Source: Chloroherpetonaceae bacterium (GTDB lineage: Bacteria; Bacteroidota; Chlorobiia; Chlorobiales; Thermochlorobacteraceae). Taken from it: a DNA stretch of 64,000 nucleotides. Below, piece by piece: positions 1 through 64,000 of the stretch. The notes under the pieces were generated by a model, which saw only the letters and a list, made by a program, of their open reading frames with translations, was not told the DNA's origin and ran no database searches. The stretch lies in assembly GCA_025056565.1 (NCBI GenBank), contig JANWWA010000011.1:1-64000 (forward strand). Reading direction: 5' to 3'. A program made the translations under genes and the position numbers. Position 1 is the first letter of the stretch. The number at the start of each line of letters is the position of its first letter.

Positions 1-1307
1 CCCCACGAGACGCCTGAAATGGCTCTTGCTTCTCGCCTCCGCGCTACGCGATAATCTTCTTCCACTAAGTCGGGCAGCTCTTCCAAGAAAAAGTTTTCAA
101 ATGCTCGCTTTCCATCCTTTGAATTGACATAATACGACTGATGTTCGCTGGGCATCACGACCACCATTTCTACGATTTTCTTTTTTGCGATGAGTGAATC
201 CAGCAAGCGGTCTAGCTCAATCTCGCGCCAAATCATCGTTGAGCCGCCCTGTGGGTGCAGCAGATACAGTGCAGGATACAGCCGCCGCCTTTCTCTAAGA
301 AACGATGGTGGCAAATAGACGCTCACCGTCATCTTTCGCCGCATATAGGCCGAATTGATTTCCAAATCAAAAAAGCGCGACTGATTGCCGATTTCCAACC
401 ATTTTCCATTCTGAAGCTGGAAGTATCGTTCATCGTGACCGAGGTAATTGGATCGATTCTGCCACTCAATCTCAGAATCATAGTCCGCCACTACCACATC
501 TTTGGAGACTTGATAGACTTGAAAATCGTGGTAGGTGATGCGCGCACCCGCTAAACGCTGCGTGATGGTTTGCGCAAACAGTTTTTGTTCTGTGTAGCTT
601 GTGCCGTTGTTGAAATATCGCTCGGAGACAAGGCTCATATACGCTTCGGGCTGTCGCGAAATCAGCATCGTATCCATCACCTCCACAGTGCGACGAATGA
701 GACGCGCAATGCTGTCGGCTGCAAGCGTAGCTGGCTGTCCTAAGACGCTGCGCAGCGCAGTTTTCGTGTAGATGCCTAGCTGCTTTTTATCTTTTCCACC
801 TCCTGCATAAATGCCTCCATCGAGATTATTGCAGAACACGCGCACCGCCAGTGTGTTAGGCTTATCATATTGAATGAGCGAATCAGGAATAAGATAGACG
901 CGCAGTTCGCCATCTGCAGGATTTTTTACATCGCCTGTTTTACCAATCAGTTTGCCGTTGAAGTAGGCTTCATCAATGCTATTGATGCGACCAAGTAGCA
1001 GGTAGAGGGGCTTGCCCGCTGCTGTCTTTGGCACCAAAACGGTTTTTCGGTAAAGCGCTAGCCCAGAAAAGCCGCGTAAGACTTCATAGTCGTTCCAGAA
1101 GGCTGGCACGGGCACCCTGAGCCAGTTGGAATCGCTGTAAGCTGGCAAGAGCGCTTCGCTACTGGCAGCATAAAATCCGAATGTAATGCGCCACTCTCCG
1201 CTGAGCGAGATGGCGACTTCCCCTGACGCATTGGTTTGCGCGCGTGGGGAATGTGCGCAAAGTAACAGCATCGCTGCCAGCGTCAGTATTCCAAGATACT
1301 TGCTCAT
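1..1307 (-). CDS. Secreted esterase, three-domain, C-terminus cut by window edge
   Basis: The visible 435 residues begin with a signal peptide (MSKYLGILTLAAMLLLCAHS, then RAQ). Next comes a jelly-roll resembling the sugar-binding domain of GH2 enzymes (about 30-160: LSGEWR, FSGLALYRKTV, FNGKLIGKTG). A stretch resembling an NTF2/SnoaL-like fold follows (about 205-310, ending GKWLEIGNQ). The last part is an esterase D/putative-esterase domain (YPALYLLHPQGGS). The probable nucleophile Ser of the elbow SGVSWG lies at bases 6-8, so the rest of the hydrolase domain is outside the window. Its ATG overlaps the stop of the upstream yihY-like gene in ATGA, so the two are probably translationally coupled. 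Esterase family is fairly certain; the substrate is unknown and the NTF2-like call is an inference. Confidence 0.75.
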   Translation of the reverse strand, partial: MSKYLGILTLAAMLLLCAHSPRAQTNASGEVAISLSGEWRITFGFYAASSEALLPAYSDSNWLRVPVPAFWNDYEVLRGFSGLALYRKTVLVPKTAAGKPLYLLLGRINSIDEAYFNGKLIGKTGDVKNPADGELRVYLIPDSLIQYDKPNTLAVRVFCNNLDGGIYAGGGKDKKQLGIYTKTALRSVLGQPATLAADSIARLIRRTVEVMDTMLISRQPEAYMSLVSERYFNNGTSYTEQKLFAQTITQRLAGARITYHDFQVYQVSKDVVVADYDSEIEWQNRSNYLGHDERYFQLQNGKWLEIGNQSRFFDLEINSAYMRRKMTVSVYLPPSFLRERRRLYPALYLLHPQGGSTMIWREIELDRLLDSLIAKKKIVEMVVVMPSEHQSYYVNSKDGKRAFENFFLEELPDLVEEDYRVARRREARAISGVSW

Positions 1308-2350
1308 TCCTTGCGATGTGGCACTTGTGATTGCGCTGTGTGTTCTGAGATGATTTTTTCAGTGGCTATCTCTTGCGGCGGTTTGGTTGCAGGAAGCGGC
1401 AAGTCAACTCGATTTAGCGGTAGGGCATCCTCGGGTAGCATTATGGGCACAGGTTCTGCCGCTTCCACTCGGTCTGACTTTGTTTCTGCTTTTTGGGGTT
1501 CAGCGATGGTTCTCGCTGGCTCTGACCTCGTTTTACCAATGGTGCCGCTATAAAAGAGCCAGTTCACTTCTGCCCCAATGAGGAAAATCAGCGAATTGAT
1601 GTAGAGCCAGACCAGCGTTGCCAAGCTTTTTGCCAGCACCGTATAACCTTGTCCATAGTATTGATATTTCAGGTAATCGCCATACCAGAGGCACACTACA
1701 ATCCATAGTGTGGCCATCAGCGTTGCGCCGGGCAAGACATGGCTCAGCCTTTGTCCAATTCTGAGCGAGAACTTGTAGACAAGCAGTGCAGAAAGTGTCA
1801 TAACCAGAAAAGCAATTGGGAAGCGCGTCCACTCTACCAGATGTCCCAGCCAGCGCAGCCTGAATTGCTTTTCGAGCATTTTCTCCAGCTCCGCCCCAAA
1901 GAGAATGAGGCTGAACACGATGCCTAACGCTAAGCTAACCAGCAAGACCAACTCTGCTGCAACCAACTGACGGCGCACGAAGCTGTATTCCAGCTTCATA
2001 TTGTAGATGCGTTCCATTGCTTTCATTACAGTCGTAAAGACGGCAGCGGTTGAGAAGAACGAGAAGATGAGACTGACGGTGAAGATACCTTCTCGCCGTT
2101 CTGCCAGCACTCGGTCAATTGTTTGGTCAATAGGCTGATAGACTTCTTTCGGCAAGACCGCTCCCACAAGGTCGGAAATCAGCAATGCTGTTTTCGGAGA
2201 TTGAATCAAGCTCATCAAGCTGACAAAGAGCAAAATCGCTGGCACAATTGCCAGCGCAAGGTTATAGGCCATTTCCGCCGCCAATCCTAAGCAGTCGTCT
2301 TGATCCAGTTTTTTGACAAAGATTCTAGCAATGCGCAGCACTTTTTTCAT
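1304..2350 (-). CDS. YihY/BrkB-family inner-membrane protein
   Basis: A 348-residue polytopic protein with about six membrane segments. It shows the family features: an N-terminal amphipathic segment with LAAEMAYN, a mid-region LPGATLMATLWI, and a last helix with NSLIFLIGAEVNW. The family was once called RNase BN, but no nuclease activity is credited to it now and its function is unsettled. The last 80 or so residues form a hydrophilic tail rich in Pro, Glu and Thr that is longer than the core family needs. A TAnnTTTG -7 element lies 23 bases upstream of the ATG. Its TGA overlaps the ATG of the downstream esterase. Confidence 0.85.
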   Translation of the reverse strand: MKKVLRIARIFVKKLDQDDCLGLAAEMAYNLALAIVPAILLFVSLMSLIQSPKTALLISDLVGAVLPKEVYQPIDQTIDRVLAERREGIFTVSLIFSFFSTAAVFTTVMKAMERIYNMKLEYSFVRRQLVAAELVLLVSLALGIVFSLILFGAELEKMLEKQFRLRWLGHLVEWTRFPIAFLVMTLSALLVYKFSLRIGQRLSHVLPGATLMATLWIVVCLWYGDYLKYQYYGQGYTVLAKSLATLVWLYINSLIFLIGAEVNWLFYSGTIGKTRSEPARTIAEPQKAETKSDRVEAAEPVPIMLPEDALPLNRVDLPLPATKPPQEIATEKIISEHTAQSQVPHRKE

Positions 2351-2372
2351 TTCGCGCTCCCAGTTGGTGTTG

Positions 2373-2380
2373 CAAAGTTA
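2373..2380 (-). promoter_or_regulatory. -7 promoter element (TAACTTTG) of the yihY-like gene
   Basis: Read on the minus strand the octamer is TAACTTTG, matching the Bacteroidota/Chlorobiota -7 consensus TAnnTTTG. It sits 23 bases before the ATG. I see no TTG box at the expected spacing, so this is moderate evidence only. Confidence 0.45.
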
Positions 2381-2559
2381 GATGCTATGCTCCAAATACG
2401 AAACCTTCATTATTAAAGTTCTTTGACGTATCAAGCCACTGTGGCGCACTTGCCGCACCCAGTTTTAACGAAGATGTAACTTGCGATTGGCTGCATAATG
2501 TTGTAGTTTCACACACGCCGTTCAACTCTTGCAAACGCTAAACTGTAAAGACAGGAACT

Positions 2560-2922
2560 ATGGAAACGCCCGCTAAAATGACTACCGTTACTGCCCAAGA
2601 TTGGCAGAACCTGCGCACCCAGATTAATGAGCTTTTTGACATTACTCTGCGCTATGCCCAAATGGTCGCAAAGGAAGGCGATGCGATTTGGGATCGAGAC
2701 CGCCCGAAGTTTTACAAACCTGCTCACCTTAGCATTGATGAAGCGATTGCTCAATACGAAGCGCAACTTGCTGAGTATGAAGCCGTCCGCCGCAAAGCAT
2801 ATCTAGACAATTACACCAAACTCAAAGCTGACAGTGTCGACCGCGTTGCAATGATTGAGGAGATTATCACCAAGATTGCCGCCTTGCACGGTATTGACTT
2901 CAAGCTCCCCATCATTCAGTAA
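2560..2922 (+). CDS. Small helical protein of unknown function
   Basis: This 120-residue protein is not recognised. It is charged and predicted mostly alpha-helical, with heptad-like stretches around residues 65-90 (IAQYEAQLAEYEAVRRKAY) suggesting a coiled coil. A short aromatic/proline motif (WDRDRPKFYKP) precedes this. No signal peptide or membrane segment is seen. It stands alone between the divergent yihY-like gene and the downstream EEP gene. The clean ATG, and codon use like that of its neighbours, support a real gene. It could be a cytosolic regulator or structural protein, but nothing shows which. Confidence 0.65.
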   Translation: METPAKMTTVTAQDWQNLRTQINELFDITLRYAQMVAKEGDAIWDRDRPKFYKPAHLSIDEAIAQYEAQLAEYEAVRRKAYLDNYTKLKADSVDRVAMIEEIITKIAALHGIDFKLPIIQ

Positions 2923-3035
2923 GTGGCGTGCCGACATCTATATGCCACCTTGCGTGGGAGTTGCCCTACGTGTGTTTAACAAAAATTTAATGCGCAGGCT
3001 GCACTTTATAGTTCAGGCGAGCCAGCAGATGTGCG

Positions 3036-3043
3036 TATATTTG
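3036..3043 (+). promoter_or_regulatory. -7 promoter element (TATATTTG) upstream of the EEP gene
   Basis: TATATTTG matches TAnnTTTG and lies 48 bases before the chosen ATG at 3092. No clear -33 TTG partner is present. Confidence 0.4.
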
Positions 3044-3091
3044 CGCGGCTTTTGAACCACTATTGCCAAGCGCAACGTTTTGCGCGCTTCT

Positions 3092-3964
3092 ATGCAGGAG
3101 CGTCAAACCATTCGCTGTATTTCTATCAACACGCATCGTGGCAGAGGACCAAAACTTCCTTACCTTTTGGCACAAGCCTCTTTGGACGAAGCAGAGCGCA
3201 TTGAGCTGCTGCATGATACCCGTGCTTACACTTACTTTATCGCCGAGTGGTTGCATCAACACCGCCACGAGTATGATGTGGTTGGTTTGCAGGAAGTCTT
3301 CAGCGGCATTTTAGGTTTCGGTGACCGGCTCTTTCGCAAATACCGCCAGCGTGACCACTATCGGCTTATTGCTGGCTACCGCTCTGTGATTGCGCATGGG
3401 GTGGGTTTTGCAGCGTTCCGCTATGAGAACTTACTCCTGTCGCAACTTCAAAAGATTGGACAAACGCAAATTAATTACCTCTTGCCTGGGCGCGTTGCAT
3501 TTCTGGCGGCTTGTGGCTTTACGCTTGCGCCTTTTGTTTTCAATGGTCAGGTAGTTTGGATTGGCAACACGCACTTGCATCCGTTCAATCCACGCGATCG
3601 GCAAGACCAAGCGCGTAGCATTGCAGCTGAGGTCAAAAAACACGGTGATGTGCCGATTCTCTTTATGGGCGACTTTAACACCGTACCTCCCGGCTGCCGC
3701 CAGACCGGTTTCCCAGCTGGCGACAATGATGTCAATAGCTACAAGAATGACCGCACGTTCGAGATTCTTGCTGAAGCTGGCTTACAGATGGTGAAGCACG
3801 AAGATTCCGAAGCCTTCTACACCTACCCAACTGGCTTGCCCAACCGAACACTCGATTACATTCTTTTCTCTCATCACTGGGAAGTTGAGCGCTATGAGGT
3901 TATCAAGGAATTTACTTTCTCTGATCACTACCCTGTGTTCGGCGAATTTCGCCTGAAGGATTAA
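3092..3964 (+). CDS. Endonuclease/exonuclease/phosphatase (EEP) family protein
   Basis: The protein has 290 residues from the ATG at 3092; an in-frame TTG at 3080 is less likely. It carries the metal and catalytic motifs of the DNase I/sphingomyelinase superfamily: Asn13 in SINTH, Glu68 in LQEVF, GNTHLHPF, MGDFN, LDYIL and the terminal SDHYPV. Members are Mg-dependent phosphodiesterases acting on nucleic acids, phosphoinositides or sphingolipids; the substrate here cannot be told. There is no signal peptide, so it is probably cytosolic. The next gene starts 30 bases after its stop, so the two may be co-transcribed. Confidence 0.85.
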   Translation: MQERQTIRCISINTHRGRGPKLPYLLAQASLDEAERIELLHDTRAYTYFIAEWLHQHRHEYDVVGLQEVFSGILGFGDRLFRKYRQRDHYRLIAGYRSVIAHGVGFAAFRYENLLLSQLQKIGQTQINYLLPGRVAFLAACGFTLAPFVFNGQVVWIGNTHLHPFNPRDRQDQARSIAAEVKKHGDVPILFMGDFNTVPPGCRQTGFPAGDNDVNSYKNDRTFEILAEAGLQMVKHEDSEAFYTYPTGLPNRTLDYILFSHHWEVERYEVIKEFTFSDHYPVFGEFRLKD

Positions 3965-3993
3965 GTTTGCGCGCAAATCAACCACTGTGTCAG

Positions 3994-5160
3994 ATGCACC
4001 TTTTATCTCATTTTTACACTTTTCTTTCTGCTGTAGCTCTTTTCTGCTTTCTTGGAATGAGCACTGCAGCACAGGCACAATCGCGTGCTGTGATTGCCGC
4101 AGTGGGCGACCTTATGTGCCATGAGCCGCAACTTAAAGAGGCTTACCATAATGGCACTTACTCTTTCGACACCTGCTACGCCTTGATTGCGCCCTTTCTC
4201 ACAAAAGCAGATATTGCAACCGGCAATCTTGAAACGGTTCACGCTGGCAAAGCGCAAGTTTTTACAGGCTATCCTCGCTTCAACACGCCAGACGAATTTT
4301 CGCTAGCAGCGAAGCGTGCTGGCTTTAGCTTTCTCACCACCGCCAACAACCACGCTTACGACCGCAACACTATCGGCATTATCCGCACCCTTGATGTGCT
4401 AGATAGCTTGGGCATTCTCCACACTGGCACCAGTCGTAGCGACAGCCTTCGTGCAAAGCCTGCTTTGTTCAACATTCGCGGCATCAAGTTAGGCTGGCTG
4501 GCTTACACGACCTTTTCCAACGACACCATCCCTGCTTCACACCGTGCGATGCTCAATCTTTACGACACCACGCATATCAAGGCTGACATTTCATGGTTGC
4601 GCAGCTTGCCCGATAGCCTGCGTCCCGATAAGATTCTGCTTTCGCTACACTGGGGATATGAATACGAATTGATGCCCCGCGATTCTCAGCGTAAGATGGC
4701 GCGCTGGCTTTTCGAAGCAGGCGTAGATTATATTTTAGGCTCTCATCCACATGTAGTTCAGCCCACTGAGCGTGTGACGGTTTCCCGCAACGGCACGCCA
4801 ACTGAGTGTTTCATCATTTACTCAATGGGAAATTTTCTCTCCAATCAGCGACAGTTGCCCCGACCGATGGGGATTATCGTCTATCTGACACTGGAAAAGG
4901 ACTCAGCGGGCACGGTGCATCTTCGGAATACGGAGTATGTGCTCACCTATGTGCACCTTACAAAGCGTGCAGCTAAGGCCTCATCAGGCACACCACGCAC
5001 GCGTGTGATTTTACCTTTGGCTGCATGGTGCAAGGGTGAAACAGCAAAGCTCTTGCCAGCCAGCGTAGTTACAGATATGCGCACGATGCAGCACGACATC
5101 GAAGCGCGGTTTCAGAAGTCCGATACACTCTTTAAACCCTTGCCCTATACTTTCCCTTGA
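3994..5160 (+). CDS. CapA-family (PGA_cap) secreted metallophosphatase-like protein
   Basis: The protein has 388 residues from the ATG at 3994, chosen over a TTG at 3967 because the ATG gives a clean signal peptide ending AAQAQ. It has the CapA/PgsA signature: GDLMCH near the mature N-terminus, NLET, TANNHAYD, LHWGYEYE and LGSHPHVVQP. The fold is calcineurin-like, and the Asp/Asn/His residues are those expected to bind two metals. CapA proteins are linked to poly-gamma-glutamate capsule, but capB/capC synthetase genes are absent here. A periplasmic or surface phosphoesterase or transpeptidase-like role is equally possible. Confidence 0.85.
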   Translation: MHLLSHFYTFLSAVALFCFLGMSTAAQAQSRAVIAAVGDLMCHEPQLKEAYHNGTYSFDTCYALIAPFLTKADIATGNLETVHAGKAQVFTGYPRFNTPDEFSLAAKRAGFSFLTTANNHAYDRNTIGIIRTLDVLDSLGILHTGTSRSDSLRAKPALFNIRGIKLGWLAYTTFSNDTIPASHRAMLNLYDTTHIKADISWLRSLPDSLRPDKILLSLHWGYEYELMPRDSQRKMARWLFEAGVDYILGSHPHVVQPTERVTVSRNGTPTECFIIYSMGNFLSNQRQLPRPMGIIVYLTLEKDSAGTVHLRNTEYVLTYVHLTKRAAKASSGTPRTRVILPLAAWCKGETAKLLPASVVTDMRTMQHDIEARFQKSDTLFKPLPYTFP

Positions 5161-5179
5161 AAGGCTTAGCTGGCTCTTA

Positions 5180-5265
5180 AAAACCTCCTTAACCTCTCCC
5201 TCTGGAAGGAGAGGGACTATGCTTGCTCCCCTCTCCCTTACAAGGAGAGGGGGCGGGGGTGAGGT
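5180..5265. repeat. Fold-back intergenic repeat, copy 1 (double hairpin)
   Basis: The segment contains two nested inverted repeats built from the same word. One is CCTCTCC paired with GGAGAGG across a short loop. The other is CCCCTCTCC at about 5228-5236 paired with GGAGAGGGG at about 5244-5252. It ends in GGCGGGGGTGAGGT. Bases 5242-5265 match 5784-5807 in 21 of 24 positions. Elements of the type CCTCACCCCC...CTCTCC are common intergenic repeats in several phyla. Confidence 0.7.
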
Positions 5266-5292
5266 GAGGCAGGTCGCAACCGCAAAAAGTGA

Positions 5293-5549
5293 TTCAGGCA
5301 GCGAATAACGATAGCAGGCTTTGAGCTTACCAAGCATGCCCAGTCTCAGATGCGAGAACGCCGCATTGAGGCCGCTTGGATTGCCACAACGCTTGAAGCG
5401 CCAGAGCGGGTTGAAGTTCTTGCTGATTCAAGTGGAAATGTGCATTATCTCAAACGCATTGAAGCCTTTGAGCATCGGTGGCTGAGGGTGATTGTCAATC
5501 CGAATGCATCGCCACAATCACGCTCTTTTTTGATAGAAGGGTCAAATGA
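5293..5549 (+). pseudogene. DUF4258 protein, frameshifted and without a normal start
   Basis: Frame 1 reads GFELTKHAQSQMRERRIEA from 5317, the conserved DUF4258 N-terminus (toxin-like, RelE/BrnT-fold relatives). After the stop at 5290 no ATG, GTG or TTG occurs before the internal ATG at 5350, so the start is missing or unusual (ATA at 5305 or 5311). Near 5511 the frame breaks: continuing in frame 1 gives non-family sequence to 5595. Shifting frame restores the canonical tail TITLFFDRRVK and a TGA at 5547-5549 that overlaps the next ATG as ATGA. I read this as a gene with a one-base loss, or an assembly error. Confidence 0.7.
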
Positions 5550-5740
5550 AACTCATCGTGCACAAAGACGATGCGCTGTATTTGCGCTTGGATGAGTCGG
5601 AAATTGTAGATTCGGAGGAAGTCAGTGATGGGATTATTCTCGACTACAATCGCAAGAGACAGGTAGTGGGCATTGAGATTTTGAGGGTGAGTGAGCGCAG
5701 CCCTGATGCGCTTTGGCAGGTGCTGTTGGAGACGGTGTAA
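5546..5740 (+). CDS. DUF2283 family protein, putative antitoxin-like partner
   Basis: This intact 64-residue DUF2283 protein has the family landmarks: DDALYLRLDES, then the SEEVSDGIILDYN block, then VVGIEIL. DUF2283 genes are typically found directly after DUF4258 genes and the pair is regarded as a putative toxin-antitoxin or small regulatory module; the biochemical role is unproven. The ATG overlaps the frame-corrected stop of the DUF4258 gene in ATGA, as expected for coupled translation. The upstream partner is damaged, so this may be a leftover antitoxin. Confidence 0.85.
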   Translation: MKLIVHKDDALYLRLDESEIVDSEEVSDGIILDYNRKRQVVGIEILRVSERSPDALWQVLLETV

Positions 5741-5741
5741 C

Positions 5742-5807
5742 CTCACTGACCCTACCCTGTTTTTGCTTGTGAGCAAACTTTGTAAGGAGAGGAGTCGGGG
5801 GTGAGGT
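5742..5807. repeat. Fold-back intergenic repeat, copy 2
   Basis: CCTCACTGACCC at the left end pairs imperfectly with GGGGGTGAGG at the right, with an inner TTGCT/AGCAA stem. It shares AAGGAGAGG(n)G(n)CGGGGGTGAGGT with copy 1 at 5242-5265. The two copies bracket the DUF4258/DUF2283 pair. Confidence 0.6.
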
Positions 5808-5834
5808 AGAAGTGCGTGCCAGTCCATTATTTTG

Positions 5835-5842
5835 TATCTTTG
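5835..5842 (+). promoter_or_regulatory. -7 promoter element (TATCTTTG) of the transketolase gene
   Basis: TATCTTTG matches TAnnTTTG and lies 27 bases before the chosen ATG at 5870, which supports that start over an in-frame GTG at 5816. The -33 box is weak. Confidence 0.5.
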
Positions 5843-5869
5843 ATTTTTTCAACGCTTTCATGCACCATT

Positions 5870-6853
5870 ATGCGCATTCAATATCTATCACGGGGCGACA
5901 AAGCTACCCGCGCAGGCTTCGGTGAAGCGCTTTTGGAAATCGGCGCGCAAGATGAACGCATCGTGGCACTTTGCGCAGACTTAACTGAATCGCTCTATAT
6001 GAAGAAGTTTGCACAAGCCTTTCCGCATCGCTTCTTCAATGCAGGGGTTGCCGAAGCGAATATGATTTCAATTGGCGCGGGATTAGCCCTCTCGGGCAAA
6101 ATTCCTTTTGTGGGCACTTTTGCCAACTTCGCTGCAGGACGCAGTTTTGACCAAATTCGTCAGTCAGTTTGCTACTCGGAAACAAATGTCAAAATCTGTG
6201 CTTCGCACTCTGGGCTGACGCTGGGCGAAGATGGCGCCACGCATCAAATCTTGGAAGACCTTGCCCTGATGCGCTCTTTGCCGAATATGACGGTTGTCGT
6301 GCCGTGCGACTACAGCGAAACAAAGCGCGCTGTCTATGCGATTGCTCAGCACAAGGGGCCTGTTTATCTGCGCTTCAGCCGACCCGCATTGCCTGACTTC
6401 TCGCATGACTCCCCTCCTTTTGAAATTGGCAAAGCGATTGAACTTCAAAGTGGCAACGATGTGACTATTATTGCTTGCGGCGTGATGGTCTGGCGTGCAC
6501 TTCAAGCGGCTGACCTACTTTGGGCAGAAGGCATTTCCGCCCGCGTGCTCAATATGCACACTATCAAACCGCTTGACGAGGTAGCGGTTCTCCAAGCTGC
6601 AAAGGAAACAGGGGCGATTGTAACGGCTGAGGAGCATCAAATCAACGGTGGGCTTGGTGATGCGGTTGCAAATGTCGTTGTGCGCCATTTTCCTGTGCCA
6701 ATAGAAATGGTTGCAGTGATGGATAAATTCGGCGAGTCCGGCACTCCTGCTGAGCTGCTTGAAAAGTATGGACTTACGACTGCACAGATTGTAGAAAAGG
6801 CTAAGAAAGTTCTAAGACGCAAAACGACTTTGCCTCATGAGACGCCTGCTTAA
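5870..6853 (+). CDS. Transketolase C-terminal subunit (pyrimidine-binding plus C-terminal domains)
   Basis: The 327 residues cover only the second half of a transketolase: the pyrimidine-binding domain with the catalytic Glu in GVAEANM and the [11 protein letters not shown] loop, then the C-terminal domain ([14 protein letters not shown]). In split transketolases an N-terminal TPP/Mg-binding subunit is normally encoded directly upstream; none is present here, so the partner must lie elsewhere if the enzyme is functional. The reaction would be two-carbon ketol transfer in the pentose phosphate pathway or a related transferase. The ATG at 5870 is preferred because the preceding in-frame residues overlap the promoter. 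Confidence 0.85.
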
Positions 6854-7262
6854 ATACCTCTGGGTGCTTCCGGCTACAGCGCTGGGCTTGCTTTTTGTGT
6901 CTCTTGCGCTCTGCTCAGGCGGACGTGTGCAGATTGTTCAGGGTGCGGTGGAGACCTGCGGCGGACTGGTTACGCTGTGGCTTAAACTCTGGTGTGCTAC
7001 AGCTATGACTATTGGACATGTCATTCTCGGACAAACTCCTGAGGCACTTCGCGCTACTCGCCTACACGAGCATATTCACATTCAGCAATATGAACGACTC
7101 GGGATTTTTTTCATTCCCGCTTACTTCCTTGCCTCACTTTGGGCTCTGCTTTCTGGCAAGCACGCTTACTACGGCAATCCCTTCGAACAAGAAGCTTTCC
7201 AGAACAGCATCCTTCCTCCTTATGACTCTGACATCTTTAAGGCTGCTTCAAATGCTTCTTGA
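6837..7262 (+). CDS. Conserved membrane protein with HExxH motif
   Basis: A 141-residue protein with an N-terminal hydrophobic segment ([16 protein letters not shown]), a second around residues 45-65 and a third at [15 protein letters not shown]. Between them lies [15 protein letters not shown], a perfect HExxH, and later NPFEQEAF, which could supply a third acidic ligand as in gluzincin-type metalloproteases. I recognise the pattern from a widespread conserved hypothetical family, not a characterised protease. It overlaps the transketolase end by 17 bases and converges on the next gene with a 43-base overlap. Confidence 0.7.
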
Positions 7263-7909
7263 TACTTTTTAAGGTAATGCTCAATCCGACTGCGCTTATA
7301 CTGCACAATGAAACGCGGATGCTCCACAGGCAAAATATCCTCAAAGAACCGTTCCGTGTGATTGAGCGCCTTGAAGAACTTGTAAATTTCGCCTGTGCCC
7401 AAGCAAATGGCTACTTTGGTTATTGCACCAAATTCAATTTGGCGTGTAATGCTTTCTCGGATAAAGGGTTTTAGGGCTTCTGCAAAATCTGGGTTATCGT
7501 AGAAGTTGAAGTTCTTGCCATCTTTCACAAACCCAATTGGCGACAGCGAGGTAAAGTAGAACTTAGCATAAAACGCCTCTACGCCCCCCATACTTTCAAT
7601 GAAATCGTAGATGAACACCGAAGATGGCTCTCGCTGTCCTTTAAGCGAGCTATGAATGCCCAAGTATTTTTGCAGGGCAATCGGGTCAGTGAATGCAATG
7701 CCTGTCAGACCACCCCCAAATCGCCCAGGATTGATGCCAAAGGCAAAGACGCGTCGTTCTTCGTCACCAAAAAACTTTTGGAAAAATGTGCTGACCACTT
7801 GCATGACTTCTGGATTTTTGTAGGGGTTCATTGCGCTAACGCCTTCTGGCAGTGGCAACGCAAACTCCAGCGTAGAGAAAAACTGAATTGCGCGTTCCGC
7901 AAAGGTCAT
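7220..7909 (-). CDS. SMUG2-like uracil-DNA glycosylase family protein (DUF4918)
   Basis: This 229-residue protein has the UDG-superfamily motif 1 form FGINPGRFGGG and the motif 2 region EHPRFIVQYKR, as in SMUG2/DUF4918 proteins. These excise uracil and related deaminated bases from DNA in base excision repair. The length is typical. No accessory domain is visible. It is transcribed alone; a TATCTTTG element lies 30 bases upstream. Its 3' end overlaps the convergent membrane-protein gene. Confidence 0.8.
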   Translation of the reverse strand: MTFAERAIQFFSTLEFALPLPEGVSAMNPYKNPEVMQVVSTFFQKFFGDEERRVFAFGINPGRFGGGLTGIAFTDPIALQKYLGIHSSLKGQREPSSVFIYDFIESMGGVEAFYAKFYFTSLSPIGFVKDGKNFNFYDNPDFAEALKPFIRESITRQIEFGAITKVAICLGTGEIYKFFKALNHTERFFEDILPVEHPRFIVQYKRSRIEHYLKKYQEAFEAALKMSES

Positions 7910-7938
7910 TCGCTTATCGCTTTATTGCTGTCGTGGCG

Positions 7939-7946
7939 CAAAGATA
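7939..7946 (-). promoter_or_regulatory. -7 promoter element (TATCTTTG) of the SMUG2-like gene
   Basis: Minus-strand TATCTTTG is an exact TAnnTTTG match, 30 bases upstream of the ATG at 7909. A -33 TTG is not obvious. Confidence 0.5.
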
Positions 7947-7973
7947 GGAAAAAACACAGGTTTGTATGGGCGG

Positions 7974-10900
7974 CTACTTTACCAGCATCATTTTTCTTGT
8001 CGCTGCAAAGCCCTGCGTTGTGAGTTGATAGAAGTATAGTCCACTCGGCAAGCCCGAACCATTGAAGCGGACTTGGTTTTCACCTCTTGCGGCGTCCAGC
8101 GTCATTCTGCTTACGACTCTACCCAACACATCAGTAACCGTCAGGGTAGCTTTTCCCGCCTGCCGCATCGTGAAGCGAATAACGGTGGTCGGATTGAATG
8201 GATTTGGATAGTTCTGCATCAAGGCATAGTCATAAACCTTTTGTGCTTCTTGCTCTGCCTCCAAGCGCTGCCACTCCACCGTAACTGTGCGCAGGTAGTC
8301 ATGCACAGCGCCATTTAAATCTACACTACGCAGGCGATAGGTGTAAGATTGTCCTGTCTCGACAGCTCTATCCAGCAATGTGTAGGTGGTTTGGTTGCTG
8401 GTTGTGCCTCTGCCGCGTAGTTCTGGCATGGTGCGATACGAAGCAATTTCTACTGGCTGCGGATTTGTGCTGCTCGAGCGCATCACGATAAAGCCTGCGT
8501 TGTTTAGTTCTGAAGCCGTTGTCCAGCTAAGCTGAATCCCGTTTGTGGTTCGCTGCCCTGTGAATGACAGCAGTTCAACAGGTAATGGGTTATCGCTATC
8601 GCCTCCTAAGGAGAATTCCGAAAATTCCGACGTAGTGGCGCGCACCTCATCCGGGAAACTTGGGTTAAATGCATTGGGCAATACAGAAAATGTCCCTGTA
8701 TTCGGCGTTGGTCGCCGATACACGCGCACCGTTGCGGGTTGCCATATCCCGCTGTTTGGAATCTCGTTTCGATTGAAGCGCAGCAGGGCGTTAAATGTCC
8801 CCAGCCCTGTTTGAGAGATGAGAAAACGGTAGCTGCTGACATTCGCTTGCGGAACACCGCTTATGTTGCGCGGCGGTGAATCATACCGCTCGACACTCAC
8901 GAACCCATCACTTGCGACACCTGTAAAATCAATCTGCAAGCCTGTGCCCAAAAACACGTGAGAACTGTTGCCAGTAGCTATGGCTCGCACTTCGGCGACA
9001 TTTGGCAGCTCTAACTGTGCCACACCATTTGCGGAGATACCGCCGAATGCCGTTGCACTACCTCCTGCAAATAGCGTTTGCCCGCTTAGTGCTAGCGCAT
9101 TGATGTTACCATTTGCTCCAACTGTGCTATGCCCCAGTGCTTCCCAACTGGTTCCGTTCCAACGCGCAATTTGATTGACAATGCGTCCTTCGGCGGTCAG
9201 AAATCCACCTGCTGCGTAAAGCGTATTGCCAATGGATGTCAGTGCCAAGACCACTCCGCTCACCCCTGCGCCCAGTGGGCTCCAAGTGCTCCCGTTCCAG
9301 CGTGCAATACGGTTTACGGGTGTTCCACCTGCACTAAGGAAAATGCCCCCTGCAACGACATCACCATTTTGCAGAATCGTCATCGCATTCACAAAGGCAT
9401 TCACACCAGTGCCCAAGGCACTCCAACTGGTTCCATTCCAGCGTGCAATGTTGGTGGCTGATGTGCCACCTGCCAGCGTAAAGTTGCCACCTGCAAAGAG
9501 TTCGCCGCTGGCATTGATAGCCAGTGCCCGCACCTCGTTGTTCATTCCGCTTGAGAGGGACGTCCAAGTGCTACCATTCCAACGCGCAATGTTATTAACC
9601 GTTACGCCCCCTGCCTGACTAAATGCCCCACCGACAAACACATCGCCATTTGGCGCAACGGCAATTGCACTGACATAGCCATTTGTGCCTGTTCCCAGTG
9701 CACTCCACGTGCTCCCGTCCCAGCGTGCGATGTTATTTACCACCGTGCCGCCTGCCAGCGTAAAAGCACCGCCCACTAAAAGATGACCATTCTGGTCAAT
9801 CGCCAACGCATTCACTGTACCTGACACACCACTGCCCAGCGCTACCCACCCTTCATTGGGACTCCATCGTGCAATGTTGTGAGCAGGGGTGCCTCCCGCT
9901 GCGGTGAAAGTGCCCCCAACAAACACTTGATTTCCGCTAACTGCAATCGCACGCACAGTGCCATTTACGCCACTTCCCAGTGCTGACCACACTCCTACGC
10001 CCGGCACTGCCGTGCCTGATGGTGGCGATGCTGTATTCGTCAGGCGATAAATCCTGCCTGTGTTGAAGCCCAAAAAGTAAAGCTCATTATTTTGGTCTGT
10101 GCCAAAACTTGCGATGTTAATGCCACTTGCCTGAAAGAGCAGGGTATTGGTTAGCGTGGCAAGATTCAGTGACCAGACGCGTCCTGACACAAAATCGCCG
10201 TAGATGTATCGTCCCACTTGCTCTGGCAAGGCGCCGCCGCGATAGACATAGCCTCCTGTTATAGATTGCCCCACTGAGTGCGGGTAGACATAAATTGGCG
10301 GCACAAGGTTCAAGCCGTTGGTATCTGCAGGGTTGGGAATGTTGTATGGCAAGTTGCCTTCCATAAAGCGCCAGCCGTAGTTTCCACCGATGTGCACACG
10401 GTCAATTTCTTCGCGCGCATTTTGCCCTACATCACCGCCAATGATGCCTTCGATATTGTCAATGCAAAATTTCCACATATTGCGCAAACCCCATGCAAAA
10501 ATCTCTGGACGACCTCCGCCAGATGCAAATGGGTTAGTGGGTGGAATGCGAAAGTTTCGGTCGTTGTCGCTTGGAAAGTCATCGCCTTCGACATCAATGC
10601 GCAGGAGTTTGCCGAAGAGATTATTCACATTTTGCGCGTTGTTTTGTGGGTCGCCTGCGCCACCGCCATCCCCAACTGAGATGTACAGCAACCCATCAGG
10701 CCCAAACGCAATTTTACCGCCATTGTGATTTGTATGCACTTGATTTTTCACAAACTGCAAGATGCGGTATTCGCTATTTGGCAGGGCTACATTTGGGTTT
10801 GAGCTGCTGGCTTGAAAGCGTGCCACAATCATTTTGGTTCTCGTCCCCACGCCACTGATAACCGTATCGCGTGTGTAATAGACATAGAACCATCGGTTCG

Positions 10901-11207
10901 CCGCATAGTTTGGGTGAAAAGCCAGACCCAACAACCCACGCTCATCTGCATTTACATTGGTTACCACACGGTCAGTAATGTCCAGAAACGTGCTGTAACT
11001 GGACACCCCACTTTGATTTTGAAAGACCCGTATGCGTCCAATCTTTTCCACCACGAAAAGGCGATTGGTACCATCGCCTGCATGCACCATTTCAAGCAGG
11101 AGAGAAAAATTTGGCAGTGAGGGAAAAGCATCTGTGTAGCCTACTTGCGCCTCTAAGCGCATCGCACCGCAGAATAAAACGAATGCTAATATTCCAAACT
11201 GCTTCAT
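7974..11207 (-). CDS. T9SS-exported PQQ-type sugar dehydrogenase-like protein with repeat propeller
   Basis: This 1077-residue secreted protein starts with a signal peptide ending LEAQ. Residues 25-400 form a glucose/sorbosone dehydrogenase-type propeller (HTNHNGGKIAFGPDG, then YISVGDGG, and NYGWRFMEG), which in characterised members oxidises sugars with PQQ. Residues about 405-735 hold seven repeats of about 46 residues of the form W-ALG-GV-G-V-A-A, VGG-FT-AGGT, IARWNG. The end is a type IX sorting domain with QNYPNPFNPTT and terminal MMLVK, so the protein is probably surface-exposed or released. Whether PQQ is bound and which sugar is used are unknown. A 9-base-stem terminator upstream separates it from the AhpD-like gene. 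Confidence 0.85.
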   Translation of the reverse strand: MKQFGILAFVLFCGAMRLEAQVGYTDAFPSLPNFSLLLEMVHAGDGTNRLFVVEKIGRIRVFQNQSGVSSYSTFLDITDRVVTNVNADERGLLGLAFHPNYAANRWFYVYYTRDTVISGVGTRTKMIVARFQASSSNPNVALPNSEYRILQFVKNQVHTNHNGGKIAFGPDGLLYISVGDGGGAGDPQNNAQNVNNLFGKLLRIDVEGDDFPSDNDRNFRIPPTNPFASGGGRPEIFAWGLRNMWKFCIDNIEGIIGGDVGQNAREEIDRVHIGGNYGWRFMEGNLPYNIPNPADTNGLNLVPPIYVYPHSVGQSITGGYVYRGGALPEQVGRYIYGDFVSGRVWSLNLATLTNTLLFQASGINIASFGTDQNNELYFLGFNTGRIYRLTNTASPPSGTAVPGVGVWSALGSGVNGTVRAIAVSGNQVFVGGTFTAAGGTPAHNIARWSPNEGWVALGSGVSGTVNALAIDQNGHLLVGGAFTLAGGTVVNNIARWDGSTWSALGTGTNGYVSAIAVAPNGDVFVGGAFSQAGGVTVNNIARWNGSTWTSLSSGMNNEVRALAINASGELFAGGNFTLAGGTSATNIARWNGTSWSALGTGVNAFVNAMTILQNGDVVAGGIFLSAGGTPVNRIARWNGSTWSPLGAGVSGVVLALTSIGNTLYAAGGFLTAEGRIVNQIARWNGTSWEALGHSTVGANGNINALALSGQTLFAGGSATAFGGISANGVAQLELPNVAEVRAIATGNSSHVFLGTGLQIDFTGVASDGFVSVERYDSPPRNISGVPQANVSSYRFLISQTGLGTFNALLRFNRNEIPNSGIWQPATVRVYRRPTPNTGTFSVLPNAFNPSFPDEVRATTSEFSEFSLGGDSDNPLPVELLSFTGQRTTNGIQLSWTTASELNNAGFIVMRSSSTNPQPVEIASYRTMPELRGRGTTSNQTTYTLLDRAVETGQSYTYRLRSVDLNGAVHDYLRTVTVEWQRLEAEQEAQKVYDYALMQNYPNPFNPTTVIRFTMRQAGKATLTVTDVLGRVVSRMTLDAARGENQVRFNGSGLPSGLYFYQLTTQGFAATRKMMLVK
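8995..9990 (-). repeat. Seven in-gene repeats of about 138 bases
   Basis: The DNA encodes seven tandem copies of a roughly 46-residue unit ending NIARWNG(S/T) and containing VGG-FT-AGG. The unit resembles Kelch-like or delta-60-type propeller blades; seven would close one beta-propeller. The copies diverge, so this is not a recent expansion. Confidence 0.75.
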
Positions 11208-11267
11208 TTTGGTTTGTCGTTTTGTGTGGTGTATTGAAAATAAGTGATGCCTCAGTCAAATCGAAGC

Positions 11268-11309
11268 GCTCCCCGCAAAACAAAAGGCGAGCTTAGAATG
11301 GCTCGCCTT
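11268..11309 (-). terminator. Rho-independent terminator after the AhpD-like gene
   Basis: AAGGCGAGC (11284-11292) pairs perfectly with GCTCGCCTT (11301-11309) around an eight-base loop. On the minus strand the stem is followed by TTTTGTTTTGC. It lies 27 bases past the stop of the AhpD-like gene. Confidence 0.8.
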
Positions 11310-11335
11310 CCTTTGCCTACTCGATTGCCATGTGG

Positions 11336-11935
11336 TTACAGTGCAGCGGCAGGCTCAATTTCGTGCATATTGACTGCTAAGCCTCGCACCACAGCCGCCA
11401 AGCGAATCGCATCAAAAATCATCTCTTGCGTGCCCCCGTGCTCACGCACCGACTTCTCATGGCTGTTCACGCAGACCTCGCAGCCATTGACCGCGCTAAT
11501 CGCCAGCGAGACCAGCTCAAAGAAGACCTTTGGCACTGTAGGTCTTGCCATAATAGTCATCTTAATGCCTGCGGGCATTTGCTCATAGACCTTATTTTCT
11601 GAGAAATGTCGGAAGCGATAGAGCACGTTGTTGGTCGCAAGGAGCGATGCGATAGCGTGCATCTCAGCAATTTCCGCTTCGCTGGCACCGTGCTTACGTG
11701 CTTGCTCAGTGAAAGCAAGAATAAGCGGCGTGCAGCGCTCATTGACGGCGACCGCCAGCGCTAAAAGGTAGGCATTTTTCTTTCCACCCAGCGAAGGTGA
11801 CTCCAACACATTTTTCAAATTAATGCGCAAATCGCGGATATACTTGTAATCGCCTTTCACATATGCGTCTAGGCTCACAAATGCACCATCGCTGATGCCT
11901 AAATCAGCAAGCAAATCTTTTCGGGTTTCTTCCAT
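11336..11935 (-). CDS. AhpD-like carboxymuconolactone decarboxylase family protein
   Basis: The protein has 199 residues from the ATG at 11935; upstream in-frame starts run into the terminator hairpin of ahpC and give non-family sequence. The redox site GCEVCVNSHEK (CxxC followed by His) is that of AhpD-type alkylhydroperoxidases, and the helical repeats are two AhpD-like halves. In mycobacteria AhpD reduces AhpC, and here the gene lies 83 bases downstream of an AhpC gene, so the same pairing is likely. A hairpin terminator stands between the two. Confidence 0.85.
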   Translation of the reverse strand: MEETRKDLLADLGISDGAFVSLDAYVKGDYKYIRDLRINLKNVLESPSLGGKKNAYLLALAVAVNERCTPLILAFTEQARKHGASEAEIAEMHAIASLLATNNVLYRFRHFSENKVYEQMPAGIKMTIMARPTVPKVFFELVSLAISAVNGCEVCVNSHEKSVREHGGTQEMIFDAIRLAAVVRGLAVNMHEIEPAAAL

Positions 11936-11975
11936 TTGACGATTTAATGGTTTTTGCCGTTTTGCGACACTTTGC

Positions 11976-12010
11976 GAAAAAACAAGTGAGGACGACGCAA
12001 GGTCGTCCTC
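11976..12010 (-). terminator. Terminator between ahpC and the AhpD-like gene
   Basis: GAGGACGAC (11988-11996) pairs perfectly with GTCGTCCTC (12002-12010) across a five-base loop. On the minus strand it is followed by ACTTGTTTTTTCG. It lies 8 bases after the ahpC stop, so it should end or attenuate the ahpC transcript before the AhpD-like gene. Confidence 0.75.
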
Positions 12011-12018
12011 CGCTTTGC

Positions 12019-12585
12019 TCAGACTTCTACCAATGAACCGCCTTCGACCTTGAGCGTCTTTTCGCCCTCTTTCCAGTTGCAGGGGCAAAGCTCGCCTGTC
12101 TGCAAAGCTTCCAGCACGCGCAAGGTTTCATCGACATTGCGACCGACATCGAGGTTATTCACATTTACCCACTGAATGATACCAGCAGGGTCAACGATGA
12201 AGGTTGCACGCAATGCCACTTCTTCTGGTCCATAGAGAATGCCTAATGCGCGGCTGAGATGCTTGCCATGGTCAGAGAGCATTGGGAAGCGCAGGTCATG
12301 CAGGTCTTCATGGCTTCGGCGCCAAGCCAGATGCACAAATGCAGTGTCGGTACTGGCGCCATACAGCACCGCATCGTTGTCTCGGAAATCGGCGTAGCGG
12401 TCATTGAAGCCTTTGATTTCCGTTGGGCAAACAAAGGTGAAATCCTTCGGCCAGAAAAACATCACCATCCATTTGCCGTGTTTGCGGTGGTCTGCAGTGT
12501 GAATCTTGGCAAATTCTTTGCCTTTCTCGAGCGAGACAACTGCATCGAGCTCCAATTCAGGGAATTTATCTCCAACTGTCAGCAT
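12019..12585 (-). CDS. ahpC: Alkyl hydroperoxide reductase AhpC-type 2-Cys peroxiredoxin
   Basis: This 188-residue peroxiredoxin has the active-site motif PKDFTFVCPTEI with the peroxidatic Cys53. The C-terminus carries LCPCNWKEG (about Cys167 and Cys169), the resolving-cysteine region typical of AhpC proteins that are recycled by AhpD. It reduces H2O2, organic peroxides and peroxynitrite in the cytosol. The neighbouring AhpD-like gene, and the absence of AhpF in the window, support an AhpD-dependent system. The ATG at 12585 fits the family start (MLTVGDKFPEL). Confidence 0.92.
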   Translation of the reverse strand: MLTVGDKFPELELDAVVSLEKGKEFAKIHTADHRKHGKWMVMFFWPKDFTFVCPTEIKGFNDRYADFRDNDAVLYGASTDTAFVHLAWRRSHEDLHDLRFPMLSDHGKHLSRALGILYGPEEVALRATFIVDPAGIIQWVNVNNLDVGRNVDETLRVLEALQTGELCPCNWKEGEKTLKVEGGSLVEV

Positions 12586-12777
12586 GCGTTGTTTGGTTTA
12601 TGGTTTTAGTTGAGATTGATGATTGTTACTGCACGCTTGAACGAATGTCTTGCGCCACCGGTTGCAACCTCGCAACACGGAGCTTTACACTCAAAAAATG
12701 CTAAACTGGATGGTCAAGGTTAATCGGAATGTCAATAGCAGTGTAGCGTGTTCAAAAAGTGGCGCAAAAGTACAACA

Positions 12778-12808
12778 TTGAGCGCAATCTTAAAAATCGG
12801 TATCTTTG
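12778..12808 (+). promoter_or_regulatory. Complete promoter of the Nudix gene (TTG, 20 bases, TATCTTTG)
   Basis: TTG at 12778-12780 is separated by 20 bases from TATCTTTG at 12801-12808, close to the Bacteroidota sigma-A consensus TTG-N19-21-TAnnTTTG. The ATG at 12828 follows 19 bases later, so the leader is very short. Confidence 0.75.
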
Positions 12809-12827
12809 TAAAACTAACATCTCTTCG

Positions 12828-13415
12828 ATGTCTCGCACCTATCCAAACGACCCAAAAGCGTGGAAGACGCTGGAATCACAGTATATCTTTCAGAAAGCAC
12901 CGTGGCTGGTCTTGCGCCAAGATAAGGTGCAACTTCCCACTGGCGCAATTATTGATGAATTCTATGTTTCAGAATACCCTGCTTGGGTGAATGTTGTAGG
13001 CATCACCACTGATGATGAGGTTGTGCTGATTCGCCAGTTCCGGTATGCAATTGGCAAAGTGTACTTCGAGCTACCTGCTGGTGTGGTCGATAAGGGTGAA
13101 ACCCCTCTGCAAGCGGCGCAGCGAGAAATGTTGGAAGAGACGGGCTACGGTGGCGGTGAGTGGGAACTTTTGATGCAACTTTGCGCCAACCCTGCGATTC
13201 AAACAAACATTACTTACTCTTTTCTGGCACGCGGTTTAAGAAAGCAATCGACACAATCGTTGGAGCACACGGAAGAGATTGCCGTGCATATCTTATCGCA
13301 TCAGGAAGTAGAACGCATCTTGGAAGAAGGTGAGATGATTCAGTCTCTGCATGCGGCACCTTTGCTCAAATACCTTCTTCACCGCTGCCGCCACCAAACT
13401 CACCATCTGCGATAA
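12828..13415 (+). CDS. Nudix hydrolase, ADP-ribose pyrophosphatase-like
   Basis: The protein has 195 residues from the ATG at 12828; longer in-frame versions would include the promoter. It has a perfect Nudix box: G-x5-E (GVVDKGE) then x7 and REMLEETGY. The preceding segment VVLIRQFRYAIGKVYFELPAG is typical of NudF/ADP-ribose pyrophosphatases, which hydrolyse ADP-ribose or related nucleoside diphosphate sugars to limit toxic intermediates. The specificity is inferred from this segment only. It converges on prmC with 7 bases between stops. Confidence 0.9.
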   Translation: MSRTYPNDPKAWKTLESQYIFQKAPWLVLRQDKVQLPTGAIIDEFYVSEYPAWVNVVGITTDDEVVLIRQFRYAIGKVYFELPAGVVDKGETPLQAAQREMLEETGYGGGEWELLMQLCANPAIQTNITYSFLARGLRKQSTQSLEHTEEIAVHILSHQEVERILEEGEMIQSLHAAPLLKYLLHRCRHQTHHLR

Positions 13416-13422
13416 GTGCCTT

Positions 13423-14316
13423 TCAGCGCTCCGCTGGCGGTAACTCTGCTACCGCAATGCGTCTGAAGCCTTGATAATCTTTCCTAAACAGAATGTTTTG
13501 GAACCCCTTTTGCTTTAGCACATCACCTACTTTCTCCGCTGCATCGGCATGCAGTTCAAGATACAGTTTGCCCTTCGGCTTGAGCAGCGTCAACGCATCA
13601 GTGGCAATTTTCTCATAGAATTCAAATCCTGTTGGGCAAAAAAGGGCAATCGCTGGCTCAAAGTCGCGCACCTCTTTTTGCAAGTTCTCTTTCTCTGCAA
13701 GCGGCACATAAGGCGGATTGGACACAATCACATCAAAGCGCTCTGGAAACTGCACTGCAAAATCGGGTTGCAGCGCATCACACACCAGAAATTGGATCTG
13801 ACTCTCTACGCCATGCCTTGCTGCATTGCGCTGCGCCACCTCCAACGCTGGCACTGAAATATCTACAGCGACAATGCGCACTGCAGGCAATGACTTTGCT
13901 AAAGCTACGGCAATTGCTCCACTGCCCGTGCCGATATCGAGAATGCTGAGCGTTGCCCCATCACAGTCATCCAGCACACTTTCTACCAAAAGCTCAGTCT
14001 CTGGTCGTGGAATTAGCACAGCGGGATTGACTTCAAAGCGCAGCCCGAAAAATTCTTCCCAGCCAAGAATATACTGCACTGGCTCGCCTGCCAATCGCCG
14101 ACGCACCAGCCCACGAAATTGCTCCAGCTCCTTTGGCGAGATAGGTTGCTCGAAGTTAAGGTAAAGCTCCATTCGCTGCAGTCCTAACACTTCTGCCAGC
14201 AGCAGCTCTGCACTTAGTCTCGCATCATCAATGCCTTTTTGCTTCAAAAAATCGGCACTGGTTTTAAGTAGCGAGACTACAGTCCACTCTTTTTCTGGGG
14301 CATTAGATTGGTTCAT
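13423..14316 (-). CDS. prmC: Peptide chain release factor N5-glutamine methyltransferase
   Basis: The protein has 297 residues from the ATG at 14316. It has an N-terminal helical domain (ARLSAELLLAEVLGL), the linker AGEPVQYILGWEEFFGLRF, and a SAM-dependent methyltransferase domain with ILDIGTGSGAIAVALA and the catalytic VSNPPYVP motif. It methylates the Gln of the GGQ motif in release factors RF1/RF2 and so promotes translation termination. The upstream 250 bases up to the P-type ATPase gene show no further gene. Confidence 0.93.
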   Translation of the reverse strand: MNQSNAPEKEWTVVSLLKTSADFLKQKGIDDARLSAELLLAEVLGLQRMELYLNFEQPISPKELEQFRGLVRRRLAGEPVQYILGWEEFFGLRFEVNPAVLIPRPETELLVESVLDDCDGATLSILDIGTGSGAIAVALAKSLPAVRIVAVDISVPALEVAQRNAARHGVESQIQFLVCDALQPDFAVQFPERFDVIVSNPPYVPLAEKENLQKEVRDFEPAIALFCPTGFEFYEKIATDALTLLKPKGKLYLELHADAAEKVGDVLKQKGFQNILFRKDYQGFRRIAVAELPPAER

Positions 14317-14572
14317 CGTTTTTCCGCTCTGCGTGAAGGTATAATAAACGCCTCGCCTGTGCAACGTGCAAGCCCTCGCCGAATTTTTTGTTTTTTCAGC
14401 AGAAGTGCGTTACTTGTTTGCACTGCTGGCAGCGGCGTTGCGGAAAGTGTCAAATGTGTGTTGCTCACTGAACCGGCAATCAGCGGAGACGCTCGAGAAT
14501 AATGCCTTGTGTGCGTAGCCTGCGCGTGTGTTTTTCTTTTGCCGCCATCTTTCAACCAAATGTGATTGCAGT

Positions 14573-17311
14573 ATGGTTATTGAAACAATTACGGAACGCA
14601 CCCGCCTTTGGCATAGCTTGGAGGCAGAACAGGTGCTTGAGCAAGTTGGCACCTCCCCTACGCAAGGACTTTCCCTCGAAGAAGTCAAGCAGCGACAAGC
14701 TCGCTACGGACCCAACGTCATTCCCAAGAAAAAGCAAAAGACACCGTTAGAGCTTTTTTTGCAGCAGTTTAATCAGCCGCTGGTCATCATTCTTTTGATT
14801 GCCACTGTGGTTACGCTTGCTCTGCAGGAGTGGGTCGATGCCAGCGTGATTTTTGGCGTCGTGTTGGTTAATGCCATCATTGGCTTTATTCAAGAATCGA
14901 AGGCTCTAAAAGCGATTGAGGCACTTTCCAAAGCAGTTGCCAGTGAAGCCACCGTAATTCGGAGTGGTGAAAAGCAGCGCATTCCTTCATCTGAGCTGAC
15001 GATTGGAGATATCGTGGTGCTGCAATCGGGCGACAAAGTACCTGCAGACTTGCGGCTGATTCAAGTTCGCGAACTTCAAATTGACGAATCGGCGCTAACG
15101 GGTGAATCGGTGCCTGTTGCCAAGCAACTCAGTTCGCTTAGTGCCGATACTGTGCTGGCTGACCGCACCAATATGGCATACTCTTCTACGCTGGTTACTT
15201 ACGGCACGGGTCTTGGCGTTGTGGTTGCGATTGGTAGCGATACGGAGATTGGCAAAATTAATCAGATGATTGCCGAAGCAGATGTGCTCGAGACCCCGCT
15301 GACACAATCTATTGCAAAGTTTAGCAAAGTGCTGCTTTATGTGATTTTAGGCTTAGCAGCGGTTACCTTTCTTGTCGGCGTGCTGCGCGGCGAAAAGTGG
15401 GACGATATGTTTATGGCAGCAGTTGCACTGGCTGTTGGGGCAATTCCTGAAGGTTTGCCCGCTGCTGTGACCATTACACTTGCCATTGGCGTGGCCAAAA
15501 TGGCGCAGCGCAACGCAATTATTCGCAAACTGCCTGCTGTCGAAACCTTGGGCAGCGCATCGGTGATTTGCTCTGATAAGACGGGCACACTTACGCAAAA
15601 CCAAATGACCGTGCAAAAAATCTATGCTGGGGGTGCTTTGATTGATGTAACGGGCGTAGGCTATGAGCCAAAGGGCGAGTTTCTTTACGAGAATCAACCT
15701 CTCTCTTTGTCTAAAAATGTTGCGCTTCAAGAAACGCTGCAGTGTGGCTTGCTTTGCAACGAAGCTAATCTTGTGCGGACAGGCCAGCAGTGGAAAATTG
15801 AGGGCGACCCTACTGAAGGAGCGTTGATTGTCTCGGCACAGAAGGCAGGCATAGAACGCCCTTTGCTTCTTCAAGCCATGCCGCGACTGGATGCGATTCC
15901 CTTCGAATCCGCTTACCAATATATGGCTACGCTTCACCAGCGTAGCTTGCACGGCGATACCATCGCCTATGTCAAAGGCTCAGTAGAGCGACTCTTAGAG
16001 AGAGCGGACTTTGCACTTTCAGACACGGGCGAAGTTGTGCCGTTAGATAAATCGGCGGTTTTTGCCTTTGCTGACCAGATGGCCTCAGAAGGCTTGCGTG
16101 TGTTAGCGTTTGCATACAAGCCATTTGACCACTCCAAACAGTCGCTTTCGCATAATGATATTTCTCGCGGCTTGATTTTTCTTGGCTTGCAAGCCATGAT
16201 TGACCCACCTCGCCCTGAAGCCATTACGGCGGTGGCAAAGTGCCAGACTGCTGGCATTCGTGTCAAGATGATTACAGGCGACCATGAGCTAACGGCACTT
16301 GCGATTGCCAAACGCTTAGGCATTGCTAAGGGACACGACACGCATCACGCCGTTGTCAATGGCAAAACTTTAAGCACAGCTTCTGAGGCACAGCTTGCTG
16401 AAATGGTTAGAGATGTCTCCGTCTTTGCACGCGTGGCACCAGAAGATAAGCTGCGTTTGGTCAAAGCCTTGCAGCATAACGGCTTTATTGTGGCAATGAC
16501 GGGCGACGGTGTCAATGATGCGCCCTCACTGCGGCAAGCAAATATCGGCATTGCAATGGGCATTACAGGCACTGATGTCGCTAAAGAAACAGCTGACATG
16601 ATTCTTACAGACGACAACTTTGCGTCTATTGAAGCTGCTGTCGAGGAAGGGCGAGGGGTTTATGATAACCTTGTGAAGTTCATTACTTGGACATTGCCGA
16701 CCAACTTCGGAGAAGGTTTGGTGATTCTGGCATCAGTAGTGGCAGGCATTACTTTGCCCATTTTGCCTGTGCAATTGCTCTGGATTAATATGACGACGGC
16801 TGTGTTGCTTGGTCTCATGCTGGCGTTTGAGCCGAAGGAGCCGGGCATTATGCAGCGTCCGCCTCGTCAGCCAAATGAGCCTATTTTGAGCACCTCGCTG
16901 GTCGTGCGCATTGTTATCGTCGGTACTTTGCTTTGTGCTGGAGCTTTGCTCTTTTTTGAGCTTGCTCTTCAAGCTGGGCGCACCGATGCAGAAGCGCGCA
17001 CGATAGCTGTCAATATCTTTATCTTAGGCGAACTGCTCTATCTTTTTAACTGCCGCTCGCTCCGCTACTCTATGTTCAAAATTGGGCTTTTCTCCAATCC
17101 CCTTATCTGGGTCGGCGTCGGTGGAATGCTTCTTGTGCAGATTCTCTATACTTATGTGCCGTTTATGAACCTTGCCTTCCAGAGCGCCCCGCTCACTGCC
17201 GAAGACTGGCTTCTTTCCACTGTGCCCGGACTTGTGATTTACATCGTAATTGGCATCCTGAAATACTACGAATACGGTCGATTCGACAAACGCGCTGCTT
17301 CTGCTTCGTAG
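14573..17311 (+). CDS. Type II P-type cation-transporting ATPase
   Basis: The protein has 912 residues from the ATG at 14573. It has the cation ATPase N domain, the TGES loop, M4 with IPEGLP, the phosphorylated Asp335 in CSDKTGTLT, the KGSVE nucleotide-binding motif, TGDH, and the hinge MTGDGVNDAPS. This is the PMR1/SERCA/PacL-like class of inner-membrane pumps. The M6 region reads LWINMTTAVLLGLMLAFEP, not the N-x-V-T-D-G-x-P-A of classical calcium pumps, so the ion is uncertain (Ca2+, Na+, Mn2+ or K+). No regulator or partner is adjacent. Confidence 0.88.
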   Translation: MVIETITERTRLWHSLEAEQVLEQVGTSPTQGLSLEEVKQRQARYGPNVIPKKKQKTPLELFLQQFNQPLVIILLIATVVTLALQEWVDASVIFGVVLVNAIIGFIQESKALKAIEALSKAVASEATVIRSGEKQRIPSSELTIGDIVVLQSGDKVPADLRLIQVRELQIDESALTGESVPVAKQLSSLSADTVLADRTNMAYSSTLVTYGTGLGVVVAIGSDTEIGKINQMIAEADVLETPLTQSIAKFSKVLLYVILGLAAVTFLVGVLRGEKWDDMFMAAVALAVGAIPEGLPAAVTITLAIGVAKMAQRNAIIRKLPAVETLGSASVICSDKTGTLTQNQMTVQKIYAGGALIDVTGVGYEPKGEFLYENQPLSLSKNVALQETLQCGLLCNEANLVRTGQQWKIEGDPTEGALIVSAQKAGIERPLLLQAMPRLDAIPFESAYQYMATLHQRSLHGDTIAYVKGSVERLLERADFALSDTGEVVPLDKSAVFAFADQMASEGLRVLAFAYKPFDHSKQSLSHNDISRGLIFLGLQAMIDPPRPEAITAVAKCQTAGIRVKMITGDHELTALAIAKRLGIAKGHDTHHAVVNGKTLSTASEAQLAEMVRDVSVFARVAPEDKLRLVKALQHNGFIVAMTGDGVNDAPSLRQANIGIAMGITGTDVAKETADMILTDDNFASIEAAVEEGRGVYDNLVKFITWTLPTNFGEGLVILASVVAGITLPILPVQLLWINMTTAVLLGLMLAFEPKEPGIMQRPPRQPNEPILSTSLVVRIVIVGTLLCAGALLFFELALQAGRTDAEARTIAVNIFILGELLYLFNCRSLRYSMFKIGLFSNPLIWVGVGGMLLVQILYTYVPFMNLAFQSAPLTAEDWLLSTVPGLVIYIVIGILKYYEYGRFDKRAASAS

Positions 17312-17427
17312 ACCATTTAACTGTTCATCAATCAGTTATTATGTGTGTTCAGCACTATCGTTTTTTTGCTCTTTGCCTCAGCGACACTTGACAGACACGC
17401 CCTAACATTGCTTTTCACACTACAATG

Positions 17428-20307
17428 CTACTTGATGAGCATCATTTTTTTGGTTTCGCTGTATGAGCCTGCTTGAAGCCGGTAAAAGTAAGTGCCGCTT
17501 GCAAGGTTTACAGGACGAAATTCTACTTGATGCAAGCCTGCTGGTTTGCGTTCATTTACCAGCGTTGCGACCTCTCGCCCCAAAGCATCATAGACTTTCA
17601 GCACCACATTTGCCGCTATGGGCAGTTGATACTGAATCGTGGTTGACGGGTTAAAGGGATTCGGGTAGTTCTGCATCAAGCGGAAGGACTTGGCAACTGG
17701 TGCATCTGTTTGTGCTGAAAGTGGCGCCAAACTTGTGATGTTTGTGCTGTAGACGCCTGCCCCGTGCGTTGCCACCACCACCAGCCCATCTGTCTGCCGT
17801 GAGCGAATCATATCGACGACGACATTGCCAATGAGATTGCGACCTTGCTGCACCCATTGCGTTTGCATTCCGTTCAGCCGTGTGGTGGCGTAGAGTCCTG
17901 TGGTCGTGCCTGCAAAATACACTGCCCCACCTTGCACAGGCAAAATATCTACCCACTTTACGGCAGGACCGCTACCCGTGCCATCAGGATTTTCTTCCAA
18001 GTTACCGCCAACGGCTGTCCAGCTTATACCTCCGTTTTCCGTGTAGTATAGGCTCTGAATGTTGTAGTTCGATAGCGCTACCAAAACCTTGTCCGCATCG
18101 TTGGGGTCAATTGCAATGGAGCTAACATAGCCGACTGTTGCGCCACTTGCATTGCGTGGAAAGTTTGCCCCTGTAATTTCTGTTGTTGTCGGAGTCGCCG
18201 TGTGAGCATCATCGACACGGAACACTCTGCCAGTATTTGTGCCGTAGTAAAGTCGATTCGCAGGCTGGCGTGAGACGGACAGCGTGGTCAGCCGCGCGCC
18301 TGCAAATGGTGGCGAGAGCGTATCCCAGCCCGATGTCGATGTGACGGTGAGTGCACGCGTGGTTCGGAATATTCGGTCGCCTCCCAAACTGTAGAGAATC
18401 TCGCTGTTATTTGGATCCAAAGCAAATGGGTTGATGAACAGTGGATTGCTTGCGCCTGATGGCGTAATGTTGGTTGAAGCCAGCACTCGTCCATCGCTGG
18501 CTAAGGAGAGGCGTAGAATGCGCCCTTCTTGAAACGAGGCAAAGCACGGATTGCCCCCGATGGCAATTGCACAGTACCCACCATCGCCACCAGCAATGCT
18601 TCGCCAGTCTGTATCCACAGTGGTGGAATTTACAAAGTATGTGCCGTTGTCTTGCAACCCACCGATGATGACATTGCTGGTTGAACTTTGGTCAATTGCA
18701 ACGGTGTAAAACTGCGAGGTGATGTAACCGCGCGAGAGATTTTCCCAGACAACCTGAGCGGCTAAGCAATTATTCGTGCGTTGCACGCCGCCGTCGTTAG
18801 CGGTCAGCATCACATTCGGGTTGGAAGGCAGAAAGGCAATGACATGCTGGTCGCAGTGGTGATTCGGATACAGCCGCACATCATTGGTTGTGGCATAGCC
18901 GCCAATCCAAGTGGTGTTGTTCGGACTGGTAAAGCCATCGGTGGAGCGATACAGGTTTGTACCGCCGATGAACACCACATTTGGGTTGTCAGGCTTGACC
19001 TTCACGACAAGGTTATAGCTTTGCTGTGAGTTCATATTGCCCACAGGGCCTCCGAAGTTGGGCAGGTTTTGCGAAAGGTTTTCCCAGCGTCCGCCTGCGC
19101 CCGCACCATTGCCAGAAAGGTAAGTGTAGCGCCAAAGGCTTGTCCAGTCGCGTTCTGCACCGTTAAAGCCACTGTTGGGCGTCTCACCCAGAAAATACAC
19201 CACATTTTCATTCGAGGGCGAAATGCCAATCACGAAGCGATTGTATGTTTCGGGGAAATTTGGCGGCGTGATATTTGTCCAATTGATGCCATCAGTTGAG
19301 CGCCAAATCCCACGCCCTTGTGCGACTGTTACATTTGCATCGCTGGTTGCGGAACTCATGGCCGCATAGACCACGCCTGTAGAAGTTACGGCCACATCAG
19401 TAAAGCGGGGCGAAATGGTTGCATTAGAGAAATTGCCGCCTTGTGGCAAGACCACACGCCAGCTATTGCCGCCATCAATGCTTCGGTGAATTGCGCCTAA
19501 GGTTGCCGCATAGACTTCATCTTCGTTCAGATTTGAGGGATCGATTGCGACATTCCAGACCCAATCGAAGTAGTTATCGAAGACCTGTGGTGCGTTTGTA
19601 ACGGTTGAAGGCAGACGTGCCCACGTTCTGCCGCCATCAACTGATTTGAAGATGCCATCGCCACGATAGAGTCCGCCTCCAATGTTAGAGCTAGCACTAT
19701 TGCCACGCAGCTCACCTGTGCCATAATACCACACATTGCGCCGACCCGGACGTGTGTCCTGCACAAGGCAAGAGACGCTATGCAGGTCATCAGGCGAAGT
19801 GGTCTTGCGCCATGTTCTGCCTCCATCTTCACTGCGCCACATTCCGCCAGAGACGCCCCCTGCAAGGATGACATTTTCATTGCTCACATCAATTGCCATT
19901 GCGCGTGTGCGCCCGCCTACGTTAACCGGCCCACGAAACATCCACTGCACGGTTTGCAGAGCACTTAGGGACTTTGTCCGCTCTGGCGGGGCCGTCTGAA
20001 ACTGGTCTATTCTGCTCAGCGAAAAACGCTCCACCAGCTCCGCATCGCTGGGCAGCGTATTTGCATACGCCAATTCTTTTTGGCGAATGTTTTTGGGTAG
20101 TTTCCCTGTGTGGGGGTCAACCAGTTGCATCAGTTCCCACTCATAGCGAGCTTGCGGATTTTCGTATCGGTCTTGTTCTTCCCTTTCTTGCTCTCTATCG
20201 GCTTCGGCGGAAACCAGCCACTGAGGATACTTATGCACCACATAAACCACAACAGGCAGCAGTAAGAGCAAAAGTGTTAGAGAAAGCCCTACACTTTTTC
20301 TCTGCAT
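17428..20307 (-). CDS. T9SS-exported BNR/VPS10-like repeat protein
   Basis: This 959-residue protein has an N-terminal signal anchor (residues about 9-27). Its body is of the sortilin/VPS10-type or photosystem-stability-factor-like multi-blade propeller, marked by Asp-box motifs (SEDGGRTWR, SVDGGRTWA, SIDGGNSWR, TENGGISWT). The C-terminal 90 residues form a type IX sorting domain with QNYPNPFNPST and final KKMMLIK. No sialidase catalytic Arg triad or Tyr/Glu pair is evident, so binding or structural roles are likelier than hydrolysis. The start codon is adjacent to the ybaB stop, so it may be the last gene of the phosphohexomutase-ybaB-BNR operon. Confidence 0.82.
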   Translation of the reverse strand: MQRKSVGLSLTLLLLLLPVVVYVVHKYPQWLVSAEADREQEREEQDRYENPQARYEWELMQLVDPHTGKLPKNIRQKELAYANTLPSDAELVERFSLSRIDQFQTAPPERTKSLSALQTVQWMFRGPVNVGGRTRAMAIDVSNENVILAGGVSGGMWRSEDGGRTWRKTTSPDDLHSVSCLVQDTRPGRRNVWYYGTGELRGNSASSNIGGGLYRGDGIFKSVDGGRTWARLPSTVTNAPQVFDNYFDWVWNVAIDPSNLNEDEVYAATLGAIHRSIDGGNSWRVVLPQGGNFSNATISPRFTDVAVTSTGVVYAAMSSATSDANVTVAQGRGIWRSTDGINWTNITPPNFPETYNRFVIGISPSNENVVYFLGETPNSGFNGAERDWTSLWRYTYLSGNGAGAGGRWENLSQNLPNFGGPVGNMNSQQSYNLVVKVKPDNPNVVFIGGTNLYRSTDGFTSPNNTTWIGGYATTNDVRLYPNHHCDQHVIAFLPSNPNVMLTANDGGVQRTNNCLAAQVVWENLSRGYITSQFYTVAIDQSSTSNVIIGGLQDNGTYFVNSTTVDTDWRSIAGGDGGYCAIAIGGNPCFASFQEGRILRLSLASDGRVLASTNITPSGASNPLFINPFALDPNNSEILYSLGGDRIFRTTRALTVTSTSGWDTLSPPFAGARLTTLSVSRQPANRLYYGTNTGRVFRVDDAHTATPTTTEITGANFPRNASGATVGYVSSIAIDPNDADKVLVALSNYNIQSLYYTENGGISWTAVGGNLEENPDGTGSGPAVKWVDILPVQGGAVYFAGTTTGLYATTRLNGMQTQWVQQGRNLIGNVVVDMIRSRQTDGLVVVATHGAGVYSTNITSLAPLSAQTDAPVAKSFRLMQNYPNPFNPSTTIQYQLPIAANVVLKVYDALGREVATLVNERKPAGLHQVEFRPVNLASGTYFYRLQAGSYSETKKMMLIK

Positions 20308-20655
20308 TTACGACTGCCCTCCCAGATTTAGGTCCTTCAGGAAATCCATGCTGCTAATCATTCCGCCTGTGGCTTTTATCATTTCTTCTTGCGCCACACG
20401 CGTGGATTCCTGAAGGGCTTTATTGGTTGCAGCCACGATGAGGTCTTGCAGCATTTCCTGTTCATCGGGTGTGAGTAATTCTTTTTCAATTTCAACTTTC
20501 AGAATCTCATGCTTGCCGTTAGCAGTTACTTTGACCATTCCACCCCCTGCTTCTCCGACTACCGTTAGCCGCGCAAGTTCTTTCTGTACTTCTTCCATTT
20601 TTTGGCTCATCTGCTGAACTTGCTTCAGCATTCCTGCCATATCTTTGAGGTTCAT
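20308..20655 (-). CDS. YbaB/EbfC nucleoid-associated protein
   Basis: This 115-residue protein has the YbaB features: an N-terminal helix rich in Met, Gln and Lys ([19 protein letters not shown]), a central [20 protein letters not shown], and [21 protein letters not shown]. YbaB dimers bind DNA and help organise the nucleoid; in many genomes the gene sits between dnaX and recR, which is not the case here. Its ATG overlaps the upstream phosphohexomutase stop by 4 bases. Confidence 0.93.
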
Positions 20656-22118
20656 AGTGCGTGTACTTGAGTTGGTTGAATTAAACTTTTCGCAAACTCC
20701 ATTATCTCTTTGGTGCGTGCGTCGCTATGCGATTCAGCGTAAAAACGCACCACTGGCTCTGTACCGCTAAAGCGCACCAGCAGCCAGCTACCGTCGTCGC
20801 ATATCATCTTGACGCCATCGCGCCTGTCGACCTCTACCACTCTCCTGCCTGCCAGCTCAGTTGGCGTGTCGTTTTGCAGGCGCATTAGCAATGCATGCTT
20901 TATCTCTTCGCTTAGGCGCAAATTTTCTCGCACCGTCGCAAAATAGCCATACTCTTCGTGCAGCCTTTTCAAGTATTCCGACAGCGGTGCTCTGGTGCGA
21001 GCCGCAATTTCAACGAACAACAGACAGGCCAGAATTCCATCTTTCTCAGGAATGTGCTGATAGACCGATAAACCGTTAGATTCCTCTCCACCTACAATCA
21101 TATCCTCACGCATCATAATTTCGCCGATATACTTAAAGCCCACAGGCACTTCATAGAGCCGAATACCCGCTTTTTTAGCAATTGCATCAATGAGATGTGT
21201 GGTGGCAAGGGTTCTCACCACACAGCCTTTCCAATTTGGCTTGTGCTGCAAGGCGTAATGAAAAAGAATTGCAAGGAGCTGGTTGGCTTGCAGATAGGTG
21301 CCTGTGGCATCCACCACTGCATATCGGTCTGCATCACCATCGTTGGCAATGCCGATGACAAATTCGCCTTGCGCACCTCTCGCTCTTACGCGTGCAATCA
21401 GTTCAGGAATGTTTTTTTCCGATGGCTCAGGTGGTCGACCACCGAAGTACACATCGCGCCAGTCGTGCAGCGTCTCGACCTCAACGCCTAAGTCTCTGAG
21501 AAATTTATCTGTGTAGCCACGCGCCGTGCCATACATTGCATCATAGACGACCTTAATGCCTGACTCTGCGATGACTTTAGTATCCACGATTTCACTTAAA
21601 CGCTTGAGATAGGGTGGATTTGGGTCAATCATTTCAATCTTTCCTTGTGAGACGAGCGTGCGAAAGTCGGTGTAACTGCGCAGTTTCGGGTTGGTGCGCT
21701 CTTCTTCCCACAGCCGTAAGAAAGTTTGCTCAAACTGCTTGGTGATTTCAGGTAAAGCAGGTGCACCGTCTGCAGTGGAAAATTTCAGACCTTGATACTC
21801 AGGTGGGTTATGCGAAGCCGTAAAGTTCAATCCACCCCCTGCGCCACGGCGGCGAATTTCATAGCTAATGACAGGCGTTGGTGTATCGCGCTCGCATAGA
21901 AAGACTTTAATGCCGCGTGTAGCTAAGACACGTGCAGCATACTCGGCAAAGGCTTCTCCCCCAAAGCGTGTATCGCGTCCAAGCACCACCCCTTTTTCCG
22001 ATAACTGATTTTTTTGCAGATATTCCGTGATGGCTTCCAGCACAAGGGTCAGATTTGCGTAGGTAAATTCATCCGCAATAATGGCTCGCCAGCCCGAAGT
22101 GCCAAACTTGATGGTCAT
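20652..22118 (-). CDS. Phosphoglucomutase/phosphomannomutase family protein
   Basis: The protein has 488 residues from the ATG at 22118 (a GTG at 22130 is in frame). It starts with the canonical IKFGTSGWR and has the phosphoserine loop [11 protein letters not shown], the metal loop DGDADRYAV, the sugar-binding loop GGEESNGLS and the phosphate-binding RFSGTEP. It interconverts hexose 1- and 6-phosphates for glycogen, nucleotide-sugar and envelope polysaccharide synthesis; glucose versus mannose specificity cannot be set from sequence alone. It is the first gene of the operon with ybaB. Confidence 0.92.
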
Positions 22119-22156
22119 AACTACTACCACGAATTGTTTGAGAAAACTTGACTATG

Positions 22157-22164
22157 CAAAAATA
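22157..22164 (-). promoter_or_regulatory. -7 promoter element (TATTTTTG) of the phosphohexomutase operon
   Basis: Minus-strand TATTTTTG fits TAnnTTTG, 39 bases upstream of the ATG at 22118. The nearest TTG is only 13 bases away, so the -33 box is not well placed. Confidence 0.4.
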
Positions 22165-22315
22165 CAGATTCATGCGGCAAAATGTGCGCCGAAAATTGAG
22201 TGCTGAGAGCGGTGCTCACTTGACTTCTTTTTCTCCGCTGCTGTTTTCAAGTTTGCTTAGCACCGCAAATGCCTAAACTTGGCTTTCACTTACGCAGCTC
22301 AAAAACCAGACGGAA

Positions 22316-22687
22316 ATGCAGACGATTCTAATGATTGGTATCGGCAGTTTCATTGGTGGCGCATTGCGCTACGTGCTCTCACAAAAAATTCAGCAAAGTG
22401 TGCTCTCGACTTTCCCCTTTGGCACATTAGGAGTTAATATTATTGGCTGCTTCCTGATTGGCTTAGTTTTTGCTCTCAGCGACCGAGGGGCGCTTTCACA
22501 AGAGTGGCGGCTATTTCTTGCTACGGGCATTTGCGGTGGCTTTACTACTTTTTCAGCCTTTTCAAATGAAACGCTGGCTCTTTTGCGTGATGGGCAGTTT
22601 CTTTACGCTGGGCTTTATGTGGGGCTGAGTGTTTTGCTTGGCGTTTCAGCGACTTTCTTGGGATATGCGATTCTGAGAGCACTATGA
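22316..22687 (+). CDS. crcB: Fluoride efflux channel CrcB (Fluc)
   Basis: This 123-residue membrane protein has four helices and the Fluc signatures: GSFIGGALRY near the N-terminus, the FPFGTLGVNIIGCF segment, and GGFTTFSAFSNE, whose polar and Phe residues line the fluoride pores. The protein forms a dual-topology dimer that exports F-. A DUF190 gene overlaps its end by 4 bases. I looked for a fluoride riboswitch in the 115 bases upstream and did not see one. Confidence 0.95.
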   Translation: MQTILMIGIGSFIGGALRYVLSQKIQQSVLSTFPFGTLGVNIIGCFLIGLVFALSDRGALSQEWRLFLATGICGGFTTFSAFSNETLALLRDGQFLYAGLYVGLSVLLGVSATFLGYAILRAL

Positions 22688-23040
22688 TCGAAAAACATCC
22701 TGACGCAAAGCTCCTGCGAATTTTCGTTGGTGAGTCCGATAAGCATGGCGCAGTGCCGCTTTATGAAACCATTGTCTTCGAAGCCAAAAAACACGGGCTA
22801 TCGGGCGCTACGGTTATTCGTGCCATAATGGGCTATGGTGCCAACTCCATTATTCACACGGCAAAACTGCTGGAAATTTCTTCTGACTTGCCGATTGTCA
22901 TTGAAATTGTTGATGTCGAGGAAAAAATCCGCAAGTTTGTTGAGCGTGTTGATACGCTCTTTGAAGAAAGCCAAGCAGGCGGTCTCATTACCATTGAGAA
23001 AGCTGAGGTCATTCGCTACAAGCCGAGCCAGCAGCGCTAA
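22684..23040 (+). CDS. DUF190 family protein, CrcB partner
   Basis: This 118-residue soluble protein of the DUF190/PII-like fold has LLRIFVGESDKHG at the N-terminus, VFEAKKHGLSGATVIRAIMGYG in the middle (a GYG-type loop) and PIVIEIVDVEEKI. DUF190 proteins are very often encoded next to crcB and are thought to regulate or assist fluoride export, but the mechanism is unproven. Its ATG overlaps the crcB stop (ATGA), which implies coupled translation. Its 3' end overlaps the convergent YdcF-like gene by 4 bases. Confidence 0.92.
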   Translation: MIEKHPDAKLLRIFVGESDKHGAVPLYETIVFEAKKHGLSGATVIRAIMGYGANSIIHTAKLLEISSDLPIVIEIVDVEEKIRKFVERVDTLFEESQAGGLITIEKAEVIRYKPSQQR

Positions 23041-23705
23041 GGCATAGAGAGACTTGCGTATTTCAGCTCAGGTCGTGTGTCTGGCAACTTGTCAGGGTTG
23101 ACCAGCTCCCACTGCTCAAAAGCAAGGAAATACAGTGTTCGCAGTGCTTCGTAGGCGTATTCTGCCCAGATTTCAGGTAGCGAACCTGCCATTTCAGCTG
23201 GCACGCCGCGCGCATCGACGCCGCATCGCTCTGCAATCATCATCGCTCGGCAAAGATGCGACTTGCTGGTTACAAGATAGACTGGCTCGCAATCGAGGCT
23301 GTCAATCAAAAGTTTGCTGTAATAGAGATTATCAATCGTAGAAGTTGATTGGGTCTCCAAAATCAAACGAGTATCGGGCAAGCCTCTTTGCACAAGATAA
23401 CTTTTCATCACTTGCGCTTCGCTGGTCTCTTCATCGCCAATGATGCCACCGCTCAGCACCAGTATGCTAACCAGTTTTGCATCGTAGAGTTCTTGCGCTT
23501 TTTCCAAGCGTGCCATCAGTGTCGGGGAAGGCTGCCCGTTCTGCAGTCGATTGCCTAAGATGATTGCCGCATGTAGCTCAGGTCGCTCTGCTTCTTCCCA
23601 TCGCATCCAAGTTACATTGATCAGCACCAGCATTCCGACAAAAAGCGAGAGTGCAAAGGTAAAGACTGACCATGCCAGATGACTAATGATTTTTCTCATA
23701 TCCAT
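23037..23705 (-). CDS. YdcF/SanA-like DUF218 membrane protein
   Basis: This 222-residue protein has one N-terminal membrane helix (residues about 10-30) and a DUF218 domain: AAIILGNRLQNGQPSPTLMARL, then VLVLSGG, and later LVTSKSHLCRAMMIAE. SanA/YdcF proteins influence envelope permeability and cyclic-enterobacterial-antigen-like processes in enterobacteria; the exact reaction is not known. An internal ATG two codons in is an equally good start. It stands alone, convergent with the crcB operon. Confidence 0.85.
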   Translation of the reverse strand: MDMRKIISHLAWSVFTFALSLFVGMLVLINVTWMRWEEAERPELHAAIILGNRLQNGQPSPTLMARLEKAQELYDAKLVSILVLSGGIIGDEETSEAQVMKSYLVQRGLPDTRLILETQSTSTIDNLYYSKLLIDSLDCEPVYLVTSKSHLCRAMMIAERCGVDARGVPAEMAGSLPEIWAEYAYEALRTLYFLAFEQWELVNPDKLPDTRPELKYASLSMP

Positions 23706-23836
23706 CTTGCGTCATTATCCTGTTGTTTGGGTTATGCTGGGCAAATGTGCTTTTTGCGGAGTATAGCATACACTGGCAAGTTCTGCAAGAGGTCATCTTT
23801 AAGAGTGACGAGAGACGATTCAAGGATGCTTGCTTT

Positions 23837-24229
23837 TCATTTGGCGGAATGATACTGGCGTGCTTCCAACCAGCGAAAGAGCAGAAAGGCTAACACAATA
23901 CCCAGCACATCGGCATTGAGGTCTACTATGTCAGCCGCTCGCTTCGGCACAAAGAGCTGGTGCGTCTCATCGCTAATTGCATAAAGCACCGCTATCAGCA
24001 TTCCCGACACGAACCAGTGTTCTCGCAAATACGGAAAGCGTCTCTGTTTGCAAAGCGCAAAGGCTAATGACAGTCCGAACACAAAGTAAATCCCTGTATG
24101 AATGAGCTTATCGTAAGTAAAGAGTGCAGACGGAGGGATTTTTTCGCCGGGAATGCTGGATTGAATGAAAATTGCGATTGCGCAGCATATTGCAGGCAAC
24201 CAGATAAACATTGAGTGAGCTTGGCTCAT
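23837..24229 (-). CDS. VanZ-like family membrane protein
   Basis: This 130-residue protein has four predicted helices, with the VanZ-like pattern SIPGEKIPP after helix 1, DKLIHTGIYFVFGLSLA, and AISDETHQLFVPKRAADIVDLNADVLGIVLA. VanZ confers low-level teicoplanin resistance in enterococci, but most VanZ-like proteins have unknown roles and this one gives no hint of resistance. It is the downstream neighbour of the outer-membrane protein gene, with an 11-base gap. Confidence 0.88.
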   Translation of the reverse strand: MSQAHSMFIWLPAICCAIAIFIQSSIPGEKIPPSALFTYDKLIHTGIYFVFGLSLAFALCKQRRFPYLREHWFVSGMLIAVLYAISDETHQLFVPKRAADIVDLNADVLGIVLAFLLFRWLEARQYHSAK

Positions 24230-24240
24230 TACGCACGCAT

Positions 24241-25113
24241 TTATAGATCGATCATCAAGCCAATCGCACTGACTGTTACAGAGTCGCCAAAATACATTCC
24301 GCGCCAGCTTAGACCTGAGTAATAGTGATAGGTGAGCCGCAGACCCCGTGCGCCCAGTGCGCCTGTTTTCACGCCAATTTGCACGCTAAGGGTGCTTCCG
24401 TAACCTTCGCTGCGCTCTAACTCACGACGCCAAATTGGGGAGAGCCTGACATCTATCGCTGCAAACGGCACGATCCGCACTGGCAACACCAGTGGCGCAA
24501 ACACTTCCACCCCTGCCTGCGCACTGTGACGCGCTACATCAACAGGCACACTGTTAAAGAGCCACTCATAGCCGATGTAGAGACGCATAGTTGGTAACAT
24601 TAGTGCCAGCGTTAGCTGCACAAACTCACGGCTGAATGTAAAAGGTAGCCGTCCACTTTGCCACGCTAATTGATCTAAGTTGAAACTGCCATCGACCAGA
24701 TGCGCCGAAATATGCGACAGTCGCACGCGAGAGGCCCATATTACTGGAAGTGCTCCTCCAGATAGCGGCATACGCCAGCTTAGGTTCACACCGAACATGT
24801 AATCGGCGGCATCAACTGGGAACTTGAACCCTTCGAGGCGACGCAAAAGCGAGAAGGTGCCAAAATCGGCTCCGAAGCCCAGCGTGGTTACCCCTACAGA
24901 ATCGCTGCGCGTGTCGATTTGTAACAGGTCAAATGAGCCACCGATGTCGAGCAAGACACCTGTATCGCCCAGATGTGCCAAGGCTGCAATACGCGGCTCT
25001 TTTGGGTCTGCCAGCAAGGGCTCAAAATTGCTACGAAGGAACGCCGTGCGCCAGCTTTGCGCTAGCACTGGTGAGAGCTGAACAAGAAAAAACAAAGTCA
25101 GGACAATTCGCAT
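24241..25113 (-). CDS. Outer-membrane beta-barrel protein, DUF1207-like
   Basis: The protein has 290 residues from the ATG at 25113, which gives a signal peptide ending PVLAQ. The mature protein alternates aromatic and polar residues in beta-strand fashion and ends in a hydrophobic residue (IDL). It has FEPLLADPKEPRIAALAH near its start and RVRLSHISAHLVDG in the middle, which I associate with the DUF1207 family of predicted outer-membrane barrels. No function is known. It lies between the giant Ig-repeat gene upstream and the VanZ-like gene. Confidence 0.7.
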   Translation of the reverse strand: MRIVLTLFFLVQLSPVLAQSWRTAFLRSNFEPLLADPKEPRIAALAHLGDTGVLLDIGGSFDLLQIDTRSDSVGVTTLGFGADFGTFSLLRRLEGFKFPVDAADYMFGVNLSWRMPLSGGALPVIWASRVRLSHISAHLVDGSFNLDQLAWQSGRLPFTFSREFVQLTLALMLPTMRLYIGYEWLFNSVPVDVARHSAQAGVEVFAPLVLPVRIVPFAAIDVRLSPIWRRELERSEGYGSTLSVQIGVKTGALGARGLRLTYHYYSGLSWRGMYFGDSVTVSAIGLMIDL

Positions 25114-25119
25114 ACTTCC

Positions 25120-25160
25120 GCAAAAACATAAAGGCAATCGGTTACGCACCGACTGCCTTT
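25120..25160 (-). terminator. Terminator after the giant Ig-repeat gene
   Basis: AAAGGCAATCGGT (25130-25142) pairs with ACCGACTGCCTTT (25148-25160) with one mismatch and a five-base loop. On the minus strand ATGTTTTTGC follows. It separates the Ig-repeat gene from the barrel gene. Confidence 0.75.
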
Positions 25161-25179
25161 ACGCGATTGACACTACACT

Positions 25180-28100
25180 TTACTTTTTGCTTGGCTTTGG
25201 CACTGTGATGTTGAACGACTTCGTATCTTCACCACCCGCGTCATCTTTCACAGTTATCTGTACTGTGAACCGACCGATAGTTTCTTCACTGGCTTTGAAG
25301 GTTAGTTTGCCTTCAGGCGAGAGCGTTGCGCCCTGTGGTAAGCCCGTAGCCGTAAAGGTGAGCTTATCCTCTTTGTCTTCATCGGTTGCCACAAGTTGCA
25401 AATCAAGCGTTTCGCCTATTTTCACGGTCGCATCTTTCGGCTTTTCCAGTTTCGGCTTTCGATTTAGTCGCTCAATTGTTAGCGACACGCTCATTGTGTC
25501 TTCTGCGCCAAAAGAATCCTTTACGCTAAACTTCACTTCGTAACTACCACGCTGACCGTAGTCAGGCTGCCAAGTAAATTGCTGATTGCTAAACTGTGCG
25601 CCCTGCGGCAAGCCCGCCGCCGTATAGCTCAAGCGTGTGTCCTCACGGTCATTGTCGCTGGCTGAGATGCGGAATGAAATTTTATCTCGCTCTTTGGCTT
25701 GAATCGCGTTCTGCCGCACAAACTTCGGACGATAAGGCACACGTAAGACAAACGACTTGGTATCTGCACCATCAAGGTCGTCTTTCACAGTTACTTGCAC
25801 ATTATATGTGCCACTCTGCGCATCATCGGGCGTGAAAGTGAGCTTGCCTTCAGGCGAGAGTGTTGCACCCTGTGGTAAGCCCGTAGCTGTAAAAGTGAGC
25901 TTATCTTCTTTGTCTTCGTCGGTGGCGACAAACTGAATTTCAAGTGGCGTGCCTAACTTCGCCACCACATCTTTGGGCTGCTGCAGCACAGGTTTTCGGT
26001 TAAGCCGTTCAATCGTCATTGCCACACTCATTGTATCTTCTCCACCGAAAGAATCCCGCACACGGAACAACACCGCATAACTGCCACGCTGGCCGTAGTC
26101 AGGCTGCCACGAGAACGTTTGCGTTGTGCGGTCAAACTTTGCACCCGCAGGTAAATTCTCGGCAGAAAAGACCAGCTTGCCCTTATCCTCTTTGTCAAGG
26201 TCTTCGGCAGAAACTTTGAATGAAATATTCTGTCGCTCTATTGCTTTGATGGGTTGCGCCGCCACAAATTTCGGTGCCCGATTGGTGTTCTGAATCGTAA
26301 TGGTCTGTGTTTTCTTATCTGTGAGACCTTCTACATCGGTTACAGTGTAGCTAATTTTGTAAGTGCCAGATTGCTCAAAGTTTGGCGTCCAAGTGAAGGT
26401 TTTGCCATCGAACTTTGCGCCTTCGGGCAAGTTTTCTGCCGTCACTTTCAGCTTACCTTCGTCTTCGACATCGGGGTCTTGTGCCGTGATGTCAAACTTC
26501 AGCTCTGCATTTTCACTGCCTTTGGCATCAGCAATTGGGTCAAGTTTTGGTGGACGGTTGGTGTTTTCAACTGTAATGGTTGCAACGGCTTCGCCTGAGA
26601 GTGGCGTGCCATCAATTCCTGTATCAGTCGCGCGGAAAATTACGCGATAAGTGCCTGACTGTGTGTTATCGGGTTTCCACGCAAATGTGCGCGTTTTGGG
26701 GTCAAAGTTTGCCCCTCGTGGCAGACTATCGGCAGAGAAAGTTAGTTTGCCCTCATCTTCTTTGTCAGGGTCACTTGCGCTTACAGTGAACGTCAGTTGT
26801 GCATTTTCACGCACTTGCTTGCTGGGAATTGCTGCCACCACAGGCGGACGGTTCTTTTGCTTCACCGTGATAAAAACGGTCATTGTGTCTGAGAGGCGCT
26901 TGTTACTGGGCATTAGTTTAGCATCAAGTCCTTGGTCTTCGACCTTAAAGCGCACCGTGTATTCGCCTGCTTGTGTGTAGTCAGGCTTCCACTTGAAGGT
27001 GCGCGTTGGCGGGTCGAAGGTTGCGCCTTTCGGAAGGGCGCTGGCTGTGTAGGTTAGTTTGCTTTCATCCTCTTTGTCGGGATCAATGGCTTCAACCACA
27101 AAGTTGCCATCTGTGTCTTCAGTGAAGATTTGCTTTTCCATCCGGGTAAATTTCGGTGCCAGATTGACATTATCGACTCGAATTTTCAGCTCTTTGGAAT
27201 CGGTCTTTGCACCGCGCTTATCCGTATTTGCATCTTGCACGGTGAATTTAACGCTGTAGTCTCCTGCCTGCGTGAAATCGGGTCTCCAAGTCAGTGTGCG
27301 TGTAGCAGGGTCGAAACTGGCGCCTCGGGGCAAATTGTCCGCAAAGTAAGTAAGCTTTCCAGCATCTTCTTTGTCGGGATCTTTGGCTTCGGGCAGTTGG
27401 TATTTTAGCTCTCTATCTTCCAGCGTGAGTTGAGCTTGAAGCTCTGGTAAGCTGGGTGCGCGATTGACGTGATTGACTGTAATGCGCAGTGGCAATTCGC
27501 TGTAGAGTGAATCGCGTGAAAGTTCCGTAATACGCACCTTGAAATCATAGACGCCTGACTGGTCGTAAGTTGGCCTCCAAGTCAGGGTGCGCGTCTCTGT
27601 GTTGTAGAAACAGCTATCGGGCATCTTTCCTGCTGCCGGCAGTAGCGAAATGCGCACAGGGCTGCCATCTGGGTCATTCCCCTCAAAGGTGTAAGTGAGC
27701 AGTTGGTCTTCGTCAGCAGAAAGATTCTTGACATTCGTAAGGAGCGGCGTGAGATTGAAGTTATAGACCAAAAGCCCGTTCTTGTCTGTTGCAGCATAGA
27801 TGGCATGGTCAGCCACCACCATTCTCCCAATTTCACCAATGCCGCGGTCTGCTTTTTCCACAGGGTTATCGGCTTCGTCTGAATCCGAGAACATCTTTTT
27901 AAGGTCATAGACCGTTATGCCACCGCGTCCTGCACCTACGAAAAAGAAGCGCGGGTTCAGCGTGTAGTATGCTAACCCTCCCACATATGTCCGAAAGTTG
28001 TATGAAAAAATGCGCTTTGGCAGATTGATATTTGAGATAGAGAGAACTTCAAAGCCATTGGCTGCGTTGGCTAAGAAGACCAGCGTATCGTTTGCAATTG

Positions 28101-28809
28101 CATAGCGCAGTGTTTTAGCACTAGGGTAATTAGAAAGCAGCCTTAAGCTACTTGGGTTTGTTGCATCTAAAATGCGCAGCCCCCCCTCACGGTCGCTGAC
28201 AAAGAGCTTGCCCTTGTTGTAAGATACTCCCCAAGCATAGTTCCAAGGCAAGAGCTGTGAGGTTTCCGCAATCCGCTCAGGCTTGGCAGGATTACGCAAG
28301 CTCCAGACCTCAATGCCACCTTTGCCTGTGGCGACGAAGAGGTAGTTTTTTTCATCGTCCGTGCATAAATCATATGATTCTTTCGAGAGTGTCTGAAAAC
28401 TGCCCACTAACTTAATTTGTGTAGGGTCAGCGACATTGAAGACATCAATGCCGTTGGTATTGTCGCTCAGGTAGAGGTAATTGTCTTTTTTTACCATACC
28501 TGCAGTCGGCAGTGAAATCTCTTTTGAGAAGCCCAGCTGGAGCGGCTCGAGGCGATTTTTGATGTCATATGTGTATAAACCTGCCGTGTTTGCGGCTAAG
28601 TAGAGCACATCCCCTTCTACACAGATGGCAGCAATCCCATCTCGAGCAAAAATCGGGTCGCCCACTCGTTCCAGCTTATTGAATGACGCTAGTGCGTCGG
28701 CGCTGTATGGTGTGTACTGTGCAGCGGTTTTTGAACTTGCAAAAAGAACCAGTACTAAGAAAAGACAAAGCCTCACAGTTGGGTGAGAAGGATACAGAAT
28801 ACGCCTCAT
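25180..28809 (-). CDS. Giant secreted protein: LVIVD propeller plus nine Ig-like repeats
   Basis: The protein has 1209 residues from the ATG at 28809, with a signal peptide ending TAAQ. Residues about 45-370 hold seven LVIVD-type blades (patterns such as LYLSDNTNGIDVFNVADP and LFVSDREGGLRILDATNP). From about 375 to the end come nine cadherin/putative-Ig-like repeats of 90-100 residues, each with a D-x-D-x-E-D calcium-site-like motif, L-x-A-x-x-LP-GA-F, and W-PD-x-Q-G-Y. It ends in VPKPSKK without a type IX sorting domain. It is probably a surface adhesin or scaffold. A divergent Omp85 gene begins 87 bases away. Confidence 0.8.
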   Translation of the reverse strand: MRRILYPSHPTVRLCLFLVLVLFASSKTAAQYTPYSADALASFNKLERVGDPIFARDGIAAICVEGDVLYLAANTAGLYTYDIKNRLEPLQLGFSKEISLPTAGMVKKDNYLYLSDNTNGIDVFNVADPTQIKLVGSFQTLSKESYDLCTDDEKNYLFVATGKGGIEVWSLRNPAKPERIAETSQLLPWNYAWGVSYNKGKLFVSDREGGLRILDATNPSSLRLLSNYPSAKTLRYAIANDTLVFLANAANGFEVLSISNINLPKRIFSYNFRTYVGGLAYYTLNPRFFFVGAGRGGITVYDLKKMFSDSDEADNPVEKADRGIGEIGRMVVADHAIYAATDKNGLLVYNFNLTPLLTNVKNLSADEDQLLTYTFEGNDPDGSPVRISLLPAAGKMPDSCFYNTETRTLTWRPTYDQSGVYDFKVRITELSRDSLYSELPLRITVNHVNRAPSLPELQAQLTLEDRELKYQLPEAKDPDKEDAGKLTYFADNLPRGASFDPATRTLTWRPDFTQAGDYSVKFTVQDANTDKRGAKTDSKELKIRVDNVNLAPKFTRMEKQIFTEDTDGNFVVEAIDPDKEDESKLTYTASALPKGATFDPPTRTFKWKPDYTQAGEYTVRFKVEDQGLDAKLMPSNKRLSDTMTVFITVKQKNRPPVVAAIPSKQVRENAQLTFTVSASDPDKEDEGKLTFSADSLPRGANFDPKTRTFAWKPDNTQSGTYRVIFRATDTGIDGTPLSGEAVATITVENTNRPPKLDPIADAKGSENAELKFDITAQDPDVEDEGKLKVTAENLPEGAKFDGKTFTWTPNFEQSGTYKISYTVTDVEGLTDKKTQTITIQNTNRAPKFVAAQPIKAIERQNISFKVSAEDLDKEDKGKLVFSAENLPAGAKFDRTTQTFSWQPDYGQRGSYAVLFRVRDSFGGEDTMSVAMTIERLNRKPVLQQPKDVVAKLGTPLEIQFVATDEDKEDKLTFTATGLPQGATLSPEGKLTFTPDDAQSGTYNVQVTVKDDLDGADTKSFVLRVPYRPKFVRQNAIQAKERDKISFRISASDNDREDTRLSYTAAGLPQGAQFSNQQFTWQPDYGQRGSYEVKFSVKDSFGAEDTMSVSLTIERLNRKPKLEKPKDATVKIGETLDLQLVATDEDKEDKLTFTATGLPQGATLSPEGKLTFKASEETIGRFTVQITVKDDAGGEDTKSFNITVPKPSKK
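25200..27760 (-). repeat. Nine tandem Ig-like repeats within the giant gene
   Basis: Nine units of about 270-300 bases. The last four read as a duplicated pair: repeat 6 resembles 8 (QPDYGQRGSY) and repeat 7 is almost identical to 9 (TATGLPQGATLSPEGKLTF). The near-identical DNA blocks lie about 540 bases apart. Confidence 0.8.
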
Positions 28810-28895
28810 TGGTAAATGGAATGCATTTTGGGTTTTATGGTTACACATTCAGCGTGGCAGCTGAGCACTTGCTACATCGTGAGACCTTTCGGCAA

Positions 28896-30752
28896 ATGAA
28901 TGACTTACGGCACAGGGACAAATTTACGAAACAGCTTGCGCTTTGCAATGTGAGTTTTGCCCTATCTATGCTGCTTGCTTTTTCACTATGGGCTGCACTG
29001 GCTGCTGCACAAGTCCCCACCACTTCGCCCACACTTACATCTGTGCGATTGGTCGGCGCTCAGCAACTTGCCAGCAGCTCTCTTAGCACACTTTTTTCTC
29101 TTCCTGCACCGCTTGATTCGCTTTCTTTCCACGCGGCTCTCAATCGCCTTCGAGACATCTACTTACGACTTGGCTACTACGATTTTCAGCTCGACAGTGT
29201 GCGCTGGGTCTATTCCCCTGACAGCAGTCAAGTGCATGCTGAAGTCTTTTTTACAGAAGGCAAACCGACGCGCATTGGCGAAATTCACCTTGTCGGCAAC
29301 CGCACCCTCTCTACTGATGCTTTGCGTTTTTTGATGCGCACCCACGAAGGTGATGCCTTAGACAGTGAGACTCTGGAACAAGATTTTAATGCGATTTTGG
29401 AGAAGTATGAAGAACTTGGGCGACCTTTTAGCAAAATCTCTATCGCTGCATTAGAGCGAGTTCAGAATAAAGCCAGTGAGCCAGTGCTGCGACTTGTGAT
29501 TTGCGTGCAAGAGGGTGCATTAGTCAAAATTGCTGGCTACAAGTTTTCAGATAGCTTGAACACACAGCCAGAGACCATTCTGCGAGAGCTTTCGCTTAAA
29601 ATTGGCGAGCCATACAGTGAGAGAAAATTTCTCAGCCTTCGACCACGCTTAGAGCGCTTAGGCTGGTTTGAAAAAGTCAGTGAGCCAGAGCTGCTAGTGA
29701 TTCCACCTCAGCACAAGGATAGCGACACGCTTTATGCCATCATTCGCCTTGACCTTGTGGAAGGTCATGTCAATACCTTTGATGGCATCGTGGGCTATCA
29801 GCCTCCTATTCCACCTGAGGAGGCAGGGATTGTTACGGGATTCGTCCACATCGGCTTACGCAACCTCTTTGGCACAGGGCGGCAACTGGGCGTACGCTGG
29901 CTTCGTCCTAACAATTTCACGCAAGAACTACGTCTTAGCTATCAAGAGCCTTGGATACTGGGCATTCCACTCACCGCCACCTTTAACGTCATGCAACTGC
30001 AGCAAGACTCCTCTTTTTCTCAACTTCTTCTTTCTAGCGCGCTCTCATATCAGCTTAGTGAGCAGTTATCGGTTAGTGGTCTCTTGCAACTTGAGACTAT
30101 CAATCCGATTTTTCAAGGCACAGCTCGAATTGACCCAATTCTGCAAAGCAGCATCACGCTTACTGGTGCAGCGATTGCATATGACTCGCGCGACAATCTT
30201 CTAAACCCCAGCAGCGGCATTTATTTTCGCAATGAATACCGTATTGGCACGAAAACGCTCAACGCATCGGATTCACTTCTGCAGGCTCTACAAGTGCGTC
30301 GCAGCGTGGTGCAGCAGCGCCTAAGTCTTGAAGCAGAGTGGTATCAGCCTACCTTTTTGCGTCAAGTGTTTGCATTGCGTCTTGTTGGGCAAGCGCTTCT
30401 TGCTGAAGAAGTGCAGCTGAGCGACCTTTTTCGCTTCGGCGGTGCGCAGACTCTACGTGGCTACCGTGAGCAAGAGTTTTTAGCCTCGCGCTATGCGTTT
30501 CTCAACCTTGAGTATCGCTTGCAGCTTTCGCCCAAGTCCTTTGCATTTGTCTTTTATGACGTAGGCTACTTTTTCAAGCCGCAAAATCCACTAAATCCGC
30601 TGGATAGAATGCAAGAAGGCTGGCGAAAGGGTTTCGGCGCTGGCGCCAGAATTGATACACCACTTGGCATTGTTGGCATCAGCTATGCACTGGGCGAAGG
30701 TGATACGATTCTACGCGGCAAAGTGCACTTCAACCTCCTTAACCAATTTTGA
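28896..30752 (+). CDS. Omp85/BamA-superfamily outer-membrane protein (TamA/BamA-like)
   Basis: The protein has 618 residues from the ATG at 28896, with a signal sequence ending ALAAAQ; upstream in-frame starts would run through the divergent promoter region. There are three POTRA domains (about 40-105, 105-185, 195-275; e.g. RIGEIHLVGNRTLS). A 16-strand-type barrel follows, with the L6-loop motif LRGYREQEF and the terminal strand region FGAGARIDTPLGIVGISYALG. The last residue is Phe, as in barrel substrates. Such proteins insert or translocate outer-membrane or surface proteins. Three POTRAs fit TamA better than BamA (five). Confidence 0.87.
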   Translation: MNDLRHRDKFTKQLALCNVSFALSMLLAFSLWAALAAAQVPTTSPTLTSVRLVGAQQLASSSLSTLFSLPAPLDSLSFHAALNRLRDIYLRLGYYDFQLDSVRWVYSPDSSQVHAEVFFTEGKPTRIGEIHLVGNRTLSTDALRFLMRTHEGDALDSETLEQDFNAILEKYEELGRPFSKISIAALERVQNKASEPVLRLVICVQEGALVKIAGYKFSDSLNTQPETILRELSLKIGEPYSERKFLSLRPRLERLGWFEKVSEPELLVIPPQHKDSDTLYAIIRLDLVEGHVNTFDGIVGYQPPIPPEEAGIVTGFVHIGLRNLFGTGRQLGVRWLRPNNFTQELRLSYQEPWILGIPLTATFNVMQLQQDSSFSQLLLSSALSYQLSEQLSVSGLLQLETINPIFQGTARIDPILQSSITLTGAAIAYDSRDNLLNPSSGIYFRNEYRIGTKTLNASDSLLQALQVRRSVVQQRLSLEAEWYQPTFLRQVFALRLVGQALLAEEVQLSDLFRFGGAQTLRGYREQEFLASRYAFLNLEYRLQLSPKSFAFVFYDVGYFFKPQNPLNPLDRMQEGWRKGFGAGARIDTPLGIVGISYALGEGDTILRGKVHFNLLNQF

Positions 30753-30793
30753 CGACTGTGGAGACCCCACTAAAAGAACCTGTGCAAGCAAAA

Positions 30794-30826
30794 GGGCGAG
30801 CTACTGCTCGCCCCCTTGATTTTTTC
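30794..30826. terminator. Bidirectional terminator between omp85 and the cytochrome operon
   Basis: GGGCGAGC (30794-30801) pairs with GCTCGCCC (30806-30813) across a TACT loop. GATTTTTTCG follows on the plus strand and a shorter TTTTGC on the minus strand. It lies between two convergent genes. Confidence 0.8.
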
Positions 30827-30841
30827 GTTCTGAGGCGTCGC

Positions 30842-32263
30842 TTACTTTGCTTCTGCTACCCTTTGGTTTTCGCGCTCACGCATAAGCTGCGCAATACGGC
30901 TTTTGTCTTTGTTCACGGTGTAGTCCAAGTAATCGTTCAGCGCTGCAATTTCCTCAGGGGTACCTACCAGCTGCGGCATATACTTCTTGTAGGGCGAACC
31001 ATCTTGATACTCGTGTAGGGTTTTTAGGAAGTTGCCAATTGCTTGATGGTCTCGACCCGATAAGAACTTGGCTATTGAGCGATAGCCCGTTGTGGTGTGG
31101 CAGTTTAGGCATTGCCCACGATACATCGCTTCGCCCTTAGCTAAAATGAGTTCAGGTTCATTGGTCTTATCTGCTACCTGACGCACCCACATTGATTTGC
31201 TTAGATAGCCCTTGCTATTCAGTTCAGCGACTTCGCTGCGGCGAATACCGTTGGAATACATATGCTGCGCAATTACATATGGCTTACGGAGCATTTCGCG
31301 CGCATACTCTCCTGTTGCCGTTACGACAGCCGCCAGACACAGCACGGCTAAGCCATGTCCGAATGTAAAGTCCTGAGGCGCACGGCGCACAAAGAAATAC
31401 ACTACGCCGACAATCGTGGCGGATGTCATCACCATTACCAGCGCAATGCGCGTTACTTGCGTAAACGCGCCAGAACCAATTGTAGAAATGCCAAGCTCCA
31501 GCAGTGAGCGATTCGCTTCAGGCACACTGGCAAGATACCAGAGAAATGCCAGCGGCGTTGCCACAAACGAGGGAATCAGCCACTTGGAGCTCCAAGTAAT
31601 CAGCTCACCTTTTGCTTCATCGTCATTTCCTAAGCGGCTGTAAGAGACCAGCGCCCAAATTCCTGCCAGCGAAATGCACACCAAGAAACGCAGAAAGAGA
31701 CTGGGGAAATAAGTTGGATTAAAGAATGCCGACCAGAACTGTGATGCTTCTTGCCCTGTGCCTGCTACCGCAAGCCATGCATCACCAGGCGTGAGCATAA
31801 AGGTGAGAATGCCGTTGATAATCACCAGCGTTAAAAATGACGATACGGCATACACCCACCCTACGCGCTGATGCGCCTCGTGCGAAATCTTATTCCATGA
31901 GTAGTAATACACCGCCGCTGCCGAGAGTTCAATCACGAAAAACACCCACTCTATAGCCCACCCGAAGACAAAGTTGTGAATGAGTGTGCTGGTTGATTCA
32001 GGGTGTGCTAGTCCAATTGCAAACCAGATACCAACGCCTGAAATAGCCCCGAACACGCCAGTCATAATCAGGAAAAAGCGCGAGTGCCTTTGTAGGCGTG
32101 GCAGCCAGTCCAAGCGATTTTGTTTCAGCGCTATGCGTTCTGCAATCACCAAATACAAGCCTCCCCCTACGGCAAATTGGGAGATGAGCACATGCATAAT
32201 TGAGATAAGGCCAATCACCCAACCACTGCCGATAAAGGGCACGTCCCAAAATGGATAGTTCAT
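30842..32263 (-). CDS. CydA-like bd-oxidase subunit fused to a c-type cytochrome
   Basis: This 473-residue protein has 8-9 membrane helices and a C-terminal cytochrome c domain (Cys385, Cys388 and His389 in CLNCH, probable axial Met in KKYMPQL). The membrane part aligns by eye with CydA. His24 in the first helix matches the E. coli His19 site, Glu105 and Glu112 (AIEWVFFVIE) match Glu99/Glu107, and Glu319 in GEYAREMLRKPYV matches Glu445. The low-spin haem b558 His186 position appears to be Arg192 (FFNP...FLRF), and the long quinol-binding loop is absent. Electrons probably enter through haem c from the Rieske/cytochrome b partners. Last gene of a four-gene operon. Confidence 0.8.
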   Translation of the reverse strand: MNYPFWDVPFIGSGWVIGLISIMHVLISQFAVGGGLYLVIAERIALKQNRLDWLPRLQRHSRFFLIMTGVFGAISGVGIWFAIGLAHPESTSTLIHNFVFGWAIEWVFFVIELSAAAVYYYSWNKISHEAHQRVGWVYAVSSFLTLVIINGILTFMLTPGDAWLAVAGTGQEASQFWSAFFNPTYFPSLFLRFLVCISLAGIWALVSYSRLGNDDEAKGELITWSSKWLIPSFVATPLAFLWYLASVPEANRSLLELGISTIGSGAFTQVTRIALVMVMTSATIVGVVYFFVRRAPQDFTFGHGLAVLCLAAVVTATGEYAREMLRKPYVIAQHMYSNGIRRSEVAELNSKGYLSKSMWVRQVADKTNEPELILAKGEAMYRGQCLNCHTTTGYRSIAKFLSGRDHQAIGNFLKTLHEYQDGSPYKKYMPQLVGTPEEIAALNDYLDYTVNKDKSRIAQLMRERENQRVAEAK

Positions 32264-32314
32264 AGTCTCTTACTTCCTTTCTCTTGCTTTAAGTTGGTTT
32301 TGGTTAGGTTTGAA

Positions 32315-33394
32315 CTACAATGCAAGGTATCCCCAGATAGTCGTGACCACAATGATACCGAGTGCCAAGAGTCCGAAATATGTAGCATTGCGAGCACGCC
32401 GCCCATTTTCGTGCTTGCCATCGTAGAGTGGAATCAGCGCCCAAAGCAGCAAACCTAAGGTGAAAAGTGTAATACCTACAGCTTCCCCGAAGGCTGCCAT
32501 ATCGCCCGAAAAGAGCTTACCCAAAAGTTTTAGCGTCTGGAAGGCACTCATAAAATACCACTCAGGGTGAATGCCCTCTGGAGCAGGCTTCAAGGGGTCA
32601 GCCTCCTCACCAATACCCCACGGGTAAATTGATGCACAAAGCGCTAGCACATTGAGCGCAATGAGCCACATTGCAAGGTCCTGCATCAAAAAGTTGGGGA
32701 AAAATGGCACGGACTTTCGCTGCCACTCGGGCTTGGCTTCTTCACTGGGTGGCACGGCATTGCCATGCTTCTGCACCAGCCAAAGGTGAAAAATGAGAAT
32801 CGGCAGAAAAATTGCCGGCATCACGACCACATGCATCGCAAAGAAGCGCTGCACCGTTATATCACTGACCTCCAAGCCACCTCGAAAGAGATTGGTCATT
32901 GGCGGGCCAATGATTGGCAAGGCTTCTGGAATAGACAGTCCTACTTTGGTCGCAAAGTATGCCAGCTCGTCCATTGGCAGAAGATAGCCGCTAAAGCCGA
33001 ATAGCAGTGTGAGAATGAGGAGAAGCATCCCACTCCACCAGCCAAACTCACGTGGCGAGCGATAGGCCTTCATAAAATAGACAGAAAACATATGCACAAA
33101 GACCGCTACCACCATTAGATTTGCTGACCACGAGTGTGCTGAGCGAATCAGCCAGCCAAAGTGGATTTCATTTGTAATCTGCCGTACCGATTCATATGCT
33201 TCGTGTCCTGGACGATAGTAGACCAGTAGCAAGACACCTGTTACGCACTGCACGATGAAGAAAAAGAGCGAAATGCCGCCCCAGAAATACCAAAACGAAT
33301 GCTGATGCACAGGCACCGTCTTCTTTGAGGCAAACTTGATAATGTCGCTAATGCTGAGCCGCTCATCCACCCAGCGATAAAGGGCTTTCATCAT
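32315..33394 (-). CDS. Cytochrome b, b6f-type, of a Rieske/cytochrome b complex
   Basis: This 359-residue protein has about eight helices, a b6-plus-subunit-IV fusion. The haem His pairs are H-x13-H (HSWSANLMVVAVFVH) and H-x14-H (HVVVMPAIFLPILIFH); the 14-residue spacing is that of b6f-type proteins. The quinol-oxidation motif is PEWY (HPEWYFMSAF). It receives electrons from quinol and splits them between the Rieske centre and the b haems. A Shine-Dalgarno AAAGGAG precedes the ATG. It is the third gene of the operon, 22 bases after the Rieske gene and 51 bases before the CydA-cytochrome c gene. Confidence 0.93.
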   Translation of the reverse strand: MMKALYRWVDERLSISDIIKFASKKTVPVHQHSFWYFWGGISLFFFIVQCVTGVLLLVYYRPGHEAYESVRQITNEIHFGWLIRSAHSWSANLMVVAVFVHMFSVYFMKAYRSPREFGWWSGMLLLILTLLFGFSGYLLPMDELAYFATKVGLSIPEALPIIGPPMTNLFRGGLEVSDITVQRFFAMHVVVMPAIFLPILIFHLWLVQKHGNAVPPSEEAKPEWQRKSVPFFPNFLMQDLAMWLIALNVLALCASIYPWGIGEEADPLKPAPEGIHPEWYFMSAFQTLKLLGKLFSGDMAAFGEAVGITLFTLGLLLWALIPLYDGKHENGRRARNATYFGLLALGIIVVTTIWGYLAL

Positions 33395-33416
33395 AGCTTA
33401 CGACTCCTTTCAGGGG

Positions 33417-33905
33417 TTAGGCTTTTGAAATGGTTACACCATTTTCACCGACTTCCACCTTGTAAGTTTTGAGCGGCTTTGGCGGTGGCCCCGCCACTGC
33501 TGCTCCCGTCTTGACATCATAGACACCACCATGGCAGGCGCAAAAGAGTCGATTGGTATCAGGTTGATACTGCACGGTGCATGCCATATGCGTGCAGACC
33601 GCCTCCATGGCTGTCCACGAGCCATCTTTGTGATGAATGAGAATACCTGGGCGCGTGCCAAACTTAAACATCACGGCTGAACCCGGCTCTAACTTATGCG
33701 CTTCTGGCAAATGTACCTCTGAGACTTTTGCCGCTTCAGCTGACTTCTGTATAGGTGATGCCAGATATTGATAAATCGGATAGCCAATCGCTCCAGCGTA
33801 GCAAAGTCCTACGCCAGTAAAGAGCACCTTTGCAAACGTTCTGCGACTGATTGGCTCTGCTGGCACGCTTTCAGTCGCCAGCTTTTGTTCTACTGCGTTA
33901 CTCAT
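33417..33905 (-). CDS. Rieske 2Fe-2S protein, Tat-exported
   Basis: This 162-residue protein has a twin-arginine motif (ISRRTFAK, residues about 19-26) followed by a single membrane anchor (VLFTGVGLCYAGAIGYPIY). The cluster boxes are CTHMAC and CACHGG, with all four ligands (two Cys, two His) and both disulfide cysteines present. Box I has Ala where Gly is usual, which may slightly tune the potential. It oxidises quinol together with the cytochrome b encoded next and passes electrons to a c-type haem, here most likely the fused cytochrome c. Its ATG overlaps the upstream CydA'-like stop as ATGA. Confidence 0.93.
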   Translation of the reverse strand: MSNAVEQKLATESVPAEPISRRTFAKVLFTGVGLCYAGAIGYPIYQYLASPIQKSAEAAKVSEVHLPEAHKLEPGSAVMFKFGTRPGILIHHKDGSWTAMEAVCTHMACTVQYQPDTNRLFCACHGGVYDVKTGAAVAGPPPKPLKTYKVEVGENGVTISKA

Positions 33906-35074
33906 TTTGCCACTTCCTCCACACTTGATTTGGATTCAAAAATCGTATTGTCCAGTCCTAGCACAACTGGCTTGGCTTTGAACACCACCGTTAGCAGCCA
34001 CCCAACCACGCCTAGACCGATGACAAAGAGGACAAGAAAAATTGCTACAACTGACCAGTTTGTTACCACGACCCTATCCCACACATCAAAACCTTTTGTA
34101 AGCAAGGTTACATCACGCAAAGCATCACGGTAAGCCGTCATTGATAGCATTGCAACCACCGCCATAACAAAACCTGCCCAGCCAATTATGCGAGAGGGTT
34201 GCGACTGCACCGCACTCCATACAGCTAACGCAAAAAGCACGCCCGCTAGCCCTACCCAAAGGTAGCCTGAGACAGTCGCCAAGAGCGATTGCCCGAGTGC
34301 GTCTTGCACAGCTGGTGGTTGTGCCACTACGACCCAATACGCACATACACCCTGCGCAAAAAGCCCAGACGCAGCTAACCTCCCACCTAATCCGCTCATA
34401 TAAGTTTGCAGGTCTCGGAAGAACTTGCTGGATGGCGCCAGCCACAGCAGCCAGATGCCTGCTACTGAAAAGCCTCCGAACAAGATAAAGAGCCAGCGCG
34501 GTGTTGTCGTGGGGTCGTCAAATGGCAACTGCGCACCCAGTGGCGAATTAGTGTATAGCGCGTTCCACACTTCGGGGCGCAGCATTAAGGTCATGTTGGT
34601 TGAGTAGATGCGTGCAATGACCACCGCCAGCACCCACGCGCCAAGCCCAAGATGCCAATAAGGTTTTCCTTCAGTTGCTCGTGCTGAAATGCGATACAGT
34701 AGCCAATAACACCCCATCAGCAGAAAAATGACCGCAAACCAGTATAGCCCAATGAGAATGCTGCTAGTATAAATCGCTCGCCCATATAGCACTTGCGTAA
34801 AGAGCAAAGGCGGCACGCCAAGGTTAATCACATAAGTCATCACGATAGGCAGCCGATTCGCAATGACCTGTCCTGTTTGAGCACGATTCACGGCTGAAAG
34901 CTGTCGCGGCTCTCGCCGTGAGAGCACATTCATCGCTACTGCCACCAGCAGCCCACCCATCAGCATTTCCATTGCTACAAAGTGCAGCCCTAGCGTTACG
35001 ATATGCAGAAGTTTGAAGAGCCAGACAGGAGCGGGTAGTGGAATTGGGTCGACAGCAGGAAAGTGATACTCCAT
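33902..35074 (-). CDS. CydA'-like nine-helix membrane protein, first gene of the cytochrome operon
   Basis: This 390-residue protein has about nine helices. It is homologous by eye to the CydA-like protein at the other end of the operon: helix 1 has His24 (KLLHIVTLGLH) at the same position, STNMTLMLRPEVW matches NGILTFMLTPGDAW, and SVAGIWLLW matches SLAGIWALV. The Glu pair of the active subunit is missing, and there is no CxxCH. I therefore read it as an inactive CydA' partner, as in CydAA' pairs, occupying the CydB position. A good Shine-Dalgarno (AAAGGAG) precedes the ATG. It could instead be an unrelated quinone-binding subunit. Confidence 0.65.
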   Translation of the reverse strand: MEYHFPAVDPIPLPAPVWLFKLLHIVTLGLHFVAMEMLMGGLLVAVAMNVLSRREPRQLSAVNRAQTGQVIANRLPIVMTYVINLGVPPLLFTQVLYGRAIYTSSILIGLYWFAVIFLLMGCYWLLYRISARATEGKPYWHLGLGAWVLAVVIARIYSTNMTLMLRPEVWNALYTNSPLGAQLPFDDPTTTPRWLFILFGGFSVAGIWLLWLAPSSKFFRDLQTYMSGLGGRLAASGLFAQGVCAYWVVVAQPPAVQDALGQSLLATVSGYLWVGLAGVLFALAVWSAVQSQPSRIIGWAGFVMAVVAMLSMTAYRDALRDVTLLTKGFDVWDRVVVTNWSVVAIFLVLFVIGLGVVGWLLTVVFKAKPVVLGLDNTIFESKSSVEEVAK

Positions 35075-35296
35075 TACTACTGAACTCCTTTCTCATTTGT
35101 TCATTTGCTCACGAGAGTAGTGATAAAGTAGCACAAAAAAGTAGCACAAAATCAGTTCCCAAGAAGCATTGAGCTGCCCCGCTTTTATATCAAGCGAATA
35201 GCCGGAACTGATGATTCTGCGAAAACTTGGAGAGAAAATCGGCTAAATCGTCTATAGCTTACTTTTCTTGCCTCCAGCCAGTGCGCTGTAAATCCC

Positions 35297-36811
35297 TTAC
35301 TCTGGTCGCATTTGTGGAAAGAGAATCACATCACGAATTGACTCCTGCCCAGTAATCAGCATTGTCAGGCGGTCAATACCAATGCCAATGCCTGCCGTTG
35401 GTGGCATACCATACTCGAGCGCTCGCAGAAAGTCTTCATCAATCGCCATTGCTTCTTCATCGCCCCGCTCACGAAGGCGTGCTTGTTCTTCCAGACGCTC
35501 TCGCTGGTCAATTGGGTCATTTAGCTCGCTATAAGCATTGCAAAGCTCCTTGCCTGCCACGATAAGCTCAAAGCGCTCTACCAGCCCCGGCTTGGAACGG
35601 TGTTTCTTTGTCAGTGGGGACATCTCAATCGGGTAGTCAATTACGAACGTGGGTGCAATCAAATTCGGCTCCACGCACTCGCTAAAAATGGCATCAATAA
35701 TCTTGCCACTGCCATCGGATGGCTCTATATGCACCCCAAGCTCTTTGGCAACTGTCCGCAGCTCAGTTTCGCTCTTGCCCTCAATATCCTTGCCTGTAAA
35801 CTCCTTTATTGCTTCGGGAATGGTGAGCCGTCGGTATGGTGGTTTCAAGTCCACGTCGTGTCCATTGAAACGTGTCTTGGTTGTGCCGTTCACGGTCAGT
35901 GCAATGCGCTCGAAGAGGGCTTCCACTTGTTCCATCATCCACAAATAATCTTTGTAGGCAACATAGAACTCGACTTGCGTAAATTCTGGATTGTGGAAGC
36001 GGCTTAGTCCTTCATTGCGGAAATCCTTCGCAAATTCATAGACGCCCTCAAATCCTCCGACAATCAAACGTTTGAGATACAGTTCATTTGCAATGCGTAG
36101 GTATAAGTCCATTCCCAGCGCATTGTGATGTGTGATGAACGGTCGTGCGGTTGCCCCACCATAGACAGGCTGCAGAATAGGCGTCTCAACTTCCAAGTAA
36201 CCTTTCTCATCCAAGAAAGCGCGAATGGTGTTGATGATTTTTGCGCGCTTGCGAAAGACCTCTCTCACTTCAGGATTTACAATCAAATCCACATAACGCT
36301 GGCGATAGCGCTGCTCTTTGTCAGAAAAGGCATCATAGACAACTCTCTGCCCATTAATTTCCTGTTCTTTTGCAATCGGAATTGGGCGTAGGGCCTTAGC
36401 CAGCAGCGTAATTTCCTTTGTGTGGACAGAAATCTCGCCCATTTTGGTTCGGAACGTGTAGCCCTTGATGCCGACAATATCACCGATGTCGTATAGATGC
36501 TTAAAGGTCTCGTAAGTGGCTTCGCCTACATCGTCTTTGCGAATGTAGATTTGGATTTTCCCTGTCGAATCTTGAATGTGAAAGAATGATGCTTTGCCCA
36601 TAATGCGCATGCTCATAATGCGCCCTGCAACCGACACATCCGTCGATTCGCCATCTTTGAAGGTGTCTAAAATTGTCTGCGCATGGTGTGTCACTTCATA
36701 GCTATACGGATACGGATTGATGCCTTGCTCGCGGAGCTTTTGCAACTTCTCCCGACGCATTCGCATCTGGTCGTTGAGTTCTTCCAGTGATGTGCGTAGC
36801 GGTTCTGACAT
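35297..36811 (-). CDS. lysS: Lysyl-tRNA synthetase, class II
   Basis: The protein has 504 residues, a typical length. It has an N-terminal OB-fold anticodon-binding domain ([21 protein letters not shown]), class II motif 2 ([19 protein letters not shown]) and motif 3 ([15 protein letters not shown]). It charges tRNA-Lys with lysine. It appears monocistronic, with a TATATTTG element 79 bases upstream. Confidence 0.97.
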
Positions 36812-36889
36812 ACGGTTTATAGGTTAATAGTTACAAACTTGTCCCAACACCTTTTCCCGACTTGATACATGCAGCTTGAGCATAAGGCA

Positions 36890-36897
36890 CAAATATA
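36890..36897 (-). promoter_or_regulatory. -7 promoter element (TATATTTG) of lysS
   Basis: Minus-strand TATATTTG matches TAnnTTTG, 79 bases before the lysS ATG. No TTG lies at the proper spacing. Confidence 0.4.
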
Positions 36898-36946
36898 CAC
36901 CCAGAGCCTCAATGCGCTTATCAGTGCTGCGGCGTGTTGATTTTTT

Positions 36947-37162
36947 TCATAGCTCTACCTGCACCAGCTTTCCATACTCGAGGCTCTCAAAAATTTTTAT
37001 CGCCTGCTGGCGTCGGGCTTCATCTTCAATGCCAATCTCATCTAACCCTTTTTCGGGATTGCTGGCTTTGAAATAGCCAATGATGGCATAATCTTCGCTG
37101 CGCACCTGAATGTAATCAGGCACAATACCCTTGCCTTTGGATTTAAGCAAATAGACTTTCAT
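36947..37162 (-). CDS. Small protein of unknown function
   Basis: The protein has 71 residues from the ATG at 37162; a longer in-frame version to 37207 has unlikely N-terminal sequence. Not recognised. It has a beta-rich start (MKVYLLKSKGKG, DYIQVRSEDYAIIGYF) and a charged helical end (DEARRQQAIKIFESLEYG). No signal or membrane segment is visible. AGGACGT-like purines (CGGAGGAC) lie just upstream of the ATG and could serve as the ribosome site. It stands alone between lysS and the divergent DUF2237 gene. Confidence 0.6.
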   Translation of the reverse strand: MKVYLLKSKGKGIVPDYIQVRSEDYAIIGYFKASNPEKGLDEIGIEDEARRQQAIKIFESLEYGKLVQVEL

Positions 37163-37330
37163 GCAGACGTCCTCCGTTTTTGCACTGCCAAGTGGCAGTT
37201 TTTTCAACCTCTTTCCTTCGTAGATAATTTGGCAAGCTGCCTTACCAAATTAGCAGTGTTGGAAATTTTCTAACAGAAAAATGTGGTTTTGCAAGTAAAC
37301 TTTTTACTTCGCCAATTTCTTTTTATCGCT

Positions 37331-37720
37331 ATGACCGAGCAACGCAATGTCTTAGGCGGCAAGTTAGAGTGCTGCTGTCGAGATCCACTTACAGGCTTTT
37401 ACCGTGATGGCTATTGCCGCACAGGTCCTGACGACACAGGTCGGCATGTGGTTTGCGCAATTGTCACTGAGGAATTTCTGCGCTTTTCACGCGCAATGGG
37501 CAACGACCTTATTACCCCGCGCCCTGAGTATCGTTTTCCGGGCTTGAAGCCCGGCGACAAGTGGTGTCTCTGCGCACTTCGCTGGAAAGAAGCCTTCGAC
37601 GCAGGTCTTGCACCTAAGGTCGTGCTTGCCGCCACACACGAACATGTCTTGAATTTCGTCTCGCTCAAAGCCTTGAAATTGCATGCTGTTGATTTACCTG
37701 CTGAAGAAGCTGGCGCATAA
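37331..37720 (+). CDS. DUF2237 family protein
   Basis: The protein has 129 residues from the ATG at 37331. It shows the DUF2237 pattern: NVLGGKLECCCRDPLTGFYRDGYC, then HVVCAIVTEEFLRFSRAMGNDL, then GLKPGDKWCLCALRWKEA, with many conserved Cys and Trp residues. The family is widespread in bacteria and of unknown function. The cysteines could bind metal. No operon partner is adjacent; the next gene converges 42 bases downstream. Confidence 0.9.
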   Translation: MTEQRNVLGGKLECCCRDPLTGFYRDGYCRTGPDDTGRHVVCAIVTEEFLRFSRAMGNDLITPRPEYRFPGLKPGDKWCLCALRWKEAFDAGLAPKVVLAATHEHVLNFVSLKALKLHAVDLPAEEAGA

Positions 37721-37762
37721 GGCGTATGCACACCCCCCGTTTGCTGAGAATTATGCAGCAGG

Positions 37763-38917
37763 TTAGGCCGCAGTTTGAAATCTCTCCTCCTGCAGCGAGT
37801 CTGCAAAGAGGTCATAGAGCACTTTTGCCCACACTAACATCACGCCAAAGGCTTTGAGTTCGAAGCGCCAGCCAAATTCTGTCCAAGCATTCGGCGTAAG
37901 GTCAGATGGCAAAATTGAAGCTAAAAAGAGTGCATTTAGGAAAAGCAACCAATCCAGTATGCCCTTTCTTTGGATTACAAACCAAATCACTGTGCCGCTC
38001 ATTGCAATCACAAAGCTGGGCGACTCGGCACGCGGATTAAAAATCACCGACCAGATTAGCAAGTGCGCAAGGTAGGTGAGCCGAAACGATGCAAGGCGAT
38101 ATTTTTCAATTTGCACAAGCGGTAAGACCAGCAGCCCCACACCGAGCATCATCAGATACGCCCTTGGCGGTTCACTTCCCCACCATGCTTGCCACCAGCC
38201 AAAGATCGATGCACTTGTGCCCGGTGCAAGGTCGCCTCGGACAAACTCAATCCAATGCCTATACTGTGATAGCAAATTTTCTAACGAAGTAACACACAGT
38301 GGTGTGATAGCTAAGCCGACCGCCCAGACTACGCCATACCACACTGCCTTGATTTTTTCCTTGCTAAACACTGCAAACAGTGCGCTCACGATACCAAACA
38401 CTTTCACAAACCCTGACAGCACGCTTGCTAGCATTGCCCACTGCATTTTCTCCTTTTCTATTGCTACAAATGCCAAGACCATGCACGCGGCGACCAGCCC
38501 ATTACTTTGGCTGTTCTGAATGTTAATCAGCAGCTCAGGCAAAAGCAGCCAAAGCATCTGTGCGCGTTTTTCCTGCGATAGCGGTAACAGCCAGAGTGCG
38601 ATGAAAAGCGTCAATGCATTGAGCAAGTTCCACACAGCCAGTCCTACAGCTTCTGGTAACCACAGAAAGGGCAGCATCAGCACCGCAAAGGTTGGGCTGT
38701 ATTTGTAGAAATCGTCGTGGTCTTCAGGGTGTGGGACATAAAGGTTTCTTCCTTCCAGAAGATGCTTTGCGGACGACTTGAATATCGCGTAGTTATTGAA
38801 GTGCCGCCGTGATGCTTCTCCTTCACTCAGCGATAGCACATACTTTTGCAGACTTGCTCCAATAGTCAGCAGTGTATAGGTAGCAAAGAGCACATAAAAG
38901 TTCTTCCAAAAGTGCAT
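37763..38917 (-). CDS. Glycosyltransferase family 87-like (DUF2029) membrane protein
   Basis: The protein has 384 residues from the ATG at 38917 and 9-11 membrane helices. An extracytoplasmic Asp-rich loop near residue 65 (HPEDHDDFYKYSPTFAVLMLP) matches GT87 polyprenol-phosphate-mannose-dependent transferases. Such enzymes add mannose or arabinose units to lipid- or glycan-acceptors outside the membrane. Donor and acceptor are unknown here. It begins 4 bases after the stop of the upstream amidotransferase-like gene, so the two are probably cotranscribed. Confidence 0.78.
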   Translation of the reverse strand: MHFWKNFYVLFATYTLLTIGASLQKYVLSLSEGEASRRHFNNYAIFKSSAKHLLEGRNLYVPHPEDHDDFYKYSPTFAVLMLPFLWLPEAVGLAVWNLLNALTLFIALWLLPLSQEKRAQMLWLLLPELLINIQNSQSNGLVAACMVLAFVAIEKEKMQWAMLASVLSGFVKVFGIVSALFAVFSKEKIKAVWYGVVWAVGLAITPLCVTSLENLLSQYRHWIEFVRGDLAPGTSASIFGWWQAWWGSEPPRAYLMMLGVGLLVLPLVQIEKYRLASFRLTYLAHLLIWSVIFNPRAESPSFVIAMSGTVIWFVIQRKGILDWLLFLNALFLASILPSDLTPNAWTEFGWRFELKAFGVMLVWAKVLYDLFADSLQEERFQTAA

Positions 38918-38921
38918 CGCT

Positions 38922-40199
38922 TTATGTTTTCTGCTTCTTCTTTTGCGCCGCTGGGAAGAGCACATTGTTAAGAATTAGGCGGTAGCCAGCAGAGTTTTTG
39001 TGCAGCGCCAGATTAGTTGGTGGGTCGCCAATGTGATGCTGATAGTCTTCGGGGTCGTGCCCGCCATAGAAGCAAAATTGCCCTTTGCCATAGTTGCCAT
39101 GTAGGTAACGCACTTCTTCTGTGCCTTTCTTTTCGCCCATAATCACCACCGATGACTTAATGAGCGACTTGCGAAAGGAGGTGGTTTGCCCATAAAACCC
39201 TTTGATGATAGATGTATGATTTTGCGTCAACATAGAGGGCACAGGGTCAAACTTCGCACTGAACTCGAAGAGCGTGAAGTAATCGTTCTCAGGTCCAGTT
39301 GCGCTGCCCGTCATTTGCGGATTGATGTCAATGTTAGACTTGGAGTATTCAAATGGGTTTAGGCTTACGGTAAAGTTTTCAAAAGCAAAGGTTTTGGAAA
39401 AATCCAGCTTTTTGTTTGCATCAGGCGTTACGCCGTCGCCATCGAATTCGGCAGGTACAATGTCAATACCCTCAGCCGCAAGGGCAATGTCGTAGCTATC
39501 TGGTGCGGAGCACATTGCAAACATAAAGCCGCCTTCTCCCACAAAGTCGCGTATCGCACGCGCAACGGCTTTCTTCTCTTCACTTACTTTCGTGAAGCCT
39601 AATTTACGTGCCATTTGCTCTGCGTCTCGCACTTGTCGGATATACCATGGCGCATTGCGGAAGCCTGCAAAGAACTTGCCATATTGCCCTGTGAAATCTT
39701 CGTGATGCACATGTAGCCAGTCGTATTTTTTGAGGTCGCCTCGCAGCACTTCTTCGTCCCACACTTTGGCAAAGGGAATCTCAGCGTAGGTCAGCACCAG
39801 CGTTACTGCATCGTCCCACGGCAAGTTTGTCGGAGGCACATAGACGACAATCTTTGGTGCTTTTTCAAGGCGCATTACGGCTGCATTATTATCCTCACTC
39901 TCAATCTCTGCAAGAATGCGTGTCGTTTCTGCGCTGGTGAGTTCTTCGTAGCGCACACCTCGAACAACAAGCTCTGAAGCTACAGCTGGCAACGCATCAA
40001 CGAGAAAAGAGCCTCCACGATAATTCAGTAGCCAATCGACAACGATTCCCTTCTGCAAACACCAATACGCTACACCATATGCTTTCAGGTGGTCAGTTTG
40101 TGTCTTGTCCATTGGAATCAGTAACTTCTGCCCAACAGCCTGCGAAGCGATTGCGCTCAGCAGTATACATAGTCCTACAGCTCTGTGCAGCATTCTCAT
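38922..40199 (-). CDS. Secreted ThuA/glutamine-amidotransferase-like protein
   Basis: The protein has 425 residues from the ATG at 40199 (ATG at 40193 also possible), with a signal peptide ending AVGQ. Database relatives are often named asparagine synthetase B, but no asparagine synthetase domain is visible. The region around YDWLHVHHEDF and the strand/helix pattern with FVGEGGFMFAMCSAPDSYDIAL resembles a class I glutamine-amidotransferase/ThuA-like fold. HGNYGKGQFCFYGGHDPEDYQH is also distinctive. The function is unknown, perhaps a periplasmic hydrolase. It is upstream of the GT87-like gene. Confidence 0.65.
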   Translation of the reverse strand: MRMLHRAVGLCILLSAIASQAVGQKLLIPMDKTQTDHLKAYGVAYWCLQKGIVVDWLLNYRGGSFLVDALPAVASELVVRGVRYEELTSAETTRILAEIESEDNNAAVMRLEKAPKIVVYVPPTNLPWDDAVTLVLTYAEIPFAKVWDEEVLRGDLKKYDWLHVHHEDFTGQYGKFFAGFRNAPWYIRQVRDAEQMARKLGFTKVSEEKKAVARAIRDFVGEGGFMFAMCSAPDSYDIALAAEGIDIVPAEFDGDGVTPDANKKLDFSKTFAFENFTVSLNPFEYSKSNIDINPQMTGSATGPENDYFTLFEFSAKFDPVPSMLTQNHTSIIKGFYGQTTSFRKSLIKSSVVIMGEKKGTEEVRYLHGNYGKGQFCFYGGHDPEDYQHHIGDPPTNLALHKNSAGYRLILNNVLFPAAQKKKQKT

Positions 40200-40320
40200 T
40201 ACTCCAAGCGATTTGTTTTCAAAAGTGTGGGGTAAGGTAAAAAACACTCTGGCTGCAGGTCAATGCAGATTTGCAATGAACCTGTGCGCTTTAGCAAGGA
40301 CGGTTTTTTGAGCCGACCAC

Positions 40321-41133
40321 TCAGACGGTCGTTACGCCAATGACTTCTTCGAAAAGCCGCTCGTGCACCACGATCCTGCCACAGGTTTCGCACGAGTAGA
40401 ATCCACCTTGAAAGATAAAAGCATGGCGACTGGCGGGCACACGTGTATTGCACCCACCGCAAGCATTTCGGCTAAATTTCACCACCACGTTTTGAATGTT
40501 CCCACGCCGCAGCTGGTCATATTTTGCTAAGACCTGCTTTAAGTGTTTGCTGACAATTTCACGCTGCTTTTCAATCTTCTTTCTTAGCTCATTGACTTCA
40601 TTCTGCGTGTTTTTGATAATCGTGTTTAGTTCTTTCTGCTTGCGTTTGTGCTCAGCTTCCACCTCTGCCAGATTTTTTTTCAGCTCATCAGTTGGATACA
40701 TATCTGGCGTGATTTCATCGTAGCGATTTTCTGCCAAAAGCTCTTTACCCTTCTGCTCCATTTGAGCGATGCGCTCTTCCATGTCTTCAATTGCTTTGAT
40801 TTGCGCCTCTGCTCGTTTGATTTCCTGTTCTTCAAACTCAATCTGTTTGGAGAGTGCATCGTATTCTTTGTTGTTGCGGGCTTTCGTTTGAGCGTCTTTG
40901 TATTTTTTAATTTTCTCCTGCGATTCTTTGATAGCTGCCCGCAGGCTGGTGCGCTTTGCTTGGTTATCTTCTATGCGCTTCTGCCGCGCTTCCAGTTGGC
41001 GAGAAATTGCCTCAATTTGCTCCGCCAGTGCCGCAATCTCTTCAGGCAATCCTTTCTGTTCGCTCAGCACGGCGTCCAGTTCATCGTCAAGTAGCTGCAG
41101 TTTCACAAGGTGCAGCAGAGGATTCTTTTCCAC
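40321..41133 (-). CDS. Coiled-coil protein with C4 zinc ribbon (DUF164-like)
   Basis: The protein has 270 residues and probably starts at a GTG at 41133, preceded by CGGAGA. Residues about 20-200 form a long coiled coil rich in Glu, Lys and Gln. The C-terminal 45 residues form a zinc ribbon with CGGCNTRVP and YSCETCGRIV (four Cys). Members of this family occur widely and are linked to nucleic-acid or regulatory roles, for example CdsZ in Chlamydia, which binds DNA; the role here is unknown. A tRNA-Leu gene lies upstream on the same strand. Confidence 0.88.
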   Translation of the reverse strand: MEKNPLLHLVKLQLLDDELDAVLSEQKGLPEEIAALAEQIEAISRQLEARQKRIEDNQAKRTSLRAAIKESQEKIKKYKDAQTKARNNKEYDALSKQIEFEEQEIKRAEAQIKAIEDMEERIAQMEQKGKELLAENRYDEITPDMYPTDELKKNLAEVEAEHKRKQKELNTIIKNTQNEVNELRKKIEKQREIVSKHLKQVLAKYDQLRRGNIQNVVVKFSRNACGGCNTRVPASRHAFIFQGGFYSCETCGRIVVHERLFEEVIGVTTV

Positions 41134-41177
41134 AGTCGTCTCCGGTTTGAGTTAAAGAAGTTTTGGGACAAATAGGC

Positions 41178-41229
41178 TCGAAAACAAAATGCACTTCTGC
41201 CCATTTGATTGCTGGAAGCAGAAGTGCAT
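41178..41229 (-). terminator. Terminator after tRNA-Leu
   Basis: ATGCACTTCTGC (41189-41200) and GCAGAAGTGCAT (41218-41229) form a perfect 12-base stem with a 17-base loop. On the minus strand TTTTGTTTTCG follows. It lies about 75 bases past the tRNA 3' end. Confidence 0.8.
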
Positions 41230-41302
41230 CGCTGAATTTCCACAATTGATGCAGTGCGGGTTTCCGTCGTTTGTCGTTTTGCATCGGTTTCCTTCCTCGT
41301 TG

Positions 41303-41384
41303 TGCCCAGAAGGAGACTCGAACTCCTATGCCTTTCGGCGCTCGCACCTGAAACGAGTGCGTCTACCAATTCCGCCATCTGGGC
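41303..41384 (-). tRNA. tRNA-Leu (anticodon CAG)
   Basis: An 82-base class II tRNA on the minus strand. Acceptor GCCCAGA pairs with TCTGGGC, and the discriminator is A. The D-arm has GCG...CGC. The anticodon stem CTCGT/GCGAG holds the loop TTCAGGT with anticodon CAG. The variable arm is a CGCC-GAAA-GGC hairpin, and the T-arm has the TTCGAGT loop. CCA is not encoded. It reads CTG codons. Confidence 0.96.
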
Positions 41385-41593
41385 AAAAGTGCGTCTGTAA
41401 AGCTAACGTTTTTTTCGCATATTCCAAACCCCTTCACAGGGGTATTGTGAGCGTGATTTTTATGCACTGCCTTTTCCTAGTGCAGTCAGAATCACGGGCG
41501 CAGCTGCAGTCTATTTTGCCAAAAGGAGTGCCCTTAGAGCATTTGCACTTACAAACTCCCTACATTTTTAATAATTTCGCTCGCTAATGCCTA

Positions 41594-42679
41594 ATGCAAA
41601 TCAATGCCATGACGGAGCACGACTTCATAGACGAAATAGACGACACATTAGATGACGATGCACCGCTTGCGCCTAAGCGCCTTTTGATTCGTGTTGCTGC
41701 TCATCAAGGTAGAGAGCGCATTGATAAGTTTTTGGCACGCCAGATTCAAAATGCAACCCGCACGCGTGTGCAAGCCGCCATTGAAGCTGGGCGTGTATTA
41801 GTTAATGGTCACCCAACCAAAGCTAATTACAAACTTTCTCCTCACGATGTGATTGAAGTTATCTACACCCACCCGCCTGCCCCTGAAATGAAGCCTGAAA
41901 ATATCCCACTTGACATCGTCTATGAAGACGAAGCCTTACTGGTCGTCAACAAACCTGCGGGAATGGTCGTGCACCCTGCTTTTGGCAATTGGACAGGCAC
42001 GCTTGCCAATGCCGTGCTGCACCACACTGCTTCGCAACTTTCGAACTTTAATGGCGATGCGCTGCGCCCAGGCATTGTGCATCGCTTAGATAAAGATACT
42101 TCTGGCTTAATCGTCGTAGCCAAAGATGACGCCACACACGAAGCGCTTGCCAAGCAGTTTGCCGCTCGCACCACTGAAAAGCGCTATCAGGCAATTGTCT
42201 GGGGTCAGCCGAAATTCTCAAGTGGCACGATTAAAACCAACATTGGTCGCAGTAAGCGTCATCGAAAGATGATGGCTGCGTATCCTTATAGCGAAGCCCC
42301 TGACGCTGAAGGCAAGCCTGCTATCACAGATTACACCGTTCTTGAATCATACACCTATTTTTCTTTGCTGGAACTTCGGCTGCACACTGGTCGCACACAC
42401 CAAATCCGTGTGCATTTGCAGCATCTTGGCTGCCCTATTGTCTCCGACGAAATGTATGGCGGAAAATTCAAACGCTCACTGCCCTTTGCTCAAAGTGAAG
42501 CCTTTCTGAATAACCTCTATGAACTTTTGCCACGACAGGCTTTGCATGCTGCATACTTAGCATTTGTGCATCCAAAGCGAAAAGAAAAGGTTTCATTTTC
42601 TGCTCCTTTGCCTAACGATATGACCCAAGCCCTTGAAAAAATTAAACGCATCCATTCATCATACTCTGTGTATGACTAA
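41594..42679 (+). CDS. RluA/RluD-family pseudouridine synthase
   Basis: This 361-residue protein (an ATG at 41609 is an alternative start) has an N-terminal S4 RNA-binding domain (ERIDKFLARQIQNATRTRVQ, then AGRVLVNG) and a RluA-type catalytic domain. The motif HRLDKDTSGLIVVAK contains the catalytic Asp, and LRLHTGRTHQIRVHL is conserved. Members isomerise uridine to pseudouridine in 23S rRNA (RluD: helix 69) or tRNA. The S4 domain and length favour an RluD-like enzyme. It overlaps the downstream hydrolase gene by 8 bases. Confidence 0.92.
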   Translation: MQINAMTEHDFIDEIDDTLDDDAPLAPKRLLIRVAAHQGRERIDKFLARQIQNATRTRVQAAIEAGRVLVNGHPTKANYKLSPHDVIEVIYTHPPAPEMKPENIPLDIVYEDEALLVVNKPAGMVVHPAFGNWTGTLANAVLHHTASQLSNFNGDALRPGIVHRLDKDTSGLIVVAKDDATHEALAKQFAARTTEKRYQAIVWGQPKFSSGTIKTNIGRSKRHRKMMAAYPYSEAPDAEGKPAITDYTVLESYTYFSLLELRLHTGRTHQIRVHLQHLGCPIVSDEMYGGKFKRSLPFAQSEAFLNNLYELLPRQALHAAYLAFVHPKRKEKVSFSAPLPNDMTQALEKIKRIHSSYSVYD

Positions 42680-43724
42680 TTGGCTACAGCGACTTTCTCT
42701 GTTCTTTTTGATTGGTGCATTTGGCTGCGGCGTCTCCCAAACGCCAACTGCGTCCGTGTTTGACATTACTGCCGATGACCGAGCCGTCTATGAGAGACTT
42801 ATCCGCGAGCCTGACACAACGGTTTGTTATTTTACTTCGTTTGACCTCACACCTATTGCTTACCGTCTGATATTGCCCGCTAAGGAGCCTAATATGGTGG
42901 TTGCTTTCATTCACGGCATTGCTGCACAGTCCAAATTGTATCTTCCACTTGCCGATTCACTGGCGCGGCGTGGCATTGCCACTGCGCTATTAGACCTGCG
43001 TGGGCACGGTTGCTCCGGTGGCCCAAGAGGCGATGTTCCTTCGCTTGATGCGCTGGTGCGCGATGTAAGATTGTTTCTTGACACCTTGCGGTATAGATTT
43101 CCGGGCAAAAAGCTCATTTTAGGTGGGCATAGCCTTGGAGCTGGGCTTTCACTCCGTTTTCTTCTGGAGTTTAGTGACCGCAAACACTTGTATCGTGCGC
43201 CTGATGGGCTCATCCTAATGGCGGGTGGTTTTTTCAGCAATCCTCGGTGCGACAGTCTCGAGCTTCAAGCAAGGCGGCAATTTCTCCGACGTGGAGCATT
43301 TGCCTCACTTGATGGATGGAAAATGGCAGCCGTCTTTCCTGCTTCGCTGCTCAATCTTAAACCTTACCCCATCAAGCTTATTTTGCCAAACGATGCGCTG
43401 GTCGAGAAAGCCGTGCGCGATACGCTGCTTACGACTGAATACACAATGCAATTTCTTTTCGCTGCTTTTCCAACTGACCTTGCTGCGGCTTATCGGCAAA
43501 TAAAGTTTCCAACTTTGCTCGTTGTAGGTCAGCGCGATGAACTGGTGCGCATTTGCGATGCCGATACATCTCTCAAGCGCCTTATTAACGCCGAAGCAAG
43601 AGAACTTTTTGTCGTGCAAGATGCTAACCACATCAACATTATTTGGAAATCTGCGGGGGCAATCAGCGACTGGCTTCTCAGCAACATCCCCCTTACTTCC
43701 AGCAATACCTCATCACAGCCTTAA
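42672..43724 (+). CDS. Alpha/beta-hydrolase, lipoprotein, lysophospholipase-like
   Basis: The protein has 350 residues from the ATG at 42672, which overlaps the end of the pseudouridine synthase. An N-terminal lipobox (LIGAFGC) suggests lipid anchoring. It has FIHGIAAQS near the oxyanion-hole strand, DLRGHGCSGGPRG, and the nucleophile elbow GGHSLGAG. The probable acid lies in VGQRDELV and the His in DANHINI. The pattern is that of monoacylglycerol lipase/lysophospholipase-type serine hydrolases. The substrate is unknown. Confidence 0.85.
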   Translation: MTNWLQRLSLFFLIGAFGCGVSQTPTASVFDITADDRAVYERLIREPDTTVCYFTSFDLTPIAYRLILPAKEPNMVVAFIHGIAAQSKLYLPLADSLARRGIATALLDLRGHGCSGGPRGDVPSLDALVRDVRLFLDTLRYRFPGKKLILGGHSLGAGLSLRFLLEFSDRKHLYRAPDGLILMAGGFFSNPRCDSLELQARRQFLRRGAFASLDGWKMAAVFPASLLNLKPYPIKLILPNDALVEKAVRDTLLTTEYTMQFLFAAFPTDLAAAYRQIKFPTLLVVGQRDELVRICDADTSLKRLINAEARELFVVQDANHINIIWKSAGAISDWLLSNIPLTSSNTSSQP

Positions 43725-43815
43725 TCAAAGCAAGCCACCTCTTTGCAAATAGTTTATCTCAAGTTGTATCTAACACTTATCTCCGTCCTGCGCTCGCAGT
43801 AACTCTATATGCTGC

Positions 43816-44745
43816 TTATTTTTCCGGCCCTGTCAGGCGGAAGTTGATTGGAATTGTCATCCAGCACTTCACTGGCCTGCCATTCTGAATCGCTGGCGAA
43901 TAGGTTGATTGCATCACGGCATCAATTGCTGCTTCATCAAAGACATCAATGCCGGGATTCTTAACTATTTGCGCCTTTTTGGGTTTGCCGTCTCTATCAA
44001 TCAGCACACGCACAACTACGCGTCCTTCAATGCCACCTTTACGCGCAATTTCAGGATAGACTGGTTTCACTTGATTGACAAATTGCGGCTCTTTCTCCAA
44101 TGCGACAAAGACATCGGGGTCTGGATCTTCTTCTTTTTCTTTGTGCTCCAACACCAACTGCTCACCTCTGCCTAAGGCACTAGCTACATAGCCACGCGCT
44201 TCTGAAAGCCCTGTGGTGTCGTCGCCGGTTACAACACCTTTTTCAATCATTTCTTTTAGCTTTTCTTGTGTCGCAATGGTGCGCGTGGGTGGCGCTTCCT
44301 CGTCTCGCACTCGCTTAATTTCTCCGACATCTGGCGACTGTGGTGGCTTGAAGGCTGCAGGCGGCGGTGGCGGTGGCGCTTTTTCATCTATGGGCGGTGG
44401 TGGCGGCAAATCAACGATGCTTACTGTGCGCGTTACCACCACCTGTGCCGCTTCTTCTTCGTCCCCTTCCAGATGCGACTTGATAAACTTCCAGCTCACG
44501 TAGCTAAATATCATTAGCAACGCAATGCTGGAAGCAATCAGCACTCCCTTTGCAAGGTAGAGGTGCACCTCTTTGCGTAGCTTCAATGCACCATAGTCAA
44601 TGTGTCGCAGGTTTTCTGTGTCCAAGTAATCCAGATGGATAAACGAGTGGGTTTTCGCTGGACGCTCATTGCTCGTGACATTGCGTGAGGCAGGTGGCAG
44701 CTTGCTCAGGTCAGCAACCTGCTTTTGCTCCAATACTTCTGGCAT
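43816..44745 (-). CDS. TonB-family energy transducer
   Basis: This 309-residue protein has a cytosolic N-terminus of about 60 residues, one membrane helix (IASSIALLMIFSYVSW), a proline-rich periplasmic spacer (DLPPPPPID, APPPPPPAAF) and a C-terminal TonB domain (about 225-309: RKGGIEGRVVVRVLIDRDGKP, then AAIDAVMQSTYSPAIQNGRPV). It passes proton-motive energy from ExbB/ExbD to outer-membrane receptors. No exbB or exbD is in the window. A strong ribosome site AAGGAG precedes the ATG. Confidence 0.92.
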   Translation of the reverse strand: MPEVLEQKQVADLSKLPPASRNVTSNERPAKTHSFIHLDYLDTENLRHIDYGALKLRKEVHLYLAKGVLIASSIALLMIFSYVSWKFIKSHLEGDEEEAAQVVVTRTVSIVDLPPPPPIDEKAPPPPPPAAFKPPQSPDVGEIKRVRDEEAPPTRTIATQEKLKEMIEKGVVTGDDTTGLSEARGYVASALGRGEQLVLEHKEKEEDPDPDVFVALEKEPQFVNQVKPVYPEIARKGGIEGRVVVRVLIDRDGKPKKAQIVKNPGIDVFDEAAIDAVMQSTYSPAIQNGRPVKCWMTIPINFRLTGPEK

Positions 44746-44799
44746 AGTTATCTCCTTTCTCCTTTACTTCCTAAGGCTGCACTTGCAACCTGCACTACA

Positions 44800-44807
44800 C
44801 AAAGGTA
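44800..44807 (-). promoter_or_regulatory. -7 promoter element (TACCTTTG) of the tonB-like gene
   Basis: Minus-strand TACCTTTG fits TAnnTTTG, 55 bases upstream of the ATG. No -33 TTG is seen at the right spacing. Confidence 0.4.
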
Positions 44808-44887
44808 AGAAAAGTGCAGAAATTTCATCTGACTTTTAGCTGCCGTGCCGTAGGCGCAAGGATCGGTTTCTTGTGGCGTGTGCCAAC

Positions 44888-44916
44888 TTGCAAATGCACT
44901 TAGCTATCTATATTTG
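44888..44916 (+). promoter_or_regulatory. Promoter of the heptose kinase gene (TTG, 18 bases, TATATTTG)
   Basis: TTG at 44888-44890 and TATATTTG at 44909-44916 are 18 bases apart, one short of the usual 19-21. The ATG is at 44942. Confidence 0.6.
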
Positions 44917-44941
44917 CTCGTCCTTTTAAACAGTCATCACT

Positions 44942-45928
44942 ATGTCGAAGAAACTTAGCGACCTTTTTCGTTCTTTTGAGCGCCAGCGTATTGCTGTCGT
45001 TGGCGATGTTATGCTAGACCGATACATCTTTGGCACTGTTTCACGTATCTCACCCGAAGCACCCGTTCCAGTGGTTGATGTGAAGGAAGTCTCTCACCGA
45101 CTTGGCGGTGCCGCAAATGTGGCGATGAACATTCACTCGCTTGGTGCTGAAGCCTTGCTGTTTGGCGTCATTGGGCGAGACGATGATGGTTCGTTGCTTG
45201 TCTCTGAAATGACAGCGGAGGATTTTTCTGCAGAATTCTTAATAGTCGACCCCTCGCGTCCCACCACTTGCAAGACGCGCGTGATTGCTCAAAATCACCA
45301 CATTGTGCGCATTGATGCGGAAATGCGCAAGCCTATCTCTGCTGAGATTGAGCGCTCACTTTTTGAAAGCCTTGCTGGACAGATTCAGCGCATTGATGCG
45401 ATTATCTTCGAGGATTACAACAAAGGTGTGCTCACACCCTCGCTCATTAGTCGCATTACGGCACTGGCGCGCAAGCACAATGTGCCCGTTGCAGTTGACC
45501 CGAAGCGAGAAAACTTCTTTGCCTACCAAAAATGCACGCTCTTTAAGCCGAATCTCAAGGAAACATCTGATGCACTGGGTGAGCATTTTGCAAACACCGA
45601 TGAAGATGCTGCTCGCGCTTGTGCTGCGTTGCAGCGGCGGCTGAAGTCGGACTATGTGCTACTGACGCGCAGCGAGAAAGGCGCCACGATTTACAATGGC
45701 ACTGCGGTGCATATTCCATCTGTGGCACTGGAAGTGGCTGATGTCTCTGGCGCTGGCGATACGGTCATCGCGGTGGCTACAATGGGACTGGCAGCTGGCT
45801 TAGACATTTTAGACGCTGCACGGATTGCAAATGTGGCAGCTGGAATTGTATGCGCGGAGGTGGGAGCTGTCGCCGTAGACCGACAAAAACTCTACGAGCA
45901 GTGCAAAAAGCACTTTAATTCAAAATGA
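44942..45928 (+). CDS. D-glycero-beta-D-manno-heptose-7-phosphate kinase-like (PfkB family)
   Basis: This 328-residue ribokinase/PfkB-family kinase has GDVMLDRYIFGTVSRISPEAPVPV near the N-terminus, HRLGGAANVAMNIHSLG, the IFEDYNKGVL motif typical of RfaE/HldE, and DVSGAGDTVIA with the catalytic Asp. It phosphorylates heptose 7-phosphate at C1 in ADP-heptose synthesis for LPS inner core. The nucleotidyltransferase half of bifunctional HldE is absent, so this is the HldA-type single kinase. The cytidylyl/adenylyl partner is not in the window. Confidence 0.9.
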   Translation: MSKKLSDLFRSFERQRIAVVGDVMLDRYIFGTVSRISPEAPVPVVDVKEVSHRLGGAANVAMNIHSLGAEALLFGVIGRDDDGSLLVSEMTAEDFSAEFLIVDPSRPTTCKTRVIAQNHHIVRIDAEMRKPISAEIERSLFESLAGQIQRIDAIIFEDYNKGVLTPSLISRITALARKHNVPVAVDPKRENFFAYQKCTLFKPNLKETSDALGEHFANTDEDAARACAALQRRLKSDYVLLTRSEKGATIYNGTAVHIPSVALEVADVSGAGDTVIAVATMGLAAGLDILDAARIANVAAGIVCAEVGAVAVDRQKLYEQCKKHFNSK

Positions 45929-45980
45929 GCGGTTATATCCTACTGCCCTAAGTTATTTTCTTCAACGCCGCCAGTGGCTG

Positions 45981-47039
45981 CTATGCTTCATTTTGTAAGG
46001 CTTCCTTTAGCTGGTCGATTGCTTTGACGGGCGTTGGGTCAATGTTCTGCATTAAGGCAAGGTAGTAGCTCATCCAGTCGCCCAAGAGCACCAGTGAGAA
46101 GATACGTGTGAGGAGCGAGTTACCCTCGCTTTCCACGTGAGAGATTGCTTTGGTGTATTTTCTAATCATCTGATGCGTGATGTGCATTCGGATTGCAGTG
46201 CGTGGATGGTCGTCTCGGTCATGCAGGAAAATCACGTGCATTCGCTTTAGCAGATTTTCATTGAGTTTCCAGCCTACCAGTTCGTTGTGGTTCAGTTCAG
46301 GCAAGGTATTGGTGTATGCCAAAATCTTGGCGTTTTCACAGATTTGTCCTTTCCAGCGCAAGCCGACTCCACTGGTGAAATCGTCACTTGTGTAAATGAG
46401 CGGCATTTTGCCCACGGACTTACGCGCCAGTTCTATGGCTAAATTCTGTTCATCTTTGAAGTCGGCATATCGCAGCGAGGCATGTTGTAAATAACTGGCT
46501 GTCTCGGCTATTGCATCTGTTTTGTCGGCAATGAGCTGACACTCGGTCAGCACGCGTAGCATCGCTGAGAACAAAAATCCAATCGCCGTGCGTGGCGGGT
46601 ATCCTTCTGGCAATTTTAGGGTGTAGTGGTGATGCGTTTTAGCTAATTTCAGCACTGCGCCGCCCGACGAAATGCAGCAAATTTTTGCTTTTTTTTCTAT
46701 CGCCTGCTTGTACGCTGAAATCGTCTCTTCAGTGTTGCCAGAGTAGGAGGAGACAATGACCAGCGAGGAGCTGCTGACAAACTCAGGCAAGGTATAGTTG
46801 CGATTGACCACAATTGGCACAGTGCATTCATCGCTGAGGTAGGTGCGCACAAGGTCGCCACCAATCGCCGAGCCCCCTAAGCCTGTGATGACCACGTTTT
46901 TGATTTTATCGGCTTTTGGGAGCGCTTTGGGATTTAAGGTTTCAAGCGGGGTCTGGAACTGCGTGTAGAGCGTCTCCAGTTTTTCGCGCATCTGGCTGCG
47001 GTCATACTTCTCAATGAGTCTGGTAGAGATTTTTTCCAT
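45981..47039 (-). CDS. Bifunctional phosphoglucose/phosphomannose isomerase
   Basis: This 352-residue SIS-domain isomerase has ITGLGGSAIGGDLVRTYL, SSYSGNTEETISAY, EGYPPRTAIGFLFS and a C-terminal PMI/PGI domain with NHNELVGW (loop with catalytic Glu/His) and HVESEGNSLLTRIFSL. It interconverts fructose 6-phosphate with glucose 6-phosphate and mannose 6-phosphate. It forms a probable operon with queA and ispD (6 bases after ispD), linking hexose phosphate supply to envelope synthesis. Confidence 0.93.
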   Translation of the reverse strand: MEKISTRLIEKYDRSQMREKLETLYTQFQTPLETLNPKALPKADKIKNVVITGLGGSAIGGDLVRTYLSDECTVPIVVNRNYTLPEFVSSSSLVIVSSYSGNTEETISAYKQAIEKKAKICCISSGGAVLKLAKTHHHYTLKLPEGYPPRTAIGFLFSAMLRVLTECQLIADKTDAIAETASYLQHASLRYADFKDEQNLAIELARKSVGKMPLIYTSDDFTSGVGLRWKGQICENAKILAYTNTLPELNHNELVGWKLNENLLKRMHVIFLHDRDDHPRTAIRMHITHQMIRKYTKAISHVESEGNSLLTRIFSLVLLGDWMSYYLALMQNIDPTPVKAIDQLKEALQNEA

Positions 47040-47045
47040 TGGCGG

Positions 47046-47774
47046 TCAAGACAAAGGTTGAAGGCGTTTTAGAATCGCTCGGGCAATCGCCACATCCTCA
47101 GGTGTTGTGATTTTGAGATTGTGATACCCCATTTCAAAGACCTTGATGCGCTGGTTTGGGAAAAATCGTTCCACCAGTGCTGCATCGTCTGTTGCGTAAA
47201 AGTTTTCAGCCTTGGCACGCTGATGCGCCTCAAAAATGAGCTTTGCCCAAAAGCCTTGTGGCGTTTGCACTAGTCGAAGGGAGCTACGCTCAAGGGTTTT
47301 TTGGAAAAAGTTGGCTGAAGCATCGACCTGCTTGATGGTGTCTTTTGGCTTTGTTGCAGGCACGCACGCCCCAAACTTCCACGCCCAGTGCGCAATCTGG
47401 TCGATTTCGCTCGGTTGAATGAGTGGGCGTGCTCCATCGTGGATGAGCATCACGGTTTTGTGCTGGGCTTTTTCAATGTCAGCTGCAAACACTTGCAATG
47501 CGTTAAAAATCGAGTCTTGCCGCTCTTTGCCACCCTCGACGACGGCACACACTTTCGTAAATCCATACCGCTTGATGAGCCGCCTGAGCCGCTCTGTATC
47601 GTCATGCTTGGTAGCCACCGCCACGCGCACAATTGTTTGTGCCTTCTCAAAAGCCTTTAGCGTGTGGCAAATCACAGGGTAACGTCCCAGTCGCAGGTAT
47701 TGTTTGCTTTGACCTGCTGGCAGGTTCATTCGCTTGCTCAGCCCGCCTGCTGCGACCACCGCCAATCCCTGCAT
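47046..47774 (-). CDS. ispD: 2-C-methyl-D-erythritol 4-phosphate cytidylyltransferase
   Basis: This 242-residue nucleotidyltransferase has the IspD pattern: VVAAGGLSKRM at the N-terminus (a variant of AAG-x-G-x-RM), SKQYLRLGRYPV with the conserved Lys, LIHDGARPLI, and AVPATKPKDTIK (here VPATKPKDTI). It makes CDP-methylerythritol in the MEP pathway of isoprenoid synthesis. The first-loop replacement SGxGxR to GGLSKR is slightly atypical. It lies 13 bases after queA and 6 bases before the isomerase. Confidence 0.9.
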   Translation of the reverse strand: MQGLAVVAAGGLSKRMNLPAGQSKQYLRLGRYPVICHTLKAFEKAQTIVRVAVATKHDDTERLRRLIKRYGFTKVCAVVEGGKERQDSIFNALQVFAADIEKAQHKTVMLIHDGARPLIQPSEIDQIAHWAWKFGACVPATKPKDTIKQVDASANFFQKTLERSSLRLVQTPQGFWAKLIFEAHQRAKAENFYATDDAALVERFFPNQRIKVFEMGYHNLKITTPEDVAIARAILKRLQPLS

Positions 47775-47787
47775 TGCCTCGCATTAG

Positions 47788-48828
47788 TCAAATGATGAGC
47801 ATCGCATCTCCATATGCCAAAAAGCGGTATCCCGACTTTAAGGCTTGTTTGTAGGCTTTCATCAAGAACTCGTGCCCTGCAAATGCGCTAACTGCCATCA
47901 GCAGTGTGGTCTCAGGTTGCTGAAAGTTGGTGATCAGCATATCAACAACCTTAAAATCATATGGTGGATAGATAAATTTATCCGTCCAGCCTTCACCAAA
48001 CTTGACACGCCCCTCGACGGTTGCGTTGGCTTCTAAGACGCGTAAGACCGTTGTGCCGACGGCAATTACTCTTCCTGAGCGCGCCGTTTTAACCTCGTTG
48101 ATGCGCATTGCCGTTGAATAAGGCAGGTTGTAATACTCGGAGTCCATCTTGTGCTTAGAGATGTCTTCGACCTCCACAGGGCGGAAGGAGCCTAATCCGG
48201 GGTGCAAGGTTAGCGAGAGAATGTCGACGCCTTTTTTCTTGATTTTGTTCAATAGCTCAGTTGTAAAATGCAGCCCCGAAGCTGGCGCTGCTACAGCGCC
48301 GGGCACACGGGCATACACTGTTTGGTAACGCTGCTTGTCTTTCTCGTCCGGCTCACGCTTGATGTAAGGCGGAATCGGCATTTGCCCAATGCGCTCTACG
48401 ACTTGAAAAATATCTACCTCAGGGTTAAGAAAACGAATAGTGCGCCCGCGTGAGGTGGTATTATCGACCACTTCTGCTACAAGGTCTTCGGGAAAATAGA
48501 TTTTATTGCCGACCCTGACCTTGCGTGCTGGCTCTACCAGCACGTCCCAAAGCCCCGCCTGCTTGTTTAGCTCACGCAAAAGAAACACTTCAATTTTTGC
48601 CGATGTCTTTTCCTTATGCCCATACAGCTTGGCTGGAAACACTTTGGTGTCGTTTAAGATGAGAAGGTCACCGTTCTGGAAGTAATCCACGATGTCGCTG
48701 AACTTTGCGTCGGTGATGGTCTTTTTTCGGCGGTCCAAGACCATCAACTTGCACTTGTCTCGTGGCTCCTTCGGGAAAAGAGCGATTGCACTTTTTGGAA
48801 GGTTGTAGCGAAATTCAGAGAGCCTCAT
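47788..48828 (-). CDS. queA: tRNA preQ1(34) S-adenosylmethionine ribosyltransferase-isomerase
   Basis: This 346-residue QueA protein starts MRLSEFRYNLPKSAIALFP and contains GDLLILNDTKVFPAKLYG, YARVPGAVAAPASGLHFT, LTLHPGLGSFRPVEVED, and a C-terminal INFQQPETTLLMAVSAFAG-like segment (TNFQQPETTLL). It transfers and isomerises the ribose of SAM onto preQ1 in tRNA to make epoxyqueuosine. It is the first gene of the queA-ispD-isomerase operon. Confidence 0.96.
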   Translation of the reverse strand: MRLSEFRYNLPKSAIALFPKEPRDKCKLMVLDRRKKTITDAKFSDIVDYFQNGDLLILNDTKVFPAKLYGHKEKTSAKIEVFLLRELNKQAGLWDVLVEPARKVRVGNKIYFPEDLVAEVVDNTTSRGRTIRFLNPEVDIFQVVERIGQMPIPPYIKREPDEKDKQRYQTVYARVPGAVAAPASGLHFTTELLNKIKKKGVDILSLTLHPGLGSFRPVEVEDISKHKMDSEYYNLPYSTAMRINEVKTARSGRVIAVGTTVLRVLEANATVEGRVKFGEGWTDKFIYPPYDFKVVDMLITNFQQPETTLLMAVSAFAGHEFLMKAYKQALKSGYRFLAYGDAMLII

Positions 48829-49207
48829 TTCGTTTGCTGCAATGATCCGTTGTAGAAACTTTGGCTAATGCTTCGACTGAGGAGAAAGCCATGCTGCACA
48901 GCACAAGTAACGCCGTCTCTGAGCTATGTGTAAGGTGCGCGCCGTGCTCATCTGGTTGGGTTGCGTTTTTTCAAAAGGGGCGAAAGATACGGAATTGCCA
49001 GAAACTTTGCAAATCGCTTGGTGCAAAGCGTGCCTTAACCCAAGAATGGGAGTCTTTCGAGTAACTCTGCCGCTTCTTCGAGGGAGAGAAAAACGTTCCA
49101 GTGCTACCGACGTGAGGCTATGCACGTTAGTCGCACTGGCAAGCAGCAATTGCAATCATGCTAAGTGATTTCAGATTTTTGTATGTTTTGACTTTCTTTG
49201 ATTCACT
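48829..49207. other. 379-base intergenic gap, no feature recognised
   Basis: This is the only gene-free stretch over 300 bases. Short open frames exist on both strands, but none resembles a known protein or has convincing codon use. I see no tRNA, RNase P, tmRNA, SRP or riboswitch signature. It separates the divergent queA and recJ genes and presumably holds both promoters, although no clear TAnnTTTG box was found. Confidence 0.6.
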
Positions 49208-50926
49208 ATGCGTAAGCACTATCGCTGGAGACTACTTCAACCTGATTCTGAGAAAGTTTTTGCACTGGCCAGAGCTATTAATGCAAGCCTTCCAATTGCT
49301 AAGGCGCTGTGCAACCGCGGGATTTTTACGTTTGACGACGCAAAGCGCTTTTTCCGCCCAGAGGAAGCGCCGCTTCACTCACCTTTTTTGATGCGTGATA
49401 TGCAGCATGCAGCCGAGCGGCTCTCTCAGGCAATTGAGCGAGGCGAGCGCATTATGATTTACGGTGACTACGACGTAGATGGCACAACAGGCACGGCGTT
49501 GCTTCTACTGTTTTTGCGTGAGCTGGGCGCTGAGGTGCTCTTTTACATCAATGACCGCTTCAAAGAAGGCTACGGGGTTGCGCGCTCTGGCATAGAGTAT
49601 GCCCACGAAAAGGGCGTCTCACTCATCATTTCAGTCGATTGTGGCATCACTGCATTTGAGCCGATTAAGTATGCTCAGTCGCTTGGCATTGATTTCATCG
49701 TGTGTGACCATCACGAATCCAGTCTCGAGCGGCCCCCTGCTTTGGCTGTCTTAGACCCGAAGCGCCCTGACTGCGACTACCCTTTCAAAGAGCTATCAGG
49801 CTGCGGCGTGGCATTCAAGTTAGCGGAGGCGGTTTGCACCGTGCGCGGCTTGCCTGCGGAACGCGCATACGCCTACCTCGATCTTGTTGCTGCGGCAATT
49901 GCCGCTGATATTGTGCCTGCTCTCGGCGAAAACCGCACACTGCTTGCACGCGGGATTGCGCAAACGAAAAAAAATCCACGCCTTGCATTCTCTGAGATTT
50001 TCAATTGTGCCCGCTACGACTCCTCTCACCTCAGTACCTCTGACCTTGTTTTCATCGTCGCCCCTCGCATCAACGCTGCAGGAAGAATGGATCACGCCCG
50101 TCAAGTGGTGGAACTTCTGACAACAGCAAATGGCGACCTTGCTGCACATCTGGCTCTTACACTGGAAAAATTGAACACAGAGCGGCGCCACATTGACCGC
50201 CAAATGACTGAGGAAGCACTCCGCGACGCAGAACGGTTACTTAGCATATACCCGTCATCGGTTGTCCTATATAAGCCCGACTGGCACTTGGGAGTCGTAG
50301 GCATTGTCGCTTCTCGCATCGCTGAACATTTCTATGTGCCTACGATTGTGCTCACCGAAGCAAATGGGGTTCTCAAAGGCTCAGCACGCAGCATAGCAGA
50401 CTTTGACCTTTACGATGCGATTTCTGCCTGCAAAGAACACCTATTGCAATTTGGTGGGCACGCTGCAGCGGCTGGCTTGTCGCTCCCCATTACATCGCTT
50501 GAAGCCTTCCGTGCTGCCTTTGAGCGTGCCTGTGCTGAGCGCTTGAAGATGGAACAGCGCAATCCTGAGATTGTTATTGACGCTGAATTGCGGTTGGAAG
50601 AGATTACACCGAACTTTCTTGCGGTGCTAAAGCGCTTTGAGCCTTGCGGCCCTGGTAACCGCCATCCTGTTTTTCTTACGCGTGGCGTTCGGCAGACTTG
50701 CTCCGTGCAAGTGATGAAAAATGAGCACCTGCGCCTTCACCTTTCGAATTCGCATTCACACGGTTCTATCTACCCTGCTGTGGGCTTTCACTTTGCGCAT
50801 TATCTCGATATGCTGCAAGACCGCTCTCGCCCGCTGGATATTGTCTATTCCATTGAAGAGAACTGTTACAACGGGCAGACCTCTGTTCAGTTTCGCCTGC
50901 GTGATGTGCAGCTTAGCTCTGCATAG
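49208..50926 (+). CDS. recJ: Single-stranded-DNA-specific exonuclease RecJ
   Basis: This 572-residue protein has the DHH-family motifs: IMIYGDYDVDGTTGTALL, SVDCGI, VCDHHES, VAAAIAADIVP, PRINAAGRMDHA, and the DHHA1 GGHAAAAGLSL. A C-terminal OB-like domain follows (PCGPGNRHPVFL). It degrades single-stranded DNA 5' to 3' in recombination and mismatch repair with Mn/Mg at the DHH site. The length is typical. It reads as a single gene. Confidence 0.95.
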   Translation: MRKHYRWRLLQPDSEKVFALARAINASLPIAKALCNRGIFTFDDAKRFFRPEEAPLHSPFLMRDMQHAAERLSQAIERGERIMIYGDYDVDGTTGTALLLLFLRELGAEVLFYINDRFKEGYGVARSGIEYAHEKGVSLIISVDCGITAFEPIKYAQSLGIDFIVCDHHESSLERPPALAVLDPKRPDCDYPFKELSGCGVAFKLAEAVCTVRGLPAERAYAYLDLVAAAIAADIVPALGENRTLLARGIAQTKKNPRLAFSEIFNCARYDSSHLSTSDLVFIVAPRINAAGRMDHARQVVELLTTANGDLAAHLALTLEKLNTERRHIDRQMTEEALRDAERLLSIYPSSVVLYKPDWHLGVVGIVASRIAEHFYVPTIVLTEANGVLKGSARSIADFDLYDAISACKEHLLQFGGHAAAAGLSLPITSLEAFRAAFERACAERLKMEQRNPEIVIDAELRLEEITPNFLAVLKRFEPCGPGNRHPVFLTRGVRQTCSVQVMKNEHLRLHLSNSHSHGSIYPAVGFHFAHYLDMLQDRSRPLDIVYSIEENCYNGQTSVQFRLRDVQLSSA

Positions 50927-50931
50927 AGATT

Positions 50932-50964
50932 ACACAAGCACAATTTGGAACTTCTTGCTTGTGT
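50932..50964 (+). terminator. Possible terminator of recJ
   Basis: ACACAAGCA (50932-50940) pairs perfectly with TGCTTGTGT (50956-50964) across a 15-base loop. Only TTTG follows, so the U-run is weak. Confidence 0.4.
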
Positions 50965-51034
50965 TTGCCGTGAAAAGCAGTTCGTAAGCCGTATTTAAAA
51001 CCTGACTCTTTTGCGCTCAAGATTCACTCAAACT

Positions 51035-52666
51035 ATGCTTGAAATGAAGACTGCTTGGTTATCTTTCCACACTCGCTGGTTTGCACTGGCTCTTGTTTTA
51101 CTTTCTGCGCTGCTTTACTTTGGCTGCAGCACCCCTGAAAGTGTGCTCAAAAGCATTGATACTGCAAACGAAGACCAGCAGCTTGCCGAATTTGAACGCT
51201 TCGCCCGCGAGCATCCGAATTTGCCCGAAAGTGTTTATGCACTATTTCGGCGTGGAACTATCTTTCAGAGGCGTGGCCAATTCATGGAAGCTAAGACGGA
51301 ATATCGCCGCGCCTTAGAGCGCAACCAAGCACTCGCTCAGAAAAACCCTCGGTATACGCTGCTTGCTCTGTACAACCTCACAGACCTACAGTATCTTGAC
51401 TACAAGGCAATGCAGCCTTCATTTGTTATTCCGCCTAGTGCCTTCGAGCCAAAGCAGTCTGCAGAACGCATTACATACACTCCCGAAACCAACGAAAAAC
51501 TGCAGCTCAAGCAAACGCTTGCTAAGCAAATGACCCACATTCTTAACGAATTTCGTCATCAAGGGGCAAGCATTGAGGAGTATATGACGGTTGCTCTGGC
51601 AGTCTGCCGCCTGTCCGAAGAATTTGGAGATGGGTTCAGCCGCCTCAGCGATAGCGTGCAAACGCTGCGCAATGCACAAGGAAGGGCGCTTCATCCAAAT
51701 AAGCGCATTTTAGCCGCCTATCAAGCTAATGTAGATGCGGCAGCGCAATACGCTATTGCAGCAAGTGATTACAAAACACTTCGGGGGCAACTTTTAGACG
51801 CACGCAGCGACAGCACGGTGTCGCCCGATGTGCATGAGTATATCACCCCAACCATTGACAAACTTGCAGAGCAGGTTGTCGAAATGCGCTACAAGCAAGG
51901 CTACGCTCACGAGAAAAATGCACTGCTTGCTCTTAGCGCTATGCCCGATGAAAGTCAAAGAATGACCACTGTGAAACTTCCTATTGAGCAACTTGACTTG
52001 AACATTGGTGAGATTGCTTCACTGATGTATCTCTTCCAAGTGGTAGAGCGCTTTGTGCGCCCCTCCATTGAACAAGCTGTCAAAGCCTACAAACAAGGTT
52101 TGAAAGAAGCTGCAGAAATGAATGTGGCTACAACAAATTACGCGGCAATGTCTGAGCAAGGGCTTTTGGAACTCAGTCAGCGTGCCGCTTTGCGCGTCGA
52201 TTCACTGGCGATGGCTTCATTTGCCACCTTCGATACCTTGCGACAGCTATATCAAGCGCATTTGACCTCGCTTAGCCTTGCAACGCCAGCCGATACACTG
52301 GCACTCTTTCTGCAGTTCAAGAAAATGGAACGGCTGGTTAAAACCTGCCGCACTATGCTGGTCTCTACTCTGCTGGAGCATGAAAAAGCCTACGGCGCAC
52401 TTAGGGAAGTTGGCTTTGCTGACGCTGCTCTTGCACCGGTCAAGGAACGCGCACAGCTTTCTTCTGCTGCACTGCGACAGGCTCTACATGCTCGGCGTGA
52501 GTTGCTCGCTCGGTCTATTTCTGCATTTCAGCAAACGGCAAAAAAAGAGAAGCGCAAAGTCTGGTTTAGAGCAGCTTCTCAGCATTACCAGAGCCTACTT
52601 GATGAGTGGCAAGGTGCGCTAAATGATTTTCAAGAATCTTGCTCACGGCTTGCAGTGATGCGGTGA
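51035..52666 (+). CDS. Large lipoprotein with TPR-like N-terminus, function unknown
   Basis: The protein has 543 residues from the ATG at 51035, with signal and lipobox LLYFGC. Residues about 45-115 contain a TPR-like pair (SVYALFRRGTIFQRRGQFMEAKTEYRRAL). The rest is helical with long Ala/Leu/Glu-rich stretches and no domain I recognise. It is probably periplasmic, anchored to a membrane. It does not resemble known BamD or LPS transport lipoproteins closely, although the start could be compared with them. It converges with the SDR gene 13 bases downstream. Confidence 0.7.
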   Translation: MLEMKTAWLSFHTRWFALALVLLSALLYFGCSTPESVLKSIDTANEDQQLAEFERFAREHPNLPESVYALFRRGTIFQRRGQFMEAKTEYRRALERNQALAQKNPRYTLLALYNLTDLQYLDYKAMQPSFVIPPSAFEPKQSAERITYTPETNEKLQLKQTLAKQMTHILNEFRHQGASIEEYMTVALAVCRLSEEFGDGFSRLSDSVQTLRNAQGRALHPNKRILAAYQANVDAAAQYAIAASDYKTLRGQLLDARSDSTVSPDVHEYITPTIDKLAEQVVEMRYKQGYAHEKNALLALSAMPDESQRMTTVKLPIEQLDLNIGEIASLMYLFQVVERFVRPSIEQAVKAYKQGLKEAAEMNVATTNYAAMSEQGLLELSQRAALRVDSLAMASFATFDTLRQLYQAHLTSLSLATPADTLALFLQFKKMERLVKTCRTMLVSTLLEHEKAYGALREVGFADAALAPVKERAQLSSAALRQALHARRELLARSISAFQQTAKKEKRKVWFRAASQHYQSLLDEWQGALNDFQESCSRLAVMR

Positions 52667-52679
52667 GCGCACCCCTGCA

Positions 52680-53447
52680 TCAAAAGCCCCAGATGGAAAA
52701 CCCACCATCTACTGCAAGGCACTGTCCTGTGATGTAAGAGGCAGCTGGCATCGCAAGAAACGCCACGGCACGTGCGACTTCTTCTGGATTCCCAATCCGA
52801 CCAAGTGGTGTGCGTAGAAGCACACGCTTTTTGTAGTCTTCTTTTTTCAGCACTTGTTCCGCTAAGGGCGTATGGATATACCAAGGTGCTACGGCATTGA
52901 CGCGAATGCCATCACTTGCCCACTCGACCGCCAAGTAGCGCGTAAGCTGCTCTAAGGCAGCTTTGGCCATTGCATACACTGCGCCTGTCTGCACCACACG
53001 CGAGCCAGCGACGGAACTGACATTTACAATCGCGCTGCCTTCTGGCGTGCGCATCATTGGGTAAAGCAGGCGGCACATTTCGAAGGCTGAGAGCAGGTTG
53101 GTCTGCACCAACGCTTCCACTTCCTCAGTGGTGTAATCCATAGTGGCTTTGCGCACATTGGTGCCGACATTGTTGATGAGAATATCCAGCCGTCCCCACT
53201 GTGTTTTTAGCTCGCTCATCAGCGCCTGACGTGCGTCCGCATCATCAATATCTATGGCTAATCCATGCACTTTCCAGCGATGCTGCCGCCATGCTCTGAG
53301 ACGGTTCTGCACATCTTTTTCTGTTCTTGCCACGACGAAAATTTCAGCGCCAAGCATTAGAAACTCTTCTGCAATCGCTAGTCCAATTCCCTTTGTGCCG
53401 CCAGTAATTAGTGCTTTTTTGCCAAGAAGCGACCATGCTTTTTGCAT
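52680..53447 (-). CDS. SDR oxidoreductase, tropinone-reductase-like
   Basis: This 255-residue classical short-chain dehydrogenase has the cofactor loop [18 protein letters not shown], the catalytic Ser in VNVSSVAGS, and Tyr-x3-Lys in [18 protein letters not shown] and [17 protein letters not shown] resemble tropinone-reductase-type SDRs. The substrate is unknown; NADP preference is plausible from VVARTEKD (Arg after strand 2). It stands alone. Confidence 0.9.
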
Positions 53448-53620
53448 AAGGCTGTACGAATAAGTGACACTTGAGAGGCTTTTTGTCAGAACATACCTTT
53501 GTTCTCACTAACTGCTTGCTGCTATTGGAAAATGGTCAAGCAAAGGTTATACTCGTAAGCCAGATTTCAAAACATAAAGCACCTTTACACACACATTTTT
53601 TCACTTCAACCAATTAACGC

Positions 53621-54478
53621 ATGACAATGTGGGAGTCGCTTTTCTTAGAACCGCAAACGCACTCGAGCAGTATGCTGACAATTTTTCGCACCGTGCGCAA
53701 ACCCATCTTTGCTGGTTCGCACTACCCAGATGCGCCTGAGGCACTTATGGCGATGATTGATACCGCCCTTGCAACTGTTCAGCCAGAACCCATCGGGGAG
53801 GTTAAGGCGATGCTTCTGCCTTACTCCACCTACGATGAGGTGCTGCCTGTGCTTGCCAAAGCTTATCGGCAAGTTGAGCATCTTGCACCTGATTTGGTTG
53901 TGCTTATCTCCCCCGCCGTTGACACCTTCCACCGCATTGCGATGTCAGGCTATGCGGCTTTTCAGACCCCCTTGGGCGACTTGGAGGTCAGTGACTATGC
54001 GCGCAACGAACTTTGTGATGAAGATGATGACTTCTTCATCTCCGAAGACGGTTTGCCGAAAGGTTACGCAATTGAAATTCAACTACCAATTTTGCAGCGC
54101 ACAATTGGCAAGCATAGCACGTTCAAAATTTTGCCAATTATGATGGGTGAGCAAAGTGTCGATTTATGCGACGAAACTGCCGCTGCACTTAGCGAGGTCT
54201 TGATGAGCAAAAATGTCCTGATGATTGGGCTCTGCAATTTCAAAACTGCTTTTCAGGTGGAGTGGTCAAACTACTGGCAAGCCTTGGCTACACAGAACTA
54301 CAGCGAGCTAATGCGCTACGCCGTTATGAAAGGCAAAGATTGGGGCACAGGACTTGGCATTGCGGCTATTACCGCACGCGTGGCCAAAGAGCTTTCTGCA
54401 AAGCATGCCCACAAATTGGCTGAAAAACGAAGTAGCAATCAAGACGATTTGTATGTGGCGGTGGCCTTTTCGCGCTAA
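53621..54478 (+). CDS. MEMO-family (AmmeMemoRadiSam B) protein, metal ligands lost
   Basis: This 285-residue protein keeps the MEMO fold signatures: RKPIFAGSHYP near the start, FQTPLGDLEVSD, YAIEIQLPILQ and KILPIMMGEQS. The residues that bind metal in MEMO1 (His in PHAGY, His in GPSH, the later His) read PYSTY, SPAVD and NFKTA here. It is therefore probably non-catalytic, or has a different site. The radical-SAM and AMMECR1 partners are not adjacent. A DUF2520 gene starts 5 bases downstream, so the two form an operon. Confidence 0.75.
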   Translation: MTMWESLFLEPQTHSSSMLTIFRTVRKPIFAGSHYPDAPEALMAMIDTALATVQPEPIGEVKAMLLPYSTYDEVLPVLAKAYRQVEHLAPDLVVLISPAVDTFHRIAMSGYAAFQTPLGDLEVSDYARNELCDEDDDFFISEDGLPKGYAIEIQLPILQRTIGKHSTFKILPIMMGEQSVDLCDETAAALSEVLMSKNVLMIGLCNFKTAFQVEWSNYWQALATQNYSELMRYAVMKGKDWGTGLGIAAITARVAKELSAKHAHKLAEKRSSNQDDLYVAVAFSR

Positions 54479-54483
54479 GAGCA

Positions 54484-55416
54484 ATGGTTACGCATCGTTC
54501 TCATCTTCATCTCTCGCAGTTTCGTGTCACCTTAGTGGGCAGTGGCGCACTTGGCAGTGCTTTGGCCAGAGCGATGTCCGAAAAAGGCTACCCTTTTCTT
54601 GCGGTGATTAACCGCACGCTCGCTAGTGCGAACCTGCTGGCTGAAGCACTGTCTATTCCCCTTGCCTCTGACCGCTTGGAGCACATTCCGCAAGAGACCA
54701 ACTTACTTTTGCTCGCCGTCAACGATGGCTCGCTTTCATCGGTGTCTGAAACCATTGCTTCATTGCGTCTGGGGTTTAAAAACTTAGCGGCTATTCATTT
54801 CTCGGGTGCGCTCACCGATGAAGTTCTGAAGCCGCTGGCAGATAAAGGTGCAATCACCCTGTCCCTTCACCCGTTTCAAACCTTTACCCGCAACACCTCA
54901 TCTCATGCCCACCTCTTTAAATGCTATTTTGGTCTGCAAGCCACTGAGCTCGAGGGCATAGAAATTGGTAAAAAGTTAGCCCATGACCTCGGTGGTAAAG
55001 TCATGATTATCCCCAAAGACGCTAAAACACTATACCATATTGCTGGCGTAATGGTTAGCAACTACCTTGTTACCCTTACCAGCCTTGCCACAGAGATTTT
55101 CGCTGGCTTAGGTATCAAACCTAACGAAGCGTATCAAGTGTTTGAGCCTATTATGCAAAGCACGATGCTAAATATGCGCCATGCCAACGATTTGCGTGAC
55201 GCTCTCTCAGGCCCCATAGAGCGCGGTGATGCACGCACTGTTCGGAAGCATCTACGCGAACTTGCTGAGCAATTGCCGCATATCTTGCCAGTCTATGTTG
55301 CCCTTGCTATTGAAACAGTGCGTGTGGCTATCCATAAAGGCTCAATCTCACAAACTGAGGCGGCTGAAATTTTAGACGCCTTGGAACACTTCGCTAAACG
55401 TGAAGCCAGCACTTAA
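54484..55416 (+). CDS. DUF2520/Rossmann-fold dehydrogenase-like protein
   Basis: This 310-residue protein has an N-terminal NAD(P)-binding Rossmann domain (FRVTLVGSGALGSALARAM, VINRT) and a DUF2520 C-terminal helical domain (SLHPFQTF, HIAGVMVSNYLVTL, LSGPIERGDARTV). The fold resembles F420-dependent NADP reductase and 6-phosphogluconate dehydrogenase-like enzymes. The substrate is unknown; some relatives are placed with pantothenate genes, which are not visible here. It is translated from an ATG 5 bases after the MEMO-like gene. Confidence 0.87.
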   Translation: MVTHRSHLHLSQFRVTLVGSGALGSALARAMSEKGYPFLAVINRTLASANLLAEALSIPLASDRLEHIPQETNLLLLAVNDGSLSSVSETIASLRLGFKNLAAIHFSGALTDEVLKPLADKGAITLSLHPFQTFTRNTSSHAHLFKCYFGLQATELEGIEIGKKLAHDLGGKVMIIPKDAKTLYHIAGVMVSNYLVTLTSLATEIFAGLGIKPNEAYQVFEPIMQSTMLNMRHANDLRDALSGPIERGDARTVRKHLRELAEQLPHILPVYVALAIETVRVAIHKGSISQTEAAEILDALEHFAKREAST

Positions 55417-55551
55417 CTTAGCGTTGTGATTTAGCTCACACTTAATTTTTTTCCTCTTTTGCAGCTTACAATGGTTTCTCTCTGCCCAAGCGATGCACTC
55501 AGCAGTGGTGAGGGTAGTTCAATAAGCTCTTTTTGAAAGTTGCGCACAGCA

Positions 55552-55833
55552 ATGACCACTCGTCTATACAAAAGCGTGCTCCGCTACTGCAGGGAGCCAG
55601 AGGCGCACAGTCCGACCGATACTGTAATCTATGAAGGCATCGCAAAAGCCTGCATTGAAAAAGGTTACACCAGTCAAGCCCTTGAGTATCTGCAAAAAGC
55701 CGCTGAGGTTTGCTTAGAAACCAAGCAGTATGAGCGCTTTTCCTACATTCTTTCCCAGATGAGAGTACTGGAAGGGGGTGCTGCACTGGCTGCTGCGCTG
55801 GAGCAGCGATATTCCCACTATTCTCAGTTGTAA
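55552..55833 (+). CDS. Small TPR-like protein of unknown function
   Basis: The protein has 93 residues from the ATG at 55552. The central part (IYEGIAKACIEKGYTSQALEYLQKAAEVC) matches a degenerate TPR. No signal or membrane segment is visible. It could be a partner-binding adaptor. It is not clearly related to its neighbours; the downstream gene begins 112 bases later. Confidence 0.55.
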   Translation: MTTRLYKSVLRYCREPEAHSPTDTVIYEGIAKACIEKGYTSQALEYLQKAAEVCLETKQYERFSYILSQMRVLEGGAALAAALEQRYSHYSQL

Positions 55834-55945
55834 CACCGCTGCCAAAGATAGCGCCGCAGCGGCTTTGCTGTATCGGCGCTTTGTCCAAGTACCGCTCGAG
55901 CGTATATTTGCGCTCTTACCGACTAACTGGAGAGGGGCTTCCACA

Positions 55946-56827
55946 ATGTATCTAAGACTGCTTCTAAGCGCTGTTTTTACACTTGTTTTCTGCTCACTTT
56001 CTTTCTCGCAAGGTCGGCTTGTTGGTCGTGTGGCTGATGAGAGCAACAACCCTGTTGCTGCGGCAACAGTCTATGTGGTTAGCCCGAACCTCACACAAGC
56101 TACAGTTACCAATGCCTCAGGTTACTTTACCTTTCTGGACCTGCCTTTCGGCAGCTACGTGCTCAAAGCTTACAAGCGTGGTTTCCCCAGTTGGCAAAAA
56201 GAACTTAGCATTTCTGCTGCCTCCACATTCCGCGTTGATGTAAGGCTGGTGGAAAAGCCAACTGTTATTGCTTCGGCTGAGACAAAGCCAGTGCAAAAGG
56301 AGGCCAGAGAAGCTAAGGAAACTAAGCCGGCTCGCCCAAAGGAAGAGCGTGAGGGAAAACCACCTGTGCTGGCTCAAGCTCCTGCTCCAGCTGCACCTGC
56401 TCCTGCTGCGCCTGCTCCTGCCGCAGCTCAACCTGAACCAAAGCCGCAAACTGTTTCGGACGATGATATTGACAAAGAAGAAGGGTTACGCCAATCCGTT
56501 CAGGCAGCCAAAGATGTTGCAGCCAGTGATGCGGTCAAGCCTGATACTAAACCAGAAATCATTGGTGGAATGGAAGCACTCAACCGAAAGATTATCTACC
56601 CTGCTATTGCTCGTGAGCGCGGTTTGCAAGGTGGCGTGATTGCCAAAGTCAGTGTCGATAAACTTGGTTTTGTAACAAAGGTAACTATCCTGCGTTCTAC
56701 TGACCCCTCGTTTAGTGAAGAGGTGTTTCGTGTGCTCAGTGATGACATCCGCTTTAAGCCTGCTACCCTGAACGGTCAGCCTGTTGCCGCTTCTGCTGTT
56801 ATCTACGTGGAGTTCAAGCTCCAGTAG
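55946..56827 (+). CDS. Secreted carboxypeptidase-regulatory-like domain fused to TonB C-terminal domain
   Basis: The protein has 293 residues from the ATG at 55946, chosen because it gives a signal peptide ending SLSFSQ. Residues about 23-110 form a carboxypeptidase-regulatory-like (CNA_B-like) fold (GRLVGRVADESNNPVAAATV). A Glu/Lys and Ala/Pro-rich linker follows (PAPAAPAPAAPAPAA), then a TonB C-terminal domain (about 215-293: ARERGLQGGVIAKVSVDKLG). Unlike true TonB, no N-terminal cytoplasmic part is present, so it is exported or periplasmic and cannot contact ExbB/D in the usual way. Confidence 0.8.
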   Translation: MYLRLLLSAVFTLVFCSLSFSQGRLVGRVADESNNPVAAATVYVVSPNLTQATVTNASGYFTFLDLPFGSYVLKAYKRGFPSWQKELSISAASTFRVDVRLVEKPTVIASAETKPVQKEAREAKETKPARPKEEREGKPPVLAQAPAPAAPAPAAPAPAAAQPEPKPQTVSDDDIDKEEGLRQSVQAAKDVAASDAVKPDTKPEIIGGMEALNRKIIYPAIARERGLQGGVIAKVSVDKLGFVTKVTILRSTDPSFSEEVFRVLSDDIRFKPATLNGQPVAASAVIYVEFKLQ

Positions 56828-56884
56828 CTCTGCTCACTATTCCTTTGCCTCTGCCTATACCGCTTCACGAACAGCTGCTTAGCT

Positions 56885-57913
56885 TTAGTTTTCCACCTGT
56901 GCAAAGAGATAAAACTTTCGAATCTGCACAAAGCCTTCTTTTTTGAAGGGTTCAACCGTTTTCATCGTTAGGTGCTCTCCTTCCACGCGCAGGCGGTATT
57001 CACTGAACGCGCCTCTGAAAAATTCTTCTTGCACAACTGCCCGAAACACATTCTCACCCTGTGCCCGCGCAACTGGCACGATGTGCTCTGGGCGTATCAC
57101 CACATCAAAGACCTTTGCAGGCAAGCTATCGCAAGCGTGTCTTAACACCAAACCTGTCTCAGAGGTCAGCAGATTTTTATCCAGCGTTTTCATTCGCACC
57201 GTGTTTGCATCGCCAATGAAGGTCGCACCAAAATGGGTTTTCGGGCACTCATAAATTTCTCTTGGTGCGCCTATCTCCACCAACCTTCCTTGATGTAGCA
57301 GCATCAGTCGGTCAGCCAGCATTAGGGCTTCTTCTTGGTCATGCGTGATGTAGAGGAATGTTTTGCGCGTTTGGCGCTGAAGTGCTTTCAGCTCCTTTTG
57401 CAACTCTCGCCTTAGCACCACATCTAAGTTTGAGAGCGGTTCATCGAACAAAATCAGCTCGGATGGTGCTGCCAGTGCTCGAGCAATTGCTACACGCTGC
57501 TGCTCACCACCTGAAAGCTCTGCAATTGAACGGTAGAGCCGCTCTTCAATGCGCAGCACCTTCGCCGTCTCTACCACGATTTTCTGAATCTCTCGCTCTG
57601 CAATGCGCGCTTCACGCAAGCCAAATGCAATGTTTTCAAACACATTGAGATGCGGAAAGAGCGCATAGTTTTGAAACACCATCACAGCTCGGCGTCGATG
57701 TGGCGCCAGTTTGGTGACTTCCTTCTCACCAAACCAAATTCGCCCTGCATCGGGCTTTTCAAGCCCTGCCAAAATGCGCGCTAGTGTGGATTTGCCGCTA
57801 CCTGACTTCCCCAGCACGGCAAAGAACTCGGCTTCCCCACACTCAAACGAAAGGTCTTCTAAGGCAACTTGACTTCCAAAACGCTTGGTAAGATGTTCTA
57901 CTTTAAGTTTCAC
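56885..57913 (-). CDS. ABC transporter ATP-binding protein (PotA/FbpC-like), orphan
   Basis: The protein has 342 residues and starts at a GTG at 57913. It has Walker A GKSGSGKST, the Q-loop VFQNYALFPHL, signature LSGGEQQRVAIARAL, Walker B LILFDEPLSNLD, the H-loop THDQEEAL, and a C-terminal TOBE-like domain (FDVVIRPEHIVPVARAQGE). This is the spermidine/iron/maltose-type importer ATPase. No permease or binding protein is adjacent, so the substrate is unknown. A TAATTTTG element lies 36 bases upstream. Confidence 0.88.
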   Translation of the reverse strand: MKLKVEHLTKRFGSQVALEDLSFECGEAEFFAVLGKSGSGKSTLARILAGLEKPDAGRIWFGEKEVTKLAPHRRRAVMVFQNYALFPHLNVFENIAFGLREARIAEREIQKIVVETAKVLRIEERLYRSIAELSGGEQQRVAIARALAAPSELILFDEPLSNLDVVLRRELQKELKALQRQTRKTFLYITHDQEEALMLADRLMLLHQGRLVEIGAPREIYECPKTHFGATFIGDANTVRMKTLDKNLLTSETGLVLRHACDSLPAKVFDVVIRPEHIVPVARAQGENVFRAVVQEEFFRGAFSEYRLRVEGEHLTMKTVEPFKKEGFVQIRKFYLFAQVEN

Positions 57914-57948
57914 TTGCGATGTTTAGGTTGAATTTGATGCTCGAACTG

Positions 57949-57956
57949 CAAAATTA
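57949..57956 (-). promoter_or_regulatory. -7 promoter element (TAATTTTG) of the ABC ATPase gene
   Basis: Minus-strand TAATTTTG matches TAnnTTTG and lies 36 bases upstream of the GTG start. There is no -33 TTG at the proper spacing. Confidence 0.4.
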
Positions 57957-58198
57957 TCCAACTTCTCCAAAATCGCTTGACGGAAGCAGCCACTATCTCG
58001 CTCTCTCCTCTAAGCCTTCAAACCAGAGCAGTACATTGATTGCAAAGGAAAGGACGTGCAGATGCGCCTGCGCTCACTATCCCTGCCTTGCTCGGGGGTC
58101 GTTTCCAGAAGCCTTTACTTTTGGTGCAAAGTAAGAGTGGCAATTTGTCCGCTGTCCGCTGCGTTTGAATGCAGTGAAATTTTTATGCCAAATCGGTG

Positions 58199-58882
58199 TC
58201 AGGCTTGCATTCGGCGTGCTTCTTCCAAAATTGCGACGCTGGCGGAGGTGCCCAGTCGCGTTGCCCCTGCTTCCAACATCGCCATCGCTTGCGCCAGTGT
58301 CTTGATGCCACCCGATGCTTTCACGCCGATTTCTGCTTTGACGGCTTTCTGCATGAGCTTCACATCCTCAATGGTTGCACCTGCTTTGGAAAAGCCTGTG
58401 GATGTTTTCACAAATGCCGCGCCTACGCTCTTAGCCAGCTCACATGCCATAATTTTTTCTTCGTCGGTCAGCATTGCCGTCTCCAAAATCACCTTTACGG
58501 CTGCGTTGTTTGCTCTTGCTGCTTCCACTACGGCTGCTATATCCGCCTCAACAGCGCTATAAAGTTTGGCTTTCAGCAAGCCAATCGCTATCACCATATC
58601 GACTTCGGCTGCGCCTCGCTCACATACCCAGTGTGTTTCTTCAACTTTGATTGTCGTTGGCGTTGCACCTAATGGAAACCCAACCACTGAGCAAACTTTC
58701 ACGCCTGTCTCTCTCAAGTGCTCGCTGCACTGTGGCACAAAAATCGGATTTACGCATACCGCATAAAACCCGTAGCTTACGGCTTCTTTGCAAAGTCGAT
58801 GGATGTCATCAGGGGTTACTTCTGGCCTGAGGTTGGTGTGGTCAATGTATCGCGCTAGCTCACTTGCTTGCAGATTTGTCAT
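58199..58882 (-). CDS. deoC: Deoxyribose-phosphate aldolase
   Basis: This 227-residue protein has the DeoC pattern: IDHTNLRPEVTPDDI, VCVNPIFVPQC, KVCSVVGFPLGATPT, VKVILETAMLTDEEK, AAFVKTSTGF with the Schiff-base Lys, and IGVKASGGIKTLAQA with the second catalytic Lys. It splits 2-deoxyribose 5-phosphate into glyceraldehyde 3-phosphate and acetaldehyde. Start and length are typical. It is encoded alone. Confidence 0.96.
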   Translation of the reverse strand: MTNLQASELARYIDHTNLRPEVTPDDIHRLCKEAVSYGFYAVCVNPIFVPQCSEHLRETGVKVCSVVGFPLGATPTTIKVEETHWVCERGAAEVDMVIAIGLLKAKLYSAVEADIAAVVEAARANNAAVKVILETAMLTDEEKIMACELAKSVGAAFVKTSTGFSKAGATIEDVKLMQKAVKAEIGVKASGGIKTLAQAMAMLEAGATRLGTSASVAILEEARRMQA

Positions 58883-59138
58883 AATGTGGGACTGCTAACT
58901 ACTTTTTGTTGCATGTTGTTTTTGCAGTCAGTTCAGGGCATTTTCAAAATAGAAAACTTTCCTGCTCTGCAAAATGGGTGCAAGGGACTGCCTTTTTGCT
59001 ACGACTCTCCCACTTAAAAGATTCACTTTTTCTATGCTTTTTCTCCAGACTCGGTTGCCACAGAATTGCGGGTGATTTGTTTGAGCTGAGAAAAATGCGT
59101 AGTTAGCAGAGGAAAACCCCAAAGAGGAGGCAAGTGCT

Positions 59139-60152
59139 ATGCACCCCGTTCTTCAGCGTATCCGTGAGCGCGCTCGTGCCAAGCAAGCGACAATTGTTTT
59201 TCCCGAATCGACCGATGCTCGAACTCTGCATGCGATTGTTGAGATGATTGAGCATCGGCTCATTCAGCCTGTTTTGCTTGGTCAGCGCGAGGCAATCTTT
59301 GCTTGTGCGCAATCGCTTGGCTTGAAGATTCCAGAAGATGCTGTTCAGATTGTCGATATAGAATCATCTGGCTGCCTTGAAGAGTATGCACACGAGTATT
59401 TCTTACTGCGGCAGCATAAGGGAGTTACTGAGGCAAAGGCAATGCAGACTATCCGTCAGCCGCTTTTTTATGCTGCAATGATGGTGCGCAAAGGGGTTGT
59501 GGATGGCTGCGTTGCTGGTGCCGTGAACACCACGGCTGATGTTTTGCGTGCGGCTATCCAAGTCATTGGAGTTGATAGAGCGCAAACGAATTTGGTCTCC
59601 AGCTTTTTCCTGATGGCTTTCCCTGACACGCATCACGCTGCGGCAGGACGCGTGTTTACTTTTGCGGATTGCGGTGTAGTGCCTTACCCAACGCCAGAAG
59701 AACTTGCTGACATTGCCATTACCTCTGCCGCCTCACACCAAACCCTAACGGGTGAAGTGCCGAAAGTAGCGATGCTTTCCTTTTCCACGAAAGGCAGTGC
59801 TTCGCATGAAGCGGTCGAGAAAGTGGTGCGTGCAGTTGAGTTGGCTCGAGCGCGTCAGCCGTCACTGCTCATTGATGGCGAGTTGCAGTTTGATGCAGCC
59901 TTTGTGGAAAGCGTTGCGCAGCGTAAAGCGCCCAACAGCCCTGTTGCAGGCCAAGCCAATGTGTTCATTTTTCCTAACCTTGATGCGGGCAATATCGGCT
60001 ACAAACTTACCGAGCGCTTAGGCGGCGCTACGGCTATTGGCCCTATCATTCAAGGGCTGGCTAAGCCCATGAACGACCTTTCACGTGGCGCAAAACCCAG
60101 CGACATTGTCGATGTGGCGTGCATCTGCGCCTTGCGAAAAGTAGGTAACTAA
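59139..60152 (+). CDS. pta: Phosphate acetyltransferase
   Basis: This 337-residue protein has [17 protein letters not shown] near the N-terminus, [41 protein letters not shown], and [24 protein letters not shown]. It is the short form without the N-terminal DRTGG part. It interconverts acetyl-CoA and acetyl phosphate. A strong ribosome site GAGGAGG precedes the ATG at 59139. Acetate kinase is not adjacent. Confidence 0.95.
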
Positions 60153-60161
60153 GTTACACAA

Positions 60162-60731
60162 TCAATACGGCTTTTCTCCAATGTAATTGCCGGGTGGGTC
60201 GTAGTTAAAGACCACAATCATCATACCGTTGCACATCACCTTTGCACCGCCTACATACTTTGTGCCTCGCCATACAATTTGTGTGTAGTGTCCCACGCCC
60301 CTAAATGATAGGTGTGTAGAGGGGTCTTGTTCAAAAAGGTGCTTTTCACTCAGCCATGACCTTACCGCATCTGCAATCGTGTAGTAGCCTGCCGTGCCCA
60401 TAAAGAGATTTTCTCCATATTGATTGCTGGGGCGATGTGCGAACTTGCACCCCTGCTTAGCCAGCTCATTTGCCCATTCTTGTGCATAGCGAGAGAGCTT
60501 ATCTGACCACTGCAGCGGTTCTACTCCTACCGCTTTCCTTGCTTCATTGTGCAGCATTAGCGCGCTGTCAATTTCGGCTTGGGTTAGCAATTCGGCCTGC
60601 ATCTCTGAGAAACTGGCGGTGCCTAACTTCTCAGCAGGCGTCTGCGCCACCGCTCGCACTGATGAGCACACTGCGGCGATTAAAAGAAAGCAGGCACAGT
60701 GTATTGGCGGCAGCCTAAGACGTAGATACAT
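60162..60731 (-). CDS. Secreted CAP-domain (SCP/PR-1) protein
   Basis: This 189-residue protein has a signal peptide ending AVAQ. The CAP domain (about 50-189) has MLHNEARKAVGVEPLQWSD, YGENLF with Glu, GVGHYTQIVWRGT with His, and VVFNYDPPGNYIGEKPY. The conserved His/Glu tetrad is intact. Bacterial CAP proteins are secreted and of mostly unknown function. It converges with pta, with 9 bases between the stops. Confidence 0.92.
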   Translation of the reverse strand: MYLRLRLPPIHCACFLLIAAVCSSVRAVAQTPAEKLGTASFSEMQAELLTQAEIDSALMLHNEARKAVGVEPLQWSDKLSRYAQEWANELAKQGCKFAHRPSNQYGENLFMGTAGYYTIADAVRSWLSEKHLFEQDPSTHLSFRGVGHYTQIVWRGTKYVGGAKVMCNGMMIVVFNYDPPGNYIGEKPY

Positions 60732-60760
60732 ACATCACTGCTGGCGCATTGCGGCTTACA

Positions 60761-61543
60761 TTAGTTCCCCGTTATGCTTTGCAGCTCTTGCCGAACCCCC
60801 GGTAGCGTAACGCCTGCAAGAGCAATTCTTACCGCTCCACTTTCTTGCCGCACGACCCCTGTATTTGGCGCTACCCACACCCGCAGCGGCACCGAAATCG
60901 GTATCGTCACAGGAAATCCAGCTGGCGAGAACCTTAGCTCAACATTTGTAGTAATCGTGATACGTGTCGTGTTGTAAGTACGATTGTTCAGTGTTAGCTG
61001 CTGCGTAGAATCCACGCGACCTTGCACATTTGCCGTAATCGTTGCATTGCCCAACCCATCTATGACCGCTTCAACTCGAGCATTTTGTAGAATGGTATAG
61101 GTGCTGCCTATTCCGCCAGAAGTTTTAATAAACGGATACCAGCCCGGCTGAAAGCCTGTTACATTTCGTATTCCCCCTATATCAATCAAGTCTTGAATGC
61201 CAGAAAGGTAGATGAGTTGGTCTCTGCGGTTGTTTTCATAGGCATAGAGCGTTGTATCGGTTGTTGGGGTGCCGGTTAGCGGTGTAGTGGTTGAAATGAC
61301 CACAAAAGCCTCTCTGCCTGCCAGCTGCTGCGTGCCAGTCAGTCGCTGCACGGTGGTGCCTGCTGGACGATACACATTATTTCCGACCGTATCCACTGAC
61401 GTGCTGTATGTCCAAGTTACACCGATGCGCGTTGGGAAAATCCCCTCTGGCTCGCTCGGCCCAGAGCTTTGCTGACAGGAGCTTAGCACGGCTGCTGATA
61501 GAGCAAGCAGCCACACTGAGTGTTTTGCAAGTTTAGCTATCAT
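60761..61543 (-). CDS. Lipoprotein of unknown function
   Basis: The protein has 260 residues from the ATG at 61543 (a TTG at 61552 is also in frame). Signal and lipobox LSSC lead into a beta-rich body (FPTRIGVTWTYSTSVDTVG, TTRITITTNVELRFSPAG). Most strands alternate Thr/Ser with hydrophobic residues; no domain is recognised. It is probably a surface or periplasmic beta-sandwich. It is located directly downstream of the mdh terminator. Confidence 0.65.
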   Translation of the reverse strand: MIAKLAKHSVWLLALSAAVLSSCQQSSGPSEPEGIFPTRIGVTWTYSTSVDTVGNNVYRPAGTTVQRLTGTQQLAGREAFVVISTTTPLTGTPTTDTTLYAYENNRRDQLIYLSGIQDLIDIGGIRNVTGFQPGWYPFIKTSGGIGSTYTILQNARVEAVIDGLGNATITANVQGRVDSTQQLTLNNRTYNTTRITITTNVELRFSPAGFPVTIPISVPLRVWVAPNTGVVRQESGAVRIALAGVTLPGVRQELQSITGN

Positions 61544-61565
61544 TTCTTGCAAACGGTTAAAGGTT

Positions 61566-61600
61566 TATTTGAACAGCGAGAGCGTATGGAACGCTCTCGC
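61566..61600 (-). terminator. Possible terminator after mdh
   Basis: GCGAGAGCGT (61576-61585) and ACGCTCTCGC (61591-61600) form a perfect ten-base stem with a five-base loop, 17 bases past the mdh stop. The following TGTTCAAATAAA is a poor U-run. Confidence 0.55.
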
Positions 61601-61617
61601 TTCAGCTTGCCCAATCT

Positions 61618-62592
<975 letters not shown>

Positions 62593-62624
62593 TTACGAAA
62601 ATGATTTGGTTACTTCGAAGTGCT

Positions 62625-62654
62625 CAAAGATAGCAAACCTTTTTGGGGGTTCAA
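62625..62654 (-). promoter_or_regulatory. Complete promoter of mdh (TTG, 19 bases, TATCTTTG)
   Basis: On the minus strand TTG (62654-62652) is followed after 19 bases by TATCTTTG (62632-62625), the full Bacteroidota consensus. The mdh ATG lies 53 bases downstream. Confidence 0.75.
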
Positions 62655-62772
62655 ATCCAAGTTACAGGCCTTTGCGCACCAGTAAGCCTTCCACGCATTG
62701 CACTCATATTTGGAGAAATGCAGCACAAAGGTGAACTTCGGCGCTCAATTTCACCAAAACATCTCATCTCAA

Positions 62773-63585
62773 ATGAATCTTTTTTCACTCAAAGGAAAAG
62801 TTGCCGTTGTAACGGGGGCACTGGGACTACTTGGCAAGCAGCATTGTTATGCGCTGGCAGAAGCAGGCGCTAATGTGGTTGTGACCGACTTAGATGACGC
62901 TGCAGCTAAAGCCTTTGCCGAAGAATTATCCGCTGCCTATCAAGCTGCAATTGGCGTCGGTGCCGACATCACCCAGCCTGATTCGGTCAAAGCCTTGCGC
63001 GATGCTACGCTTGCAGCTTTCGGCACAGTTGATGTGCTGGTCAACAATGCTGCAATCAACGATATGTTTGAAAACCCTACTGCGGCGGCTGAGCTATCGA
63101 AGTTCGAAAACTATCCGCTTGCACTTTTTCAAAAGTCGCTCGATGTGAATGTAACCGGTATGTTTCTCTGCTCCCAGATTCTCGGCACAGAAATGGCGCA
63201 GCGTGGTAAGGGGAGCATTATCAACATCGCCTCGACATATGGTATTGTCGCGCCTGACCAGTCGCTTTATCGTCGACCTGACGGCACACAGTCGTTCTGG
63301 AAATCTGTTGCCTACCCTGTTACCAAAGGTGCGGTGCTTTCCTTTACACGATTTTTAGCGGCTTATTGGGGTCATCGAAATGTGCGCGTCAATGCGCTCT
63401 CGCCCGGCGGCGTAGAAAATGCACAAGAAGAATTTTTTATTCGTCAATACGCCGCCAGAACACCACTGGGTAGAATGGCAAAGCCAACTGACTACAAAGG
63501 CGCTATTGTTTTTCTGGCAAGCGATGCCTCTGCCTATATGACTGGCGCAAATTTAGTCGTTGACGGCGGCTGGACGATTTGGTGA
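62773..63585 (+). CDS. SDR family oxidoreductase
   Basis: The protein has 270 residues from the ATG at 62773; longer in-frame versions extend into the mdh promoter region. It has [16 protein letters not shown] (the GxxxGxG cofactor loop is GALGLLG), VVTDLDD, the NNAAINDMF segment, the catalytic Ser in INIASTYG, and Tyr-x3-Lys in [18 protein letters not shown] ends the protein. The acidic residue after strand 2 suggests NAD preference. A two-residue insertion and the GALG loop resemble sugar-related or acyl-ketone reductases. The substrate is unknown. Confidence 0.9.
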
Positions 63586-63603
63586 GCTGTTAGCGCAAGG
63601 CAC

Positions 63604-64000
63604 TTAGTGATGGCCGTAGTAAAATCCCAGCTCCCGCTCTACTTCCTTAGGCAGTTCTGGCAGCGCAGAGCGCGGAATGAGAAATGTCGACAGATTGAAA
63701 AAATCCGTAAAGATGCGGTGTGCCTCGATGGTCTTTTTGAGATATTGATGTCCCGATGAGCCGCCTGTGCCGATTTTTGTGCCAATCATTCGCTGCACCA
63801 TTATCGCATGCTGGTAGCGCCATGTGGTAAAGAGTTCATCAATTTCAATGAGCGTATTAAGCAAGCGGAAAGGTTGGTGTAAAATCGGTTGCTCACGGTA
63901 AAGCATAATTAGCAAGGCAGCTTGCGCTGCGCGATGCGACAGCCGTCTGAGACCCTGCTCACGCAGTCGCTCATACTCTGACTCGTCAAGGATGGCTAAG
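63604..64000 (-). CDS. Tryptophan 2,3-dioxygenase, N-terminus cut by window edge
   Basis: The visible C-terminal 131 residues carry the TDO signature: FTTWRYQHAIMVQRMIG with the proximal haem His, then TKIGTGGSSGHQYLKKT, then a conserved tail. TDO uses O2 to open the indole ring of tryptophan to N-formylkynurenine, the first step of the kynurenine pathway. The start and N-terminal half lie beyond the window. It converges with the SDR gene, 18 bases from its stop. Kynurenine pathway partners are not visible. Confidence 0.92.
   Translation of the reverse strand, partial: LAILDESEYERLREQGLRRLSHRAAQAALLIMLYREQPILHQPFRLLNTLIEIDELFTTWRYQHAIMVQRMIGTKIGTGGSSGHQYLKKTIEAHRIFTDFFNLSTFLIPRSALPELPKEVERELGFYYGHH

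Follow-up and report, generated by a model that had tools for sequence, protein, structure and literature searches.

A conserved operon of Rieske, cytochrome b and two CydA-type genes as a putative menaquinol:O2 oxidoreductase with a fused haem c

Genes of the locus

Four adjacent open reading frames were found on the minus strand of the window (the whole stretch of 64,000 nucleotides that was analysed), at exactly the positions that an earlier note on this DNA had given; they are called A, R, B and C here. The first gene of the operon, A (33902..35074, 390 aa), encodes a CydA'-like subunit with nine predicted membrane helices. It is followed by R (33417..33905, 162 aa), assigned with Pfam to a Rieske [2Fe-2S] protein, whose N-terminus (SRRTF) is twin-arginine-like, and by B (32315..33394, 359 aa), assigned in the same way to a full-length cytochrome b with four haem histidines and PEWY at the Qo site. 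The last gene, C (30842..32263, 473 aa; Pfam), encodes a CydA-like subunit with a mono-haem cytochrome c fused to its C-terminus. A and R overlap by 4 bases, and the spacings are 22 bases between R and B and 51 bases between B and C.

An inverted repeat of eight pairs (30794..30813, no strand assigned) lies between the end of C and a convergent Omp85-type gene. By pattern match only, it may be a terminator shared by the two; terminator-like sites numbered 8 in the region and 5.7 (sd 2.6) in shuffled sequence. A single promoter-like site was found upstream. Chance alone would give 4.7 such sites in the region, and a promoter is therefore not supported.

The CydA-type subunits

C was matched to the Pfam family Cyt_bd_oxida_I (2.4e-16; best stretch, residues 15-202). 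Its AlphaFold model, calculated from an alignment of 71 of 81 homologues, had a mean pLDDT of 89.8 and superposed on ten CydA entries with Z of 28.8-30.4, i.e. it has the CydA fold. The tail (residues 375-446) resembled a cytochrome c of the CBB3 type in Pfam, with an E of 0.0011 that fell under the family's cut-off, and cytochrome c6 in the fold search (Z 5.4-6.8). The C-terminal CxxCH domain of the earlier note was borne out by conservation: C385, C388, H389 and M429 were invariant in all 60 C homologues compared (58 from four-gene loci, some of them cut by contig ends, and two from fused ones).

Four residues of the bd structure 5doq (His21, Glu101, Glu108 and Glu378), which we take to be those of the two-haem oxygen site of cytochrome bd, align with H24, E105, E112 and E323 of C. 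All four were invariant in the same 60 sequences and in the 21 copies from two-gene loci. The position of His186 in 5doq, presumably a ligand of haem b558, is occupied in C by an invariant arginine (Arg192). C thus lacks one b558 ligand of the canonical quinol-oxidising bd enzymes (qOR), and the four genes likewise include no CydB partner of the qOR kind.

Pfam gave no convincing match for A (best E 0.97) or for 66 A homologues; lacking a Pfam family, A is invisible to annotation. Plain sequence searches by themselves also returned nothing on this protein. The AlphaFold model of A (65 of 74 listed homologues in the folding alignment; mean pLDDT 93.7) matched CydA structures with Z of 27.3-30.3. 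A profile-profile comparison of A with C gave a probability of 96.8 and an E of 2.1e-10 over 273 columns at 20% identity. The homology of the two outer genes, which had been proposed by eye, was therefore upheld, and the structure predictions that had been suggested as a check placed the CydA fold in both proteins, with matches at Z 27-30. The fold and the profile comparison ruled out that A is an unrelated membrane protein. H31 of A is kept in 57 of 57 homologues from four-gene or fused loci, and D317, at the position of Glu378 of 5doq, in 55 of the 57. No invariant glutamate was found by alignment in helix 3, where A has Q94; the full set of oxygen-site residues is thus not present in A.

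The Rieske protein and cytochrome b

R was matched to the Pfam Rieske family with 2.6e-14, and B to Cytochrome_B (3.8e-45) and Cytochrom_B_C (6.4e-07). The attributes of a Rieske/cytochrome b complex were each invariant in the 59 aligned sequences: the cluster ligands of R (C104, H106, C109, C122, C124 and H125), the four haem b histidines of B (H87-x13-H101 and H188-x14-H203), both as the earlier note had read them, and PEWY, also noted then, as the Qo motif. A loose RR pattern was present in 42 of 56 unfused R homologues.

The further description of B as b6f-type held in part. The haem spacing fits, but the equivalents of b6 and subunit IV form one chain of 359 aa, and the position that we take, from a placement by eye, as Cys35 of cytochrome b6 (the cysteine for haem cn) is Tyr or Phe in 59/59 sequences. 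The b6/subunit IV split, the cysteine for haem cn (by this placement) and cytochrome f that mark a cytochrome b6f are thus missing, as is the cytochrome c1 subunit that marks a cytochrome bc1. In agreement with the earlier note, neither c1 nor f was found among the four genes. Within 6 kb of 60 related loci, as far as the contigs reach, no conserved extra c-type cytochrome was found either, and a hidden c1 or f gene nearby thus did not come to light. The commonest neighbour family (ABC-transporter-like ATPase by eye) occurred at 7 of the 60 loci, and a few loci have genes placed within the cluster that show no conservation. The genome of the window also has a second Rieske/cytochrome b pair, which stands alone without a c subunit and which we take to be of the green-sulphur-bacterium type; its Rieske protein is 25% identical to R and its cytochrome b 44% identical to B.

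Distribution of the operon

Of 325 relatives found, the best 80 were fetched, i.e. the most similar ones. Complete A-R-B-C sets in the same order were present in 55 of these 80, from eight phyla by record title, and B and R were nested between A and C in every one of the 55. The gene-neighbourhood search that the earlier note had recommended for Rieske, cytochrome b and two CydA-like genes was thus positive, and the recurrence ruled out chance or misreading. Eighteen of the best 80 had only C and A, without R and B and in reversed order (C before A). Alignments and trees were made without L063 (C cut by a contig end), L068 (frames broken) and fragments shorter than 330 (A), 140 (R), 340 (B) or 400 aa (C). 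In the tree of C, the two-gene and four-gene copies lay on separate sides of a fully supported branch. The distances of the four genes were correlated (Mantel r 0.68-0.81; 0 of 999 permutations as high); shared species history was not subtracted and accounts for part of this correlation.

In two Verrucomicrobia MAGs (L064 and L066), A and the Rieske protein are joined in one reading frame. This fused pair branches inside the four-gene clade, and no cytochrome b was found in either genome. This lineage has apparently lost it, and its electron donor need not be quinol. The fusion, as read from the sequences, indirectly supports a physical association of the subunits.

Within the class of the window, all 9 genomes of the window's family had C, and none of the 89 others did. 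The family is that of Ca. Thermochlorobacter and includes a described aerobe; the species Ca. Thermochlorobacter aerophilum is reportedly described in a paper. Of the 60 loci with the four genes or the fusion, 50 were taken into genome-wide searches (all except L012, L026, L038, L039, L044, L049, L054, L056, L058 and L061). COX1 was present in 44 of the 50 carriers, and a haem-copper oxidase gene was also found in the genome of the window; the complex would therefore rarely be the sole oxidase. A CydB match was obtained elsewhere in 18 of the 50 carrier genomes to which its search applied (the window's own genome was outside it); the Ca. Thermochlorobacter record (G001) gave none. NrfD was searched for in 10 chosen genomes and complex I in 7. 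Five of the 50 carriers, all MAGs of unreported completeness, had one CydA-type match and no match to COX1, CydB or NrfD; complex I was present in these five. Two carriers lacked cytochrome b as well as COX1 and CydB.

Proposed complex and alternatives

We consider it probable that the operon specifies a single dedicated menaquinol:O2 oxidoreductase, its bd-type site supplied with electrons from the Rieske/cytochrome b module by way of haem c; the physical assembly, the electron route, oxygen as the substrate and menaquinol as the quinol are all parts that we infer. The products of A, R, B and C would assemble in the membrane as one complex, with menaquinol as the reductant and oxygen as the acceptor. 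B and R would carry out bifurcated quinol oxidation (the Q cycle), and the Rieske centre would hand an electron to haem c, whose domain forms the C-terminus of C on the periplasmic side and would take the place of cytochrome c1 or f. From there, the electron would move to the two-haem oxygen site within the CydA-like part of C. A would be the CydA' partner of C, taking CydB's position in the structure; it may bind a single haem. The Q cycle and the bd chemistry together would couple about 2 charges per electron, twice the value of an ordinary cytochrome bd.

Several observations favour a single quinol:O2 machine fed through haem c: the operon is conserved, the distances of its genes are correlated, A is fused to the Rieske protein in two genomes, and one b558 histidine is absent from C. 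The CydA folds of A and C, the invariant oxygen-site residues of C and the invariant cofactor ligands and PEWY of R and B point the same way. The restriction of C, within its class, to the family with a described aerobe was also counted in its favour, as were the five carriers that have complex I and none of the three other families. The self-contained quinol:O2 oxidoreductase of the earlier note is supported in part: its structural elements stand (CydA folds in two homologous outer proteins, a fused haem c, a PEWY-bearing cytochrome b of full length, and neither c1 nor f), and against it speak the C-A pairs without R and B and the fused lineage without cytochrome b. A stricter version can be advanced tentatively, at slightly under even chances: a single obligate complex in eight or more phyla, with the Q-cycle module and the bd-type site tied by the fused haem c and about 2 charges per electron, from which one Verrucomicrobia lineage shed cytochrome b, its CydA'-fused Rieske protein being fed by a donor that we leave unspecified.

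C and A may instead be a separate enzyme, since they occur without R and B in 18 of the best 80 of 325 loci. The operon would then encode two enzymes, a Rieske/cytochrome b quinol dehydrogenase and a cytochrome c:O2 reductase (C and A), linked by a diffusible cytochrome c or by transient contact. Rieske/cytochrome b pairs without a c subunit are also found by themselves, the window's own genome having one, and the OR-N CydAA' enzymes have been proposed to draw electrons from cytochrome c (PMC10839748). We nevertheless regard this arrangement as unlikely: the nesting of B and R is constant in the complete sets, two-gene and four-gene copies of C are parted by a fully supported branch, A is fused to the Rieske protein in the Verrucomicrobia pair, and C carries a haem c of its own.

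The same assembly could mainly scavenge oxygen or reduce nitric oxide or peroxide, for protection and not for energy. Most carriers already have COX1 (44/50), and two have neither cytochrome b nor either of the oxidase families searched. The intact Q-cycle module, with PEWY kept in 59/59 sequences, suggests energy coupling instead, and, within the window's class, presence tracks the family to which a described aerobe belongs; sequence signs of another substrate were not met, although none was specifically searched for. A protective role is thus rather improbable. Still less probable, and in our estimate very much so, is that the CydA-like subunits are a mere membrane scaffold for haem c in a quinol:cytochrome c reductase that does not reduce oxygen. 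The haem c of C could fill the role of cytochrome c1 or f, and in the alignment the helix-3 glutamates of CydA are missing from A; a scaffold, however, would not need H24, E105, E112 and E323, which C keeps without exception in both kinds of locus.

Comparison with known systems

Respiration is usually divided into alternative branches, with quinol-oxidising bc complexes in one and bd oxidases in the other. If the four products form one complex, a bd-type oxygen site could run behind a Q cycle, with the expected energy yield doubled, and the annotation of oxygen respiration would change for several phyla with few cultured members. A putative respiratory complex would be added to the family of Ca. 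Thermochlorobacter; the key gene of this complex was sought in 89 relatives from the same class and not found in them. A single obligate complex, if true, would be a further architecture of aerobic respiration.

The paper of Murali, Gennis and Hemp (2021) is said to define the OR-C/OR-N families and the CydAA' enzymes of the cytochrome bd superfamily. No published description of the four-gene set, which the earlier note had named as grounds for withdrawing its proposal, was found in the open-licence PubMed Central papers searched, a body of literature that does not include Murali 2021; within it, the parts are known already and the combination is a possible new element. The papers that came up dealt with Nitrospira, Nitrospina, mycobacteria and other subjects, and none on OR-C1 with cytochrome bd was found. 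According to later papers, the OR-C/OR-N and CydAA' proteins keep the CydA fold and the residues of the active site, lack the canonical entry for quinol, and have paired CydA-type subunits (PMC13189123, PMC10839748, PMC12342949); cytochrome c has been proposed as the donor of OR-N (PMC10839748). The present set shares with them the CydA fold, active-site residues in the absence of the canonical quinol entry, and two paired CydA-type subunits. As far as the citing papers describe these families, OR-C in particular, it would differ in that R and B lie between its CydA-type genes and that its catalytic-type subunit carries a fused haem c.

The two-gene loci are similar in their fused-haem-c CydA-like protein, their CydA'-like protein and the invariant residues of C; they differ in the absence of Rieske and cytochrome b, in gene order and in their side of the C tree. 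The green-sulphur-bacterium-type pair in the window's genome resembles R and B in its full-length cytochrome b and in having neither c1 nor f, but it stands alone. In the actinobacterial bcc-aa3 supercomplex, a bc module is tied to a haem-copper oxidase by a built-in cytochrome c. The proposed complex would be joined in a like manner, with an oxidase of the bd type and not of the haem-copper type. Entries of the bcc-aa3 type appear among the listed structure-search matches.

In Nitrospira moscoviensis, complex III genes and bd-like oxidases lie in one region, and a III-IV supercomplex has been proposed (PMC6606698). That region is larger, with several bd-like genes and separate cytochrome c genes, and is not a compact four-gene operon with a fused haem c. 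A related bd-like protein of Nitrospina is given 14 helices (PMC3578206). OR-N5 is placed downstream of alternative complex III (ACIII) in Nitrospirales (PMC12342949); there, as here, the genes of a quinol-oxidising complex are grouped with a gene for a bd-like oxygen reductase. ACIII has no relationship to Rieske/cytochrome b complexes, the type to which the R and B module of the present operon belongs.

Organization of the operon

Exactly at 30842-35074, where the earlier note had claimed four same-strand genes, the open reading frames of such a set were present on the minus strand. These were A (33902-35074; CydA'-like, with no convincing family match), R (33417-33905; a Rieske protein), B (32315-33394; a full-length cytochrome b), and C (30842-32263), whose first 200 residues match CydA and whose C-terminus forms a mono-haem cytochrome c domain. 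An Omp85-type gene lies downstream and is convergent with the operon. The genome comprises 2.92 Mb in 75 contigs, with a listed completeness of 100%. Elsewhere in the window, a 1222-aa protein (25180-28848) that is rich in Ig/cadherin-like repeats and weakly matches LVIVD is likely a surface protein, and a 441-aa ORF (38922-40247) had no Pfam match at E 0.001.

Fold, conserved residues and topology

AlphaFold models of A and C had pLDDT values of 93.7 and 89.8, respectively. A CydA-like fold was found for both (best Z: A, 30.3; C, 30.4); the next group, subunits of alternative complex III and polysulphide reductase, scored well below (Z of 15.2-18.5). A and C are mutually related, and the C-terminal part of C resembled cytochromes c6 (Z of 5.4-6.8). 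When 66 members of the A family were compared to Pfam, none had a convincing match (the best, E 0.00087, was to MgtC in 2 members); the family is a sizeable group of membrane proteins that lacks annotation.

Residues of C were mapped through a profile alignment with 5doq, a CydA structure from Geobacillus. His21, Glu101, Glu108 and Glu378 of this structure correspond to H24, E105, E112 and E323 of C, all invariant in the 60 four-gene or fused copies and the 21 two-gene copies (all forms are described below). His186 of 5doq, which we take to be a ligand of haem b558, aligned with R192 of C, which is likewise invariant, as are C385, C388, H389 and M429. With these invariant residues, the arginine at the His186 position and the haem c ligands, C looks like an oxygen-site subunit that would lack the canonical quinol entry and carry its own haem c. 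In A, 57/57 sequences retained the helix-1 histidine and 55/57 had an acidic side chain at the site in helix 8; no invariant helix-3 glutamate was seen in the alignment of A homologues.

By our count, eight helices are predicted in C ahead of the haem c domain, which should thus lie on the side of the N-terminus. The N-terminus of CydA is periplasmic; applied to C, this orientation would place haem c in the periplasm, where the Rieske head lies. The nine helices predicted in A would put its C-terminus on the side opposite its N-terminus. This modeled topology allows the membrane helix of a Rieske protein to be appended to the C-terminus of A, an arrangement that the naturally occurring A-Rieske fusion demands.

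The cofactor ligands of R and B, and the PEWY motif of B, were kept in 59/59 sequences. Another contig of the window's genome (L087:6862-8677) carries a further Rieske/cytochrome b pair that lacks an adjoining c subunit; the members of this pair are 25% identical to R and 44% identical to B.

Conservation and history of the locus

When 84,980 species genomes were scanned once for C, 325 relatives emerged, of which the best 80 were examined. A, R, B and C were complete and in order in 55 of these 80. One further locus had all four genes with broken frames, three were cut by contig ends (the remaining genes being in order), and only part of C was visible in another (L063). In two (L064 and L066), A and R were fused and followed by C, with B absent; in 18 of the 80, C preceded A, and R and B were both missing. 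According to record titles, the complete loci include Chlorobiota, Verrucomicrobiota, Acidobacteriota, Armatimonadota, Omnitrophota, Planctomycetota, Hydrogenedentota and Sumerlaeota. In L024, L032, L049 and L052, unrelated genes interrupt the R-B or B-C interval; by eye, these include similar short ORFs (L024, L032) and a dehydrogenase-like ORF (L049). In L070, L071 and L074, a single A was preceded by a tandem pair of genes for CydA-like haem c proteins (C-C-A), downstream of what appeared by eye to be a cbb3-type oxidase-like cluster.

Among the 55 complete sets, distances of the four genes correlated with r of 0.68 to 0.81, values that contain a contribution of shared species history and were matched in 0/999 permutations. 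In the careful tree of C, a branch with full support (100/100) separated the two-gene copies from all others. By their labels, the two fused copies must fall within the four-gene group, and in 0/200 bootstrap trees did the unfused four-gene copies form one side of a branch; the exact place of the fused copies is uncertain because of their long branch. A quick tree of A, several inner branches of which were weak, agreed. The simplest history would be a single origin of the four-gene form, with later cytochrome b loss and A-Rieske fusion in one Verrucomicrobia lineage.

The fusions occupy one open frame each (L064:6308-7972, 554 aa; L066:6282-7991, 569 aa) and offer the strongest indication of contact between A and R. 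Searches of these two genomes returned no match to cytochrome b, COX1, CydB or NrfD, and a single CydA-type and a single complex I match in each.

Distribution and accompanying oxidases

In the window's class, C was found in 9/98 genomes at E 1e-30, i.e. in 9/9 of its own family and 0/89 of the others. The full A-R-B-C order was present in seven of the eight family relatives; a contig end cuts the remaining one. The nearest named relative of C (87% identity) is from Candidatus Thermochlorobacter aerophilum, described in excerpts of two papers (PMC9560492, PMC3534657) as an aerobic photoheterotroph of the Chlorobi. An excerpt of PMC11788075 reports night-peaking expression modules enriched in energy genes, including quinol oxidases, in Thermochlorobacter and other hot-spring-mat phototrophs.

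Of 50 carriers searched, 44 had COX1, 48 cytochrome b and 18 a CydB match (one weak). Since most thus have another oxidase, the complex would not generally be the sole means of oxygen respiration. In five of the 50 (L040, L047, L060, L064 and L066; MAGs of unreported completeness), COX1, CydB and NrfD were not found and the CydA-type match was single, which makes C the sole oxygen-reductase candidate there within these searches. The window's genome has one COX1 gene on another contig (L088), adjoined by what appeared by eye to be a cluster for alternative complex III and a caa3-type oxidase.

Proposed mechanism

The four products likely form one quinol:O2 complex. The predicted cofactor sites are established by conservation; we infer every electron step of the route. 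Menaquinol would be oxidized at the Qo site of B. One electron would move through the b haems; its partner would reach the Rieske centre, pass to the haem c of C and end at the CydA-type haems, a pair at which oxygen would be reduced using protons drawn from inside. For each electron, a Q cycle moves one charge and bd chemistry adds a second, so the complex could total about 2 charges per electron. The fused lineage also shows that B is dispensable, which is at odds with a strict quinol oxidase.

Comparison with known systems

PMC13189123 splits the cytochrome bd superfamily into qOR, OR-C and OR-N, and the OR-N CydAA' enzymes are believed to take their electrons from cytochrome c (PMC10839748). 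In Nitrospirales, alternative complex III is followed downstream by OR-N5 types, according to PMC12342949. In Nitrospira moscoviensis, one region holds a Rieske/cytochrome b pair and bd-like oxidases, and an excerpt of PMC6606698 proposes a III-IV supercomplex; the idea of such a supercomplex is thus already published for Nitrospira. Neither the compact four-gene form, in which the CydA-like subunit bears a fused haem c, nor its breadth, nor the A-Rieske fusion was described in the literature searched, although Murali 2021, the defining paper, may mention them. Compared with these systems, the operon appears to be a new combination built from known parts.

Follow-up and report, generated by a model that had tools for sequence, protein, structure and literature searches.

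The window, meaning the whole 64,000-nucleotide stretch of DNA that was analysed, carries a four-gene operon on its minus strand. In transcriptional order, the genes encode a CydA-like partner subunit (33902–35074, a membrane protein of 390 amino acids), a Rieske iron–sulphur protein (33417–33905, 162 amino acids), a cytochrome b (32315–33394, 359 amino acids) and, last, a CydA-like subunit with a C-terminal haem-c domain (30842–32263, 473 amino acids with an ATG start), hereafter CydA-c. All further coordinates given for CydA-c are likewise on the minus strand. The reading frame of CydA-c was confirmed as originally predicted, in a reading that had overlooked the operon with its Rieske protein, cytochrome b and second CydA-like subunit. 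Both cluster boxes are present in the Rieske protein, and the cytochrome b displays the PEWY motif and four haem histidines with b6-type spacing, conserved in its family at positions 87/101 and 188/203, so that the pair has the features that define bc1/b6f-type modules. Genes for a separate cytochrome c1 or f, for a soluble cytochrome c and for detoxification or the nitrogen cycle are all absent from the operon. Promoter and terminator scans gave results close to chance level.

Residues 15–202 of CydA-c match the Cyt_bd_oxida_I family (PF01654; E = 2.4e-16, 59.8 bits against a curated cut-off of 26.2), and this is the only PF01654 match in the 2.9-Mb genome. In an AlphaFold2 model (pLDDT 87.5, pTM 0.83), the c domain comes after eight long membrane helices. 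Foldseek comparison of the model returned 13 PDB matches at E values up to 0.001, all 13 of them cytochrome bd subunits (5doq_A, E = 5e-07). CydA-c thus combines a PF01654 match above the cut-off, the CydA fold and the ligands of both active-site haems, as expected of a member of the cytochrome bd superfamily. Towards the C terminus, residues 375–446 give a weak cytochrome c match (E = 0.001, under the Pfam curated cut-off) within a domain spanning about residues 369–454 (30902–31159). This domain contains a CLNCH haem-c binding motif at residues 385–389 (31097–31111) and, in a YMP motif, Met429 (30977–30979) as the likely axial ligand; the motif and a methionine ligand had both been foreseen. 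Whereas E. coli CydA has nine helices and a cytoplasmic C terminus, CydA-c has eight, and loss of the last helix would place its c domain in the periplasm. Haem-c attachment requires this location. Cytochrome c assembly genes are present in the host genome.

Residue conservation was assessed in an alignment of 58 CydA-c homologues of 39–87% identity. His24, Glu105, Glu112, Arg192, Glu319, Glu323, Arg326, Lys327, Pro328, Cys385, Cys388, His389, Met429 and Pro430 are invariant in 58 of 58 sequences, and invariance of the site residues across homologues this divergent excludes chance. The same invariance of every site residue rules out a decayed CydA. The original prediction equated His24 with E. 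coli CydA His19 and the Glu105/Glu112 pair with Glu99/Glu107. These assignments (codons at 32192–32194, 31949–31951 and 31928–31930, respectively) are upheld both by joint alignments and by profile comparison of CydA-c with E. coli and Chlorobi CydA (97.1% probability, E = 7e-11), and the spacing of seven between the two glutamates is the same in the Geobacillus enzyme 5doq. In the E. coli structure, haems d and b595 are ligated by Glu99 and Glu445 (PMC6853902). The equivalence first proposed between Glu319 and Glu445 proved wrong: the counterpart of Glu445 is Glu323 (31295–31297), because E323-M-L-R-K-P aligns with E445-Y-G-R-Q-P in a shared E-x-x-R-x-P motif. HMMER alignments to 5doq and one of two MAFFT runs give the same assignment. 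In the other, a local-pair run, the entire C-terminal region was misaligned and Glu445 fell in the linker; alignment of the C-terminal half accordingly depends on settings. The invariant Glu319 (31307–31309) lies one helix turn away, at the position of Trp441, a replacement that may alter the chemistry of the site. In the family, His96 (31976–31978), close to where helix 3 begins, shows at least 90% conservation.

Unlike canonical qOR enzymes, CydA-c lacks the ligands of the low-spin haem b558 and the quinol-binding Q-loop. Arg192 (31688–31690), which had been assigned to the position of the b558 ligand His186, falls on that histidine in the profile alignment to 5doq, whereas joint MAFFT alignment with E. 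coli CydA places His186 at Leu191, one residue away. The exact placement therefore shifts with the alignment, and the loss does not: neither alignment has a conserved histidine at this position. For Met393, the other b558 ligand, alignments of the CydA-c family show no conserved methionine counterpart, a loss that had escaped the first reading. As that reading had noted, the long Q-loop is missing. It is replaced by a short loop (31460–31528) of 28 residues, or 20 in a remoter clade, compared with about 130 in E. coli, and the joint alignment offers no counterparts of Lys252 and Glu257 in a loop of either length. Retention of the active-site residues, loss of the b558 ligands and Q-loop, gain of an invariant haem-c domain and the adjoining Rieske and cytochrome b genes together lend sequence-level support to the prediction of an O2-reducing site that would be fed by haem c and not directly by quinol. 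The assembly as a whole would probably still be a quinol oxidase, but an indirect one, acting through the cytochrome b and Rieske protein of the same operon.

The partner subunit has no significant match in Pfam or NCBIfam, and a PDB sequence search with its profile gave no match. Its kinship with CydA is established by profile comparison with CydA-c (97.5% probability, E = 4.9e-12) and by a fold search with its predicted structure (pLDDT 91), in which the matches were cytochrome bd subunits and CydA ranked first. When the partner was compared directly, profile against profile, with a small alignment of qOR CydA sequences, the match fell short of significance (8.7% probability). An invariant His31 occupies the His19 position, and no glutamate pair is found at the Glu99/Glu107 position. 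Residue 317 is Asp in 36 of 49 sequences or His in 10 of 49 and may match Glu445, in a part of the alignment made by eye; through this residue the partner may hold a haem of its own. A search of the host genome for CydB (PF02322) gave zero matches while the positive controls matched, ruling out a CydB encoded elsewhere in the genome. Since the partner is homologous to CydA-c and CydB is absent, the oxidase part of the operon seems to consist of two CydA paralogues and no CydB.

We scanned contigs of 84,980 species for CydA-c homologues, found 325 and kept the best 80. Among these 80, the nearest named relative is that of Candidatus Thermochlorobacter aerophilum (87% identity), and hosts include Acidobacteriota, Verrucomicrobiota, Armatimonadota, Planctomycetota, Omnitrophota, Sumerlaeota, Hydrogenedentota and Chlorobiota. 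Within the host's own family, all eight other genomes searched carry the CydA-c gene, one of them as a fragment. The order partner–Rieske–cytochrome b–CydA-c on one strand is preserved in every contig covering all four genes (56 of 56 among the best 80, across eight phyla), with median intergenic gaps of −4, 6.5 and 22.5 bp. The four proteins also diverge in step: correlations between their distance matrices are 0.71–0.83, against a null maximum of 0.30. The four genes are thus co-inherited, and they occur in a phototroph from a hot spring as well as in many bacteria unrelated to it, most of them non-phototrophs judging by their phyla. In two Verrucomicrobia loci (L060:4308-5972 and L062:4282-5988), partner and Rieske protein are encoded in one reading frame; no cytochrome b homologue adjoins either fusion gene. 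A separate, remoter clade in a quick tree contains 18 homologues with CydA-c and partner and without neighbouring Rieske or cytochrome b genes. Because of this clade and the two fusion loci, a cytochrome b/Rieske donor is not universal. In an Ignavibacteriae genome (L067:4698-7296), a tandem pair of CydA-c copies precedes a single partner gene in the vicinity of ccoN/ccoO-like genes, and a Chloracidobacterium cassette (L064:3326-7068) shows several broken matches that suggest frameshifts or assembly errors.

Bd families without a quinol site, OR-C and OR-N, were reportedly described by Murali, Gennis and Hemp in 2021, and OR-C is said to be the branch with a haem-c domain on CydA. As such families have already been described, CydA-c most likely belongs to a known but little-studied kind: by that account it shares with OR-C a CydA-like core, the high-spin haem residues, the lack of a quinol site and a haem-c domain on CydA. 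Of its features, the fixed bc–bd cassette most merits testing. With canonical qOR enzymes (E. coli CydAB and Geobacillus 5doq), CydA-c shares the fold and counterparts of His19, Glu99, Glu107, Glu445, Arg448 and Pro450, and differs from them also in having one helix fewer, a haem-c domain and a CydA-like partner in place of CydB. Summaries of the superfamily divide it into qOR, OR-C and OR-N and place the quinol site in qOR (PMC10839748, PMC13189123). The OR-N or CydAA′ bd-like oxidases of Nitrospira, Nitrospina and Archaea likewise have two CydA paralogues instead of CydAB, and their bacterial members have no quinol site and a proposed cytochrome c donor (PMC10839748, PMC3578206); 14 helices are predicted for the Nitrospina protein (PMC3578206). 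The cassette differs from these in the fusion of a haem-c domain to CydA and the presence of Rieske and cytochrome b genes within the operon. In Nitrospira, complex III genes cluster with those of bd-like oxidases and a supercomplex has been suggested (PMC6606698). Our literature search for a bc–bd operon or complex returned just the Nitrospira and Nitrospina bd-like oxidases, with the clustering of complex III genes noted for them; no bc–bd complex is described in the literature searched, which left out the defining paper on these families.

Other routes to oxygen were sought in the cassette genomes. The host encodes one caa3-type haem-copper oxidase beside alternative complex III-like genes (named by eye from their sequences) and a second Rieske/cytochrome b pair outside the cassette. 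This second cytochrome b is 44% identical to that of the host's cassette, whereas cassette cytochromes b of other phyla are 60–71% identical to it. A haem-copper oxidase is present in 43 of 50 cassette genomes. The other seven show neither haem-copper oxidase nor CydB, but they are mostly metagenome-assembled genomes that may be incomplete, which makes the absence weak evidence.

We propose that the operon probably encodes a respiratory menaquinol:O2 oxidoreductase, in which a cytochrome b/Rieske module serves a two-subunit bd-type reductase composed of CydA-c and the partner that replaces CydB. The cytochrome b/Rieske site would oxidise quinol, presumably menaquinol. Of the two electrons, one would pass directly from the Rieske cluster to haem c on the periplasmic tail of CydA-c and from there to a pair of high-spin haems, with His24, Glu105 and Glu323 as their ligands, where O2 would be reduced to water. 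The second electron would be recycled through the two b haems of cytochrome b in a Q-cycle. The haem-c domain would in this way replace cytochrome c1 and low-spin haem b558 alike. This route agrees with the invariant active-site residues, with a haem-c domain having taken the place of the b558 ligands and Q-loop, with the absence of a c1 gene from the operon and with the partner–Rieske fusions. The fixed gene order, the correlated divergence, the absence of CydB, the presence of cytochrome c assembly genes and the seven genomes showing neither of the other oxidases point the same way. Against it stand the haem-copper oxidase found in most cassette genomes, the host included, and the 18-member clade and two fusion loci in which all or part of the proposed donor module is missing alongside. 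A further point against it is the glutamate at the Trp441 position. More tentatively, the four genes could encode one stable bc–bd supercomplex, its Q-cycle module wired directly to the bd-type oxidase by the oxidase-borne haem c. Such a complex would resemble the actinobacterial bcc-aa3 supercomplex, a quinol:O2 oxidoreductase in which a Rieske/cytochrome b module is joined to an oxidase through bound haem c. It would differ in having haem c on the oxidase subunit and a terminal unit of the bd type rather than the haem-copper type, and its formation is a prediction here. By this analogy, the cassette would work like a III–IV supercomplex with a bd-type terminal unit.

The main rival explanation, which we consider unlikely, is that CydA-c and its partner form a free-standing cytochrome c:O2 oxidoreductase of the bd type. 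Its donor would be a soluble or lipid-anchored cytochrome c or alternative complex III, and the Rieske protein and cytochrome b would merely be co-transcribed and reduce the same carrier, with no stable complex. The 18 homologues that have CydA-c and partner without the adjoining module fit this arrangement; cytochrome c is the donor proposed for the OR-N relatives (PMC10839748), and both alternative complex III-like genes and a further Rieske/cytochrome b pair occur in the host. However, the operon supplies no soluble cytochrome c, and a four-gene order fixed in every complete cassette, the correlated divergence and the fusion of partner to Rieske protein all argue for contact between the modules. 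Far less probable is an arrangement without O2 reduction, in which the CydA-like pair would anchor an unusual cytochrome bc complex in the membrane and provide its haem-c subunit, handing electrons on to, for example, a photosynthetic reaction centre or the caa3 oxidase. The c domain could indeed serve as the missing cytochrome c1, a haem-copper oxidase is available in most cassette genomes and Trp441 has given way to Glu319, but a mere anchor would have no need of ligands for both high-spin haems that are invariant in all 58 homologues. Moreover, the hosts are mostly non-phototrophs, and seven cassette genomes show neither of the two other types of oxygen reductase that were searched for. Least credible is a detoxifying site that mainly reduces another small ligand, NO or peroxide: bd-type haem sites react with both and Glu319, close to the site, is unusual and invariant, but the operon holds no detoxification or nitrogen-cycle gene and the inferred coupling to a Q-cycle module points to energy conservation.

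Less energy is conserved by canonical bd oxidases because they bypass complex III. If the proposed menaquinol:O2 oxidoreductase is correct, a bd-type oxidase would instead be coupled to a Q-cycle; in the form of the stable supercomplex, it would end a respiratory chain with a complex III-like energy yield. With such coupling, energy-yield estimates would change for many environmental bacteria among the Acidobacteriota, Verrucomicrobiota, Armatimonadota, Planctomycetota and aerobic Chlorobiota. Annotation is affected as well: with the partner matching neither Pfam nor NCBIfam and CydA-c matched only by half, reconstructions of respiration will overlook the enzyme or wrongly label it a quinol oxidase. 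The host is a member of the Thermochlorobacter lineage, a group of aerobic green phototrophs in which oxygen respiration is itself of direct interest.

Two further genes lie near the operon in the window. The plus-strand frame at 28683–30752 encodes an Omp85/BamA-like protein with POTRA repeats; its listed ATG overlaps an opposite-strand frame ending at 28848, and the true start probably lies later. That opposite-strand frame (25180–28848, minus strand) encodes a 1222-residue protein with LVIVD repeats at its N terminus, followed by about nine Ig/cadherin-like repeats.
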